Part shown: positions 1 through 64,000 of the stretch, one piece after another
Layout: the number at the start of each line of letters is the position of its first letter
How positions within the stretch are numbered: the stretch's first letter is position 1
Assembly: GCA_012515075.1 (NCBI GenBank)
Contig: JAAYZC010000013.1
Location: 25,954 to 89,953 of the forward strand
Direction: 5' to 3'
Length of the DNA stretch: 64,000 nt
Source: Thermoplasmatales archaeon
GTDB taxonomy: Archaea > Thermoplasmatota > Thermoplasmata > Methanomassiliicoccales > Methanomethylophilaceae
Made by a program: the position numbers and the translations under genes
The notes under the pieces: generated by a model
The model's input: the letters and a program-made list of their open reading frames with translations, nothing else
What the model was told of the DNA's origin: nothing
Database searches by the model: none

Positions 1-773
1 TCCCTTCCAAGGATTACGTGCACCAGATAATACACGGGCCGGTGGACGCCGACCAGATGGACTATCTGATCCGCGATGCGCACTACACGGGGGTGTCCCA
101 CGGGTCCATAGACACGGACCGTCTGCTCAACACGATGCGCGTCCACAACGACCGCATCGTGCTGGAGAAGGGGGGCATCTCGGCCGCCGAGGGCCTGATG
201 GTCTCCAGGGCTCTCATGTACTCCTCCGTGTACTACCACAGGACCGTGAGGCTAGCGGAGATGATGCTGACCAAGGCGGCGGACACGTCGGGCCTGGACC
301 TCTCCGAGATATACCTGATGTCCGACTTCGACCTGACAAGCGCCATAATCTCCTCGGGAGGCAGGTCATCCAGGATCGTCCGGGACCTTCTCGACCGCAG
401 GCTCTACAAGAGCGCCCTGGTCCTGTACACCATAGACCTGGACGAGGACACCTCCACGGTCCTTCAGCGCTACCTGCCGTATCACAAGCGGCGGGCCCTG
501 GAGTGGGAGATCGCCGAGGCGGCGGGGGTGGACGACCAGGACGTCCTTGTGGACATACCTCTCAAGTCCGCCCTGATGGACATGGCGAAGATAGGCAAGA
601 CCGACGTCTCCATACTGGACCGTGAGGGCCGGGTTCGTTCGATAACCAAATACTCCCCGATAGCCAAGGCCCTTCAGACCCGTGACACCCTGGACTGGGC
701 GATGGCCGTGTCCGCCCCCAGGGGGAAGAGGGAGGCGGTGGAGAGGGCGGCCCGGAAGGTGCTCAGCCTTTGA
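1..773 (+). CDS. HD-domain phosphohydrolase (dNTPase-like), 5' truncated by window edge
   Basis: Reading frame open from the window start (PSKDYVHQIIHGPVDADQMDYLIRDAHYTGV); DQMDYLIRD..Y.GV typical of HD/SAMHD1-like hydrolases. Confidence 0.75.
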   Translation, partial: PSKDYVHQIIHGPVDADQMDYLIRDAHYTGVSHGSIDTDRLLNTMRVHNDRIVLEKGGISAAEGLMVSRALMYSSVYYHRTVRLAEMMLTKAADTSGLDLSEIYLMSDFDLTSAIISSGGRSSRIVRDLLDRRLYKSALVLYTIDLDEDTSTVLQRYLPYHKRRALEWEIAEAAGVDDQDVLVDIPLKSALMDMAKIGKTDVSILDREGRVRSITKYSPIAKALQTRDTLDWAMAVSAPRGKREAVERAARKVLSL

Positions 774-2214
774 CCACGCCCATGGGCGTCAGCTTGGCGA
801 CCCTGGCGGTGAGGCCCGAGTCGCATACCACCGATATGACCTCGTCCACGTCCTTGTAAGCCTGCGGGGCTTCTTCCAGAAGGCCCTCTTCGGACCCGTT
901 CCTCAGGTATATGTCGAGGTCGGACATGCCCGCCCTGATGTCTCCGGCGCGGAGGCTCTCGGTTGCCGCCTTGCGGGACATCTTCCTCCCCGCACCGTGG
1001 CAGGTGGACCCGAAGGTCTCCTCCATGGCCCCCTGCAGCCCCACCAGCACGTACGTCCCCACGCTCATGTCCCCGGGTATGATCACGGGCTGGCCCACGT
1101 CCCTGTACATCATCGGGACCTCGGGACGGCCGGCGCAGAAAGCGCGGGTGGACCCCTTCCTGTGCACCAGGACGTCCTCCTTGTGCCCCTCCACTTCGTG
1201 GCGCTCCTTCTTGGCGATGTTGTGAGCAACGTCGTAGACCACGTCCATGCCCATGTCCTCGGCGGATCCGCCCAGGATCCTCTCGAAGGACTCCCTGACC
1301 CAATGCGTTATCATCTGGCGGTTGGCCCAGGCGTAGTTGGCGCCGCAGCACATGGCGGCGTAGTAGTCGTCCCCCAGACCGGTGTTCAACGGGGCGCAGG
1401 CCAGCTGCCTGTCCGGAAGGTCCACGCGGTTGTCCTTGACATAGCGTTCCATCTGCTGGAGGTAATCGGTGGCGATCTGGTGACCGCACCCCCTGGATCC
1501 GCAGTGGACGGTGACGGTGACGTCGCCCTCCTCCAGTCCGAATACCTTCGCGACCCTCTCATCGAATACCTTCCCGACCACGTCGACCTCTAGGAAGTGG
1601 TTGCCGGACCCCAGTGAACCCAGCTGGGGCAAGCCCCTCTTCCTGGCCTTGTCGCTGACCTTGGTGGTGTCGGCGTCGGTCATGTGGCCCTTCTCCTCGG
1701 TGACCTCCAGGTCGCGCTCCCAGCCGTATCCGTTCTCGACGGCCCACTCGGAACCGTTGGACAGTATCTCCTCCAGCTCCCTGTTGCCCACCTTGGTCAG
1801 GCCCTTGGATCCGAGGCCGGAGGGCACGTTCTTGTAGAGCTCGTCAACGAGGACGCCGATGCTCCCCTTTATGTCCTCCGCCTTGAGACCGGTCCTTATG
1901 AGGCGGACCCCGCAGTTTATATCGAAGCCTATGCCCCCCGGGGATATCGACCCCTCGTTGGAATCGACGGCGGCCACACCTCCGATGGGGAACCCGTAGC
2001 CCCAGTGTATGTCGGGCATGGCCATCGAGCTGCCGACTATCCCCGGCAGGCAGGCGACGTTGGCCGCCTGCTGGGGGGCGTTGTCGCCGCATATCTGCGG
2101 TATCATGGACTCTTTGGCGAATATGACGGCGTTGGTCCTCATGCCGGATTCCGGGTCCCGGGGGATCTCCCACCTGTGGTCGTCTATCCTCTCGAGTCTT
2201 CCTTTCCATGCCAT
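763..2214 (-). CDS. rtcB: RNA-splicing ligase RtcB
   Basis: PDIHWGYGFPIGGVAA, GGIGFDINCGVRL, CGSRGCGHQ, HNIAKKE motifs of RtcB. Confidence 0.96.
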   Translation of the reverse strand: MAWKGRLERIDDHRWEIPRDPESGMRTNAVIFAKESMIPQICGDNAPQQAANVACLPGIVGSSMAMPDIHWGYGFPIGGVAAVDSNEGSISPGGIGFDINCGVRLIRTGLKAEDIKGSIGVLVDELYKNVPSGLGSKGLTKVGNRELEEILSNGSEWAVENGYGWERDLEVTEEKGHMTDADTTKVSDKARKRGLPQLGSLGSGNHFLEVDVVGKVFDERVAKVFGLEEGDVTVTVHCGSRGCGHQIATDYLQQMERYVKDNRVDLPDRQLACAPLNTGLGDDYYAAMCCGANYAWANRQMITHWVRESFERILGGSAEDMGMDVVYDVAHNIAKKERHEVEGHKEDVLVHRKGSTRAFCAGRPEVPMMYRDVGQPVIIPGDMSVGTYVLVGLQGAMEETFGSTCHGAGRKMSRKAATESLRAGDIRAGMSDLDIYLRNGSEEGLLEEAPQAYKDVDEVISVVCDSGLTARVAKLTPMGVVKG

Positions 2215-2251
2215 GACATCACCTAGCGCGCGCAGAGTATTTCAGAAGTAG

Positions 2252-2327
2252 GGGCCGGGACCGAGATTTGAACCCGAGTCAAGGGATCCACAGTCCCCTA
2301 GGATAACCAAGCTACCCTATCCCGGCC
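2252..2327 (-). tRNA. tRNA-His(GTG)
   Basis: Cloverleaf on minus strand GGCCGGG...CTGTGGA (anticodon GTG)...GGTTCAAATC...CCCGGCC with C73 discriminator. Confidence 0.93.
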
Positions 2328-2520
2328 ATACAATAGGGGTGCCCATCACGTCGACATAAATAAACGTTTTCCAGGTCCGGGTCGCGGTCTCCGCCCCCGG
2401 CGGCCCTTCGCCGGCCCGGAACGCCCCGTGTCCCGCGGAAATTATGCGGAGTGTTTGGGCATAGTACAAATATGGAGCGGTGATAGGCGGTCAGGGAAGC
2501 CGTCCCGGTGATAGAAGATG

Positions 2521-3390
2521 AATCAGAGATACGGTCTGAACAAGGAGCTGGCCCAGATGCTCAAGGGCGGGGTCATCATGGATGTAACGACGCCGGAGCA
2601 GGCGAGAGTCGCGGAGAGCGCCGGAGCGTGCGCCGTGATGGCACTGGAGAGGATCCCGGCGGACATACGCGCCGCCGGCGGTGTGTCCAGGATGAGCGAC
2701 CCCAAGATGATAAGGGGCATACAGGAGGCCGTCTCCATACCCGTGATGGCGAAGGTCCGCATCGGGCACTTCGTGGAGGCGCAGATACTTCAGGCTCTGG
2801 AGATCGATTTCATAGACGAGAGCGAGGTCCTCTCGCCCGCGGACGATGTCCACCACATAGACAAGACGGCCTTCGACGTGCCCTTCGTGTGCGGTGCCAG
2901 GGATCTCGGCGAGGCCCTGAGGCGCATAGCCGAGGGGGCTTCGATGATAAGGACCAAGGGGGAGCCCGGCACGGGGGACGTTGTGCAGGCCGTCAGGCAC
3001 ATGCGTGCCGTCCGGTCCGAGATGCGCAGGGTCGCCTCGCTGGAGGAATGCGAGCTTTTCGAGGCCGCCAAGCAGCTCCAGGTACCATTGGACCTCCTCT
3101 CCTACGTGCACGAGAACGGCAGGCTGCCCGTGGTCAATTTCGCGGCGGGAGGCGTGGCCACCCCCGCGGACGCCGCCCTGATGATGCAGCTCGGCGCGGA
3201 AGGCGTGTTCGTGGGCTCCGGCATATTCAAGTCGGGCAACCCGGAGAGGAGAGCCGCCGCGATAGTCAGGGCGGTGACCAACTACCGCGACGCCAAGGTG
3301 CTGGCGGAACTATCCGAGGACCTCGGTCCGGCCATGGTGGGCATAAACGAGGAGGAGATACGCACGCTCATGTCGGAGCGCGGTCAGTGA
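2521..3390 (+). CDS. pdxS: Pyridoxal 5'-phosphate synthase lyase subunit PdxS
   Basis: [47 protein letters not shown]. Confidence 0.97.
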
Positions 3391-4067
3391 TGATCGGGAT
3401 CCTGGCGGTCCAAGGGGCCTTCGCTGAGCACGGGAGCATGCTGGACAGTCTGGGTGTGGACAGCTTCGAGATACGTGCGGCCCGTGACCTCGGGGAGAGA
3501 ATGGACGGCATGATAATCCCGGGAGGCGAGAGCACCGTCATGGGGAAGATACTGGACGACCAGGGGATGACGGGGACGATCAGGGAGATGATAGGCGGGG
3601 GCCTCCCGGTCTTCGGCACCTGCGCCGGGCTCATTCTCCTCTCGGAGAGCGTTCAGGGGGGCCGCCCCTGCATCGGCACCATGCCCATACAGGCGGTCCG
3701 CAACGCCTACGGCAGGCAGCTCGGGAGCTTCTCGGCCCAGTCACACTTCGGGGGGCAGGGGCCGATACCGATGGAGTTCATCAGGGCCCCTGCCATATCC
3801 AGGACCGCGCCGGAGGTGGAGGTGCTGGCCGAGGTCGGAGGAAGGCCTGTGGCTGCCAGGTACGGCAGGCAGATGGTCACGGCGTTCCACCCCGAGCTAA
3901 CCGACGACACCTCCGTGCACCGTTTCTTCCTCGAATCGGTGGTCGGCGGGGTCCCCGGTGCACACCAGCCGACGGTGTGTGAACGATGCCGAACACTTTC
4001 TCCTCTTTCGGACATCCTCCGCACGTGCCCGTCCGTTGCCGAGCATAAGGGTTATTACCCCCGATAA
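3390..4067 (+). CDS. pdxT: Pyridoxal 5'-phosphate synthase glutaminase subunit PdxT
   Basis: [40 protein letters not shown]; overlaps the pdxS stop (TGATG). Confidence 0.95.
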   Translation: MIGILAVQGAFAEHGSMLDSLGVDSFEIRAARDLGERMDGMIIPGGESTVMGKILDDQGMTGTIREMIGGGLPVFGTCAGLILLSESVQGGRPCIGTMPIQAVRNAYGRQLGSFSAQSHFGGQGPIPMEFIRAPAISRTAPEVEVLAEVGGRPVAARYGRQMVTAFHPELTDDTSVHRFFLESVVGGVPGAHQPTVCERCRTLSPLSDILRTCPSVAEHKGYYPR

Positions 4068-4080
4068 TAGATAACCGGGC

Positions 4081-4998
4081 ATGACGAAGAGGAATCTGAT
4101 CTCGGTCCTTGACATGAAGGACGACATGCCGGAGCTTGTGGATCTAGCTATAAAGCTGAAGGCGGAGCGCGGCAACCACGACGCCCCCCTGAAAGGCAAG
4201 ACACTGGCGATGATCTTCGAGAAACCCAGCACCAGGACCAGGATATCCTTCGACGTTGCCATAACCGAACTGGGCGGCCACGCCCTCTACCTCGATTCAA
4301 GCAACATGCACATGGGCAAGCACGGGGAGACCGTGGAGGACACATCCAAGGTGATGAGCCGGTTCGTCCACGGCATAATGTACCGCGCATACGATTACAA
4401 GGTAATGGACCGTCTCGGAGAGGCGACAACGGTTCCCGTCATAAGCGGCCTGGACAACCTGGAGCACCCCTGCCAGGCCCTGGCGGACATGGTCACGATA
4501 AAGGAGAAGAAGGGCGGTTTCCGCGGCAGGAAGCTGGTCTATCTCGGGGACGGCAACAACGTCTGCAACTCCCTTCTGTACGCAAGCGCCATAATGGGCA
4601 TAGACATGATCGCCTGCTGCCCCGCCACCCGCATGCCCAACGCGGAGATAATGCTGAACGCTTCACGCATAGCGGATGCAAACGGCAGCAAGATAGTCGC
4701 CTCCCACGAGCCCGAGGTGGCATGCGCGGACGCAGATGTTCTGTACACCGACACATGGATATCAATGGGTGACGACACATCCAAGGAGGCGGCCCTGAAG
4801 CTGTTCCAGATGTATCAGATAAACAATGGCCTCCTTTCCCTGGCCAAACCTGACTGCATTGTGATGCACTGTCTCCCAGCTCACCGCGGCGAGGAGATAA
4901 CAGCGGAGGTCATGGACGGGCCCCAGAGCGTTGTCTTCGACCAGGCGGAGAACCGCCTGCACGCCCAGAAGGCGGTGCTGTACACGCTGCTCAGATGA
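4081..4998 (+). CDS. argF: Ornithine carbamoyltransferase
   Basis: EKPSTRTRISFDVA, DNLEHPCQALADM, HCLPAHRGEEIT. Confidence 0.95.
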   Translation: MTKRNLISVLDMKDDMPELVDLAIKLKAERGNHDAPLKGKTLAMIFEKPSTRTRISFDVAITELGGHALYLDSSNMHMGKHGETVEDTSKVMSRFVHGIMYRAYDYKVMDRLGEATTVPVISGLDNLEHPCQALADMVTIKEKKGGFRGRKLVYLGDGNNVCNSLLYASAIMGIDMIACCPATRMPNAEIMLNASRIADANGSKIVASHEPEVACADADVLYTDTWISMGDDTSKEAALKLFQMYQINNGLLSLAKPDCIVMHCLPAHRGEEITAEVMDGPQSVVFDQAENRLHAQKAVLYTLLR

Positions 4999-6406
4999 GC
5001 TGGGAGGATATTATGTCCTCGACGATGTCGAGGAACTCCTCCTTCCTGTCCGGAGGTATGGTGGCCCCGGCGGCCACATTGTGCCCGCCGCCGTAACCGC
5101 CCACAAGCCCCGCCGCCGTGCTCATCACGCTGGACAGGTTCAGCCCCCTCTCTATGAGCGAGCGGTCGGCCCTGACGGAGACCTTGGTGCCGTCGTCCGC
5201 GTCCGCGAAGGCCAGCATCGGGAGGTCCCTGCGAGCGGAATCCGAGTTCAGCATCATGCCGGCGACTATCCCGACCACCGTCTCCCGTATCTCGTCACCC
5301 GAGTCGAAGTACTGTATGAACCGCCTCTCCCTGATCAGGCGTCTGTCCTTCACGTAGGACAGGGCGTAGGATATGTTGCGGCGGTGCTCGGCCCTGTTGC
5401 GCTTCGCGTCCCGCAGGGCGGAAGGGTCGCCCATGCATATGCGCATCCCGGTCTCCGCGTCATCGTAGCGTCCGCAGGAGTTCAGGAGGGTGGCGAACTC
5501 CTTGGCGTCCCTGAGGCCCGAGCCCTTCCGGTGCATCGTTACGGAGTAGACCTCCCCAAAGAGGCGGCGGGCGGCCTCCGGCGTCCCCGCAAGCTCCAGC
5601 AGGGCGGATGTGGCACGCTCCCTCTCCTCATCGTCCAGATCGCACCAGGACCTCCGTCTCCCCCCGTCGCCCAAGGATATACCGAGTCCCGCCAGGAAAT
5701 CAGCGCACCCGGCGCCGTTCTCGGTCAGACCCGGCAAAACCGGGTCCCCGCTGTACTGGAGGAACTGCACCAGGTTCCTGGTCTCCCTTCCGAACAGTCT
5801 CACATCCTCCTCGGAGAGGACAAGTCCCAGGCCCTCGGCCTCTGCCAGTATGACCCGGTTGTACCCCACCAGACGGGACTCGTCGGAATCCTGGAAGTCG
5901 CCGCACGCGCCCACTATCGCCAGGTAGCAGAGGTCCGCGTTGGCGGGATCAACGGCCTTGGACACGACATACGTCATCCCGGCCCCGCAGACCTCGCGGG
6001 AGCCGTCCATGCCGTAGACGTGGGGGTTCACGTGACACACGTCCTCGAAATCGTCCAGCACTGTCTGTTTCCTCCTCCATCTGGGGTCCGGAACGTGGTG
6101 GTCGGTGACCACGATGCCCGGCCGGGAGAAATCCGACAGGTATCCGCTTCCCAGGTCGCATATCCAGACAAGGTCCTCCGGGGCTCCGTTTATCATCGAG
6201 ACAGTATCCTCGGACATCTTCTTCTCGAATCTTATGCGGTACGGCTTCCCGAGTCTCGCCAGAGTCGTGGCGGCTATGGATCCGGCGGTTATGCCGTCAG
6301 CGTCTATGTGGGAAACTACGAGCACGCTCCCGGCGTCCCTTATCATCCCGGCCGCCTTGCGGGCGTCGGCCTCCATGCGTTCAATCCGCATAGCAGAACC
6401 CCGCAT
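4991..6406 (-). CDS. DHH/DHHA1-family phosphoesterase (archaeal RecJ/GAN-like)
   Basis: VVSHIDADGITAGSIAATTLARLG, VVTDHHVPD, C-terminal GGYGGGHNVAAGATI. Confidence 0.87.
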   Translation of the reverse strand: MRGSAMRIERMEADARKAAGMIRDAGSVLVVSHIDADGITAGSIAATTLARLGKPYRIRFEKKMSEDTVSMINGAPEDLVWICDLGSGYLSDFSRPGIVVTDHHVPDPRWRRKQTVLDDFEDVCHVNPHVYGMDGSREVCGAGMTYVVSKAVDPANADLCYLAIVGACGDFQDSDESRLVGYNRVILAEAEGLGLVLSEEDVRLFGRETRNLVQFLQYSGDPVLPGLTENGAGCADFLAGLGISLGDGGRRRSWCDLDDEERERATSALLELAGTPEAARRLFGEVYSVTMHRKGSGLRDAKEFATLLNSCGRYDDAETGMRICMGDPSALRDAKRNRAEHRRNISYALSYVKDRRLIRERRFIQYFDSGDEIRETVVGIVAGMMLNSDSARRDLPMLAFADADDGTKVSVRADRSLIERGLNLSSVMSTAAGLVGGYGGGHNVAAGATIPPDRKEEFLDIVEDIISSQLI

Positions 6407-7148
6407 GCTCCCTTACCAGCTTATCGTACACGGTATCGGCTATCGGACGCAGGTCCAGGGTGTCGGCGCGGTTGTACTCGAGCAGCGTCTCCAAGGCTCC
6501 CCGGTCCCCGCTACGCTCCCACCTTCTCCAGAGACGCACCGCCTCCATCCCGTCAACCTCCTCTATCCCCTCCGGTCTGGTTATGCCCATCTGCCTCTCG
6601 ATGGTCTTGAGGCCTCCGCGATAACCAACCTTCCTGCAGGCGAAACGGAGGTCGTAATGAGGGAGGCCCAGGTCCGCGTCGGGGAAGCTGTTCCTCAGAA
6701 CCGGCACGTCGAAGCAGCTCCCGTTGAAGGTCACGAGGAGCTGCGCCCCGCGAAGCGCCGAGGACAGGGAGTCCGAGTCCAGGTCCCTGCCGTTCACCAG
6801 GGTCGCGGTGCCACCGGGGCCTTGAACGGTGACCACGGTCACCAGAGAGTCCCGGGCGAGACCGTCCGTCTCTATGTCCAGGAAGGCGGCCCTGTCCGCG
6901 AAGCGGCCGTAAAGCCTCCACTGCTCCCCCCGGGGGAGCATCCCGCCGAGGGACCTGCCGTCCCCCTCCGAAAGGAACACGGAAGCCGTCTCCAGGACGG
7001 AATCGCATACGGACTTGGATCCGCATGGGATCCCCGGGACCCGTTCGGAGGACAGGAAATCACTCCAGCTCATGATGCCGGCATCCCATATCCCCTTTTC
7101 CTTCCTGGGTCCGACGGACGGTATGATCCGGAACGTCCTCTCTATCAT
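6381..7148 (-). CDS. Ribonuclease H-like exonuclease (YprB/DEDD-type)
   Basis: FLDIETDGL, FNGSCFDVPVLRNSFP, YDLRFACRKVGYRGGLKTIERQMGI. Confidence 0.8.
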   Translation of the reverse strand: MIERTFRIIPSVGPRKEKGIWDAGIMSWSDFLSSERVPGIPCGSKSVCDSVLETASVFLSEGDGRSLGGMLPRGEQWRLYGRFADRAAFLDIETDGLARDSLVTVVTVQGPGGTATLVNGRDLDSDSLSSALRGAQLLVTFNGSCFDVPVLRNSFPDADLGLPHYDLRFACRKVGYRGGLKTIERQMGITRPEGIEEVDGMEAVRLWRRWERSGDRGALETLLEYNRADTLDLRPIADTVYDKLVREHAGFCYAD

Positions 7149-7223
7149 GCGACCCCCATCATCGAGCCGTAGAAAAACCTTGTCGGATGAACAATTTTTA
7201 CCGATGAACGTTGTTGACGGTGC

Positions 7224-7946
7224 ATGGATTCCATCGAGATCTCCGAGGGCGTGAGGATCACCAACGACAGGTGCCTGCTCCTGGACGGGGGCTCGGTGGC
7301 CGTTCTTGGCGATCTTCATCTGGGGTACGAGAAGGCCATGGAGGAGGAGGGGCTCTACCTTCCCAGGATAAACACGGGATCCATAAGGGACGCCCTCAAC
7401 AGGATACTGTCCAAGTACGAACCCTCGACCGTGGTCCTGCTGGGTGACATCAAGCACGACTTCAGGCGGTCCAAGTTCGAGGCCAGGAACGAGGTCAGGA
7501 CGGTCATCGGCCTGCTGGACGATGCGGCGGAGGTCGTTGTGATAAAGGGGAACCATGACAACTTCCTCCAGAACACGATCTCCGACATGGGCCTTCTGGC
7601 AGTCGACCACGCGGACCTGTGCGGCCACAGGCTGGAGCACGGGCACGTGGACAGCGGCGTCCGGCCGGTCATAATAGGCCACGAGCACCCCTCGGTCAGG
7701 ATACCCGGGGCGATGAGCGGAGGCATGAAGCTGCAGTGCTTCGTCCACGCGAAGGCCGACGGTGTCACGGTCCTGCCTCCCTTCAGCCCGTTCTCCTCGG
7801 GCAACGACCTTTCATGCGGATCCGATTCGGTCATGGCGCCCGCCCTGCGTTGCTCCAACCACGGCGATGCGGACATATACGGGGTGACCGAGCTCGGGCT
7901 CCTGCCGTTGGGGAAACTCAGGGATCTGATGGACATCCGCATATGA
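7224..7946 (+). CDS. Metallophosphoesterase (SbcD-like, archaeal MJ0037-type)
   Basis: LGDLHLGYEKAMEEEGLYLPR, LLGDIKHDF, VIKGNHDN, GHEHPS. Confidence 0.87.
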   Translation: MDSIEISEGVRITNDRCLLLDGGSVAVLGDLHLGYEKAMEEEGLYLPRINTGSIRDALNRILSKYEPSTVVLLGDIKHDFRRSKFEARNEVRTVIGLLDDAAEVVVIKGNHDNFLQNTISDMGLLAVDHADLCGHRLEHGHVDSGVRPVIIGHEHPSVRIPGAMSGGMKLQCFVHAKADGVTVLPPFSPFSSGNDLSCGSDSVMAPALRCSNHGDADIYGVTELGLLPLGKLRDLMDIRI

Positions 7947-8039
7947 TTTCGGGGCATCCCGCCCCATGACAGAGGCAGGAGGCGCGGACGTGCAGGTTAA
8001 ATAAAATGAGTTCATTCTCGCTTACAAGGAGAATTTATA

Positions 8040-9068
8040 ATGTCAATGACTCCCAGAGAAAGAGTACTTGCAGCGATGAAACAGGAATCCCTCGACAGGC
8101 CCCCTGTCGCCATATTCACCCAGTCTGCCACCATCGGGCAGATGGAGAAGGTCGGCGCGGCATGGCCCGAGGCCCACAAGGATGCCAACCTCATGGCGAA
8201 GCTCGGTGCCGCACAGGCGGATGTCTTCGGCTTCGAGTGCGTTAGGGCCCCCTTCTGCCTGACGGCGGAGGCCGAGAGGCTCGGATGCACCGTCCAGGTC
8301 ACCAAGAAGGATGCGTCCCCCATGCTCAAGGAGCACCCCCACAAGTTCGATCCCATGACGGGAGAGTACGACGAGCCCAACCTCATGGACCCCGCCGAGT
8401 TCGTCGCAGGCGGAAGGCCCGCCGAGGCCATAAAGGCCATGGAAATCCTCAAGAAGTCCCACGGCGAGAACTACTGCCTGGTCGCAGGCAACACCGGACC
8501 CTTCACCCTCACCGGTCACCTGGTCAACACCGAGAACATGGTCTTCGGTATGATGATGGCCCCCGAGGAGGTCTCCAAGTGGGTAGATGCCGTGTCCCCG
8601 ATATGCAAGGCATACACCCAGGCCCTCTCCGATGCAGGCGCAGATGTAATCCAGATGTCCGAGCCTTCCGCATCCACCGATATGATCGCACCCGACATGT
8701 TCCAGGACGCTGCAGGCAAGTACATCTCCGATGTTCTCGCCTCTGTAAAGGACGCCTTCTCGGTTCTCCACATCTGCGGCGACACGGCCCCCATAATACC
8801 CAAGATGATCGGCACCGGAGTCACCGGTCTCTCCATCGAGGAGAAGGTCAACCCCGACAAGGCCGTGGACATAGTCGCCGGCAAGGCCGTCCTTGTCGGT
8901 AACGTCGGATCCGTCAGACCTCTCTTCCAGGGAACCCCCGAGGAGGTCGCGGCGGCGGCCAAGCACTGTGTCGAGGCAGGATTTAACGTCATATCCTCCG
9001 GATGCGGCATAGCGGTCTCCACGCCCGACGCCAACATGGAAGCCCTCGTCAAGGCCGTCAAAGGCTGA
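8040..9068 (+). CDS. MtaA/MtbA-family methylcobamide:CoM methyltransferase
   Basis: Uroporphyrinogen-decarboxylase-like fold, HICGD zinc motif, MTPRERVLAAM start; probably MtbA from methylamine context. Confidence 0.85.
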   Translation: MSMTPRERVLAAMKQESLDRPPVAIFTQSATIGQMEKVGAAWPEAHKDANLMAKLGAAQADVFGFECVRAPFCLTAEAERLGCTVQVTKKDASPMLKEHPHKFDPMTGEYDEPNLMDPAEFVAGGRPAEAIKAMEILKKSHGENYCLVAGNTGPFTLTGHLVNTENMVFGMMMAPEEVSKWVDAVSPICKAYTQALSDAGADVIQMSEPSASTDMIAPDMFQDAAGKYISDVLASVKDAFSVLHICGDTAPIIPKMIGTGVTGLSIEEKVNPDKAVDIVAGKAVLVGNVGSVRPLFQGTPEEVAAAAKHCVEAGFNVISSGCGIAVSTPDANMEALVKAVKG

Positions 9069-9169
9069 AGGTCGGCAGACCCGCGGGGACATCCAGAAAC
9101 CATTTAAAACCAAATCCTTTCCTTTTTCTGCATATCTTTATACGGCCAGGGTGCTTTTTCCCGCCTTGT

Positions 9170-9880
9170 ATGACATCCAAACTGGAATCCAACGCCCGGT
9201 ACGCAGAGGAACTCAAGAGGATACTGGGACTGAGGCGCGAGCCCGTGGCCGTCAAGCTTGTACGCGAGGAGGAGGACTACCCGGAGGGCTACGTGGTCCC
9301 CGAAGGACAGCTCAGCCACTGCCAGGCGGTGTCGCGGGCTTCCAAGGGCGAATGCCTGAAGGTACCGTTCGAATCCCACAACTGCCACGTCGGGTCGGCG
9401 GTCCTGGGGATGGTACAGGCACCGGAGAAGATAATCTCGGGAGAGTTCCACGCATCCATCGGGATACATGACGGTCCCGAGGCGGCGGCCAGGATGATAG
9501 CGGACCGCCTGGTCATACCTTACAAGACCAAAGGCGAGATAATCTGTCCGCTGGCTAAGGTATCCTTCGATCCGGATGTGGTGGTTTTCGAGGACATGCC
9601 CGAGAGGATATACTGGTTCGTCGCCCTCATGACAGCCGAGAAAGGCAACAGGGCAGAGTTCAGCACCGCACCTTTCCAGTGCGTCTGCGAGGATTCGACG
9701 ACCATACCCATAATGACGGGCCGCCCCAACATTTCCCTGGGATGTTACGGGTGCAGGAAGAGGACGGACATGAGGCCCGACGAGATGGCGATCGGAGTCC
9801 CCTATGATATGATCCCGGGGTTCGTCGAGCGTTTGGCGAAGTACGAGGAAGGGGTCTTCAAGAAGGCCAAGAGGGACTGA
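9170..9880 (+). CDS. DUF169 family protein
   Basis: GLRREPVAVKLV, LSHCQAVSRASKGE, CGYGCRK-like CYGCRKRTDMRPDEMAIGVP typical of DUF169. Confidence 0.78.
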   Translation: MTSKLESNARYAEELKRILGLRREPVAVKLVREEEDYPEGYVVPEGQLSHCQAVSRASKGECLKVPFESHNCHVGSAVLGMVQAPEKIISGEFHASIGIHDGPEAAARMIADRLVIPYKTKGEIICPLAKVSFDPDVVVFEDMPERIYWFVALMTAEKGNRAEFSTAPFQCVCEDSTTIPIMTGRPNISLGCYGCRKRTDMRPDEMAIGVPYDMIPGFVERLAKYEEGVFKKAKRD

Positions 9881-10005
9881 AATCCCCGTGTTTCCTTTCA
9901 GGGGCGGTAGGCCCCGTCTCCTGTCTCACAGGGTTAACGGGATTATATACTGTGCAGGATGTTACTTAACCGGAGGTGTCGAGTATTAGGGAGAAAGGCT
10001 TCATA

Positions 10006-10653
10006 ATGGATGATCTCAGGATATCTGTGGAGACCTGGGATATCAAGCTGGCCCAACGCGTGGCACGCGAGGCGGTGGATTCCGGGATCCCTCTCAAGGA
10101 GATAGTGGCCGAAGGGCTGGGCGCTGGCATGGCTCGCATCGGGGAGATGTTCGGCGAAGGCAATCTGTTCCTGCCTCAGGTCATAGCGGCTTCCAAGACC
10201 ATGGAAGCCGCCCTGGAGGTGCTCAGGCCATATATGGAGGCCGGGTGCGACGCAATGCGCGGGACCGTGGTCATGGGGACGGTCAAGGGCGACATACATG
10301 AGATAGGCAAGAACGTCTGCTGCGCCATGCTACGCGGCGCAGGTTACCTGGTGGTTGACCTGGGCAGCGACACGGGGGAGGACGAGTTCATAGACGCGGC
10401 CGCCGCAGAGCGGGCGCAGATCGTCGGTTGCTCGGCGCTCATGACCACAACCCTGAAGGCCCAGGAGTCCGTCGTCAGGTATTCGGACGAGGCAGGCAGG
10501 GGCTTCCTCATAATAATCGGAGGGGCGCCCTGCAGCCAGGAATGGTGCGACCAGATACATGCCGACGGCTACTCCTCGTCCGGCGCCGAGATCGTGGATC
10601 TCGTCAACGGCCTGATGGAGAAGTTCGACCCACCGGGTCGCGGAACCAAGTGA
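10006..10653 (+). CDS. MtbC-like methyltransferase cognate corrinoid protein
   Basis: Cobalamin-binding GDIHEIGKNV, helical cap LPQVIAASKTMEAAL; close to the mtbC product at 31488..32126. Confidence 0.9.
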   Translation: MDDLRISVETWDIKLAQRVAREAVDSGIPLKEIVAEGLGAGMARIGEMFGEGNLFLPQVIAASKTMEAALEVLRPYMEAGCDAMRGTVVMGTVKGDIHEIGKNVCCAMLRGAGYLVVDLGSDTGEDEFIDAAAAERAQIVGCSALMTTTLKAQESVVRYSDEAGRGFLIIIGGAPCSQEWCDQIHADGYSSSGAEIVDLVNGLMEKFDPPGRGTK

Positions 10654-10843
10654 TCAGCAGGTGTTCCAAGGCGTCCGATTCCGGGGTTAACATCATTTAA
10701 ACAAATTTTTAAATACGAATTGATGTAGGGAATTCTCGGATTTCGCTTCTGTATTATTATGGCTGAGTTTGGTTTTTAATCAAAAACAATGAATTCCAGC
10801 GACTTTTACACACTCTTTATATTCAACTAGGAGATACACCAAA

Positions 10844-10879
10844 CCGCAAGGGGGAATGCGGAGAACGTGTGTTTTCCGC
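10844..10879 (+). promoter_or_regulatory. mcrB leader with two overlapping, mutually exclusive hairpins
   Basis: CCGCA(10844-10848)/TGCGG(10857-10861) competes with GCGGAGAAC(10858-10866)/GTTTTCCGC(10871-10879), just upstream of AAGGAGGT and mcrB ATG. Confidence 0.5.
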
Positions 10880-10905
10880 CACTTTATCGAAAAAGGAGGT
10901 ATGAA

Positions 10906-12234
10906 ATGCCAAAATACGAGGACGTAATCGACTTGTATGACGACCGCGGAAAGCGCATAGCTAAACAGGTTCCGCTGGAAGCCATCAGTCCGTTGCGCAA
11001 CAAAGCGATTCAGAGGATCGCGTCTCTCACCGAGAGGACCATTGCAGTCAGCCTTGCGGGCATCGAGAAGAGTCTCAAGTCCGGATCCGTCGGCGGCGCG
11101 ATGATCAAAGGGAAGGAGATAGACATCCCGCTGGTCGCCAACGCAGAGAAGATCGCAAAGGCAGTCAAAGAAATGGTCCAGGTATGTGATGGAGACGACA
11201 CCGTCGTCGAGGTAAAGTCCGGCGGAAAGAACCTCGTCATCGTCATCCCTGAGGATAGAATGAAGGCGGGTATCGAGTACACCACCGGTTTCACCGCCGT
11301 AGCGGCAGCCGTCACCGAGGCAATCATCGACGAGTTCAACATACCGATGTACAAGGCCAACATGGTCAAGGCGGCTGTTTGGGGAAGATACCCCCAGACA
11401 ATGACATTCACCGGTTCCAACGTCAAATCCATCCTCGAGGTTCCCCAGAACAACGAGGGTGCGGGTTACGCCATAAGGAACATCATGGCCAACCACGTGG
11501 TCGCACTGGTCGACAGGAACGCCATGCAGGGCACCGCCCTGTCCGCTATACTGGAGCAGATGGGTGCCTTCGAGATGGGAGACGCGATAGGTCCCTTCGA
11601 GAGGGGACATCTCCTAGCGCTCGCATACCAGGGTCTGAACGCCAACAACATGCTCTACACCATCGTCAAGAAGAACGGCAAGACCGGCACCGTCGGTACC
11701 GTCGTCGAGTCCCTCGTCGAGAAGGCAATAGAGGATGGCGTCATAAGGGTCAAGGAGACTCTGCCCTCGGGATACAAGGTCTACACAACCGATGACCTTC
11801 CCCTCTGGAACGCATACGCAGCAACCGGAATGGTCGCAGCGGTGATGGTCAACGTCGGTGCCGCAAGGGCCGCACAGGGAGTCCCCGGTACGATCCTGTA
11901 CTACAACGATATGCTGGAGCACGAGACCGGCCTGCCCGGTGTCGACTACGGAAGGTCCGAGGGAGTGGGCGTAGGCATGTCCTTCTTCTCCCACTCCATC
12001 TACGGAGGAGGAGGCCCCGGTCTGTTCCACGGGAACCACGTCGTCACCAAGCACTCCAAGGGTGTCCTCATACCCGCGGTGACCGCAGCCAACTGTCTCG
12101 ACGGAGGCACGCAGACCTTCTCCGCAGAGGCCACATCCAGCCTCTTCAAGGAGGTCTTCGGAGATATGAAGGAATTCAGGACGCCTATCCAGGTCGTCGC
12201 GGCGGAGGCCAAGAAAGTCGCAAAGAAGCTGTGA
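10906..12234 (+). CDS. mcrB: Methyl-coenzyme M reductase beta subunit
   Basis: Start ATGCCAAAATACGAG after [56 protein letters not shown]. Confidence 0.98.
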
Positions 12235-12245
12235 GATGATCCTAC

Positions 12246-12677
12246 ATGACGAGTAACGAACCTACCGTAGATTATGCCGGGATACCTCTTCCCGAGGTCA
12301 TGATTATGACCAACCGCCTGCTCAAAGCAGAAACGACCGAGAAGGTACTCGACGCGCTCGCTACGGTCGGCCACATAAGGCAGATAAACATGACGGGCGA
12401 GAGCCTGCCCAAGACGATAAACAGCGGACCCAACAAGGGTCTAGATAACAACCATTCCGAACGCAAGGCTATTGAGTTCAACGGAAAGGAAGTGGAGCTC
12501 CGCCATCTGGTAGGGGCGTTCTATCTGGAGCTGGACGTCGAGGACGAGGACACGCTCGATGCCACGGTGGCCGGGATCAAGGAGGCCTGCGACCGGACGA
12601 TACCGTTCGGATACGACCTCCAGGTCGGCAGATACTCGAAATACAGGACCTCACTGCATGATTACAGAGGTGCATAA
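12246..12677 (+). CDS. mcrD: Methyl-coenzyme M reductase operon protein D
   Basis: Position between mcrB and mcrG; PKTINSGPNKGLDNNHSERKAIEFNGKEVELRHLVGAFYLEL. Confidence 0.93.
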   Translation: MTSNEPTVDYAGIPLPEVMIMTNRLLKAETTEKVLDALATVGHIRQINMTGESLPKTINSGPNKGLDNNHSERKAIEFNGKEVELRHLVGAFYLELDVEDEDTLDATVAGIKEACDRTIPFGYDLQVGRYSKYRTSLHDYRGA

Positions 12678-12679
12678 AC

Positions 12680-13456
12680 ATGGCATACAAGAGACAATTC
12701 TACCCTGGAGCCACCACACCTGCCGTCAACAGGCGCAGGTACATGGACCCCAAGGTCAACCTGAAGAAACTCCGCGACGTCTCCATGGACGACGTCGTGA
12801 GGATCATGGGACACCGCAACCCCGGAGAGGACTACAAGACGATCCACGCCCCTCTCGACGAGAACCCCTACGAGACCCTCTGCCCCATCAGGGCGCTGGT
12901 CAAACCCATCGAGGGTGCAAAGAGCGGAGACAGGATAAGGTACATACAGTTCACCGATTCCGTCTACTTCGCCCCCATATCCCCCTACCAGAGGGCATGG
13001 ATGTACCTGTCCAGGTACAGGGGTATCGACACCGGCACCCTTTCCGGAAGGCAGATCATCGAAGTCAGGGAGAGGGACCTGGAGGTCCTCGCCAAGGAGA
13101 TGATCGACAACGAGACCTTCGACCCCGCCCTCACCGGCATAAGGGGTGCGACCGTCCACGGACACGCCTGCCGTCTCGACGAGAACGGCCTGATGTTCGA
13201 CGGCTGGCAGAGGTACGTCTGGGATGACAGCAAGAAAGAGGTCGTATACGTCAAGGACCAGGTCGCACTGCCCCTCGACAGGAAGATCTCCGTAGGAAAG
13301 CCCGCCTCGATGTCGGACCTCCAGAAGAGGACGACCATATTCAGGGCGGACGGCGTTGACATGAGGGACGACAAAGAGGTCTCCATGTACGGACTCAGGA
13401 TCCACAAGCTCAGGACCCTGGGCGGATACCAGCCCTTCAAGGTAAAGGGGGTGTAA
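12680..13456 (+). CDS. mcrG: Methyl-coenzyme M reductase gamma subunit
   Basis: QFYPGATTPAVNRRRYMDP, VVRIMGHRNPGEDYKTIHAPLDE. Confidence 0.98.
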   Translation: MAYKRQFYPGATTPAVNRRRYMDPKVNLKKLRDVSMDDVVRIMGHRNPGEDYKTIHAPLDENPYETLCPIRALVKPIEGAKSGDRIRYIQFTDSVYFAPISPYQRAWMYLSRYRGIDTGTLSGRQIIEVRERDLEVLAKEMIDNETFDPALTGIRGATVHGHACRLDENGLMFDGWQRYVWDDSKKEVVYVKDQVALPLDRKISVGKPASMSDLQKRTTIFRADGVDMRDDKEVSMYGLRIHKLRTLGGYQPFKVKGV

Positions 13457-13459
13457 AGA

Positions 13460-15118
13460 ATGGCACAGAAAGAAAAGCTGTTCATGGAAGCATGCAAGAA
13501 GAAGTTCAAAGAGGACCCCACGGACATGTCCACCAAATACTACTGCTACGGAGGCTGGAAACAGTCGAAGAGCAAGGTGGAGTTCCAGAAGTCCGCAGAA
13601 GCGATAGCCAAGGAACGCGGGTTCCCCATGATGAACGAGGACATCGGAGTTCCTCTCGGACAGAGGTCCTGGATGCCCTACCAGCTGTCGCACACAGACA
13701 TCTTCGCGGAGGCGGATGACCTCCACTGCGTCAACAACCCCGCGATGCAGCAGGCATGGGACGACATAAGGAGGACCGTCCTCGTCGGCCTGAACTCCCC
13801 TCACGAGACCATAGAGAAGAGGCTCGGAAAGGAGGTCACCCCCGAGACGATCAACAACTACCTTGAGATCGTCAACCACACGATGCCCGGAGGGGCGGTC
13901 GTTCAGGAGCACATGGCAGAGGTCAACCCCGCCCTCGTCTACGACTCGTACGTCAAGGTCTTCACCGGCGACGACGAGCTCGCCGACGAGCTCGACAGCA
14001 GGTTCCTCATAGACATCAACAAGCTCTTCCCGAAGGACCAGGCCGAGCAGCTGAAGAAAGCGGTCGGAAAGAACCTGATGCAGGCTGTCCGCGTCCCCAC
14101 CATAGTCGGAAGGCTCATGGACGGAGGAACCGTTTCCAGGCACGCCGCCATGCAGATCTCGATGGCCTTCATCTCCGCCTACAAGCTTGCGGCCGGAGAG
14201 GCAGCCATCGCCGACTTCGCGTACTCCGCGAAGCACCTGTCTATCAACATGGGAACCATGATGCCCGCAAGGCGCGCCAGGGGACCCAACGAGCCCGGAG
14301 GAATACCCTTCGGATTCCTGGCAGACATGACCCAGTCCGACCGTGTGTACCCCGATGACCCCGGACGCGCGGCCCTCGAGGCCGTCGCACTCGGTGCGGC
14401 AGTGTACGACCAGATATACCTGGGAGGCTACATGTCCGGCGGTGTCGGATTCACCCAGTACGCCACCGCGGCATACACCGACAACATCCTGGAGGACTAC
14501 GTCTACTACGCCATCGACAGGATAAAGGACAAGTACGGCGGCTTCTGCAAGCTCGACCCCAACAACATGGACGAGCTCATGAAGCTCGGCGACGACGTCA
14601 ACACGTACGCCCTCAGCATGTACGAGAAGTACCCCGCGATAATGGAGACCCACTTCGGCGGATCCCAGAGATCCACCGTCGCCGCCGCCGCAACCGGAAT
14701 CGCCGGTGCGATGGCAACCGGAATCGCCGACTGCGGTGTCAACAGCTGGTACCTGTCCATGCTACAGCACAAGGAGAGGACCGGAAGGCTCGGGTTCTAC
14801 GGATTCGACCTGCAGGACCAGTGCGGTTCCGCCAACTCCTTCGCCTACAGGTCCGATGAGGGTCTGCCCATGGAACTCAGGGGTCCCAACTACCCCAACT
14901 ACGCAATGAACGTCGGTCACATGTCCGGATACACCGGTATACCCAAGGCGGCACACGTCGCCCGCGGAGATGCCTACACGGCCAACCCGTTCATACGCGT
15001 CGCATTCGCCGACCCCAGCCTCATCTTCGACTTCGCCAACATAACGAAGGAGTTCGGGCGCGGAGCTCTCAGAGAGTTCAAGCCCGCCGGAGAGAGGACT
15101 GCCGTCATAAAGGGATGA
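13460..15118 (+). CDS. mcrA: Methyl-coenzyme M reductase alpha subunit
   Basis: [64 protein letters not shown]. Confidence 0.99.
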
Positions 15119-15402
15119 ACGTGACCGAGAAAGGAGACATACTGAAGTACACGCCGACTTCCACGGTGGGGAAGGTAACGGATGTTCGCGAGAGGGACGG
15201 CAGGGTCTGGATAAGGCTCGACGTCACCGACCTCTACTACGACTCCGGCCTTCTGATACCTGCGGACGCAAGCGAGTACAAGGCAGTCTCCTTCAAGGAA
15301 CGCGAGCAGTCCCAGCAGACCGCCAGGGAAGCCATCGAAGCCTCCCGGGATAAGGCCCGGGATGTGGACATAAGCGAATTCACCCCCAGCGGCGGCGGAT
15401 GA
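15115..15402 (+). CDS. DUF2098 family protein
   Basis: [41 protein letters not shown] overlap with mcrA stop. Confidence 0.65.
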
Positions 15403-15544
15403 CTCAGGCATAAACCACTTACCTTTATCTTCTTTTTTTTCGTCGCACGGTCGCTCGGGCGGATGCACCCGTCGTCATCCTCTTCCGGTCCGCGTACGCG
15501 GAGGGCCGGCGCGCCGTTGATTTCAGGAACGTCCCAGGATATCC

Positions 15545-16801
15545 ATGGTCACGGTGATCGAATCCGGGCCAGGGTTTTTATTGCACAATGCCCTGACCAA
15601 TCCCGTGCTTGTTCTGGAATTGGACATGTACCAGACTGCCGGCATGGCCGCCGCGGTGCTGGTGGTAGGCACACTGCTGGTCAGCAGATCCAGCCTGTTG
15701 CGTAGATATTGCATACCTGCCGCTGTGATGGGCGGGCTGATATTCGCCATGATCCACCTGGCTCTTCATTCGGCAGGGGTCCTGGAGTTCGTTTTCGATA
15801 CGACCTTGCAGACCATGTTCATGATAGTCTTCTTCTGCTCGATAGGTTTCATGGCTTCTTTCCGCAGACTCAGGAGCGGAGGGAAGCTGGTCGTGATACT
15901 GCTCGCATCCACTGCCCTTCTGGTGTTCATGCAGGATGTGATAGGGACCGGCCTCTCGGTGATCATGGGCATAGATGGGGGGCTGGGCCTGGCCATGGGA
16001 TCCATGAGCCTGATAGGCGGGCACGGCACCGCAGCCGCGTTCGGTCCTCTGCTGGAGGATGCATACGGGGTGCAGGGCGCGACTGCTGTGGCCATAGCAT
16101 CCGCGACCTTCGGACTGGTTATCGGGGGCATAATCGGAGGCCCCCTGGCCAAGAGGCGCGTGGAGAGGTACAGTCTAAGTCCGTCCGACGAGGATGTCAA
16201 GGAGTCCCTGGAATACGGAAGGCACGAGGCCTTCGGAGCGCAGATAGACCAGAACAGGTTCCTCAACGCGCTGGTCCTCCTGGCGATAGCGATCGGCACC
16301 GGAACTCTTGTCACAGGGGGCCTCGATGCTTTGGGGGTGACCCTCCCGATCTACATAGGGTCCATGTTGATCGCGGTTTTTTTCCGCAACGGCATGGACA
16401 AACTGGGATGGAACATTCCATCCAAGGAGATCGAGACGCTCGGGTGGATATCCCTGGCAATGTTCCTCGGCATGGCGCTGATGAACATGAAGCTTTGGCA
16501 GATCGCCGACCTGGCCGCGCCCATGCTCGTCATCCTGATAGCACAGGTCGCATTCGTGGCGTTGTTCGCGTACTATCTGATATTCAGGATAACCGGGAAG
16601 GATTACGATTCCGCGGCGATGGTCACCGCCACATGCGGTTTCGGTCTCGGTACGACCTCCAACGCGATGGTCAACATGGATGCCCTCTTCGAGAGGTACG
16701 GCGTTGCGCCCAAGGCCTATTTCGTGGTCCCTCTGGTGGGAAGCGTATTCATAGATCTAATCAACATCGCGATCATAACAGGTTTCCTTTCGATACTTTG
16801 A
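15545..16801 (+). CDS. gltS: Sodium/glutamate symporter GltS
   Basis: Multi-TM protein, GGLIFAMI, SLIGGHGTAAAFGPLLEDAYG, TATCGFGLGTTSNAMVNMDAL. Confidence 0.9.
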   Translation: MVTVIESGPGFLLHNALTNPVLVLELDMYQTAGMAAAVLVVGTLLVSRSSLLRRYCIPAAVMGGLIFAMIHLALHSAGVLEFVFDTTLQTMFMIVFFCSIGFMASFRRLRSGGKLVVILLASTALLVFMQDVIGTGLSVIMGIDGGLGLAMGSMSLIGGHGTAAAFGPLLEDAYGVQGATAVAIASATFGLVIGGIIGGPLAKRRVERYSLSPSDEDVKESLEYGRHEAFGAQIDQNRFLNALVLLAIAIGTGTLVTGGLDALGVTLPIYIGSMLIAVFFRNGMDKLGWNIPSKEIETLGWISLAMFLGMALMNMKLWQIADLAAPMLVILIAQVAFVALFAYYLIFRITGKDYDSAAMVTATCGFGLGTTSNAMVNMDALFERYGVAPKAYFVVPLVGSVFIDLINIAIITGFLSIL

Positions 16802-16895
16802 AACGCACCTGTCCACGGTGCCTTCGCAGTCCAGGAATATGAAGCGGCGGATGTCCTCACTCAACTCTTTTATGCGAGCTGTGCGATTCACTTCC

Positions 16896-17447
16896 ATGGC
16901 CACTAGGACGCTGGACCAGTTCTACGGGATGGAGGTGGCGACAATGGACGCATTCCTGATGGGCTCCGTCTTCGATCTGAGATACAATACGAAAGACTGG
17001 AAGGTGGCAGGCCTGATGGTCAGAGGGTCGAAGAGGGTGATGTCTGAGGCGCCCTCATCAGCATCGGGTTCCGCCATCCTGCTGAAGCCCGGGAGGTTCG
17101 TGATGAACGATATCTGCATAGTCCCGGACAGGATGGACCGGGCAATCCGGGAGATAACCTGGGACAACGGGCTTCTCCCCCACGCCTCCACTCTGATGGG
17201 TATGAGGGTGGAGACCAAGGACGCGGTACTGCTGGGGGCCGTCGCGGCTGTCGAGATAGATGTGGATTCATGGAAGATCCGCTCCTTCAGGGTCAAAATG
17301 GAGAAGGATGCCATGAAAACGCTGGGCATACGGGGTCTGTTCTCGAAGACGGCCTCCGGCGTGCTCACGGATTTCGTATCCGCGGTAACCGACCGGGTGG
17401 TGCTCAGGAGGACCCTGGACGGTCTCCGCGGAGACCTGGTCCTCTGA
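16896..17447 (+). CDS. PRC-barrel-like domain protein
   Basis: Two tandem barrel-like repeats (MGSVFDLRYNTKDWKVAGL; LLGAVAAVEIDVDSWKIRSFRV). Confidence 0.55.
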   Translation: MATRTLDQFYGMEVATMDAFLMGSVFDLRYNTKDWKVAGLMVRGSKRVMSEAPSSASGSAILLKPGRFVMNDICIVPDRMDRAIREITWDNGLLPHASTLMGMRVETKDAVLLGAVAAVEIDVDSWKIRSFRVKMEKDAMKTLGIRGLFSKTASGVLTDFVSAVTDRVVLRRTLDGLRGDLVL

Positions 17448-17999
17448 TCAGACCTTGTTGTACGCGACAATTATGGAGGCCAACTTGGGGTCGTCCTCCA
17501 GGCCCCGGTGCTGTTTGATCATCAGGTCGCAGGTGGGAGCCGGGCTGCAGGATACGACGTCCCTGCATCCATTCTCTCCGTTAAGCTCGGGGAAGGACAC
17601 AGGAGGCATCAGGAAGGTCTCTCCGCCGCCGGTGCCACGTACCTGCGGGAACACCACGAAACCATCGGACAGCCATATCACATCCTCCCTTCCGAGGTAT
17701 TCTTTCGAGGTATGTGGGAAGACCTCTGTGCCGAGGATCTCCCCGGTGCTCGAAACCAGGACCACCGTGGGTTCAGGCGGGGGCCTGAACCTGGGATCCT
17801 TTATTATGCATATGACCCTGTCGCGCTGGAGCGCCTGGTTGAACCCTTCGTTGATCACCTGGATTCCGCCTGCCGCGCTAACCTTGGCCTCTTCCTCTCT
17901 TATCCTCCCGAGGATCTCATCATCCAGGTAGAAGGCATGGAGGACGCCCCTCATGTTCCTCACGATACCCAAGGGTATGTCAACGGTCTCATCGGTCAT
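17448..17999 (-). CDS. Conserved hypothetical protein
   Basis: 184-codon ORF, convergent and abutting the preceding gene; no confidently recognised domain. Confidence 0.6.
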   Translation of the reverse strand: MTDETVDIPLGIVRNMRGVLHAFYLDDEILGRIREEEAKVSAAGGIQVINEGFNQALQRDRVICIIKDPRFRPPPEPTVVLVSSTGEILGTEVFPHTSKEYLGREDVIWLSDGFVVFPQVRGTGGGETFLMPPVSFPELNGENGCRDVVSCSPAPTCDLMIKQHRGLEDDPKLASIIVAYNKV

Positions 18000-18104
18000 A
18001 CTACTCGGAATCTACGATTCCTTATAAACACTTAGCGACCCCCCGGCCTTAAGGGCACCCCGAGGTCATTCAATTTCATGATGGAATACGTCTGAGGTCC
18101 GTCC

Positions 18105-19067
18105 TCATTCGTTGTCGTCGCTCCGGAGCCTTATCAGGTTGTTTATGCCGGCCATCGACCTTATGTCGACCACTCCGATTGCCGCGATTACACGGTTGTC
18201 GAGCTCCACGGGCGTCACGATTACGCGTATCCCTTTGTACGGCCCGTCCACGGCTATCTTCCTGATGGTGGTCCCTACGTCGATGACCTCTTCCAGCACG
18301 AGTCCGGTGTAGGCGTTGTCGATGACCGCCCCGTTCTCTATCCTTATTCCCAGGTTGTCCCTGCTCTTGGCGCAGACCGGAAGCCCTCCGACCAGGTCGT
18401 GGATTGCGAACGCCAGGGACAGAAGCTCGTTCCCCGTGCTCCGGGGAGTGAGTATGTCCCTGAGCTCGCGGTTCATCTGGAGTCCGCCCACGAGCTTTAT
18501 CCCCGCCGTCACGGCTCCCACCTCTGCCTGATCCACCTCCTCCGCTGTCCCGATGATTATGACGTCCTCGTTCCTGATATCGAAATTGTTCCTGAGGACG
18601 GACTCCACCTTCTCCTCAACTGGGAAGTTGGATCCCGGGAACACCAATCTCCCGCCGCTGCAGACCAGGGTGGTGGCCCCTGTCGCGCCGGCCTTTATCG
18701 CAATATCCCTCTCCTCGCATCCGAAGCTAATCTTTCTGGCCATCTGAGGGACGTGGACGACGCAGTCGTAATCCCCGATTGTGATGTCTGACACCTGTAT
18801 GCGCTTGATTTTCATGTTCACGATGCTCTTGGAATCCTCTCCCTTCTTGGTGAGCCTTATCCCGCTCTTGTCTATGGTTATGAGGCTGTGTTCCCGGAGC
18901 ATGTTGAGAATCGTCCGTGTGCTGCCCTCCCCTATCTTCAGGTCCGATGCGAGCTTCTTCCTCCCCACAGGTTCCGTTTCGTCGAGCGTCGTGAGGGCCT
19001 TCCATATATGGTAATCGCTGAATTTAGGTACGGGTCCGCCTGTACCAGCATTCCTGGGGGATAGCAT
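18105..19067 (-). CDS. Winged-helix regulator-like protein (DUF4443 N-terminus, DUF2111-like C-terminus)
   Basis: N-terminal wHTH (GRKKLASDLKIGEGSTRTILNMLREHSLI); C-terminal RVIVTPVELDNRVIAAIGVVDIRSM. Confidence 0.7.
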   Translation of the reverse strand: MLSPRNAGTGGPVPKFSDYHIWKALTTLDETEPVGRKKLASDLKIGEGSTRTILNMLREHSLITIDKSGIRLTKKGEDSKSIVNMKIKRIQVSDITIGDYDCVVHVPQMARKISFGCEERDIAIKAGATGATTLVCSGGRLVFPGSNFPVEEKVESVLRNNFDIRNEDVIIIGTAEEVDQAEVGAVTAGIKLVGGLQMNRELRDILTPRSTGNELLSLAFAIHDLVGGLPVCAKSRDNLGIRIENGAVIDNAYTGLVLEEVIDVGTTIRKIAVDGPYKGIRVIVTPVELDNRVIAAIGVVDIRSMAGINNLIRLRSDDNE

Positions 19068-19233
19068 ATGGTCACATTATCCATCCATGTTTAAAGCGTT
19101 TTCGTTCGGCCCAACGGTTTTTCCAGATGCCACGGATCCATCATGTTACGTGGTGCATATCGTCGAACTGGCTTGTTTTAACGGTGATTAAATTAGTCAT
19201 GTTTTATAATGGAAAACCAACATTAGGTTCCCT

Positions 19234-20841
19234 ATGGTTCCTGAGTCGATAACGCTTCTTACGATAGACAACGTAACGAAAAGATTCGAGGGCAAGACCG
19301 TCCTCAGCAACGTGAGCGCGACCATTTCCACCGGACAGATCCTGGGGCTCATCGGTAAGAGCGCGGCGGGGAAGAGCGTTCTCATACACATGCTCAGGGG
19401 CAATGAGGAATACGCCCCCGACGAGGGCAGGGTACTGTATCATCTCAACGTATGTCCGAAGTGCGGGCACCTGGACCTGCCCGTCGAAGGTGCGCCCTGT
19501 TCCAAATGCGGGAAGGCATCAGAGACCAGGACCATCGATTTCTGGTCCCTGAAGGAGATGGACCCCCTAAGACTGGAGGTCAGGAGGCGCATAGCCATAA
19601 TGATGCAGAGGACATTCGCCCTCTTCGGGGACCTCACGGTCATGGAGAACCTTTACGAGTCCCTGCCCAAAGGGCTGTCCGAGGCAGAACGCACGGAGAG
19701 GGTCATCGAGCTCCTCGAATTCGTCAACATGACCCATAGGACCACCCATATAGCCAGGGACCTGTCCGGAGGGGAGAAGCAGAGGATAGTCCTGGCCAGG
19801 CAGATCGCCAAGGATCCCCTAATCTTCCTGGCGGACGAGCCCACCGGCACGCTGGACCCCAACACCGCCGAGATAGTCCACAGGTCTCTCGTCAAGTACG
19901 TGCGCGACCACAACATATGCATGGTTTTCGCATCGCACTGGCCGGAGGCCGTGGACACCATGGCCGATGACGCCATATGGCTGGATTCGGGCGACGTGAT
20001 CATGAAAGGCGAGCCCAGAGCCGTCACCGAGAAGTTCATGGAGGACTACAAGTTCGAGAAGAAGGACGGCAAGGAGCTCCTTGGAGAGCCCCTCATAGTG
20101 CTGGATGATGCCGAGAAGCATTTCTTCTCCGTCGTCAGAGGAGTGGTCAAGGCGGTCGACGGAGTCACATTCGACATCAGGGAGAGGGAGATATTCGCAC
20201 TCGTGGGATTGTCGGGGGCGGGAAAGACCACGACATCCAGGATGATAGCCGGGATGACCCCGTCCACTTCCGGTTCGGTCAAGATACGCATCGGGGACGA
20301 CATGGTCGACATGTCGGAGTCGGGTTTCATGGGCAAGGGCAGGGCCACGCCCTACATAGGGTTCCTGCATCAGGAGTACAGCCTGTACCCCTTCGACAAC
20401 GTGCTCAGGAACCTGACCACATGCATCGGCATGAACATGCCGGCGGAGATAGCGAAGGTCAAGGCCATACAGGTCCTGCTGAGCGTCGGTTTCAAGAAGG
20501 AGGAGATGGAGAGGCTGCTTTACTCCTACCCGGACACGCTGAGCGTCGGGGAGTGCCAGAGGATCGCCTTCGCCCAGGTGCTGATAAAAGAGCCGAGGAT
20601 AATCATACTGGACGAGCCCACGGGGACCATGGACCCCATCACCAAGGTCGTGGTCGCCAATTCGGTGCTGAGGGCCAGGGAGGAGCTCGGAGAGACCTTC
20701 GTCGTCGTCAGCCACGACATGGATTTCGTGGTGAACTGCTGTGACCGTGCCGCTTTCATGAAAGACGGCAAGCTTGTGATGCTGGGCAAACCCGAGGAGG
20801 TTATCAAGGTGTTCGACGGCGCGGAGGATGGATCGAAGTGA
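19234..20841 (+). CDS. atwA: Methyl-coenzyme M reductase activation component A2 (double ABC ATPase)
   Basis: Two Walker A/ABC signatures ([45 protein letters not shown]) with internal CPKCG..CSKCG insert; followed by mcrC. Confidence 0.93.
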
Positions 20842-21458
20842 AGCAGAGGATAGGCAGGCATCTCAGCTTCGTTGAGTGCAGAGAGGCCATGGGCATGGGG
20901 GCCGGCGGGGGTCTGGCCCAGAGGGCCACCATATCGGACAGCGGCAGGGATGTGGTGGCTATAGCCATGGGTCCCGGGAGGAGGCACATAACGAAGCCGG
21001 TCTGCGAGATAACCTACGCCCTTAGGGAAGAGGGCATAGACACCAGCGTGCTGGTGGTCAACGCGGGAGGGGGGGTTCCGTCGGATGCTCCCGACTTCTC
21101 CACGGGCACCAACTTCGGCCTGGACCCGCTGGAGGTGGAGAGGATACGCCAGTTCAAGGTCGCCCTGATACACCTGGGCAACGTCCGAACCCACATAATC
21201 TACAAGGCCAGGCTGATCCTCAGGAACGTGGACATACCCGCCATAATAGTGTCCCAGTGTCCCGTCGATTTCGAGGATTTCGCGGCGATCGGTGTAAAGA
21301 CGGCGCAGGTCATGCCGCCGGATGACAAGATCAACACCCGCGGGGAGATAACGCACATAGTGACGGGGGTGGTGAGGGGAGTAACCTGTCAGCAGGATAA
21401 GCTGGACGAGATAGTCTCGAAGGTGGTCTCGATGCTGCCCAAGGAGGGATCCGCATGA
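20838..21458 (+). CDS. mcrC: Methyl-coenzyme M reductase operon protein C
   Basis: [65 protein letters not shown]. Confidence 0.95.
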
Positions 21459-22972
21459 AGGTCACGGTCAACGGCAAACCCAAAGCACTCAGGTCCGGTG
21501 CCACGCTGAAGTCGGCCATATCCGGGGAGAGGTACGTCCCGGGGTCTCTGATATCCGTTCACCTGTCCACGGAGAGGATATCCAGGGAGACAAACGATTT
21601 CGAGCTCATAACATCGGCCGGGTCCATGGTGCTGCACCTTGATGACAGCGAGGACGCCAGGGTATGGAAGGAGAACCTGTCCAACATAACAGGCGTCACC
21701 GCCAGATGGGTGACGGGTAACATAGTGGCCTTCGGGTCCTTCCCCACCGGCATCGAGAAGAGCCGTGAAACGCGCATGTACCGCAGGTACGACTGCTTCT
21801 TCTCCCTCGGGGGCATGGACAACTACACCACGTACATGATGGTCGCCCGCGACGATCACCGCGCCTCGTACGGCGCGGGGCCGGGGCGCATCGGTAGGAT
21901 AACCGTGGGACGTCACATCCTGGACAGGATCCGCGAGGGATACACCATATCCCACATAAGGCCCCTGGTGTCTGAGACCAGCAGCGACAGCGTGATAGTC
22001 ACCGACGACCTCTCGTACCGTCTGGAGGAGGGGTACAGCGTGGAGACAAACATCAGGATAAAGCTGGATCCCGAATCGCCGATGACGGCGGAGCACGTGC
22101 TGGTGCTCTCCTCCAAGGGCACGATGCACATCTCTGACGCCACGGGAAGCTATGTGGCATGCTCGGACGACATGGACGTGGCAATACCGGAGGAGGGCCA
22201 CGCGGTGAGGGCGGAGGGCGCCATAACGGTCAGGCACTCCGGCGTGGGCACCGGCCGCGCTTTCATCTACAAGGAGAAGAGGCAGGTATCGGCATCCCAC
22301 AACCGTGCCGGAGAGATAGTGAACGGCAGGGCGATAATATCCGGGGCCAAGAAGGGCGACAGCGTCACCGTGGTGACGGACCCCCCCAGGGCCCTGGCAG
22401 TGGGCATGACCCAGGCGGAGGGCGGTAGGTTCCTGTCCGACGCGGGCATAAGGCAGATCAGGACCGGCGACGCGTCCGACTCGGCGGTCATCGTGGAGCA
22501 GACCCCGGAACAGACGTTGTCCGTTCTGAGCAAGGGGGAGGCGGAGACCTTCGGCGTGCCGCCCGACAGGATCTTCCGCATATCCCTGGACCGCGCCAAG
22601 GACGGCGCGAGCGTCCACTACCTAGAGAAGATCAGCGGCCTCAGCCACAAGCCCATAGGCTCGCTGAAGGTCCAGTTCTCCTATGAAGGGCTGCCGATGG
22701 TAACCTTCTACGGGGACGAGATGAGAGGCAAGTCCATATTCCCCCAGGACCCCTTCAGGAAGTGCGTGCGCGGCGACATAGGCCTGACCAACCAGGCCAG
22801 ACCCCACCACGGGCTCATAGGCATAAGGCTGGAGGACAGCAAGGAGTACGGGCCCACCGGGGAGGAGCCGTACGGCACGAACATCATCGGAAAGTTCCTG
22901 GGCGACCTGGACAGGCTCATGGACGGCCTGAAGGACGAGGACGTCATATACATAAAGGAGGAAGAGAAATGA
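21455..22972 (+). CDS. Methanogenesis marker protein 3
   Basis: [61 protein letters not shown]; position in marker cluster. Confidence 0.9.
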
Positions 22973-23391
22973 GCGAGGACAGGGAGACGAGGCTGCTCAT
23001 GATATCGCCCGGTTCCGAGCTGACGCCGGATCAGCTGGCCCGCATGGTCCATTCCATGAGCCCCTCCGTCACGGTCAAGGAGACATGCTACGGATGTCTG
23101 GTGGAAGGGCCCCGCGAAGTCGTCAGGGAGGCCCGTGACAGAATCAGGGAGATGTACCCCAACGAGGTCTTCTCCAAGGTCAGGGCATACCCGGCGGGCG
23201 ATCCGAGGAGGTGCCGCGCACAGCACGGCACCCGTCCCGGCTTCGCTCAGCTGGAGTCGGAATGGGAATTCCTATCCAAGGTACAGCACGGGCTCGAATG
23301 CGTGGAGAGAGGAGAGGGCCCGGTGCAAATGGAAAAAGAGGAGAAGCTCCCCGTGGACAGATTCAAGAAGATATGCGAGGCGAACCGATGA
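22969..23391 (+). CDS. Methanogenesis marker protein 6
   Basis: KETCYGCLVEGP, FSKVRAYPAGDPRRCRAQHGTRPGFAQLESEW; ATGA overlap with mmp3. Confidence 0.88.
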   Translation: MSEDRETRLLMISPGSELTPDQLARMVHSMSPSVTVKETCYGCLVEGPREVVREARDRIREMYPNEVFSKVRAYPAGDPRRCRAQHGTRPGFAQLESEWEFLSKVQHGLECVERGEGPVQMEKEEKLPVDRFKKICEANR

Positions 23392-23822
23392 AGGTTTTCA
23401 TAGACCCCCCCAACAGTCTTGTTCTTTTCGACCTGGTAGAAAGATTCGGTCATGAGCCGCTCAGTTCGATGGCGGCCATCCAGGAGAGGATAGACAAGCT
23501 CGAGATAGACATGCCGCCCATGAACGTCACCATAGACGACGTCATAAAGGGGCTGAAGTACGCGGGCATCGAGGTGCCCTCCGGCGTCAGGGGAAGACTG
23601 GCGCTGTGGGGCCCCCTTATAGACGAGGCGGAGGCGGCCATAATAATGGACGACGCTCCGTTCGCATTCGGCTGCGTGGGCTGCGAACGCACGCAGTCGA
23701 TGGTGAAGTACCTCTTGAAGAGGCGCGGCATACCTGTGCTGCATGTGGAATACCCGGACACCGACGATGAGGCCAAGAACTTCGTCATACAGGCCAAGGA
23801 GTTCCTGGAGGGATTGAAGTGA
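23388..23822 (+). CDS. Methanogenesis marker protein 5
   Basis: [35 protein letters not shown]; marker cluster order. Confidence 0.88.
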
Positions 23823-25039
23823 TAAAGATAGCCCAGTTGTCATGCGGAACCGAGTACAGCAGCGTCCAGTACGAGATAGAGAAGGCCGCCCGCAGCGTCG
23901 GAGCCAAGGTTGTGTACCCCGATGTCTCTGCGGCGGACATCAACGCCGCCGTGGAGAGGTTCGGGTTCAGGCCCAGGTCCCCGCAGCTCAAGCTGATGAT
24001 CGCCAGGGCCATCCAGCTCGCCGACGGCCTATACGATGCGGACGCGGTGTTCATAACGACGTGCTTCAGGTGCGCCGAGGGCGCCCTGGTGAGGAACGAG
24101 CTGAGAAGGTTCATACAGGAGAACACCCGGCTTCCGGTTGTAACGTACTCGTTCACCGAGAGGCTGAAGGCCTCTCAGCTCCTCACCAGGATGGAGGCCC
24201 TGGTCACGATAGTCTCCAGGAAGGAGCTCCTGGCCAGGGAGAAGCAGTCCGGGATAACCGTGGGCCTGGACTCCGGCTCCAGCACAACCAAGGCCGTGGT
24301 CATGGTAGACAACGAGATCGTGGGTAAGGACTGGACGCCTTCAGGTGACGTCATCCAGTCCGCCACCTATGTGCTGGAGAACGCGTTGGCCGAAGCGGGG
24401 ATCAAGCTGAGCGAGGTGGAGGCCATGGGCACAACCGGCTACGGGCGTTACAGCCTCGGGAAGCACTTCAAGGCCAAACTGGTCCAAGAGGAGCTGACCG
24501 TGAACTCCAAGGGGGCCGTCTGGCTCGCCGACAGGCAGCACGGGGAGGCGACGATAATAGACATAGGCGGAATGGACAACAAGGCCATCACCGTCCGTGA
24601 CGGCGTACCTGACAACTTCACCATGGGAGGGATATGCGCCGGAGCGTCGGGACGCTTCCTGGAGATGACGTCCAAGAGGCTGAAGATCGAGGTCACGGAG
24701 CTCGGAGAGCTGGCCGACAGAGGGGACTGGAGGAACGCCAAGATGAACTCCTACTGCTCCGTATTCGGTATCCAGGACCTCGTGACGTCCCTCGGGGACG
24801 GCAAGTCCTTCGAGGACGTGGCGGCTGCGGCATGCCACTCTGTGGCGGAACAGGTCTACGAGCAGCAGCTGCAGGAGATAGACGTCAGACACCCGATAAT
24901 ACAGGTCGGCGGGACATCGCTCATATCCGGTCTTGTCACCGCCGTGGGCGAGGTCCTGGGCGAGAAGCCAATAGTGCCCCCCAACTCCCAGTACATCGGC
25001 GCCGTGGGCGGGGCCCTCCTCAGCTCAGGGTTCATGTGA
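23819..25039 (+). CDS. Methanogenesis marker protein 15 (BadF/HgdC-type ASKHA ATPase)
   Basis: [49 protein letters not shown]-terminal marker domain. Confidence 0.9.
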
Positions 25040-25048
25040 GGGCATGAT

Positions 25049-25621
25049 ATGAGAATGGAGGTCAGCGGTACGGATGAGTGGGGGAGCGAGGCCTACAGGA
25101 AGCTGTTCGAGGACATAATGAGCGACATAGGAAAATCCTCGCTCATCGACACGGCGGTTCTGGTCCTGAGAGCGGAGATACCTTTCTTCGTGTTCTCCGT
25201 GAAGCTGAGGGCGGAACCGTCCAGCAGGACCGTGTCCGACGTGGCCAGCCTCAGACAGGAGGGCAGCACCGTGCACCTGTCGATAACCGACGAGAAGTAT
25301 GCACCGGAGATACTGGCCCAGCTCTGGAAGAGATACGGCAGGGGCAGCGTGGTCCAGCAGACCCGCTTCGACCTCGATGCGGAGAACGCGGAGAGGGAGG
25401 AGGTCGGATCCCTGGTGGTGTCGTCGGGTGACGAGTTCATGCAGGAGATCATAGGGGCCGTCTGGAGGATAATGCCCGAGGGGATCAAGGCCAGGCACAG
25501 CTTCTCGAACGGCGACACCATGACGATAATGGCCACAGAGGAGATAATCCAGCCTTACATGATGGAGGAGGCCCTGAAGATACACAGGGCCCTTCTGGAG
25601 AGGGAGGCATCCGATGTTTGA
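25049..25621 (+). CDS. Methanogenesis marker protein 17
   Basis: Cluster position between mmp15 and mmp7; FEDIMSDIGKSSLIDTAVLVLRAEIPFFVFSV. Confidence 0.85.
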   Translation: MRMEVSGTDEWGSEAYRKLFEDIMSDIGKSSLIDTAVLVLRAEIPFFVFSVKLRAEPSSRTVSDVASLRQEGSTVHLSITDEKYAPEILAQLWKRYGRGSVVQQTRFDLDAENAEREEVGSLVVSSGDEFMQEIIGAVWRIMPEGIKARHSFSNGDTMTIMATEEIIQPYMMEEALKIHRALLEREASDV

Positions 25622-26546
25622 GGTCATGATGTACGACGGCGGGGTCTACCGCTCCGATGAGCTGTTCGAGATGATAGAGGATGTAGGCGGCGTGGTGCTC
25701 AACAAGAACAGGAGCGCCCAGATGCTGATAGTGACCATGTCCATACCCGGAGAGGACAAGGCCGCCGTGAAGAAGCTCTGCGAAGCCATAGGGGGCACCG
25801 TCAAGTCCGTACCCCTGGCGGGGACGGAGATAGCCGTGGTCGGCCCCACCCTGGGCCGCCACCACATGCCCCATCCGATATGCGACATAGCCGAGGAGCT
25901 CAGAAGGTACGGCGCCATAACGGTGGTCATGGGCCTGGCCAGGGGGAGGGGCAAGGCGACGTCCCAGATATCCATGAAGGAGAGGGAGATCATCGAGGAG
26001 TACGATGCGGCCATCTTCATGATGGGGAACTTCAAGTCCTGCATCGAGGCCAAAACGGACATAATCAAGGACATACGGACCCCCCTGATGCTGGTCACCG
26101 GACCAATGCCGGAGGGCCTGGAGGACACCTGCGAGGCCATAATCCCCGGCGTCGGACGCAAGACCGAGAGGATGAGGCTGCCCCCGGAGAGGACGAAGCT
26201 GGACGAGATCGCCGACAGGATGGACGAGATTCTGAGGGAGAAGAGGAGGACCATCGAAGAGGACCCCCTGTTCGTGCACCCCGCCGAGGTCAAGCAGCTG
26301 CTGGAGGATTACGAGCCGATAGACATGAGTCTGAGGCCGGCGCCCATCGTACTGCACCTGGACGGTCTCAGGGTCAAGATACCCATGAAGGAGCACTACG
26401 AGGACCTCTACAACGTGGAGGTGTACGGACGGAAACTTGGCGAGGTGGCCAGCATATCCGAGTCCAAGATAAACGACAGCAGCACGCTGATACGCATAAA
26501 GACCCGTTCCCAGGTGGAGGACGAGGACAGGCAGAAAAAGGCATGA
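25614..26546 (+). CDS. Methanogenesis marker protein 7
   Basis: VVGPTLGRHHMPHPICDIAEELRRYGAITVVMGLARGRGK. Confidence 0.88.
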   Translation: MFEVMMYDGGVYRSDELFEMIEDVGGVVLNKNRSAQMLIVTMSIPGEDKAAVKKLCEAIGGTVKSVPLAGTEIAVVGPTLGRHHMPHPICDIAEELRRYGAITVVMGLARGRGKATSQISMKEREIIEEYDAAIFMMGNFKSCIEAKTDIIKDIRTPLMLVTGPMPEGLEDTCEAIIPGVGRKTERMRLPPERTKLDEIADRMDEILREKRRTIEEDPLFVHPAEVKQLLEDYEPIDMSLRPAPIVLHLDGLRVKIPMKEHYEDLYNVEVYGRKLGEVASISESKINDSSTLIRIKTRSQVEDEDRQKKA

Positions 26547-27085
26547 TACGCAAGGGCACCTACATTCTTAGGATGGGGTTCGACGAGGACCTGGAAGTCG
26601 CCGTCGGTTCCCTCGGGACGTGCCGTCTACCTGCCGGGGATTACTGTTACGTGGGCAGCGCCATGGGAGGTCTGGATCAGAGGATATCGAGGCACATGGC
26701 CCCCGACAAGCGCCTGCGCTGGCATATCGACCGTCTAACTACAGTCGCGGACCGGGTGGAGGCCTTCGAATCCGAGGGATCGGTCAATCCCGAGTGCTCC
26801 CTCGCGGCCGCCCTGCTGCGTCTCGGAGCCGTTCCCTCGGTGAAGGGTTTCGGGTGCTCGGACTGCGGATGCCGCACGCATCTGTTCATGGTCGGCGAGG
26901 GAATCCTGGAAGAGGCCGTCCGAACATTGGGTCTGAAGAGGTTCCAGGACCGCCAGGGACTTCCCGGGGAAGGTTCCAGCGCCCTCCTAGAACATAATCC
27001 TTATAACACATCACCCTATTTACACGCTGATCGAAGTCACACTTTAAAGTGGAGGACGCTAAATGAAATCCAACGGGGAAGATAA
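26543..27085 (+). CDS. DUF123 / GIY-YIG-like nuclease
   Basis: GTYILRM, LPAGDYCYVGSAMGGLDQRISRHM, LRWHIDRLT, GFGCSDCGCRTHLF. Confidence 0.85.
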   Translation: MIRKGTYILRMGFDEDLEVAVGSLGTCRLPAGDYCYVGSAMGGLDQRISRHMAPDKRLRWHIDRLTTVADRVEAFESEGSVNPECSLAAALLRLGAVPSVKGFGCSDCGCRTHLFMVGEGILEEAVRTLGLKRFQDRQGLPGEGSSALLEHNPYNTSPYLHADRSHTLKWRTLNEIQRGR

Positions 27086-28670
27086 CTTATCGCGCGAGGT
27101 AACGCCCGAAATCGTTCAGGCGATCGAGGCTATTGTCGGCAAAGAGAACGTAAACACGAGCGACATGGACAGGATGCTTTACAGTCACGACCTCGCTCCC
27201 CTTCCCAAGGAGGCCGGCATGGCCTTCAAGAACGTTCCTGACGTGGTCGTCAGACCCAAGAACGGCGCGGAGATATCCAAGATCGTCTCCCTCGCGTACA
27301 GGTCCGGAGTGGCCGTAGTCCCGAGGGGGAATGCCACATGGGGGCTCGGCGGATGCATGCCCACCTGCGGCGGCATACTCCTCGACATGACCTCCAAGAT
27401 GAACGAGATCCTCGAGATCGACACCGAGGGAATGTTCGTGAAGGTCCAGGCGGGTTGCACGTGGAAGAAGCTACTGGACGAGTGCATGAAGAAGGGATAC
27501 ATCATCGGTTCGTACCCCTCCAGCTTCCCGTCCGGGACCATAGGCGCATGGATATCCACCAACGGGATGGGCATCGGCAGCTACAAGTACGGGTCCGCCA
27601 AGGACAACGTCCTCAACATGGAGGTCATAACCTCCGACGGCACAATCCTCGAGACGGGTTACGACCACATCGGCAGCTACATGTCCGGATACAACCTCAA
27701 TCAGCTGTTCGCAGGTGCCGAGGGGACCCTCGGCATAATCTCCACGGTCACCTTCAGGATCTACCCCATGGGCGTCATAAAGCCCACCGCATACGAGTTC
27801 GAGGACCTCAGGGACCTGGCAGGCCCCATAGAGAAGATCGTCCAGCACCCCAGTGTCAAGCCCCTGCACATCGCGTACTCCGATTACCTCCACTTCGCCA
27901 ACCAGAAGAAGGCAGGCATCGACGCGCCCGACGTCAAGAACATGCTCCTGGTGACCTTCCAGGGAGAGGAGGAGTTCGTCGCTCTGGAGGAGAAGGCCGT
28001 CGACGCAATCGTCGCGGAGTTCGGAGGAAGGAAGATCTCCGACGAGATAGCCGCCCACGAGTGGGAGGAGAGATGCTACGAATTCAGGGCCAGGAGGGTC
28101 GGTGTCGGGGAGATCCCTGCGGAGGTCATCACCCCGGTCAAGCACTTCGCCCCCTTCATAGACGAGTGCTACAAGGGTTTCGAGGTCATGAAGATGGAGG
28201 CCGGAGGTGTCATCGGAGTGGTCGTGGACCGCAGCACCGTCCTGTACATGCCCTACTACTTCAAGGATGACGAGTCCCTGCTTGGCATGACAGCGTTCGC
28301 CTTCAACTTCTATCTCGGCGACAGGGCGATGAAGTACGGCGGAAGGACCACCGGGCTCGGGGTCTTCTTCGCATGGAATCTGGACAACATACACGACGCC
28401 TGCACCGTCAACTTCATGAGGGAGCTCAAGACCTATCTCGACCCCAATGATGTCATAAACCCGGGGCACGTCGTCTGCGGCAAGACCAGGTTCGGCATAG
28501 ACCTCAGCAACCAGATAATGGGCCTCGGCAGCAGCCTCATACAGAACGTCAAGAAGCTCCTTCCTGAGAACACGACCTTCGCCGACAACAAGGCGAGGTT
28601 CAGATACGACGATCTGGAGCACAGGAAGGCCGAGGACAGGTTCCACGAGCTCGGGAAAGGAACCGAGTGA
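27063..28670 (+). CDS. FAD-binding oxidase (GlcD/D-lactate dehydrogenase family)
   Basis: VVVPRGNATWGLGGCMPTCGGILLDM, SFPSGTIGAWISTNGMGIGSYKYG, LDPNDVINPGHV. Confidence 0.88.
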   Translation: MKSNGEDNLSREVTPEIVQAIEAIVGKENVNTSDMDRMLYSHDLAPLPKEAGMAFKNVPDVVVRPKNGAEISKIVSLAYRSGVAVVPRGNATWGLGGCMPTCGGILLDMTSKMNEILEIDTEGMFVKVQAGCTWKKLLDECMKKGYIIGSYPSSFPSGTIGAWISTNGMGIGSYKYGSAKDNVLNMEVITSDGTILETGYDHIGSYMSGYNLNQLFAGAEGTLGIISTVTFRIYPMGVIKPTAYEFEDLRDLAGPIEKIVQHPSVKPLHIAYSDYLHFANQKKAGIDAPDVKNMLLVTFQGEEEFVALEEKAVDAIVAEFGGRKISDEIAAHEWEERCYEFRARRVGVGEIPAEVITPVKHFAPFIDECYKGFEVMKMEAGGVIGVVVDRSTVLYMPYYFKDDESLLGMTAFAFNFYLGDRAMKYGGRTTGLGVFFAWNLDNIHDACTVNFMRELKTYLDPNDVINPGHVVCGKTRFGIDLSNQIMGLGSSLIQNVKKLLPENTTFADNKARFRYDDLEHRKAEDRFHELGKGTE

Positions 28671-28867
28671 GCAGGCCCCGCCGCGGACGTTTCACGAAAC
28701 CATTTACACTTACCCTTATTCTCCGTCATATTGTTCTTCGTCACGGGTCGCCCTGCATCCCGTGGATTCCTGCGAAGGCGCGCGGAGGTCAGACCCGTGG
28801 GCTTTTCGGGTGAAATATGAAAAAGTAAGGGGCGGCCGTTCCGCCGGCCGCGTTTTTAAATCCTGTA

Positions 28868-30046
28868 TCAGGCAGCGGGCTCTTCGTTCTTTATGAAGTC
28901 CGGATCGTCATCCATTATGATGTCCATCTTCCCACGCGTGAACCTGGCCAGCAGGCCGATCGCCGCGCCCGCGACGAGGGTTATTCCCACGACGCATGCC
29001 GCGAAGAACAGGTTGGTGAATGTACCCAGTATCACACATGACAATATCACTCCGACCCAGCCTCCCATTCCGTGCAGGTTGTGGACGCCCATGACGTCAA
29101 GGACGCCTATCATCTTGCACAGGCGGGGCTGCAGGTAGATGAAGCAGAGGGCGGACACCGCACCGGCTATTAGACCGACAAGCAGAGCTCCCCACGGATC
29201 CACTATCAGCATGGTCGCGCCTATGGCCACGGGACCTGCCAACAGAGCATAGGTGTAGGTGAGGGGATTTACCTTCTTCTCCACGATCATGCAAACCGCA
29301 TAAGCCGAGATCACGGATCCGATGCCGGCCATGAAGCAGGTGAGGGTTCCCAGCTGCACATCTGCCGAGTCGGTAAGGCCCGCGGTAACGAAGGACGGCC
29401 ACAGCATCCACAGGAGCATGGAGGCCAGCCACACGAATGTCACGCTGTGCGTTGTCGTGTGCATGGGCTCATCGAAGGCACGTTTGTCCCTTATGGCCAT
29501 GGCGACTCCGAGACCGAAGTATGCCGCGCACATGTGGACCAGGATGGATCCTCCGGGATCCGCGGCAGCGGCGCCTATTATGTCGGGGTTGGCCATGAAC
29601 CACTCCACGAAAGCATACACGGGGGCGAACAGCAGACCCACCATCAGATATTGCCAGGATTTGACAGTACCCAGGAACACACCTATGGCTATCACCAGCG
29701 TGATGGAGCATATGACGGCCCTCACCATCATGGCCTGGGTTATGATCTCCTCTCCGAAGACGAACTGCTGTATCGCAAGGTATGCGATATAGCTTCCCGC
29801 CGCGGACAGGAGAACCGCCAGGGCCACGCCCCACTCGTATTTCTTTATGAACATCATAAGGAAGGCCACAAGCATCAGCATGAACCATATGTCCAGATTC
29901 TTGCCGAACAGAGCGCTGGCAGTCTGCCCTATGTCTCCCGTGTCAGCGGCCAGAACGTCTGCGGGCATCGTTGTTAGGACGACGCCCGCCAATACGACCA
30001 GACTCAGGATTACCAGTATCCTTTGAACAGTATTCATTTGAACCAC
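28868..30046 (-). CDS. Ammonium transporter of the Amt/Rh superfamily, Rh-like
   Basis: About 11 TM segments; FVWLASMLLWMLWPSF and VMGVHNLHGMGGWVGV resemble Rh proteins more than classical Amt. Confidence 0.8.
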   Translation of the reverse strand: MVQMNTVQRILVILSLVVLAGVVLTTMPADVLAADTGDIGQTASALFGKNLDIWFMLMLVAFLMMFIKKYEWGVALAVLLSAAGSYIAYLAIQQFVFGEEIITQAMMVRAVICSITLVIAIGVFLGTVKSWQYLMVGLLFAPVYAFVEWFMANPDIIGAAAADPGGSILVHMCAAYFGLGVAMAIRDKRAFDEPMHTTTHSVTFVWLASMLLWMLWPSFVTAGLTDSADVQLGTLTCFMAGIGSVISAYAVCMIVEKKVNPLTYTYALLAGPVAIGATMLIVDPWGALLVGLIAGAVSALCFIYLQPRLCKMIGVLDVMGVHNLHGMGGWVGVILSCVILGTFTNLFFAACVVGITLVAGAAIGLLARFTRGKMDIIMDDDPDFIKNEEPAA

Positions 30047-30099
30047 CTTCAGAAAGAGAAATTAAAGGGTTTAGGTGGTATCAGACACGTAGGGTCGCC

Positions 30100-31485
30100 T
30101 CAGTGTTTGATATCGAGACCGAGGTCCCTGAGCTTCTTGACCGCTCCGTCGTAGACCTGAAGGTACTCCGCGGTCGGCTTGACGGTGAGAACGTCGTAAC
30201 ACTCGCGGAAGGTCTTTCCTGCAGGGGCGTTGGCGTAGTTCTTCTCATAGCCGCTGACGAGTTTCTCGAGGATCTCGTTGACATCGGAGACCTTCATTCC
30301 GGCTGTGGCGATAGCCGCCTCACCCATTATGCGGGCCTCCATTCCGGTGGTCTTGTCCTGCACGACACCCTTGGCGGCCGCGGATCCGGACAGGAGCTCC
30401 CTTCCGGAGGCGGTGTCGCTCATTGCCTGCGCGGCGGTCTCGAGGAGACACATCTCCGTGCAGGGTCCGGCCGTGGGGTAGTACTGGTTGGCCAGGAGCA
30501 GGTCGGTGTTGGCGTCGATGGCCGCCGCGGTGTGGGCGGCGATCTGCAGGGTCTCTCTGGATGTGGTTATCCCCCACCTGATGTGGATGGGTCCGTCCAG
30601 GTGGAAGTTGCCGCTGAACAGGGCGAACGATGCCAGATGGGTGGCGACGTCGCATATGGCGGTCTCCTCCACTCCGCCGCAGTATCCTCCGAAGATGGGC
30701 ATCTGCTCGATCATTATCATGTCACCGTTGGTTATCCATCCGGAGAGCATGTTGAGACCGGTCATGTCGATCTTCAGCTCGTTGAGCTGGGAGCACTCGT
30801 GTGCCTCCCAGGGCTTCTGTCCGGCGTACTGCATGTCGGCCGCGAGCCTTCCCGCTGCGGACAGCGGGGTCTCGGGTCCCTATATGCCGAGTCCGGGGCG
30901 ACCGGCCCTGATCCTGGCCTCCTTCACCGCCCTGAGCTCGGCCATGGTGGCCTTTATCTCGTAAGGGGTGTTGGTGGTCGCAGGGTGGCCCTCTACGGTC
31001 GCCATGACACCGTTCACGATGTGGTCGACGACTCCCTCCTGAGCGTAGCTCTGCATGACCTGGATGAATATGTCCTCGGAGACCGGTGCTCCGGTGGGTC
31101 CGCCCTGGATGATGGGCTTGACCGAGCTGTTGCCGCGCCTGGGGTAGAAGTAAGCACTGTCCCTACCCTCCCCGAGTTTCAGCTTCTTGGGGGTCTTCTT
31201 TATCCCCTCCCAGACTTCCTCCTCGGTCACGAACATGACGCGCTTGTTATCGCTGTTGTAGAATCCTGTCTTAACGAGCATCTCGAGACCGGCGTTGAAC
31301 AGGTTGTTCATGGTCTCCTTATCCTCGGGGACGATCTTCTTGCCGAAATCGAGCTTGTATTTTTCCTTCAGCTCGGTGGCGTTTCCGGGAATGATGGAGT
31401 AGTCCCACTCTGCCTCATCGACCTTCTTCCCCTTGGCGAAGCGGTCGTATACATCCCAGATGTTCAATGCTCTTTCTGCAGCCAT
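30100..31485 (-). CDS. mtbB: Dimethylamine methyltransferase MtbB (copy 1) with in-frame amber (Pyl) at 30880..30882
   Basis: Two adjacent ORFs join through a single TAG in PGLGI-TAG-GPETPLSAAGRLA; homology continues in the same frame (ECSQLNELKIDMTGLNML). Confidence 0.94.
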
Positions 31486-31487
31486 TT

Positions 31488-32126
31488 TTACACCTTCATC
31501 AGTCTGTTGACCAGTTCGATGATCTCCGCGCCGTTCTCGGAGTATCCGCTTGCGCCTATCTTGTCGCACCACTCCTGCGTGCAGGGTGCGCCGCCGAATA
31601 TGGTCTTGTAGGGCGCTTTGACCTCTTTCACGGCCTCCACCACCTCTGCCTGCACCTGAAGCGTCGTTGTCATGAGTGCGGAGCCTCCGATGATATCTGC
31701 TTTGTTGGTATCGGCCGACGCCATGAATTCGTCGGGGGACACATCAGGTCCGAGGTCGATGACGTTGTAGCCCGCACCGCGGAGCATGGCACAGCAGACG
31801 TTCTTTCCGATTTCGTGTATGTCCCCCTGGACGGTACCCATTATAACGGTTCCACGCATGGACTGGTTGCCTGCCTGGAGAACGGGCGCAAGTATCTTGA
31901 GTGCTGCCTCCATGCTCTTCGATGCGGCGATTACCTGGGGGAGATAGATCTCTGCCTTGTCGAACTTCTCTCCGATGACCTCCATCCCTGCCCCGAGTCC
32001 CTTCTCGATGATCTCTTTGGGGTCGAGTTTCGCATCCAGCGCCGCTTTGGTGGCACTCTCAGCGAGCTTTATGTTCCAAGTCTCGACCGAGGTTTTGAGA
32101 TCTTTAAGTATTTCCTCTTTGCTCAT
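31488..32126 (-). CDS. mtbC: Dimethylamine corrinoid protein MtbC
   Basis: GDIHEIGKNVCCAMLRGAGY; 2 nt from mtbB start; SD-like GGAGGAAGAAGAAATG. Confidence 0.92.
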   Translation of the reverse strand: MSKEEILKDLKTSVETWNIKLAESATKAALDAKLDPKEIIEKGLGAGMEVIGEKFDKAEIYLPQVIAASKSMEAALKILAPVLQAGNQSMRGTVIMGTVQGDIHEIGKNVCCAMLRGAGYNVIDLGPDVSPDEFMASADTNKADIIGGSALMTTTLQVQAEVVEAVKEVKAPYKTIFGGAPCTQEWCDKIGASGYSENGAEIIELVNRLMKV

Positions 32127-32155
32127 TTCTTCTTCCTCCTTTATCAGAGCCCTGC

Positions 32156-32175
32156 CCTCCCGGCACCCCGGGAGG
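32156..32175 (-). promoter_or_regulatory. GC-rich perfect hairpin in mtbC leader
   Basis: CCTCCCGG-CACC-CCGGGAGG, 30 nt upstream of the mtbC start on the minus strand. Confidence 0.45.
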
Positions 32176-33060
32176 ACCATACCGTCGCCGTGATTCCTCA
32201 CCATTGCGATACGTTCGGCGGGGGACATCTTCGCACATCTGCGATCCTCATACCTGTCAGGCGCCTTCCGGTTCTTGGAGCGGCGAGGCGGGAGGGAATC
32301 CTCCGGCCGGCCTGCTTCGAATCCTTCACTGCCTTCCATGTTGTCACCGTCCCCCGGAGGGACCCATGCTAAGCACATGGCACTCCGCGGTTCTCCGATG
32401 TTATTGACATGTTTTTATGTTATACTTATAGCTTTCGTCCAACAAGGGAATTCATATGTATGTTGTATTTAATATTTTCTATATTTCTATTCACTGTTTA
32501 AAACCTTGTATATATAAGTTTGTTTTTTTAGATTTTAGAATATATCCAACACATCAAAGTCCTCGAAAAGCACTGATTTTATAGGTTTTCATCAGATCAT
32601 CATACATTTCGAAGCATCTGTCGGGCATTCTTTCGAGACGGGGCCTGTTTTTTCCGCCGGAAATCCGTTATATCTTGCGTCGGGTCGAATGCAGAGCGGG
32701 CTCTTGCTAGTGAAAAAAGATATTTTTAAATAGTATATTTTTTTGAACACGTTTTTAATAGGAAAAGTTTTAATATAATTTATTTTAAATCAATTTTTTC
32801 TAAGAATAACTTTAAATATTATTAATCATCATCTTTATCCATGGTGTATGTGCATGGTCATGCATGTTGCTGCCGTGTGTCTGCATCATCGGCTCCTGCC
32901 CGCAAGGGGCCCATCGCGAGCTCGTCTTGCGATTTCCATCCGTCCGCGGGTAGCAAAGTCTATTTCCTCCTCAAAAACAGACAAGGACGGATGGAACCCC
33001 TCGGCTCGTAAAATCTTGATGCACATGTTTGACGGGCGAAATTTATGGTAGAGTGATATA

Positions 33061-34233
33061 TTGGATATATGCATAATAGGAGGTTCATTCAGAGGGATGG
33101 AGTGCGCGTACCTCGCAAAGAAAGCGGGGTACGGAGTCACCGTTATAGATCGTGACGATTCTGCACCGGCAAGGACCATGGCAGACAGATTCTATGCCAT
33201 GGATCCTTTAAAGAATCCTGCTTCCGCAAAGGCCCTTTTCAGCGGAGCTGGGGCAGTGGTCCCCGCCACGGGCAACATCGAGCTTCTAAGGGAGATGGAC
33301 AGGGTGTTCAAGGGGATCGACACCCCCCTGCTTTTCGACGTAGCAGCCTATTCAGCTGCGGCCTCCAAGACGATATCCCGCCGTCTGCTGGATGGCATAG
33401 GCATACCCGCGCCGGCCATGTGGCCGGAATGCGGCTTCCCGGCGGTCGTGAAGCCCATGGATTCCCACAGCAGGATACCAACCAGCGTGGTGAACACACT
33501 GGATGAGCTGAGGTCGATAGATGAGCATATCGTACTTGCAGGTGATGATTCTTTCATACAGGAATGTGTCCCGGGAACCAAGATGGTCACCTGTGTGATA
33601 GGGAACGGGGAAAGGACACTCCCATGCATATCGGGTGAGCTGGAAGTCGATGATGGGTTCGATAAGAAACGCGTACGTTGCGATCCCACCATCAACAGCA
33701 GGCCAGCGGCAGCGAAACTTTCCAAGCTGGCCCGCGATATAGCGGAGGCGATGTCCGTTGTCGGCCCCCTCTTCGTCGAAGGCACGGAGATCCAAGACGA
33801 GGCAGTGATCCTGGACATAGACGCTTGCGTGGTTTCCATGATGCCCACGGCCATACTCCATTCCACCGGGTTCAACCTGCTCGAAGTGTTAATGGCGGCT
33901 CGGGTGAAAGATATTAAACCCGTAGCCCCGCGCGTGAAACGCGCGACGATATGCGAGCACATACTCGTCACGGACGATAGGCTCAGGTTTTGCGGCAACC
34001 GCGAGTTCTCCAGGATATCCTGTCCCAGGATACACGAGGGGTTGTTCGGCAGTACCGAGATCATAACAGATTATGCACCGGGACTGAGGACATGGAGGGC
34101 CACTTTGGTGACCACAGGAAGCGACATGGGGGACGCGGAGAGGAAGAGGGCGGAATGCATCGAAAACATCGTTTCCGAGTGCGGCATAACTCTCATCGAG
34201 GATCCGAAGCCCAGGATAGGAACCTCCAACTGA
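33061..34233 (+). CDS. PylC-like ATP-grasp homolog (paralog of pylC at 38577)
   Basis: Full-length similarity to the window's PylC (MECAYLAKKAG, WPECGFPAVVKP, STEIITDYAPG) with TTG start. Confidence 0.85.
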   Translation: MDICIIGGSFRGMECAYLAKKAGYGVTVIDRDDSAPARTMADRFYAMDPLKNPASAKALFSGAGAVVPATGNIELLREMDRVFKGIDTPLLFDVAAYSAAASKTISRRLLDGIGIPAPAMWPECGFPAVVKPMDSHSRIPTSVVNTLDELRSIDEHIVLAGDDSFIQECVPGTKMVTCVIGNGERTLPCISGELEVDDGFDKKRVRCDPTINSRPAAAKLSKLARDIAEAMSVVGPLFVEGTEIQDEAVILDIDACVVSMMPTAILHSTGFNLLEVLMAARVKDIKPVAPRVKRATICEHILVTDDRLRFCGNREFSRISCPRIHEGLFGSTEIITDYAPGLRTWRATLVTTGSDMGDAERKRAECIENIVSECGITLIEDPKPRIGTSN

Positions 34234-34423
34234 GTGTTGGCCTCCCGCAAAAAGCGGAGGTAGCCGGGTTCAAAGGACAAGGCGGACGCTTCTGCAAGAT
34301 GGCAGGGTACATGCATCGGAGGATTCATGACCATACGAATCACGCTAGATACTCTGAATCTAATGCAACCCTGCAGAATATAATTATATATCCATGCATT
34401 ATAGCGGGATTCGGCATGCCGCA

Positions 34424-34440
34424 GACATCCTGCAGATGTC
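34424..34440 (+). promoter_or_regulatory. Hairpin immediately upstream of mtbB copy 2
   Basis: GACATC-CTGCA-GATGTC, 10 nt before the ATG at 34451; TATA-like tract at 34379-34391. Confidence 0.45.
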
Positions 34441-34450
34441 GGGTGATATT

Positions 34451-35833
34451 ATGGCTGCGCCCAGACCGGTTTCAATCTTCGAGGCATACGATCGCTTCAA
34501 CAGAGGTAAGAAGGTTCGTGAGGACACATGGGATTACGTTACGATTCCCACCAACGCTCTCGCAATGAAGGACAGGTACGACATAAGATTCGACAAAGGG
34601 ATCATACCGGAGGACGAGGGTCTCATCGACCGCCTCTTTCTGGCAGGCATGGACATGCTCGTCACAACGGGGTTCTACTGCCCCGACATCGGACGCACGA
34701 TGGAGATAACCGAGGAAGAGGTGTATGAGGGTATAAAGAAGGCCCCCACCAGACTCAAGTTGGGGAAGGGCAAGGACAAGGTGAAGATGAAGCCCCGCAG
34801 AGGGAATGCACCTTCCAAACCCGTAGTGGAAGGAGGGCCCACGGGGGCCCCTGTGTCCGAGGATATATTCCTTCCCATGATGCAGGGGTATGCCCAGGAG
34901 GCCACCGTGGACACACTGGTCAGTGGCGTCCTCTCCACTTTGGACGGACATCCTTCGACCACCAACACACCCTATGAGATAATGGCGACCATGGCGGAGA
35001 TAAGACTTGTCAGAGAGGCCATGGCCCGCGCCAACCGCCCGGGGATGTGCATATAGGGACCCGAGACCCCGCTGTCCGCGGCGGGCCGTCTGGCTTCAGG
35101 TCTTGCCAAGGGGGGGCTTAAACCCTTCGACCTCCATGAGTGTTCGCAGCTCAACGAGATGAAGATGGACCTGACGGGTCTCAACATGCTTGCAGGCTGG
35201 GTGGCAAGCGGCGACATAATAATGATAGAGCAGATGCCCATCTTCGGAGGATACTGCGGCGGAGTGGAGGAGACGGCTATATGCGATGTGGCAACTACGC
35301 TGGCCTCCTTTGTGATGTTCAATGCAGATACGCACCTCGGAGGGCCTATCCACATCAGGTGGGGGATAACCACTTCCAGGGAGACCCTGCAGATCGCCGC
35401 CCACACCGCGGCGGCCGTCGATGCCAACACGGATCTTCTTCTGGGCAACCAATACTACACTCTGTCGGGCCCGTGTACCGAGATGTGCCTGCTCGAGACC
35501 GCCGCGCAGGCCATAACCGACACCGCCTCCGGAAGGGAGCTTATATCAGGATCCGCGTCGTCCAAAGGTGTCGTCAGGGACAAAACCTCCCCCATGGAGG
35601 CGAGGATGATGGGGGAAGCGGCTATCGCCACCATGGGCCGGGACATACACGAGGTCAACACACTACTTGACAGGCTTGTATCCAGCTACGAGAAGGATTT
35701 CTCCCGGGCACCTGCCGGAAAGACCTTCCAGGAGTGCTATGATGTGCAGAACATAACGCCCACCAAGGAGCACATGGCAGTTTATGACGGCGCCGTGAGC
35801 CGCCTTAGGAGATTGGGCCTGGAGATAGCCTGA
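34451..35833 (+). CDS. mtbB: Dimethylamine methyltransferase MtbB (copy 2) with in-frame amber (Pyl) at 35054..35056
   Basis: PGMCI-TAG-GPETPLSAAGRLAS then ECSQLNEMKMDLTGLNML in the same frame. Confidence 0.93.
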
Positions 35834-36402
35834 GGTTCCCGGTGGGCAGCACCTCGGCCGTTCGTCATCGGCCTATTGCACCATGGGCCGGACGATCCGG
35901 CCCCTGTGCTGTCTTCATCCGTGGAGGAATTCCCTTTCGGAGGATTGGATGAGGAAAGCCGCTCTTGACGCGGGCCTTCCGCATATCATTACCCTTACTT
36001 CAATCTCATAAATATTCTGCACGGTTCTTTTTCAATCCTCCTGATCCCCGACACGCCGGTCGCCCGTATATGCCTTCATCAGTCTACGATTCTTGTAAAA
36101 GACGCTGCCGATCATTTCGGCAGTAGGTCCAAGGGCCGATGGCCAGGATTTTGTTTTACAGGCATTAACAGGTAAATTAATATAGAACTTAATATGAATC
36201 TTTGCATATATAGAATGTATTAAATACTAAATACATTTCAATTCAATAGAACAATAGAAAACATTAAATATTGATTTAATAGATATCAACAACAGAAGCT
36301 GAGGAGCGATCCCCGGTTTGCGGATGTGATGAATACGAACGGCAGCGACGACATAAATTTTACCCTCCTTAAGTCACGCCGCCTTGACATCATCTTTTCC
36401 GC

Positions 36403-36451
36403 GGGAGGTGCCTCATGCACCTCCCTCTAGGTCTCGGATCCTCCGGGATCC
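36403..36451 (+). promoter_or_regulatory. Tandem strong hairpins upstream of pylT
   Basis: GGGAGGTGC-CTCAT-GCACCTCCC (36403-36425) and GGATCC-TCCG-GGATCC (36436-36451). Confidence 0.5.
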
Positions 36452-36549
36452 AACATGCGGTCCTCATTTTAAGGGGGATTCCATCGCCCCGTTCCGAAGT
36501 TCCATCCATATCGGCGGAAGCCTCGGCGGACTGTATGTTTTTCGAACAA

Positions 36550-36620
36550 GGGGGACGGTCTGGTGACCAGCTGGTCTCTAAAGCCTCGCTAGCAGGGTTC
36601 GATTCCCTGGTCTCTCGCCA
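36550..36620 (+). tRNA. pylT: tRNA-Pyl(CTA), amber suppressor
   Basis: GGGGGACGGTCTGGTGACCAGCTGGTCTCTAAAGCCTCGCTAGCAGGGTTCGATTCCCTGGTCTCTCGCCA: 7-bp acceptor, CTA anticodon, minimal D-arm, encoded CCA, 21 bp before pylS. Confidence 0.95.
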
Positions 36621-36641
36621 TTCAATCAACGGTGATACGAC

Positions 36642-37463
36642 ATGGTAAAGCTGACGCCTTCGCAGGAACAGCGCATGTGGGAATACAGCGACGATATCTT
36701 CGAAGATGCGGAGTACGCCACGGCCCAGGAGCGCGACAGACAGTACGCAAAGACGATGTCCGGGTTGACCGCCATAAACAGGAAGGCCATAACAGACATG
36801 TTAGAGAGACCATCCAGGCATTGTCTGGCACAGTTGGAAAGAGATCTTGCGCAGGCGCTCGTCGAACAAGGATTCACAGAGGTCAGGACGCCTTCGATCA
36901 TCTCCAAGGCCGCCCTCGCCAAGATGACGATCACCGAGGATCATCCTCTTTACAGACAGCTCTTCTTCGTGGACGACAGACGTGTGCTCAGGCCCATGCT
37001 GGCCCCTAACCTTTACTTCGTGATGAGGAGGCTGCGTGATTTCACTGACGGGCCAGTGCGCATATTCGAGATAGGGTCGTGTTTCAGGAAGGAGTCCCAC
37101 AGCACCAACCACCTGGAGGAGTTCACCATGCTAAATCTGGTGGAACTCGGACCCGAGGGGGATCCGGTGGACCGTCTGAAAGAACACATAGATCTGATAA
37201 TGAGAACAGCCGGCATGGAGTACACCCTGACCGAAGAGACATCTGATGTTTACAGGACGACCCTGGATGTCGAGGTGGACGGAGAGGAGATGGCCTCGGG
37301 GGCCGTGGGCCCCCATGTGCTGGACCCGGTACACGACATACACGAGCCCTGGAGCGGCGTCGGATTCGGACTGGAGAGGCTTATAATGCACCGGACCGGC
37401 AAGAAGAACATAAAGAAGGCCGGAAGGAGCCTTGTGTACCTCAACGGTGCGAAGATAGACTGA
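36642..37463 (+). CDS. pylS: Pyrrolysyl-tRNA synthetase, catalytic domain only (no N-terminal domain)
   Basis: LRPMLAPNLYFVMRRLRDFTDGPVRIFEIGSCFRKESHSTNHLEEFTMLNL; GPHVLDPVHDIHEPWSGVGFGLERL; 273 aa. Confidence 0.96.
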   Translation: MVKLTPSQEQRMWEYSDDIFEDAEYATAQERDRQYAKTMSGLTAINRKAITDMLERPSRHCLAQLERDLAQALVEQGFTEVRTPSIISKAALAKMTITEDHPLYRQLFFVDDRRVLRPMLAPNLYFVMRRLRDFTDGPVRIFEIGSCFRKESHSTNHLEEFTMLNLVELGPEGDPVDRLKEHIDLIMRTAGMEYTLTEETSDVYRTTLDVEVDGEEMASGAVGPHVLDPVHDIHEPWSGVGFGLERLIMHRTGKKNIKKAGRSLVYLNGAKID

Positions 37464-37473
37464 AGGCGTGAAG

Positions 37474-38580
37474 ATGACGACCGAGAACACGACGCGCGAT
37501 GTCATCACAAGGGCCGTGAGGCCCTCCGAGGACACAGAGGGGATACTCTCCAAAGCCTCCGAATGCAGGGGCCTGGATAGGAACGAGATAGAAGCCCTGG
37601 TCTCCCTGAAGGACGGGAGAGACATAGAAAGACTCTTCGAGACCGCCCAGGAGGTCAGGGACAGGATGTTCGGGAACAGGATATCGGTATACGGTTTCGT
37701 GTACTTCTCCACCCACTGCAGGAACAGCTGCGCCTTCTGCTATTACAGACAGACGAACACGGGCCTGCCCAGATACAGGAAGACCAGGGAGGAGGTGGTA
37801 TCGCTGTCCTGCGACCTCGAGGATGCGGGGGTCAACCTCGTGGACCTTACCATGGGCGAGGACCCGGTCATGTACGCGGACGGATACGCAGGCCTAATAG
37901 ACATGATATCCTCGGTCAACGAGGCCGTGGATGTGGCCATAATGGCCTCGCCGGGGGCCCTGCCGCCGGAGGTCTTCCCCCGCATCAGGGAAGCAGGGGC
38001 GGACTGGTACGCTTGCTATCAGGAGACCCACAACCGCGAACTCTTCCAGAGGATGAGATTGGACCAGGATTACGACTTCAGGCTCAGTCAGAAGGCCTGG
38101 GCACGCTCCGCTGGGCTGCTTACGGAAGAGGGAATGCTTACAGGGATCGGGGATACGGCCAAGGACCGTGCCGATTCCATCCTGGAGATGGGGGAGCTCG
38201 GCTGCCAGCAGATAAGGGCGATGACCTTCGTGCCGCAGTGCGGCACCCCCATGCAGGACCGCAGACCAACCGACTCGCTCAGCGAGAGGATGGCGATGGC
38301 CGTGATGAGGCTGGCTTACCCCGACAGGTTGATCCCGGCGAGTCTGGATGTCGAGGGCACCGACGGCCTGGCATCGAGGATAGACGCGGGTGCCAACATC
38401 ATAACTTCGATAGTCCCGCCGCATCTGAACCTGGCCGGGGTCGCCCAGCACGATCTGGACATAGACAACGGGCACCGTTCAGTCCAACACATAATCGAGA
38501 TGCTGGACGGCATGGGCCGCAAAGTCTCCACCAACAACGAATACAAGAGCATGATAGAGGCCAGGAGGCCGAAGGCATGA
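37474..38580 (+). CDS. pylB: Pyrrolysine biosynthesis radical SAM protein PylB
   Basis: YFSTHCRNSCAFCYYR (CxxxCxxC); operon position. Confidence 0.95.
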   Translation: MTTENTTRDVITRAVRPSEDTEGILSKASECRGLDRNEIEALVSLKDGRDIERLFETAQEVRDRMFGNRISVYGFVYFSTHCRNSCAFCYYRQTNTGLPRYRKTREEVVSLSCDLEDAGVNLVDLTMGEDPVMYADGYAGLIDMISSVNEAVDVAIMASPGALPPEVFPRIREAGADWYACYQETHNRELFQRMRLDQDYDFRLSQKAWARSAGLLTEEGMLTGIGDTAKDRADSILEMGELGCQQIRAMTFVPQCGTPMQDRRPTDSLSERMAMAVMRLAYPDRLIPASLDVEGTDGLASRIDAGANIITSIVPPHLNLAGVAQHDLDIDNGHRSVQHIIEMLDGMGRKVSTNNEYKSMIEARRPKA

Positions 38581-39737
38581 GGCTCGGCATCGTGGGCGGG
38601 GCTCTCCAGGGGATGGAGGCCGCATATCTGGCCAAGCACGCCGGCATGACGTCTGTGGTTATGGACAGGCGCCCCGATGCACCGGCCCTCTCGATGGCCG
38701 ACGAAAAGGCAGTCGTCGATCCTGTGAAGGATCCCGAGGCGGCCAGGGACATCCTCTGCAGATGCGATGCGGTCATACCCGCATGTGAGAACATGGATCT
38801 TCTACTTGCGCTGGAGAGGATCCTCTACCGTACAGGGACGCCTCTGCTCTTCGACACGGAATCCTATCGTACCTCCTGCTCCAAGGAGGCCTCCAACAGA
38901 ATGATGGGGGGCCTGGGTGTGCCTCTGCCTCTGCCTTGGCCCGAATGCGGTTTCCCCGCCGTCGTCAAGCCCTCGTCCCAAAGCGGCAGCGTGGGTGTCA
39001 GCGTCGTATACAGCGACGAGGATGTCAGGAGGGGTCTGGAGGCGGTCGGCAGACTGAATGACACTCCCGTGATCCAGGAGTTCGTGCACGGGAAGAGCGT
39101 TTCCCTGGAGGTCATCGGAACCGGGAGGAGCGTCGAATCGTATGTCACCACCGAGGTGGTGCTAGACAGCGGATACGATTGCAAGATGGTAAGATGCAAC
39201 CCGGACGTTCTAGGCCCCGAGGACGATGCGGCGTTCAGAGAGATAGGGAGGAGGGTCGCCAAGGCGATGCGGCTACAGGCTCTGATGGACGTCGAAGCCA
39301 TACTGACCCCCAAAGGACTGAGGGTCCTGGAGATAGATGCCCGCATACCGAGCCAGACCCCTGCGGCGGTGTACGCCGCCACCGGAATAAACCTTCTGGA
39401 TATGCTGGTCGGATCCGCCCTCGGCAGGTCGCTGGAGGCAGAGAGCTCCGGAGGGGCCTCGGTGTACGAGCATTTCGTGATCAACGGCAACAGGATATCG
39501 GCATGCGGCGAGAAGGAATTCTCCAATGTCCGGAATCCCCGCGTGGTATCCGGAATCTTCGGGTGCGACGAGATGATAACCGATTATGAGCCGGGGAAGG
39601 AGAACTGGTACACAACGGTGATAACCCGCGGAAGGACCGAAGCGGAGGTCGATTCCAAGAGGGAGCTGATAGTATCCGAGATCATGGAGACCTGCGGACT
39701 GGATGAACGCATGGATCCGAGGCCGGAGGCGGTGTGA
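38577..39737 (+). CDS. pylC: Pyrrolysine biosynthesis protein PylC
   Basis: ATP-grasp: VVKPSSQSGSVGVSVV, VLEIDARIPSQTPAAVYAATGINLLDML; operon position. Confidence 0.95.
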   Translation: MRLGIVGGALQGMEAAYLAKHAGMTSVVMDRRPDAPALSMADEKAVVDPVKDPEAARDILCRCDAVIPACENMDLLLALERILYRTGTPLLFDTESYRTSCSKEASNRMMGGLGVPLPLPWPECGFPAVVKPSSQSGSVGVSVVYSDEDVRRGLEAVGRLNDTPVIQEFVHGKSVSLEVIGTGRSVESYVTTEVVLDSGYDCKMVRCNPDVLGPEDDAAFREIGRRVAKAMRLQALMDVEAILTPKGLRVLEIDARIPSQTPAAVYAATGINLLDMLVGSALGRSLEAESSGGASVYEHFVINGNRISACGEKEFSNVRNPRVVSGIFGCDEMITDYEPGKENWYTTVITRGRTEAEVDSKRELIVSEIMETCGLDERMDPRPEAV

Positions 39738-40540
39738 TGCCCCGTCTGAAAGAGGAGGACGTAAACGAAGTGCGCAGGTCCCTGGAATCTCTCGACCTCA
39801 GGCTGTCAGACCTTATAGGCACGGACCTGCGGGGCCTGGCCTTCCGCACCGCAGGTTCGAGACCGGCGCTGGCGGGAATTTCCGCGGCAGTCGTCCCGGT
39901 GACCTCGGGAAAGGGCACGATATCCGGGTTCTCAGATTCCGTATCCGCCGTGCTATCACATCTGGGAATGGACAGCCTCGTAACCGCGGCCACAGACGTG
40001 GACGGTTTCTCCGAGGCCGTCTCCTCGGGATCCGACCTGATATTCATGGCAGACGACAGGAGGTTCCTCGCATACAACGTATCCGCCGGGGCATACTCTG
40101 ACAACGTGGACTGCACCGCCCGCGGGTACGTGGAGGCGCTGGAATGCGCCGAAGGCTCTCTCGGGGGCAGGACCGTGCTGCTGCTGGGGGCCGGCAGGGT
40201 CGGAAGGGTCGCCGCCGAATTCATGGGCTCCAAGGGGGCCTTTGTGCAGGTGGCGGATATCGACATCTCCAAGGCGGAGGCCCTGGGCGGGCTCCACAGG
40301 TTCGTGACGGTGCGCCAAGATATGGAGCGGGCGATATCCGAGACCAGATTGATATTCAACGCGTCCACGGCAGAGGTCCCTGCGGACCTCGTGCGTGAAG
40401 ACGCCATAATCTCCACGCCGGGCGAGCGCTTCAGCACCGCCGACGCCCCGGTCACGGTCAGAGCGATCCACGATCCGCTGGCCATAGGCACGGCGGTCAT
40501 GGCCGTGACCTCAGCGGTGCTCGGAAGGGATTCGAGATGA
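39737..40540 (+). CDS. pylD: Pyrrolysine biosynthesis protein PylD
   Basis: Rossmann motif VLLLGAGRVGRVAAEFM; after pylC with ATG/TGA overlap. Confidence 0.94.
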   Translation: MPRLKEEDVNEVRRSLESLDLRLSDLIGTDLRGLAFRTAGSRPALAGISAAVVPVTSGKGTISGFSDSVSAVLSHLGMDSLVTAATDVDGFSEAVSSGSDLIFMADDRRFLAYNVSAGAYSDNVDCTARGYVEALECAEGSLGGRTVLLLGAGRVGRVAAEFMGSKGAFVQVADIDISKAEALGGLHRFVTVRQDMERAISETRLIFNASTAEVPADLVREDAIISTPGERFSTADAPVTVRAIHDPLAIGTAVMAVTSAVLGRDSR

Positions 40541-42168
40541 GATACGGGATAGCATTGGACATAGGTACAAGCGGCTTCCGCTGCCAGGCTCTGGACCTGG
40601 ATACGAAGGAGACCGTCGCGACGGCGATAACCGCAAGGCACCCGATACCCGGGATGAACGTCATAGATCATGTGAACTTCGCAATCAGGTCAGGTGCAGA
40701 TGTCGGCAACCGGCTGATCCTGGCAACCGTCAACAACCTGTTCGGAATGTTGGGTGTGGACCTTGATAAAGTTGAGACCGTGGCCGTGTGCGGGAACCCG
40801 TTCCAGCTGTCCCTTTTCCAGAACATAGAGATAAGGGATCTCGCCTATGCGGGGAAGAGCATGCTCAGGGATCTGGGCGTGGTCTCTCCCGACAGGAGCG
40901 GAAATGTCCTGGAAGCCATGGAGCTGGGATTGTTCTCCGTTCCGAACGCCAAAGTAATCATACCTCCCGCCGTGACCCACGAGATAGGTGCCGATGCCAT
41001 AGCGATGCTTCTCGTCACAGGGGTGCTGGACAAGAACGAGACGGCCATTGTCGTCGACTACGGAACCAATGCGGAGATGGCCCTTGTGAAGGACGGGGAG
41101 GTGTTCACCGGGTCCGCCGCGGCCGGGCCTGCTCTAGAAGGACAGCAGATAGAAAGGGGGATGCTCGCATCGACCGGCGCTTTGTCCGACGTCGATCCAG
41201 ACGGTGAAGGGTGGGTCTGCCATGTTTTGGATCCCACCCTGGCACCCAGAGCCGGCGATACCGTCGATCCGAGAACGGGGGACATCATAGGGAAGGGGGA
41301 AATGCACGGGAAAGCCCGGGGCATAACGGGAACAGGGGTCGTCGCAGCGCTTTCCTGCGGGATAGATGACGGCGTGGTCGGGACAATGGGGATCGATACC
41401 CCTGACGGCATGATACACCTTCAGGACGGTATAAAGATATCACGCAGGGACGTGGACGAGGCCGGTAAGGCCATCGGGGCGCTGAGGACAGGTTTCCTGA
41501 CCCTCATGTTGGAGGCGGGCGTGTGGGTGGATGACGTCAAGACGGCTTACATGTCGGGCGCCTCGGGTCTCTACGTGGACGCCAACAAGGCAAAGTCCAT
41601 AGGCATGGTGACTCCCGGCGCGGAGAGGATAATACAGTTCGGGAACACCTCGATAGTGCTAGCACGCAGGCTGGTGCTGGGAGAGACAACCCTGGAGGAA
41701 CTGCGGACGTTCGCTGAGAAGCTGCTCGCCAAACATTGCATGTTCGCCACCTCGGAGGATTTCAAGAACATATACTCAGTGGAGTTGTCTTACTGGTGCT
41801 ACGGCATGCCCATGAGCGAGTACAACAATATGCTGGACATCTCCGGCATACCCCCAATACCCCTGGAGCCCAGTAAGGCGGAGGTTGAGAGGATGGTCAT
41901 CAGGGACCTGCCTGACATCGACGAGGATCGCGGGGTCACGATAATGGAGGCCCCCGGCGTGCTGCTGACGGGGCAGATCGACGGTTGCACCTACTGCGGG
42001 ATATGCCGGGACAGGTGTCCGGAGACGGCTCTGATGCTGTCCGAGGAAGGCGACGGAATCGTAGCCCACGTGAGGTCCGACCTGTGTGCAGGGACCGCAT
42101 GCAGGCGCTGTGAGAACGACTGTCCTGAGAAGGTATTCAGCTTCGACTCGCTGAGAATCGGGAGCTGA
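40537..42168 (+). CDS. ramA: Corrinoid protein reductive activase RamA
   Basis: IALDIGTSGFRCQALDL, VVDYGTNAEMALV, C-terminal ferredoxin motifs CTYCGICRDRCP and CRRCENDCP. Confidence 0.94.
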   Translation: MRYGIALDIGTSGFRCQALDLDTKETVATAITARHPIPGMNVIDHVNFAIRSGADVGNRLILATVNNLFGMLGVDLDKVETVAVCGNPFQLSLFQNIEIRDLAYAGKSMLRDLGVVSPDRSGNVLEAMELGLFSVPNAKVIIPPAVTHEIGADAIAMLLVTGVLDKNETAIVVDYGTNAEMALVKDGEVFTGSAAAGPALEGQQIERGMLASTGALSDVDPDGEGWVCHVLDPTLAPRAGDTVDPRTGDIIGKGEMHGKARGITGTGVVAALSCGIDDGVVGTMGIDTPDGMIHLQDGIKISRRDVDEAGKAIGALRTGFLTLMLEAGVWVDDVKTAYMSGASGLYVDANKAKSIGMVTPGAERIIQFGNTSIVLARRLVLGETTLEELRTFAEKLLAKHCMFATSEDFKNIYSVELSYWCYGMPMSEYNNMLDISGIPPIPLEPSKAEVERMVIRDLPDIDEDRGVTIMEAPGVLLTGQIDGCTYCGICRDRCPETALMLSEEGDGIVAHVRSDLCAGTACRRCENDCPEKVFSFDSLRIGS

Positions 42169-42303
42169 GACTCGAATAAAAAGACCGAATAGGGGTTGTT
42201 TCGGAAGATCGGGCGACCTCGGTACAAGCCGTTCCGGGGCGCATGCGCAAGGTCACCCGACATCCTGGGCGGGCCTCGGCCCTGCCCGATCTTCGCCCGG
42301 ACT

Positions 42304-42699
42304 TCACTGGTCGTTCTTCCTGGCGCAAGTCTGCTGATTGAGGCCGCATGTGCAGGGCGGCTCCATGTCGTTTATGGAGGGGGGCATCTGCTTGTTGGCG
42401 CTGAGCACCCCGTCGGGCACGTCCAGCCAATCCGCCAGAACCTGGTCGGATGGATATTCTCCCTCGGAAACCACCACTCCGTCGTATTCCGCGACCGGGA
42501 GTATCCCCAGACCCTTCTGGCTCACGAGCTCCTCCGCCTCGGCTCCTCCCCCGACATCGGACGGGGACACGCACATCACACGGTCCACTTTTATGCCGAT
42601 CTTGGAAAGAGCCTCGACGGAATCATCGAACCTCTTCGCATTTTGGGAATACTTCTCGCGACTCTCCCTCGATTCGAACACAACGAATACGTCTTTCAT
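42304..42699 (-). CDS. ArsD/thioredoxin-fold-like protein with C-terminal CTC motif
   Basis: LGILPVAEYDGVVVSEGEYPSDQVLADWLDVPDG resembles the ArsD/thioredoxin-like C-terminus; ends PPCTCGLNQQTCARKNDQ. Confidence 0.55.
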   Translation of the reverse strand: MKDVFVVFESRESREKYSQNAKRFDDSVEALSKIGIKVDRVMCVSPSDVGGGAEAEELVSQKGLGILPVAEYDGVVVSEGEYPSDQVLADWLDVPDGVLSANKQMPPSINDMEPPCTCGLNQQTCARKNDQ

Positions 42700-43242
42700 G
42701 AAGAAATCATCGACTTTCGTAGTTTTAAACGAACGTGTCCGACGCTTATACGCGTAGAGAATCTTCCTGGTCGACATGCTGGATGCAGCATTCTCCCTGG
42801 AAACATCCCTATCATGAATGATAGTATGATGACAACAGACATATGCATAAATCAGGGGGATCGCAGGAATGGGCCAGTGATGATGGCCGCGGCAGGGACG
42901 TGATAAACAATCCCTGTCGAAGGCGATGCCGACACGCGGCGCTGCATCCCATCCGATGGCGGCCGCGGGTATAAGACATAGTGGTTCCGGGCGAAGGATA
43001 CTGCAGGGGTGCGGTCATTCACCCGGTCTCGGGGCTCGTGATGGCTTGACTGGGGCGGTATCCGGGGGGCAGGAACGTTCATGATGATCGTAGCGGTTCC
43101 CCCTCGATCGAATCGCCATGTCCTTCGGGATGTCCGCCCTGCTGCTGACTCGGCAGCATCTCCGGTGTCTTCGGGCAAGGCAGGGAGCGATTCAGCATTT
43201 TGCACAGCGAGACGTTGTTTTCGAGGAGAGATAACGCAGAAA

Positions 43243-43329
43243 TGGTGCAGGGGACGCGATTTGAACGCGCGGACCACTAAGGACTAGGCCCTCAACCTAG
43301 CGTCGTTGGCCATGCTTGACTACCCCTGC
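43243..43329 (-). tRNA. tRNA-Leu(GAG)
   Basis: Minus strand GCAGGGG...CTAGG-TTGAGGG-CCTAG...GTTCAAATC...CCCCTGCACCA with long variable arm. Confidence 0.92.
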
Positions 43330-43502
43330 ACTTGGGTTCCCAATAGGGATTCAGTTAATAAGCTTTGTGCAAAGGTCCAGTTTACGCAGGTATCTGGGTG
43401 ACGAGGCCGCATGGTATTTATCCCGACCCTGCCGTGACCATGCCCCGGGGAACCTGTAAACGGAACACGACAAAGATTAATAAGGGCTAGTCGGTTGGGA
43501 AT

Positions 43503-43806
43503 GTGTCAGGAGAGGGAGGGCGGCCGACGGTAGGACTTTGTCCAGCTGAGGAAGTTCCCTCCTCCACAGGGCAGATGAGCCGGGAAATCCGGCCGGGCGA
43601 GAGCCCGGGCAAGGGCCCAGAAACGACACAGACTCGGCCATAGGATGATCCGCTGACGGTGACATTCCCGAGGATTTGGTGAAACGGCGACTCCTCATCG
43701 GAGCAAGCCCATACAGCCGGGATGAGTGCCCGATGACCGGCGGGTAGGGTGCGTTAGTTGAATGCCGCCTGAAACAGAAGGGGGGCTACTACCCTCACCT
43801 GACTCC
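43503..43806 (+). ncRNA. rnpB: RNase P RNA
   Basis: Conserved blocks GAGGAAGTTCCCTCCTCCACA, GTGAAACGGCGACTCC, GAAACAGAAGGGGGCTACTACC, terminal pairing GTCAGG/CCTGAC. Confidence 0.9.
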
Positions 43807-43899
43807 GTTTACGTTAACACGATATCCATCTGGGACGATTCCTCGCCCAGATTACTTCATCCAATCAAACTTAATAGATGAGATGGCCTTCACGGCACC

Positions 43900-44577
43900 A
43901 TGGCATTGGATTCCAGATACAAAGCAGTAGCCTTCGACATGGACGGAACCCTGATGGACTCCGAAGTGGACTATGCGGGCCTTGCCAATCTAGTCTTCGA
44001 CGAGATGATCGAGATGGGGGTGCCAGTGGAAGCGATCGACCGCAGTGAAGGTTCCAAGTTCAATCTGGATAGCGGATTAGAATGGCTCAGGCTCAACGGG
44101 AGAGGCAAGGAGATCTTCGATATACAGGAGCGTATATCCAAAAGAGCCAGGGATATCGAGATGGAGAATGCCGACGAGGCCCGCCCCTACCCGGGTGCGG
44201 AGGAGCTGCTCGTGATTCTGAAGGATGGAGGATACAGGACCGGAGTGGTCACCCGCGGATGCAGGGAATATTGCCTGTACATCCTCGGAAAGTGCGGGAT
44301 GCTGCCCAACATAGATGCCGTAGTGGCAAGGGACGATTATCCTGAGGAGCAGGCGAAACCTTCTCCGATGGCACTCAAAAACCTGGCTTCCAAACTGGGG
44401 GTGTCCGCAGACGAGATCCTGTTCCTGGGGGACCACAAATTCGATTATTTCACCGCCAGGGATTCCGGGGCGGGATTCATAGGTGTCCTGAGCGGGACAT
44501 TCGGGACCGAGGACTGGCGCGCACTCGGAGTCGACGATCTCATCGGGACCGTAAGCGAACTGTTGGGCCGTTTATAA
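43900..44577 (+). CDS. HAD-superfamily hydrolase (phosphoglycolate phosphatase-like)
   Basis: AVAFDMDGTLMDSEVDY, GVVTRGCREY, LFLGDHKFDYFTARDSG. Confidence 0.88.
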   Translation: MALDSRYKAVAFDMDGTLMDSEVDYAGLANLVFDEMIEMGVPVEAIDRSEGSKFNLDSGLEWLRLNGRGKEIFDIQERISKRARDIEMENADEARPYPGAEELLVILKDGGYRTGVVTRGCREYCLYILGKCGMLPNIDAVVARDDYPEEQAKPSPMALKNLASKLGVSADEILFLGDHKFDYFTARDSGAGFIGVLSGTFGTEDWRALGVDDLIGTVSELLGRL

Positions 44578-45582
44578 ATCCCGGTCGGGTGCCGCCTCGC
44601 AGTACTTGGCGACCCTCTCGGCGAAATCCCTGGTGCCCATGCTGCCGCCCACGTCCGCGGTCCTCTCCATCTTCGCGTAGGCCTCGCGGACGCTCCTCCG
44701 TATGATGTCCCCCCGGGATTTCATGCCCAGGAAGTCCAGCATCATGGCCGCCGAGAGTATGGATGACGTGGGATTGACTCTGTCCTGTCCCGCCAGGTCC
44801 GGCTGGGCGGAATGCATCGGCTCGAAAAGCCCCATGTCGTCCCCCAGGTTGCCCGACGGGGTCAGATACGTGCCTCCCACCAGGGCGGAGACCTCCTCGG
44901 ATATTATGTCCCCGTAGAGGTTCAGCGTCACCACCAGGTCTATCTCCCCGGGTGTCAGGATGTACTCGGCGGCCAGCTTGTCGGCCCGCACGTCGTTTAT
45001 GGCGTAAGGGGAGCCCGTCATCTCCTCATAGAAGATATCCTTGAAGAGGCCGTCAGATGCGGTGAACACGTTGGCCTTGTGGGCGCAGGTTATCTTCTTC
45101 CTGCCTTTGAGCGAAGCCATTTTGAGGGCCATCCTGCAGATGCGCCGGCACCCTTTTATGCTCACCCTCCTCTCGAGGGTGACCCCGTCGAGGTCCTCGA
45201 TCTCGGCCATGGTGTACATGCCCTCGGAGTTCTCCCTCACCATTATGGTGTCGATACCTTTGAATCCTATGTCGTCGCAGAGGGGTGCGAAGGGCCTTAT
45301 GTTGGCGAAAAGACCGAGCTGCTTCTTGAGTGCGAGGTTGGGGCTGCGGTAGAGCCGGTCATCCCTCTTGTCGATGATTGTGCCCATCAGTATGGCCTCG
45401 CACTCGTTGATCGCGTCGAGGGTCTCCGAGGGGAGGTACTGCTCGTGCTTGGAGTATGCGGACATGCCGATGTCCGCATGTACGAACTCCAGACCGTCCG
45501 CCGTGGCATTCAGGACCCTCATAGACGCATCTATCACCTCGGGCCCCACCCCGTCTCCCGATAGCACGGCGATTTTCCTCAT
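44572..45582 (-). CDS. Isopropylmalate/isocitrate/homoisocitrate dehydrogenase family
   Basis: VLSGDGVGPEVIDA, VRENSEGMYTM, AHKANVFTASDG, NLYGDIISEEVSALVGG. Confidence 0.9.
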   Translation of the reverse strand: MRKIAVLSGDGVGPEVIDASMRVLNATADGLEFVHADIGMSAYSKHEQYLPSETLDAINECEAILMGTIIDKRDDRLYRSPNLALKKQLGLFANIRPFAPLCDDIGFKGIDTIMVRENSEGMYTMAEIEDLDGVTLERRVSIKGCRRICRMALKMASLKGRKKITCAHKANVFTASDGLFKDIFYEEMTGSPYAINDVRADKLAAEYILTPGEIDLVVTLNLYGDIISEEVSALVGGTYLTPSGNLGDDMGLFEPMHSAQPDLAGQDRVNPTSSILSAAMMLDFLGMKSRGDIIRRSVREAYAKMERTADVGGSMGTRDFAERVAKYCEAAPDRDL

Positions 45583-45591
45583 GTTCCCGCC

Positions 45592-46548
45592 TCACAGGAT
45601 GCGGTCCGCCAGACCAGCGTATATCAGAGGCAGGGTTATCGTGGCGTCGCCCTCAACGGTCATCTTCTTGGCGTCGGCCCTTACCTTGCCCCAGGAGACA
45701 GCCTCCCTCAGGCGGGCGCCCGAGAGGGAGCCGTCGTACTCCTCGGCGGTGGTCAGGTACACTGCGTAATCGAGCCCGTCGCGGAACTGGTTCCACCATA
45801 TCACATGGTGCTTGGATATCCCTCCGCCTATCATCAGGGCACCTGTGCGCTCCGCGGCGTTGGTTATCTCGCTCAGCCTCTGCTCGTCCGCGAACAGGTC
45901 TATCCTGAGCTTGCGATGCATCTGGTAGTACATCCAGAGCTGGCATCCGAAGGATCCGTCGGTTATGCCGGGCACGAATATCGGCACGTTGTTCTTGTGG
46001 CACTGCCAGAGGAGGCTGTCGGGATGGTCCCCCATCCTGGACCCCACCTGGTCTATGATCTCATGGGTCGACAGGGATTGGGTCTCCGCGAATATCTCGT
46101 CGAACATGGGAAGGAGCTTCTCCTCCAGAACCTCTCCGTAGCAGGAGTCCGGCACCAGGACGTTGCCCAGGCGACTCACCCCCTCGTCCCTGAGGGCGGC
46201 ATCGTCCATCACGAAATCCCCGTGATAGTAGGACTTCCAGGACCTGGAGAGATCATGGTCCAGGGTTCCGCAGGTCGTTATGATGAGATCCACCATGCCG
46301 TTCCTGACCAGATCCACGATGACCCCCCTGGTTCCAGTGGCCATTATGCAGGCGGGGAAAGAGAGGAACCTGACGCATCCTCTGTCTCTTACCATCTTCT
46401 CCGCGATGTCGGTCGCGTCGGCAAGCTTCTGGGCGGTGAAGCCTCCGGCGCCCCCCATTGCCCTCAGCATCTCGTCGACGGTCATGCCTTTCTTCACTGC
46501 GATGTCCTTGACGGGCACGAGTCTGTCCATGTCTACGTAATCTGCCAT
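45592..46548 (-). CDS. dys: Deoxyhypusine synthase
   Basis: MGGAGGFTAQKLADA, LIITTCGTLDHD, MIGGGISKHHVIWWNQFRDGLDYAVYLTTAEEYDGSLSGA. Confidence 0.95.
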   Translation of the reverse strand: MADYVDMDRLVPVKDIAVKKGMTVDEMLRAMGGAGGFTAQKLADATDIAEKMVRDRGCVRFLSFPACIMATGTRGVIVDLVRNGMVDLIITTCGTLDHDLSRSWKSYYHGDFVMDDAALRDEGVSRLGNVLVPDSCYGEVLEEKLLPMFDEIFAETQSLSTHEIIDQVGSRMGDHPDSLLWQCHKNNVPIFVPGITDGSFGCQLWMYYQMHRKLRIDLFADEQRLSEITNAAERTGALMIGGGISKHHVIWWNQFRDGLDYAVYLTTAEEYDGSLSGARLREAVSWGKVRADAKKMTVEGDATITLPLIYAGLADRIL

Positions 46549-46626
46549 ATCCTCATCTCTGAGCTATGGGGCTTCCTACAATGCAGGATATTTAAAATGG
46601 TTGCGCAAACCGCTCCATAGGGCCGG

Positions 46627-47205
46627 TCAACGGCCCCCGGCCATCATGCGATCCAACTGGGAACGGGTCTCCTCCTCGGATCCGGAGTTGTCCAGGACCA
46701 TCCAGCCACCGGTCAGGGAACGCATCTTCCCGCGGGTCCTCTCCAGCTTCTCCGCGGTCTCGAAGATCTCCAGCTCGTCCCCCCTCTCCTCTATCCTGTC
46801 CATGGCGAGGCCCCCCGGGACGTCCACGTAGATACTGGCGTCCGGAACCGGGAGCAGCTTCTCCGCGAACTTGTAGAAACGGGAGTACAGGAGGTCTGGG
46901 AGATAGGCCACGGACAGAAGGTACCTGACCATCACGATGTCATCGTATTCCGGGCCCTCCCTCCTCATCCTTCTCAGGGAGCCCAGGACATCAAGCAGGA
47001 AGAAGAATGCGGCGAAGGCCGTTGCCGGTCTGCCCCTCATGTGCAGGAATCTGTCCGAAAGCCTGCCGGAACGGGTCCCTTTGTTGGGATGGTTTATGAG
47101 GAGGACTCTGCGGCCCCGGCGGGTCAGCTCCCCGGTCATGTACTCTGCGGCGGTGCTCTTTCCGGAGCCGTCCATGCCGTCCACGACGTACCAGGTCATG
47201 CTCAC
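46627..47205 (-). CDS. Thymidylate kinase-like P-loop kinase
   Basis: VVDGMDGSGKSTAAEYM, YVDVPGGLAMDRIEERG. Confidence 0.78.
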   Translation of the reverse strand: MSMTWYVVDGMDGSGKSTAAEYMTGELTRRGRRVLLINHPNKGTRSGRLSDRFLHMRGRPATAFAAFFFLLDVLGSLRRMRREGPEYDDIVMVRYLLSVAYLPDLLYSRFYKFAEKLLPVPDASIYVDVPGGLAMDRIEERGDELEIFETAEKLERTRGKMRSLTGGWMVLDNSGSEEETRSQLDRMMAGGR

Positions 47206-47894
47206 AACCCCAACAGGAACATCAGGGCCGCCGTGACTATGGGTATGGTGAGGTTGTCATAGTCACCGGGTGTGACCGCTTCCAGGACCGCCGCGCACAC
47301 GCCGGCCGCCGGGGCCAGCATCCACACCGGGGCGGCGCCGTACATCGGGGCGTAGAGATTCCAGGATGCGAGAAGGCAGTAGAAGCCCACGACCACAAGC
47401 GTCATGACCGCAGTGGCGGCGAATACCCCGAGGGAGCCCTCGAGGGTCTTGCCGTTCAGCATCCTGCGCTTTCCGAACGCCTTTCCGATTATGCTGCCGA
47501 AGCCGTCTCCGTAGGTCATTGCCACGATGCCCACCGATGCGGCTGCCAGGTGATCCGGGAAAAGGGATGCCAGTACGCCGATGCTGATGACGTAGAAGAA
47601 GAGCCCCAGCCTATGCCCCTTCAGGGACATGTCCCCTACCATGCCCCCTTTGCCCCTGCCGGCCGCGATCGCCGCGGCCAGCACCAGCGCCCCGAAGGGC
47701 AGGACGAAGAACACGAGCATGATCCAGCTCTCGGAGAACATCCACCAGACGAAAACGAAGTTGCCTATCATTATGTGGACGACCTTCCGGGTGTCCAGTC
47801 CCGAACCTCTCCTCTCGAGGATAATGTAGGTCGCCAGCGTCGCCCCTATCAGCGAATAGACCAGTAACAGGGCAATGATGTCGTCGGCCGTCAT
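47202..47894 (-). CDS. Dolichol/phytol kinase-like (CTP-dependent) membrane protein
   Basis: TRKVVHIMIGNFVF, MTYGDGFGSIIGKAFGKRRMLNGKTLEGSLG. Confidence 0.78.
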   Translation of the reverse strand: MTADDIIALLLVYSLIGATLATYIILERRGSGLDTRKVVHIMIGNFVFVWWMFSESWIMLVFFVLPFGALVLAAAIAAGRGKGGMVGDMSLKGHRLGLFFYVISIGVLASLFPDHLAAASVGIVAMTYGDGFGSIIGKAFGKRRMLNGKTLEGSLGVFAATAVMTLVVVGFYCLLASWNLYAPMYGAAPVWMLAPAAGVCAAVLEAVTPGDYDNLTIPIVTAALMFLLGL

Positions 47895-47931
47895 TCAGGT
47901 CAGCGGGAGTATAACGGACATGCCTAAATAG

Positions 47932-48417
47932 ATGTCTACCCTGGCCGTGGGCATGATGATCATGATCCGGGACAGGGATTACGCGGACCTCGTCGGCGGC
48001 ATCGACGGAAGGAGCGTGCTCGTCTGGACCTGCAACACGTGCGCAAGGCTCTGCAACGGTATAGGGGGTCAGGAGGCGGCCGGGAGGCTTGCCGAGAGGC
48101 TGCGGGCGGACGGAATACGCGTAACCGGGGTGCTGTCGACCTCCGCATCCTGCCTGGAGGGGAAGGTGGCCGCGAGAGCCTCCGCGGCCTCCGAGGGCGG
48201 ACCGGAGCTGGTATTGGTGCTGGCATGCGATCTGGGGGCCCGTTGCGCAGGGGCGGTCCTCGGCAGGGAGGTGCTGAATCCCGTCGAGACCCTGGGCACA
48301 GGGTACCTGCGGGCGGACGGGAGGCCCGTGCTGCTCTCCGCCGGGGACCGCAGTGCCCTCGCCGAGGACCCGGAGATGGCCAGTCCATGCCTTCCCCGCT
48401 CGTCTCCCTACGCATGA
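47932..48417 (+). CDS. MetV-like / methylene-THF reductase C-terminal-like cysteine protein
   Basis: VWTCNTCARLCNGIGGQEAAGRLAERLRADG, STSASCLEGK, LVLACDLGARCAGAVLGREVLNPVETLGTGYL. Confidence 0.55.
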   Translation: MSTLAVGMMIMIRDRDYADLVGGIDGRSVLVWTCNTCARLCNGIGGQEAAGRLAERLRADGIRVTGVLSTSASCLEGKVAARASAASEGGPELVLVLACDLGARCAGAVLGREVLNPVETLGTGYLRADGRPVLLSAGDRSALAEDPEMASPCLPRSSPYA

Positions 48418-48538
48418 CGGGCGGCCTGCACCGATAGCGCGACCCCCGCCTCCAGGCCTTCTCGATACCCTCGCTCGCGGTCTAACAATTATATACAAGT
48501 ATCAGGTATCGGGAACCAACACATAGGGGTTAAACAAA

Positions 48539-50692
48539 ATGATAGACATTTTCAGCATGCAAAGTCTGTTGTTCCTGATCCCGGTCTCAGCGATCATCGC
48601 GCTGATCTTCGGTGTCTACTTCCTCAGGGATGTCTGGTCCAGGGACAAAGGCACTCCTGATATGCAGAAGATATCCGATGCGATCGAGACCGGGGCCATG
48701 GCATACCTTGCCCGCCAGTACAAGACGATCGGAATCATAAGCATCGTGCTGGCCGTGATACTGGCCATCGCCGGCCTGGTCCCCGGGTTCGAGAAGTACC
48801 TGGGCGTGCCCGTGGCCATAGCGTTCCTGATAGGCGCGGGCTTCTCCATACTTTCCGGCTACATCGGGATGAAGGTATCGGTCAACGCCAACATCAGGAC
48901 CGCCAGCGCCGCCCGCAAATCCCTGCAGGAAGCATTCAAATGCTCGTTCCGCGCAGGGGCGGTCTCGGGGATCGCGGTCTCCGCCCTGAGCCTGGTGGGC
49001 CTCTTCGCCGTCTTCTACGCTTACTACTTCCTGGTAGGGGGTCAGGACATGACCTCGACCCTGCACGCAGTCGTGGGATACGCCTTCGGTGCATCCTTCG
49101 CGGCCCTGTTCGCCCAGCTGGGCGGCGGGATATACACGAAGGCCGCCGATGTAGGAGCGGACCTGGTGGGAAAGGTCGAAGCGGGTATACCCGAGGACGA
49201 CCCCCGGAACCCCGCCGTCATCGCCGACCTCGTCGGGGACAACGTGGGCGACTGCGCGGGACGCGGAGCGGACATATTCGAGTCCACCGCCGCGGAGATA
49301 ATATCATCCATGGTCATAGGAAGCGCGGTGATAGCCGTCGGGCTTTCCGCGAACTGGGTGTTCCTCCCCCTGGTGCTCATGGCGCTGGGTCTCGTCGCCT
49401 CCCTCGTGGGGATCCTCGTCGTTCGCATAAAGGACGATGGAGAGGATGTGGTCAAAGCCCTCAACCGCGGATACTACGTGACCATAGTACTCGTGCTGGT
49501 CTTCCTGGCGATATCGACATACTGGCTGCTCTCGCCGGAGACTTCCGCGTGGCTGAACTTCTTCTTCTGCGGGGTCGTGGGCATAGTCCTGGGCCTCGCC
49601 ATAGTGTACATAACCCAGTACTACACGGGTGACCACAAGCCCGTCAAGGACCTGGCCAAGTCGTCCGAGACCGGAGCGGCGACCAACGTCATATCCGGGA
49701 TATCCCTCGGCCTCGAGTCCACGGTCCTCCCCGTCATATGCATAGTCGTGTCCATAATCGCGACGTACATTCTCGGCTACTACGCCGCGCCTGACGCATC
49801 CCAGCAGTTCGTGTTCGGACTGTACGGAACCGCCGTGGCGACAATAGCCATGCTCGGATCCTCTGCTTTCATACTGGCCGAGGACACCTTCGGCCCCATA
49901 ACCGACAATGCCGGCGGGATAGCGGAGATGTCCGACCAGCCCAAGGACGTTAGGGACAGGACCGACAAGCTGGACGCCGTCGGTAACACAACCAAGGCCC
50001 TCACCAAGGGATACGCCATGGCATCCGCGGCCCTCGCCGCCTTCCTGCTGTTCGCTGCCTACTTCGAGATCGTCGCCGAGATAAAGGGCGAGACTCTCGA
50101 GGCCGTTTTCAACATCAACATAGGCAACCCCCTGATCTTCGTTGGAGGACTGGTCGGGGCCGTGCTGGTGTTCTTCTTCGCGTCCCTGGCGATCCGCGCC
50201 GTCGGAACAGCCGCCGGCGAGATGATCGAGGAGGTCCGCAGGCAGTTCAGGGAGAGGCCCGGCATAATGAAGGGCACCGAGGATCCCGACTACAAGGAAT
50301 GCGTCGACATCGCCACCCGCGGAGCCCTCAGAGCCATGGTGGCCCCGGCGCTCCTGCCGATACTGGTGCCGGTGGTCTTCGGCCTGATATACAGGTTCGT
50401 GTTCCCCGACGTGGCCCCAGCGGCCGTCGGCGCGCTCATAATGGTCGGCACGATCGTGGGCGTCCTGATGGCGAACTTCCTCAACAACGGAGGAGGGGCA
50501 TGGGACAACGCCAAGAAGTACATCGAGGAGGGCAACCACGGCGGCAAGGGCTCGCCCGCCCATGCCGCGGCCGTCGTCGGAGACACCATCGGGGATCCCT
50601 TCAAGGACACCGCCGGACCTTCGATACATGTCCTGGTGAAGCTGCTGTCCACCATATGTCTGGTTACCGCAGTCCTCTTCGTCGTCGTCTGA
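48539..50692 (+). CDS. hppA: Membrane-bound proton-translocating pyrophosphatase
   Basis: KAADVGADLVGKVEAGIPEDDPRNPAVIADLVGDNVGDCAGRGADIFES, GNTTKALTKGYA. Confidence 0.97.
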   Translation: MIDIFSMQSLLFLIPVSAIIALIFGVYFLRDVWSRDKGTPDMQKISDAIETGAMAYLARQYKTIGIISIVLAVILAIAGLVPGFEKYLGVPVAIAFLIGAGFSILSGYIGMKVSVNANIRTASAARKSLQEAFKCSFRAGAVSGIAVSALSLVGLFAVFYAYYFLVGGQDMTSTLHAVVGYAFGASFAALFAQLGGGIYTKAADVGADLVGKVEAGIPEDDPRNPAVIADLVGDNVGDCAGRGADIFESTAAEIISSMVIGSAVIAVGLSANWVFLPLVLMALGLVASLVGILVVRIKDDGEDVVKALNRGYYVTIVLVLVFLAISTYWLLSPETSAWLNFFFCGVVGIVLGLAIVYITQYYTGDHKPVKDLAKSSETGAATNVISGISLGLESTVLPVICIVVSIIATYILGYYAAPDASQQFVFGLYGTAVATIAMLGSSAFILAEDTFGPITDNAGGIAEMSDQPKDVRDRTDKLDAVGNTTKALTKGYAMASAALAAFLLFAAYFEIVAEIKGETLEAVFNINIGNPLIFVGGLVGAVLVFFFASLAIRAVGTAAGEMIEEVRRQFRERPGIMKGTEDPDYKECVDIATRGALRAMVAPALLPILVPVVFGLIYRFVFPDVAPAAVGALIMVGTIVGVLMANFLNNGGGAWDNAKKYIEEGNHGGKGSPAHAAAVVGDTIGDPFKDTAGPSIHVLVKLLSTICLVTAVLFVVV

Positions 50693-50822
50693 CGAAGTGC
50701 CACAAAGAGCGGGGCGGTGCCCCGCTCACCTTTCTCTCCTTTTTGGTCCGCGCTGCTCGACTGGACGCGCACGAACCAATTTATATAAGGTAGTTATAAT
50801 CCTAAAACCGAGAGGATCCACC

Positions 50823-51383
50823 ATGTACATGTTGACACAGGCTGAGAGGATAGTCCGTATCCCTCCCGCAGAGCTCGACGAGGACATAGACACCGTCATC
50901 GACGCTCTTACCTGGGAGACCTACGAGGGGAGACTGGGCGAGGACAAGACCCTCACAGTCCTCATCAAGAACGTTCAGCCCGTCGGCCCCGGACGCATAG
51001 TCCACGGCGACGGCGCGGTCTACCAGACGGTGAAGTACGAACAGCTCGTGTTCAAACCCAAGGACAACGAGATAGTGCAAGGGGTGGTGGTCGAGATCCT
51101 CAAGTTCGGAGCCTTCGTCAGATTCGGACCCCTGGACGGCCTCCTGCATATCAGCCAGGTCATGGACGACCGCGTCGACATAGACGTGGAGAACCAGAGG
51201 CTCGTGGGCAAGGACACCGGAAGGTGGCTGGGGATCGGGGACGTAGTGAGGGCCAGGGTGGTCAGTGTGGATCTCAACGAGAAGAACCCCCAGGACAGCA
51301 AGATAGGCCTGACGATGCGTCAGCCCGGACTCGGCAAGATGGAGTGGCTCGAAGAGGACCGCGCCAAGAGGAGTGAGGCCTGA
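50823..51383 (+). CDS. rpoE1: DNA-directed RNA polymerase subunit E' (Rpo7)
   Basis: RIPPAELDEDI, GDGAVYQTVKYEQLVFKP, S1 domain GPLDGLLHISQVMDD. Confidence 0.93.
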   Translation: MYMLTQAERIVRIPPAELDEDIDTVIDALTWETYEGRLGEDKTLTVLIKNVQPVGPGRIVHGDGAVYQTVKYEQLVFKPKDNEIVQGVVVEILKFGAFVRFGPLDGLLHISQVMDDRVDIDVENQRLVGKDTGRWLGIGDVVRARVVSVDLNEKNPQDSKIGLTMRQPGLGKMEWLEEDRAKRSEA

Positions 51384-51574
51384 TGGCTGGACCTGTGCAG
51401 AAGGCCTGCAAGCAGTGCAGCTTCATATCCGAGGAGGCGACCTGTCCCCGCTGCGGCGGCCAGACATCCAGGGAGTGGCAGGGCTACCTCATCGTGGTCG
51501 ACCATGAGAAATCGGATATCGCCAAGAGGATGGGGATATCCTCCAACGGCAGGTTCGCGCTGAGGGTACGCTGA
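51383..51574 (+). CDS. spt4: Transcription elongation factor Spt4 / RpoE''
   Basis: ACKQCSFISEEATCPRCGGQTSREWQGYLIVVDHEKSDIAKRM. Confidence 0.93.
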   Translation: MAGPVQKACKQCSFISEEATCPRCGGQTSREWQGYLIVVDHEKSDIAKRMGISSNGRFALRVR

Positions 51575-51578
51575 TCCG

Positions 51579-52091
51579 ATGAACGCAGCCGACAGGGCCC
51601 TTCCCGAGGACAGAAGGGAGGAGTTCAAGGAGGCCTTCGGACGCGAGCTCGCAGAGCACGAACTGGAAAACCTTAAGAATCATGACAAACCACTTATCAC
51701 CGTGGGCGACGTGGTGTCGCTCACCGTGAGAAGGCACGGTATCGCGCCGGAGCTGGCCATCTACGATGGCATGACGGAAAGGCGCGAGATGACGGACTTC
51801 GCCCGTCTCGTCGAGGACGAGGGCTGGGAGGAGGTCGTCGTCCGGAATCCCGCCGGCATGATCACCGGCGAGATGTTCGAGGCCGTGGGAAACGCCTTGA
51901 CCGGAGGCACGCGGGTGATACGCGTCGAAGGGGAGGAGGATCTGGCCATGCTGCCTTGCATCCTGCAGGCCCCGGACGGCGCCAACATCATATACGGGTG
52001 GCCGGGCAAAGGGATGATGCTGGTCACCACGGACGGCACCATCCGCAGAAGAGCAGAAGAACTCTATGAAATGATGGAGGAGTTGGAATGA
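51579..52091 (+). CDS. GTP-dependent dephospho-CoA kinase (DUF359)
   Basis: [71 protein letters not shown]. Confidence 0.9.
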
Positions 52092-52405
52092 AGATGGAGA
52101 TAACGGAGAAGAGGGAGAACCCCCTCCTGAAGAGGGTCGAGGTGTACTTCACCATAGACCACACAGGGGAGTCGACTCCCGGAAGGAACGCGGTCGGGGA
52201 AGAGATCGCCAAGCAGATGAAGTCCAAGAGGGACCAGATCGTGGTCAACAACCTGGACACCATCTACGGCAGGGGCATAACCAAGGGATACGCCAAGGTC
52301 TACGAGACCAAGGAGGCCGCCCTTCAGCACGAGAGGGAGTACCTTCTCAAGAGGAACGGCATCGAGGCGCCCAAGCCGGAGCCCGCCGAGAAGCCCGCGG
52401 AGTGA
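52088..52405 (+). CDS. rps24e: 30S ribosomal protein S24e
   Basis: [54 protein letters not shown]. Confidence 0.93.
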
Positions 52406-52410
52406 TAACG

Positions 52411-52608
52411 ATGGCAGCAAAAGCAGCAGCTAAGAAGAGCAGCAAAGGCGCATCCTCCAAGAAGGATGCCTACAAGACCGAGGGCGGCAAGCTCGTAAGG
52501 ACGAAGCCGGTCTGCCCCAAATGCGGACCCGGCGTGTTCATGGCGACCCACAAGGACAGGGTGTCCTGCGGCAAGTGCGGATACACCGAGTTCGCGAAGA
52601 AAGAGTAA
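52411..52608 (+). CDS. rps27ae: 30S ribosomal protein S27ae
   Basis: [27 protein letters not shown]. Confidence 0.93.
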
Positions 52609-52712
52609 GGAAGGAATTCTTCATTCGGCTCCCACCCTCTCAAAGGGGGCCCTCAGGATCGCCGGAGTTCATCGCCCGGCCAAACACCTTCCCTTCCAAA
52701 CCTTGCAAAAAA

Positions 52713-52786
52713 GGGCTCGTGGTCTAGCTTGGATAGAATAGAGGCCTCCGGAGCCTTTGACTCGGGTTCGAATCCCGACGGGCCCG
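52713..52786 (+). tRNA. tRNA-Arg(CCG)
   Basis: GGGCTCG...AGGC-CTCCGGA-GCCT...GGTTCGAATCCC...CGGGCCC cloverleaf. Confidence 0.92.
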
Positions 52787-52950
52787 CTCCGTTATCACCT
52801 TCAGTGTACGCGATTATAAGACGACTTCGTCATCCGTCCACTTCTTTCCGGGTTTGATTTATATATCCTTATGCATAGTTTTATATCATGATACTTAAAT
52901 CGACACAGGCTGACGGTTAGTTGGCATCGCTGGAAGGGAGGTGAAAAACA

Positions 52951-53181
52951 ATGGGAGCAGCAGATATGGGAAAGACCCTCGTGGCGACACTTATTTCCTT
53001 GGTGGTATTCATCATCATGGCCATAATAGTGTTCTTACTAACCCTGTTCATAATAAAAGTGGCAGGAGAGGCAGTTTTCGCGGGTCAGACCCTGGATATA
53101 GGATTCGCATGTGTTGCGGCAGCGGTACTCACCGCAGGGTCATTGATAGGCGGAGGAGCCATTCACGTCATGACGGACTGA
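52951..53181 (+). CDS. Small two-TM membrane protein
   Basis: 76 aa, two hydrophobic segments, SD GGGAGGTG upstream of start region, AT-rich promoter upstream. Confidence 0.55.
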   Translation: MGAADMGKTLVATLISLVVFIIMAIIVFLLTLFIIKVAGEAVFAGQTLDIGFACVAAAVLTAGSLIGGGAIHVMTD

Positions 53182-53320
53182 ACGGATCCCGGTCTTCTTT
53201 CGGGGTCCCTGACCCCGCCCAAACCCTTTGACCATGTTTTAAACCGTGTCGCCGGTGCGCCCCGCGCAACCGTCCCCGACCGGTCAAAAGACTATATGCG
53301 AACATGGCATACGCCAGGGC

Positions 53321-54493
53321 ATGCATCTCACCAGGGAAGAGGAGTCCGTCCTAGACGGCGAGAAGGGCGCCGGGGCGCAGAAGGCCATGGAGCTGGTCGT
53401 GGCCCTCGGCAAGATATACGGGGCGGACAGCCTCATAGACATAACCTCGGCACATCTGTCCGGGGCCTCCTACAAGACGATAGGCGACGGGGGTCTGAAA
53501 TACCTCGAGGACATGGCGGCCGGAGGGGCCAAGGTGTCCGTGATGTCCACCCTGAATCCAGTGGGCATGGACAGGAATCGCTGGAAGGAGATGCACATAG
53601 GTCCGGATTTCGCATCCAAGCAGCTGAGGATAATAGAGCTGTACGGCAGCATGGGGGTCCGGACGACCTGCTCCTGCACCCCTTACGTCGGGGGTAACAT
53701 GCCCTCCCTGGGCGACCATATAGCATGGGCGGAGTCCTCCGCCCTGTCTTTCGCCAATTCGTACATAGGCGCCCGTACCAACCGCGAGGGGGGCCCCGGG
53801 GCGCTGGCCGCCGCCATAGTGGGCAAGACCGCCAACTACGGCCTCCATCTGGATGATAACCGCGCCCCCACCGTGGTGATCGAGGCCGATATAGACGGGT
53901 CCGTTTTCTCGCACTCGCTTCTGGGACAGGCCGTCGGCATGGCCATAGGCGGCGGGATACCTTACTTCAGGGGGATAACCCCGGGGGTGGAGGAGGCGAA
54001 GACCCTGGCTGCGGCCATGGCCGCATCCGGTTCCGTGGCCATGTTCCACGTGGAGGACGTTACCCCCGAGCACGGCAACCACGACATATCGGGCCTCGAT
54101 GTGATAAGCATAGGCAAGGAGGAGCTCCGTGCGGCCTACGATAGGCTCAACACGTCTGATGACGTGCAGCTGATAGCCCTGGGGTGTCCGCACCTAACCG
54201 AGAAGGAGATACGCGAGATAGCGGCCTTCCTGAAGGGCAAGGTGAAGAGGAAGGATGTGGAGATATGGTTCTGCACCTCCGCCGAGATAAGGGATCGCTG
54301 CCCCGAGGATGTCGCGGTCCTGGAGGGTTTCGGTCCGGTGCTGGCGGACACATGCATGGTGGTGGCGCCCATCGAGGGGGCCTTCCGGAACACCGGCACC
54401 AACTCCGCCAAGGCCGGCAACTACCTTCCGACCCTATGCTGCCAGAAGGTCATGTGCAGGGACATCGCGGCCCTGATGGGGGCGGTAATGTGA
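53321..54493 (+). CDS. Aconitase X catalytic domain / phosphomevalonate dehydratase large subunit
   Basis: DSLIDITSAHLSGASYKTIGDGGLKYLEDMA, CTPYVGGNMPSLGDHIAWAESSALSFANSYIGARTNREGGP. Confidence 0.88.
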   Translation: MHLTREEESVLDGEKGAGAQKAMELVVALGKIYGADSLIDITSAHLSGASYKTIGDGGLKYLEDMAAGGAKVSVMSTLNPVGMDRNRWKEMHIGPDFASKQLRIIELYGSMGVRTTCSCTPYVGGNMPSLGDHIAWAESSALSFANSYIGARTNREGGPGALAAAIVGKTANYGLHLDDNRAPTVVIEADIDGSVFSHSLLGQAVGMAIGGGIPYFRGITPGVEEAKTLAAAMAASGSVAMFHVEDVTPEHGNHDISGLDVISIGKEELRAAYDRLNTSDDVQLIALGCPHLTEKEIREIAAFLKGKVKRKDVEIWFCTSAEIRDRCPEDVAVLEGFGPVLADTCMVVAPIEGAFRNTGTNSAKAGNYLPTLCCQKVMCRDIAALMGAVM

Positions 54494-55287
54494 TGCTGAC
54501 GGGTCGTTCCATATCGGGAGGCCGCGCGGAGGGAAAGGTCCTGAAGCTGGATGAGCCCCTGAGCTTCCTCGGTGGCGTGAACGGCTCCACCGGGGAGCTG
54601 AGCGGCGGCAGGGGCAACGTGGCCGGCCGCATACTGGTGTTCCCCCACGGTAAGGGCAGCACAGTGGGCTCGTTCACGATGTACGATCTCAAGGTCCATG
54701 GGAAGGCCCCCGCGGCCGTGGTGAACCGTTCGGCCGAGACCATAGTGGCCACAGGGGCCGTAATATCGGACATACCGATGGTGGACTCCATCGACGTGGA
54801 TCTGATATCAGACGGCGACCTGGCCGTGGTGGACGGCGACGCAGGCACGCTGGAGCTGCCCGAGGTGGACATGGTGGAGTCCGTCACCTCCGCCCTGATG
54901 TCCGCCGGCAGGGTGCTCATGCTCAAACGTCCGGACACAGCAACATCCTTCCCGGGCAGGTGGTCCCTGGTCGCAGGAAAGATCGAGCCCGGAGAGTCCG
55001 CCCAGGAGGCCGCCCGGAGGGAGATCGCGGAGGAGACTGGGATATCCGTCGGAGGGCCGGAGGCCTTCTCGGAACCCATCCTGGTGAGGGAGAATGACAG
55101 GATATGGAAGGTCCATCCCTTCATCTTCTCCGCAGAGGGGGCGGAACCCGTCCTCAACAGTGAGAACCTGGTGTTCGAATGGGCAGACCCGGAGGCCCTG
55201 GGAGACGTCTTCCAGGTGCCCGGGACGGCCAAGGTCGTCCTGGACCTGATCGGGAAGAGCGGCAGGGCTTCGAAACAAGGTTATTGA
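54493..55287 (+). CDS. Phosphomevalonate dehydratase small subunit (DUF126) fused to NUDIX hydrolase
   Basis: N-term AEGKVLKLDEPLSFLGGVN...GRILVFPHGKGSTVGSFTMYDL; C-term GRWSLVAGKIEPGESAQEAARREIAEETGI (Nudix box). Confidence 0.85.
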   Translation: MLTGRSISGGRAEGKVLKLDEPLSFLGGVNGSTGELSGGRGNVAGRILVFPHGKGSTVGSFTMYDLKVHGKAPAAVVNRSAETIVATGAVISDIPMVDSIDVDLISDGDLAVVDGDAGTLELPEVDMVESVTSALMSAGRVLMLKRPDTATSFPGRWSLVAGKIEPGESAQEAARREIAEETGISVGGPEAFSEPILVRENDRIWKVHPFIFSAEGAEPVLNSENLVFEWADPEALGDVFQVPGTAKVVLDLIGKSGRASKQGY

Positions 55288-55316
55288 AAGGGGTCCGGGG
55301 CCCGGACCCCCGGGCC

Positions 55317-58280
55317 TCAGAGGTCCAGGGAGCTTATCCCTATGACGATGTCCTTCCCGGTCACATCCCAGGTTCTGACCTCGTCTCCTCCGGGACTGTC
55401 CGTGAATGCCAGGGACCTCGCCCGGACCTCGCTGGATATGTGCTCCTTCCAGGTTTCGAACAGCTCCGCCAGGCGGGGTTCCGCCTTGACCTCGCAGTTT
55501 ATGTACTGCTCCACGTTGAGCTTCATGTCCTTCCGCATCTGCTGTATCCTGCGGATGAGCTCTCTGGCGTATCCTTCTGCCTCTATCTCGGGGGTGACCC
55601 CGAAATCTATGAAAACCGTCCCCCCGTCGAACTCCACGGAGACGAAGTCGCTCATCCCTTCGGGCCCCTCCCCGGGTGCCAGGTACATTACGTTCTTTAT
55701 GTTGCCCTGCTGCTTCAGGACGTGCTCGAACGTACCTACGGACATGTTCGTGCTCTCGTCCTTGCCGCGCACGGCGGCGGCAAGCAGAGGCCATCTGAGC
55801 TTGCTGCCCATCTTGGCCCTCTCGGCGGCGACGATCTCCACTATTTTCTGGATCAGGCTCATGCTGTGCTCCAGACCCTCATCCATGAGGGATTCGTCGT
55901 AAGCTGGCCAGTCCTCCATGTGGACGCTCAGCAGGCCGCCTCCCATGTGCAGGTAGACCTCCTCGGATATGTGGGGGCAGAACGGGGCCAGCGCAAGAGC
56001 GGCGTTCTTTATGGCATAGTGGAGCGAGAAGTAGGAGGCGTTCTTGTCCTTCTCCGCATCCTCGTCCTCCGTCCAGGTCCTGTCCCTTATGAGTTTTACG
56101 TACCATCTGGAGAGGTCCTCCATTATGTAGCCGTCCAGGGACCTGACCGCCTTGTGGAGCTCCCTGGCCTCCAGAGCCTCGGTGACCTCCTTCTTCATAC
56201 GTTCGGTCCTGGATATCATCCACAGGTCCTCCTCCCTGAGGTATCCCTTCATGGATGCGAAGCTGTGGGCGTCCGGATCGTATCCGTCGATGTTCATGTA
56301 GGTGGACGCGAAGTTGACCACGTTCCAATAGGTGTTCAGAGTCTTCCTGGCGTTCTTGGGCCCCTCCTTCTGGAAGGCCGTGTCCTCCCAGGGCGCGTTG
56401 GCTTTCATCATGTACAGCCGCAGGGAGTCGGCGCCGAGATCCTCCATTATCTCCAGGGGCTCTATGACGTTGCCTTTGGATTTGGACATCTTCTGTCCCT
56501 TGGGGTCCAGCACCCAGCCGTGCATCATGACCTCGTCGTAGGGGGCGCGGTCGAAGGACACAACCCCGGCTCCCAGCTGGGTGTAGAACCAGCCGCGGGT
56601 CTGGTCATGGGCCTCCACGACGAAGTCCGCCGGCCACCATCTCTCCATCTCCTCCGACTCGGCAGGGTATCCGAACTGGGCCCATGCCGCCACGCCGGAG
56701 TCGAACCACACGTCCAGGACATCCGGTATGCGGTGCATGGTGCCGCCGCATCTCGGGCAGGGAAACGTCACCCCGTCGATCCAGGGCCGATGGGTGTCCA
56801 TGCCCGGGGTGTAACCGTCCCCTTCCTCAAGCTCCTGGTACTGGCCCACCACACGGACCTCTCCGCATCCGCACTCCCAAACGGGGAGGGGGATCCCCCA
56901 GTACCTCTGGCGGGTGATGCACCATTCCCTGGCGCCCTCGACCCAGTTCTTCTCCCTGGACTCTCCGGCCCATTCGGGGGCCCACCTGACACGGTCGACC
57001 TCGCTGAGCATCCTGTCCTTCACCGCGGGCACATCTATGAACCACTGGCGGGTGTTTCTGTATATTATGGGCGATTTGCATCTCCAGCAGTGCCCGTAGC
57101 TGTGCTTTATCTTCTCCGAACTGTAGACTCTGCCCCGATCCTCGAGGTGCTTCACTATGTCCTCGTTGACGGTCTTTACCTTCCTGCCGGCCATAAGGGG
57201 GAATTCGTCGGTGAATCTTCCTGACTCTCCCACAGGGCAGAACGGAGACATGCCGTACCTCTTCCCGGTCTCGTAGTCGTCGGGTCCGAAGCCCGGAGCG
57301 GTGTGCACAAGACCTGTGTTGTCCTGCTCCACGTAATCCGCGAGCACCACCCTGTAGGTCCATTCGCCCCTCTCCAGGAACCTCCCGTCGATCTCGAAGG
57401 GCGGCAGATACTCCATGCCCTCGAGTTCCCTGCCGTGCATCACGTAGACGACCTCGTGGGAATCGTAGCCTCCTTTTCCCATAACGTACTCTATCTGGGA
57501 TTCCGCGCATATCGCCGTCTCCGAGCCTTTCGGTCCGGACATCCTGACCTTGGCGTATGCGAAGTCAGGGTGGACGGCCACGGCCATGTTGGAGGGCAGG
57601 GTCCAGGGCGTGGTGGTCCATATGAGCAGGGATGTGCCCTCTTCCCCCCTTACGGGGAATCTGATCATGACCGAGGGGTCCGTCTCGTCTCCGTACTCTA
57701 TCTCGGCGTTGGCCAGAGCCGTCTCGCATCTGGGACACCAGGTGACGACCCTGCTGGCGGGCGCCAGCAGCCCCCTCTCGTAGGCCCGCGAGACAGTCCA
57801 CCATGCCGATTCCATGAAATCCAGGTCGAGGGTCCTGTACGGCCTCTCCCAGTCCATCCAGACGCCCAGCCTCTTGAACTGCTCCGTCATGCTGGAATGC
57901 AGCTCCAGTGCGAACCTCTTGCAGGTGTCCACGAACTTGTCTATGCCTATCTCCTCGATCTCCTTCTTGGAGTGGACGCCGATCTTCTTCTCCACCTGGA
58001 CCTCGATGGGCAGGCCGTGCATGTCGAAGCCGGGCTGGTCCCGGACGTTGAAGCCCCTCATCCTCCAGTAGCGGATGAGTATGTCCTTGATTGTCTTGTT
58101 CATGGCGGTGCCCAGATGGATCGCCCCAGTGGTGTACGGGGGACCGTCAACGAAGGAGAACCTCTCCCCTCCGGCCCTGAGCTCCTTGGTCTTCTCGTAG
58201 GCGTGTTCGGAAACCCAGAACTCCTGGATCTCCTTCTCGATAGTTGGCGCATCATAGTTGGCGCGGACCTGCTTTATCAT
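55317..58280 (-). CDS. ileS: Isoleucyl-tRNA synthetase
   Basis: FVDGPPYTTGAIHLGTAMNKTIKD, KMSKSKGNVIEP, 987 aa. Confidence 0.97.
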   Translation of the reverse strand: MIKQVRANYDAPTIEKEIQEFWVSEHAYEKTKELRAGGERFSFVDGPPYTTGAIHLGTAMNKTIKDILIRYWRMRGFNVRDQPGFDMHGLPIEVQVEKKIGVHSKKEIEEIGIDKFVDTCKRFALELHSSMTEQFKRLGVWMDWERPYRTLDLDFMESAWWTVSRAYERGLLAPASRVVTWCPRCETALANAEIEYGDETDPSVMIRFPVRGEEGTSLLIWTTTPWTLPSNMAVAVHPDFAYAKVRMSGPKGSETAICAESQIEYVMGKGGYDSHEVVYVMHGRELEGMEYLPPFEIDGRFLERGEWTYRVVLADYVEQDNTGLVHTAPGFGPDDYETGKRYGMSPFCPVGESGRFTDEFPLMAGRKVKTVNEDIVKHLEDRGRVYSSEKIKHSYGHCWRCKSPIIYRNTRQWFIDVPAVKDRMLSEVDRVRWAPEWAGESREKNWVEGAREWCITRQRYWGIPLPVWECGCGEVRVVGQYQELEEGDGYTPGMDTHRPWIDGVTFPCPRCGGTMHRIPDVLDVWFDSGVAAWAQFGYPAESEEMERWWPADFVVEAHDQTRGWFYTQLGAGVVSFDRAPYDEVMMHGWVLDPKGQKMSKSKGNVIEPLEIMEDLGADSLRLYMMKANAPWEDTAFQKEGPKNARKTLNTYWNVVNFASTYMNIDGYDPDAHSFASMKGYLREEDLWMISRTERMKKEVTEALEARELHKAVRSLDGYIMEDLSRWYVKLIRDRTWTEDEDAEKDKNASYFSLHYAIKNAALALAPFCPHISEEVYLHMGGGLLSVHMEDWPAYDESLMDEGLEHSMSLIQKIVEIVAAERAKMGSKLRWPLLAAAVRGKDESTNMSVGTFEHVLKQQGNIKNVMYLAPGEGPEGMSDFVSVEFDGGTVFIDFGVTPEIEAEGYARELIRRIQQMRKDMKLNVEQYINCEVKAEPRLAELFETWKEHISSEVRARSLAFTDSPGGDEVRTWDVTGKDIVIGISSLDL

Positions 58281-58364
58281 CGCTAATCCTTCTATGCCAG
58301 GTATATCTTGCCCGGCACCTGCACGGGGTACGTTGCGCCCTGTTATATATTTTGGCGGGCCGCC

Positions 58365-59393
58365 TCAGAACCAGCAGTCAAGAGACTTCTGCCGCCTACG
58401 GGCCGCCTCGGCCTTCCTGGAGGACTCCATCCTCTCCAGGGCGGAGGACACGCGGTCGGGCGAGAAGTCGTGGTCGGTCATAATCCCCAGCACCGCATCC
58501 CTGTCCACGCATCCGGGCCGCAGGTCGTAACCGTCGCAGTACTCCCCGTGGAGGAAGATGTCCCTTACCTCCTCCGCCTCCTCGATCTCGGAGCCCATGC
58601 GCTCCAGGGCCCTCTCTAGGCTCCCGTGCTCCTTTATAAGCTTCAGGCCCTTCTTCGGTCCGATCCCGGGTATGCCGGGGTTGAAGTCGGTGCCCATGAG
58701 TATGCACACGTCCACCAGCTGCTCCCGGGTTATCCCCAGGGCGGCCAGGGACTCGGCGGAGTCTATGACCTCGATGCCCACATCCCTGTAGACGTTCTTC
58801 CCCGGGACCTTCCTGCGGCCGGTGACGGTCACGTTGCGCACGAGGGTCGGGGCGCCGAACAGGAGAGAATCGTAATCCTGGGATGCAGCGGCCCAGACAT
58901 CGCCCCTTGAGCACATGTAAGCACCCTGGGCCTCCCCGTCCCCCGGGGCGTCAACCGTGGGCACGCCCAGGGCCCGGAGGAGTCCCTTGGAGGAAGCCAG
59001 TACGTCCGAGGTCATGCGGGAGGTCTGCTGGGCCTTGGAGAACGCCTTTTCGAGGTCCCCCTCCTCCACGGCCTCCTCCCATTCCCTCTCCGCCTTCTCC
59101 CTGCGGGCCTTCCTGCCCTCAATGGTATCGTACTTCAGAGCGTGGGGCCTGCCGTCGAAAACATAGGTCGGCTCCACACCGGCCTCTATCAGATTGGCCG
59201 TCCTGTACAGCAGCCCTGAAAGATGGGATGTGACCCTTCCCCTAGAATCCTTGAGAGGGGTGCCGTCCGGCTGTCTGATTATGGATAGGAACTGGTATAT
59301 CGTGTTGTACGCGTCAACCGCTACCGTCCTTCCCCGGAGTTCCGACAGCTCGACGTTCCGGGGCTCCACGAGTCCCGAGAGATTCACGCCCAA
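58365..59393 (-). CDS. fen: Flap endonuclease 1
   Basis: MGVNLSGLVEP, VAVDAYNTIYQFLS, GDGEAQGAYMC, ASQDYDSLLFGAP, GTDFNPGIPGIGPKKGLKLI. Confidence 0.95.
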   Translation of the reverse strand: MGVNLSGLVEPRNVELSELRGRTVAVDAYNTIYQFLSIIRQPDGTPLKDSRGRVTSHLSGLLYRTANLIEAGVEPTYVFDGRPHALKYDTIEGRKARREKAEREWEEAVEEGDLEKAFSKAQQTSRMTSDVLASSKGLLRALGVPTVDAPGDGEAQGAYMCSRGDVWAAASQDYDSLLFGAPTLVRNVTVTGRRKVPGKNVYRDVGIEVIDSAESLAALGITREQLVDVCILMGTDFNPGIPGIGPKKGLKLIKEHGSLERALERMGSEIEEAEEVRDIFLHGEYCDGYDLRPGCVDRDAVLGIMTDHDFSPDRVSSALERMESSRKAEAARRRQKSLDCWF

Positions 59394-59405
59394 GGCACAT
59401 CACCC

Positions 59406-59591
59406 TCACTCTTCCAGCGCCTCGTCGTACAGTACGTATCCGAAGATGAAGATGACCACGTCCAAAGCTATGAGAGCCACGGGCAGTATCACATTCGCCC
59501 CGACAACCATCAGCGCCACGGCCGCCGCCAGGAGCACGAGCATAAGGTATAGGCTGAACTTGGACCTGTCCCCCGGAATCTTGAAATTCAT
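59406..59591 (-). CDS. Small membrane protein
   Basis: 61 aa, two hydrophobic segments, downstream of rpe on the same strand. Confidence 0.5.
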   Translation of the reverse strand: MNFKIPGDRSKFSLYLMLVLLAAAVALMVVGANVILPVALIALDVVIFIFGYVLYDEALEE

Positions 59592-59616
59592 AAAGCTACA
59601 ACCTCCAACGGTTTAA

Positions 59617-60279
59617 TTAACCTTTCCTGGCCCCGAAGGTCTTCCAAAGCGCTATCTCGGAGGTCATATCCTGGAGCCTGAACAGGGAGGAGCCCGCGGC
59701 CAGCACGGTGGCTCCGGCCTCGGCGCACCTTCTGCCGGTATCGCGGTTTATCCCGCCGTCCACGGATATATCCAGATCCTGGCCGCTGGTTTCCGCCCAG
59801 CGGGAAAGCCAGGCTATCTTGGGTATTCCGCTCTCCCGGAAGGCCTGCCCGCCGAACCCCGGCTGAACCGTCATAACCAGCACGAGATCGGCCAGGGGCA
59901 GGAAGGGCTCCAGGACGTCGACCGGGGTGTCGGGGTTCAGGGAGATCCCGGCCTTCAGGCCGAGTTCGTGTATGCGGTCCATCGCCCCCCTCACATCCCC
60001 GCCGGCCTCCGCGTGCACAGTCAGAATGTCGGCTCCGGCCTCGGCGAATGAGTCCAAGTAGCGCAAGGGGTCCTCGATCATCAGATGGACGTCGAAGGGG
60101 AGGCCCGTCAGGGGGCGTATGGATTCTATCACCACCGGGCCTATTGTTATGTTGGGGACGAACATCCCGTCCATCACGTCTATATGGATCCAGTCTGCCC
60201 CCGCGGATTCGACGCGGCGGACCTCCTCGCCAAGCCTTGAGAAGTCCGCGGAGAGCATCGAAGGGGATACCTTTGTCAT
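59617..60279 (-). CDS. rpe: Ribulose-phosphate 3-epimerase
   Basis: SPSMLSADFSRLGEEVRRVESAGADWIHIDVMDGMFVPNITIGP, TVQPGFGGQAF, ISVDGGIN. Confidence 0.95.
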   Translation of the reverse strand: MTKVSPSMLSADFSRLGEEVRRVESAGADWIHIDVMDGMFVPNITIGPVVIESIRPLTGLPFDVHLMIEDPLRYLDSFAEAGADILTVHAEAGGDVRGAMDRIHELGLKAGISLNPDTPVDVLEPFLPLADLVLVMTVQPGFGGQAFRESGIPKIAWLSRWAETSGQDLDISVDGGINRDTGRRCAEAGATVLAAGSSLFRLQDMTSEIALWKTFGARKG

Positions 60280-60385
60280 CGGACCCCTATGTGGGCCGGC
60301 TCGTATAATCCTTACTGGAATACCAGGGGGCAACGGGGGCGGGCCCTCTGCAAACTATATATCATCCGTCAACTATCCCAGATAC

Positions 60386-60601
60386 ATGGAATCAGCAGCT
60401 AAGCGCGACGCGGACGACAGGGTATGCGACGTGTCGGGATGCGACAGGGTCTCCGAAAGGTCCCTAAGCAGGAAGCAGGTGTCGCAATCCTCCCTGCAGC
60501 TCAAGAGCGGCGATGTGCGCCAGGTTCGCCTGTGCAAGGAGCACTACAAAGAGTTCAAGAAGGAGACGAAGACCGCCCGCAAGCTGGACACCATATACTG
60601 A
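60386..60601 (+). CDS. Small Cys/His putative zinc-binding protein
   Basis: 71 aa, VCDVSGCDRVSERS...RLCKEHYKEFKKE (CxxxxC...CxxH). Confidence 0.55.
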   Translation: MESAAKRDADDRVCDVSGCDRVSERSLSRKQVSQSSLQLKSGDVRQVRLCKEHYKEFKKETKTARKLDTIY

Positions 60602-60611
60602 AGGTGCATCC

Positions 60612-61520
60612 ATGGACATACTGTTCCTGGGTACGGGTGCCAGCGTGCCTTCCCGGGACCGTTCTCCCCCCTGCATAGCCCTCAGGGAGGGTTCCGATAT
60701 GGTTCTTTTCGACTGCGGCGAGGGATCCCAGCGCCAGCTGATGATCTCCCCTGTCTCGTTCATGAAGATAAGGGCCATATTCATAAGCCATATGCACGGG
60801 GACCACATCCTGGGTCTTCCCGGCCTGCTGCAGACCATGGGGCTGATGGGGCGGAAGGATCCTCTCCTGGCATGCGGCCCTACAGGCTTCTCGGCGGCGG
60901 TCTCCTCCTTCCTGGATGCGTGCGAGGGCGGGATACCTTACGAGCTGGGCCTGACCGACATGTGCGGGGGCGACTCCGTCGACATGGGAGGTTACAGGAT
61001 CTCGGCCTTCGAGGTGGAGCACGGAGTCGAGGCGCTCGGTTTCGTGTACGAGGAGGAATCCAGGAGAGGCCTCTTCGACAAACGCAGGGCGGAGGAGCTC
61101 GGGCTCAGGCCCGGCCCGGACTTCACGATGATCCTGAACGGCGAGACGGTCAGAGGGGTCTCCCCCGCGGAAGTGATAGGCCCCTCCCGTCCTGGGCTCC
61201 GCGTGGTCTACTCCGGGGACACCGCCCCCTGCGACACCCTCCTGGAGGCGGCCGAGGGCGCGGACGTCCTTATACACGAGGCGACGTACGCATCCTGCGA
61301 TTCCGAGCTGGCGGCGATGCACGGACACTCGACCGCCGCGCAGGCGGCGGAGACCGCCCGGGCCGCGGGGGTCAAAGCCCTTATGCTGACTCACATAAGC
61401 AACCGCTACGACGACCCATCCGTTCTCGAGGAGGAGGCCAAGCAGATCTTCGGCAGCACCCGCGCCGTCCGGGACCTGGACATGTTCACAGTCTCCGCCA
61501 AGGGTGTCAGATCAGTTTGA
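60612..61520 (+). CDS. rnz: Ribonuclease Z
   Basis: FLGTGASVPSRDR, FISHMHGDHILGLPGLLQTMGL, YSGDTAPCDTLLEAAEGADVLIHEATY. Confidence 0.95.
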   Translation: MDILFLGTGASVPSRDRSPPCIALREGSDMVLFDCGEGSQRQLMISPVSFMKIRAIFISHMHGDHILGLPGLLQTMGLMGRKDPLLACGPTGFSAAVSSFLDACEGGIPYELGLTDMCGGDSVDMGGYRISAFEVEHGVEALGFVYEEESRRGLFDKRRAEELGLRPGPDFTMILNGETVRGVSPAEVIGPSRPGLRVVYSGDTAPCDTLLEAAEGADVLIHEATYASCDSELAAMHGHSTAAQAAETARAAGVKALMLTHISNRYDDPSVLEEEAKQIFGSTRAVRDLDMFTVSAKGVRSV

Positions 61521-62070
61521 GCATGTCCGAGTTCGTTATCATGCCGACTATGCGGCCCTTCTTGGCCACCAGCACGGCGTTGCAGTTGCCCATCATCGTG
61601 GTCACCGAGGAGATGGGGGTGTTCTCCGTCACCACCGGGAACGATTCGTCCATCACCTTGCTGACCTGGATCTGCCCGAGCTCGTCCATGGTCCTCCCCT
61701 TCCTCAGAAGGTCGAATATCCCTCTCTCGGAGATGCTGCCCACCGGCAAGCCGTCGCTGAGCACCGGAAGCTGGGAGAAGCCGGTGGTGCGCATCAGGTC
61801 CGATGCCACGTGGACCTTGTCCGTTCCCTGGACCGTCACCACCCCCTTGGACGCCACGTCGGCGGCCGTCAGGTTCTTCTGGTCCTCGTGCCTCATCTCC
61901 TCCAGCGTCTCGAAGAGCCTCACAATCGTGCTGTAGCTGGCCGATATCTTCTCCCTCTCGATCTTGGCTATGGTGCTCTGGCTTATCCCGGAGGCGCCGG
62001 CAAGCTCCGCCTGCGTTATATCAAGGGACTTCCGTATCTTGCGTATGTCGGACGCCGGAGGGAACTTCAT
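61507..62070 (-). CDS. XRE-family HTH regulator with two CBS domains
   Basis: IRKSLDITQAELAGASGISQSTIAKIEREKISASYSTIVRLFETL; CBS repeats VASDLMRTTGFSQLPVLSDG and SKVMDESFPVVTENTPISSV. Confidence 0.88.
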   Translation of the reverse strand: MKFPPASDIRKIRKSLDITQAELAGASGISQSTIAKIEREKISASYSTIVRLFETLEEMRHEDQKNLTAADVASKGVVTVQGTDKVHVASDLMRTTGFSQLPVLSDGLPVGSISERGIFDLLRKGRTMDELGQIQVSKVMDESFPVVTENTPISSVTTMMGNCNAVLVAKKGRIVGMITNSDMLKLI

Positions 62071-62180
62071 GGAGTCGTATGACGTTATTCTTATATGAAT
62101 ATTAATGTCAGTTCAATTTATTAAGGACCAACATATAGCGGGCCGCATCTCTTTTATCTCAATATTAAGAAGGGTTTGAA

Positions 62181-63422
62181 ATGACAGTCGAGATAGACGG
62201 TAAGAAGAAGAACATCTGCGTCGAAGGAATCCGTGACCGCCCTCTGCCCACGAAGAAGGTGGAGATCGTGGAGAGGAAAGGGATCGGTCACCCCGACAGC
62301 GTCTCCGACGCCCTCGCAGAGGAGGTCAGCAAGGCCCTGTGCAGGATGTACATGAAGGAGTTCGGACACGTACTGCATCACAACACCGACGAGACCCAGA
62401 TTGCTGCGGGTCAGGCCGCGCCCAGGTTCGGCGGCGGTTGCATAATAGACCCGTCCTACATACTGCTGGTCGGCCGTGCCACCACCCACATAGGGGAGGA
62501 GAAGGACTACATGTCGCTGCCCTGCAAACCCGTTGCGCTGAAGGCGGCACGGGATTACCTCAGGAGGACCTTCCCATTCCTGGACATCGAATCCGAGGTT
62601 GTCCTGGACGCCAGGATAGGGCAGGGGTCCGATGACCTGACGGGCGTGTACAAGGCATCCGGGGTTCACGCCAACGACACCTCCTTCGGAGTAGGCTACG
62701 CCCCGTACTCCATAACCGACAGGCTGGTGCTGGGCACCGAGGAGTACATCAACGGGAAGCTCAAGAATGAGATGAAGGGCACCGGCCAGGACGTCAAGGT
62801 CATGGCATCCAGGATAGACGAAGAGATAACCCTGACCGTGGCCTGCGCCATGGTGGACAAGGAGATCGGCGACAAGGGGGCATACGTCTCCGCAGTCGAG
62901 GAGCTCCACGCCCGGGCAGAGGAGAACGCACTGAAGATCATAGACGCCAGCGGACTGGACGTGAAGCTCAGGATGGACGTCAACACCGGCGACGACTACG
63001 ACAGGGGGGTGTACTATCTGACCTGCACGGGGATGTCGCAGGAGATGGGTGACGACGGTTCCGTCGGAAGGGGGAACAGGTGCAACGGGCTGATAACACC
63101 GTACCGTCCCATGTCCATGGAGGCGACCTCCGGGAAGAACCCCATAACCCACATCGGAAAGATATACAACGTCATGTCCAACCTCATAGCCAACGACATA
63201 GCAAAGAGTACCGGGCCCGATGCTGAGATACACGTGAGGCTGCTCTCGCAGATAGGAAAGCCCGTCTCGGAGCCTCTTAACGCCAGCGTCCAGATAATCT
63301 CGGAGGACCAGGCCCAGGTCGCCAAGTGGAGGTCCGAGGCAGAGTCCATAACGTTCGACTGGCTTGATAACATTGATAAGGTAACAGAACTTATCGTGTC
63401 TGGAAAGGTCAGGACGTTCTGA
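62181..63422 (+). CDS. mat: Archaeal S-adenosylmethionine synthetase
   Basis: ERKGIGHPDSVSDALAEEVSKALCRMY, HHNTDETQIAAGQAAPRFGGG, CNGLITPYRPMSMEATSGKNPITHIGKIYN. Confidence 0.96.
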   Translation: MTVEIDGKKKNICVEGIRDRPLPTKKVEIVERKGIGHPDSVSDALAEEVSKALCRMYMKEFGHVLHHNTDETQIAAGQAAPRFGGGCIIDPSYILLVGRATTHIGEEKDYMSLPCKPVALKAARDYLRRTFPFLDIESEVVLDARIGQGSDDLTGVYKASGVHANDTSFGVGYAPYSITDRLVLGTEEYINGKLKNEMKGTGQDVKVMASRIDEEITLTVACAMVDKEIGDKGAYVSAVEELHARAEENALKIIDASGLDVKLRMDVNTGDDYDRGVYYLTCTGMSQEMGDDGSVGRGNRCNGLITPYRPMSMEATSGKNPITHIGKIYNVMSNLIANDIAKSTGPDAEIHVRLLSQIGKPVSEPLNASVQIISEDQAQVAKWRSEAESITFDWLDNIDKVTELIVSGKVRTF

Positions 63423-63425
63423 GGC

Positions 63426-64000
63426 ATGAAGATAATAGATGTACCCCAATACGGACCTATGTTCAGGTTCACGGATTCGGACGTTTACTGGTCGCTCCAC
63501 CTCCTGTCCGACGGCAGGAGGATGGGCCGCAAGAAGCTCGCCGAGTCCGTAGGAGTCGGAGAGGGCAGCATGCGCAGGATACTGGAGTTCCTGCGCGACC
63601 ACGATTACATCCTCATCAAGCAGACCGGGATAACCATAACAGCCCGCGGCAAGGCCTTCCTGGAGAAGATCCCCATAAGGCCGGTCGACGTGAACATAGG
63701 GGGCTCCGCGGTGGGCACCTATCAGCAGGGGGTCCTGGTCTCCGGCGCGGCGGGGAAGATCGTCAACGGCATGGAGCAGCGCGACGCCGGCATCAAGGCC
63801 GGCGCCGAGGGCTGCACCACCCTCGTCATACGCGAGGGGCGCCTGATGATACCCCCCGACTGGGACCTTGACAAGGAATCCCCGGATCTGGCTTACTCCA
63901 TACGCAAGGAGACCGGGATAACCAATGAGGACATCCTCATCGTGGGAAGCTCCATGGATTTCTCCGCGGCCATAAAGGCCGCCCTGACGGCCGCCCTGGA
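63426..64000 (+). CDS. DUF4443-type winged-helix protein, 3' truncated by window edge
   Basis: GRKKLAESVGVGEGSMRRILEFLRDHDYILIKQTGITITARGKAF; homologous to N-terminal part of 18105..19067. Confidence 0.75.
   Translation, partial: MKIIDVPQYGPMFRFTDSDVYWSLHLLSDGRRMGRKKLAESVGVGEGSMRRILEFLRDHDYILIKQTGITITARGKAFLEKIPIRPVDVNIGGSAVGTYQQGVLVSGAAGKIVNGMEQRDAGIKAGAEGCTTLVIREGRLMIPPDWDLDKESPDLAYSIRKETGITNEDILIVGSSMDFSAAIKAALTAAL

Follow-up and report, generated by a model that had tools for sequence, protein, structure and literature searches.

The window, the whole 64,000-nucleotide stretch analysed here, comes from a methane-producing archaeon and carries a second pylC-like gene (pylC2), whose product has probably lost ligase activity, judging from its sequence. 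The most likely reading, which we put forward tentatively, is that pylC2 encodes a PylC-derived, ligase-dead pseudoenzyme with a non-catalytic role. The gene lies in a monomethylamine/pyrrolysine region in which mtmB1-mtmC1 occupy the minus strand and pylC2, mtmB2, pylT, pylS, pylB, pylC, pylD and ramA follow on the plus strand. The features discussed below are:

30100..31485, minus strand: mtmB copy 1, with in-frame TAG (Pfam PF05369)
31488..32126, minus strand: mtmC-type corrinoid protein gene, divergent from pylC2
33061..34233, plus strand: pylC2, degenerate PylC paralog, 390 codons with a TTG start (PylC model match, alignment to PylC, AlphaFold2/Foldseek)
33439..33483, plus strand: former Gly-rich ATP loop of pylC2, codons 127-141, now PAVVKPMDSHSRIPT, K131 kept
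33586..33594, plus strand: two 3-methylornithine pocket residues of pylC2, S and E changed to V and C, codons 176-178
33772..33843, plus strand: pylC2 codons 238-261, with D238F, E240 kept, E252D, D254 kept, R256C, Q260M and T261M
34451..35833, plus strand: mtmB copy 2, monomethylamine methyltransferase, in-frame TAG read as pyrrolysine (Pfam PF05369)
36550..36617, plus strand: pylT, tRNA-Pyl with anticodon CUA (covariance model, 89.7 bits, the window's pylT itself being one of the six sequences behind the model)
36642..37463, plus strand: pylS, PylSc type
37468..38580, plus strand: pylB (translation; gene order)
38577..39737, plus strand: genuine pylC, active-site motifs intact
39734..40540, plus strand: pylD (homologs in pyl clusters of relatives)
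40537..42168, plus strand: ramA, corrinoid protein reductive activase

Both methyltransferases of the window are MtmB (Pfam PF05369, 745 and 784 bits) and both contain an in-frame TAG; the first-pass annotation had correctly placed pylC2 between two methyltransferase genes but had named these mtbB. The gene order pylT-S-B-C-D agrees with published work (PMC3941956). The genuine pylC resides in the pylBCD operon, whereas pylC2 is 4.3 kb upstream of it, ahead of mtmB copy 2. Cotranscription of pylC2 with mtmB2 is unlikely given the 217-nt gap between them, which contains an AT-rich box and a separate GGTGAT ribosome site (both recognized by eye), and pylC2 appears to form its own transcription unit. 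ARAGORN missed the tRNA-Pyl gene of the window, which was noticed on visual inspection and retrieved with a covariance model based on its own sequence and five relatives; the same model, run with filters off, detected no second pylT beside pylC2 and only this single tRNA-Pyl in the whole window.

Membership of pylC2 in the PylC family is supported over its full length. The frame comprises 390 codons with no stop or frameshift, residue 1 of the TTG-start product coincides with the PylC start, and the product aligns end to end with the genuine PylC (37% identity, 56% positives, 3 gap positions), bearing out the intact, PylC-like ORF described earlier. The NCBIfam PylC model TIGR03909 matches pylC2 with E = 3.6e-67, although the score (226.7 bits) is below the curated equivalog cut-off of 248.3 bits, compared with 341.7 bits for the genuine PylC. 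A Pfam search recovered no ATP-grasp domain above cut-off in pylC2, unlike in its neighbor PylC. The AlphaFold2 model of pylC2 (pLDDT 94.4, pTM 0.92) has a predicted full-length PylC fold, with the PylC entries 4ffm, 4ffr and 4ffl as top Foldseek matches in the PDB (TM 0.92-0.93 by target length, rmsd 2.4-2.9 A, 25-26% identity); since the input alignment consisted of PylC sequences, the model mainly demonstrates compatibility of sequence and fold and in part reflects the family.

For analysis of the active site, PylC-like proteins were gathered from 148 genomes of the order and 75 were aligned, with the other 74 serving as the reference for pylC2. Of the 99 columns that show at least 90% conservation across these 74 sequences, pylC2 departs from 34. 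The phosphate loop reads MDSHSRIPT where the Gly-rich SSQSGSVGV is expected, and the metal/catalytic strand is D252-I-D254-A-C256 rather than E-x-D-x-R, in which E, D and R are at least 97% conserved among relatives; P258V is likewise among the altered conserved columns. The ATP-binding lysines K103 and K131 and the hinge glutamate E168 are retained, as are E240 and D254. We assign the roles of these positions (binding of ATP, metal and reaction intermediate) on the assumption that established knowledge of the ATP-grasp family applies to pylC2. The motifs quoted in the first-pass annotation for PylC and its paralog (KPMDSHSRIPTSVV versus KPSSQSGSVGVSVV, and LDIDACVVSMMP versus LEIDARIPSQTP) were correct, and its suggestion that ligase activity has been lost is well supported at the sequence level by the missing loop, R256C, the replacement of four pocket residues and the concentration of loss in the core.

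The four pocket residues link pylC2 to a laboratory enzyme. The PylC variant S177N/E179P/D233S/T256V accepts D-cysteine instead of 3-methylornithine and acts as a D-Cys ligase (review PMC11467909). The corresponding positions in pylC2 are V176, C178, F238 and M261 (one constant offset of 8 reproduces all four letters), where at least 95% of relatives have S, E, D and T. That laboratory changes at exactly these positions shift PylC specificity raises the alternative that pylC2 is an active ligase whose pocket, now V, C, F and M, was rebuilt for another amino acid to yield a different lysine conjugate, and the retention of K103, K131, E168, E240 and D254 is in keeping with this. We nevertheless consider a new specificity improbable: the laboratory variant, which still ligates, is described as changed only at those four positions, whereas pylC2 has also lost the ATP loop (now MDSHSRIPT) and the catalytic Arg (now Cys), has Asp in place of E252, and is not recognized as an ATP-grasp protein above the Pfam cut-off as its neighbor is.

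The altered pocket also bears on the role proposed in the first-pass annotation, in which a ligase-dead PylC fold would bind lysine, 3-methylornithine or pyrrolysine and control methylamine genes. A retained fold and a location between mtmCB copy 1 and mtmB copy 2 are consistent with such a sensor; however, the 3-methylornithine pocket is among the most altered parts of pylC2, the Pfam search found neither a DNA-binding nor an extra domain, and pyl and mtm genes commonly cluster, which explains the neighborhood, leaving this role with little likelihood. The same annotation also raised a regulator that would bind PylC or PylD, which pylC2 may be.

Loss in pylC2 is concentrated in the catalytic core. 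With a stricter set of 78 columns, each showing ≥95% conservation among 70 canonical reference sequences, pylC2 keeps 5 of the 15 catalytic or ligand columns and 46 of the 63 others (Fisher p = 0.005, an optimistic value, since some catalytic columns had been pre-indicated by the two motifs noted earlier and the set was chosen afterwards). The genuine PylC of the window keeps 78/78 of these columns, which rules out that it, rather than pylC2, is the broken copy. The ratio of core (residues 123-290) to flank identity, which requires no hand-picked columns, is 0.81 for pylC2 compared to 0.93-1.24 in 53 canonical PylCs, although with a bootstrap interval of 0.65-1.03 the margin is not wide. Under uniform decay this ratio would stay near the canonical value of about 1.08.

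These results weigh on the close rival to the pseudoenzyme reading, in which pylC2 is a late-stage decaying duplicate of a pyl/mtm segment, once useful and now functionless under relaxed selection; we regard this as a real possibility. Neither a disrupted frame nor a uniform loss of constraint, as expected of a pseudogene, is found: the frame is whole, with few indels at 37% identity, and fold positions are much better kept than catalytic ones. When the genuine PylC was evolved neutrally to 37% identity in simulations, the mean number of stops was 7.9 and every one of the 300 runs acquired at least one, which implies that pylC2 was under selection for most of its history. Codon use is coding-like in frame (+0.129) and negative in all other frames. 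Decay finds support in the lower codon adaptation of pylC2, the lack of an ortholog in the genomes searched and a branch length of 2.3-2.6 changes per site. No other pyl/mtm gene tested has codon adaptation or GC3 as low as pylC2 (0.129 and 0.66, against 0.19-0.32 and 0.72-0.81 for the others); these values and the TTG start suggest weak expression, and selection on pylC2 may be relaxed at present.

In phylogenetic trees, pylC2 forms a single long branch inside the PylCs of its family. A grouping with the PylC of the window is not rejected (AU p = 0.38), so that origin by a lineage-specific duplication is possible but unproven. A common clade of pylC2 with the extra PylCs of the termite-gut genus g9 was rejected (AU p = 0.004 and 0.005, to be read with caution given the long branch). 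Searches of the 148 genomes from the order, a broader sampling of the phylum and GTDB contigs turned up no close ortholog of pylC2 (identity never exceeded 41%), with the window's genus represented by this one genome among those searched. An alignment-based GTDB scan returned 450 relatives, the best with about 40-41% identity, and peptide patterns derived from pylC2 alone yielded no close ortholog in GTDB and viral contigs. The first-pass annotation had held that a lack of conserved orthologs, or decaying duplicates in relatives, would speak against a function. Each is seen in part: orthologs were not found, with 41% as the best match, and the other extra pylC genes resemble worn remnants of duplicated cassettes.

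Extra PylC copies outside pylBCD occur elsewhere in the order. Methanomassiliicoccus luminyensis has a third, isolated pylC (PMC3941956; also in PMC5688252), and the pylT beside it is likely a pseudogene (PMC3941956). An M. luminyensis-like genome in our set (G059, contig L059) encodes two full pyl clusters and, standing apart from them, a pylT-pylC pair ahead of mtmC-mtmB (L059 4656-8359), a layout that agrees with the published one (PMC3941956). The tRNA of this pair reaches 58.7 bits against the tRNA-Pyl model, and its anticodon loop is shortened, which fits the published pseudogene call. Like pylC2, this isolated pylC, identified by cluster layout, lies beside mtm genes and apart from pylBCD, and its genome has complete pyl cassettes as well; unlike pylC2, it is preceded by a degenerate pylT, groups with PylCs of the order's other families and keeps 12 of the 15 catalytic columns.

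The termite-gut methanogens of genus g9, which are related to Ca. Methanomicula, also have extra PylCs off pylBCD (L060, L054, L075, L079, L081), with an origin separate from that of pylC2 (AU p = 0.004). G081 (L060) has an mtmB-pylT-pylS2-pylC2 cassette, G082 (L079) and G029 (L081) have mtmB-pylT-pylC, and in G019 (L054) the extra pylC stands alone. The copies of G082 and G029 keep all 15 catalytic columns, those on L060, L054 and L075 keep 8, 7 and 11, respectively, and the L060 and L054 copies share with pylC2 a preferential loss of catalytic columns. At least three lineages of the order have given rise to extra PylCs with eroded active sites, most of which sit in what is left of duplicated cassettes. 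Such remnants at several stages of loss (G082, G029, G081, G019, G059), together with the published view of the M. luminyensis pylT as a likely pseudogene, speak for a process of decay; in the window, the unbroken frame of pylC2 and its uneven pattern of loss argue that decay does not account for everything.

Other pyrrolysine-related genes of these relatives show departures of their own. Three g9 genomes encode lysine at the pyrrolysine position of mtmB (L060 4262-5644, AAA; L079 3104-4507, AAG; L129 1435-2598, AAG), and in the L060 gene 109 of the 113 otherwise conserved columns are intact. Beside this lysine-coded mtmB and the degenerate pylC lie a tRNA-Pyl gene and a gene for a second PylS (L060 5860-6765), and the canonical pyl cluster of G081 is on another contig (L037). 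Of 50 PylS columns with ≥97% conservation, the G081 pylS2 alters 9 (V82L, M96L, L125F, Y126F, M129I, N166T, V168A, Y206F and A223T, numbered by alignment column), changes that are visible in an alignment to solved PylRS chains. Six of these positions (L125, Y126, M129, N166, V168, Y206) presumably fall in the amino-acid pocket of the PylRS of Methanomethylophilus alvus; pylS2 may encode a PylRS with an altered choice of amino acid or may be under relaxed selection. In G084 (L130 1318-2856), an mtmB-like gene adjoins a DNA polymerase gene and has a rewritten pyrrolysine region (GRPGMSVHASGPGRAP) that lacks both TAG and the GPET motif. In the aligned g9 tRNA-Pyl genes, the anticodon is directly followed by C (CUCUACA loop), where the other genera seen have A:

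L054 197-263: g9 tRNA-Pyl with CUCUACA loop
L060 5860-5926: g9 tRNA-Pyl with CUCUACA loop
L079 4628-4694: g9 tRNA-Pyl with CUCUACA loop
L081 445-511: g9 tRNA-Pyl with CUCUACA loop
L084 13807-13873: g9 tRNA-Pyl with CUCUACA loop
L092 1154-1220: g9 tRNA-Pyl with CUCUACA loop

Under the pseudoenzyme reading, a pylC copy would have arisen inside the monomethylamine/pyrrolysine gene region and moved out of the pylBCD operon, keeping the PylC fold but giving up the ATP phosphate loop, the catalytic Arg and the 3-methylornithine pocket, and with them its chemistry. Its product would no longer join lysine to 3-methylornithine and would act without catalysis, most likely by binding PylC in a mixed oligomer, as partner or decoy, or by binding a pathway ligand; either could tune the supply of pyrrolysine during growth on methylamines. 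Counting against this reading are the low codon adaptation and GC3 of pylC2, its TTG start and a best match of 41% identity, too distant to show the dead form conserved.

Extra pylC copies are already known from M. luminyensis, and we found no description of active-site loss in such copies in the literature surveyed, which does cover the isolated M. luminyensis gene. Worn or dead PylCs in three lineages may reflect either erosion of a genetic-code-expansion cassette after duplication or reuse of PylC without its chemistry. That dead PylC paralogs became functional pseudoenzymes independently in all three, tuning pyrrolysine supply by pairing with PylC or holding an intermediate, is conceivable though doubtful. 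Because methylamine methyltransferases need pyrrolysine, a non-catalytic partner of PylC would be a new control point; if dead paralogs do act in this way, the pathway of the 22nd amino acid would have its first pseudoenzyme.
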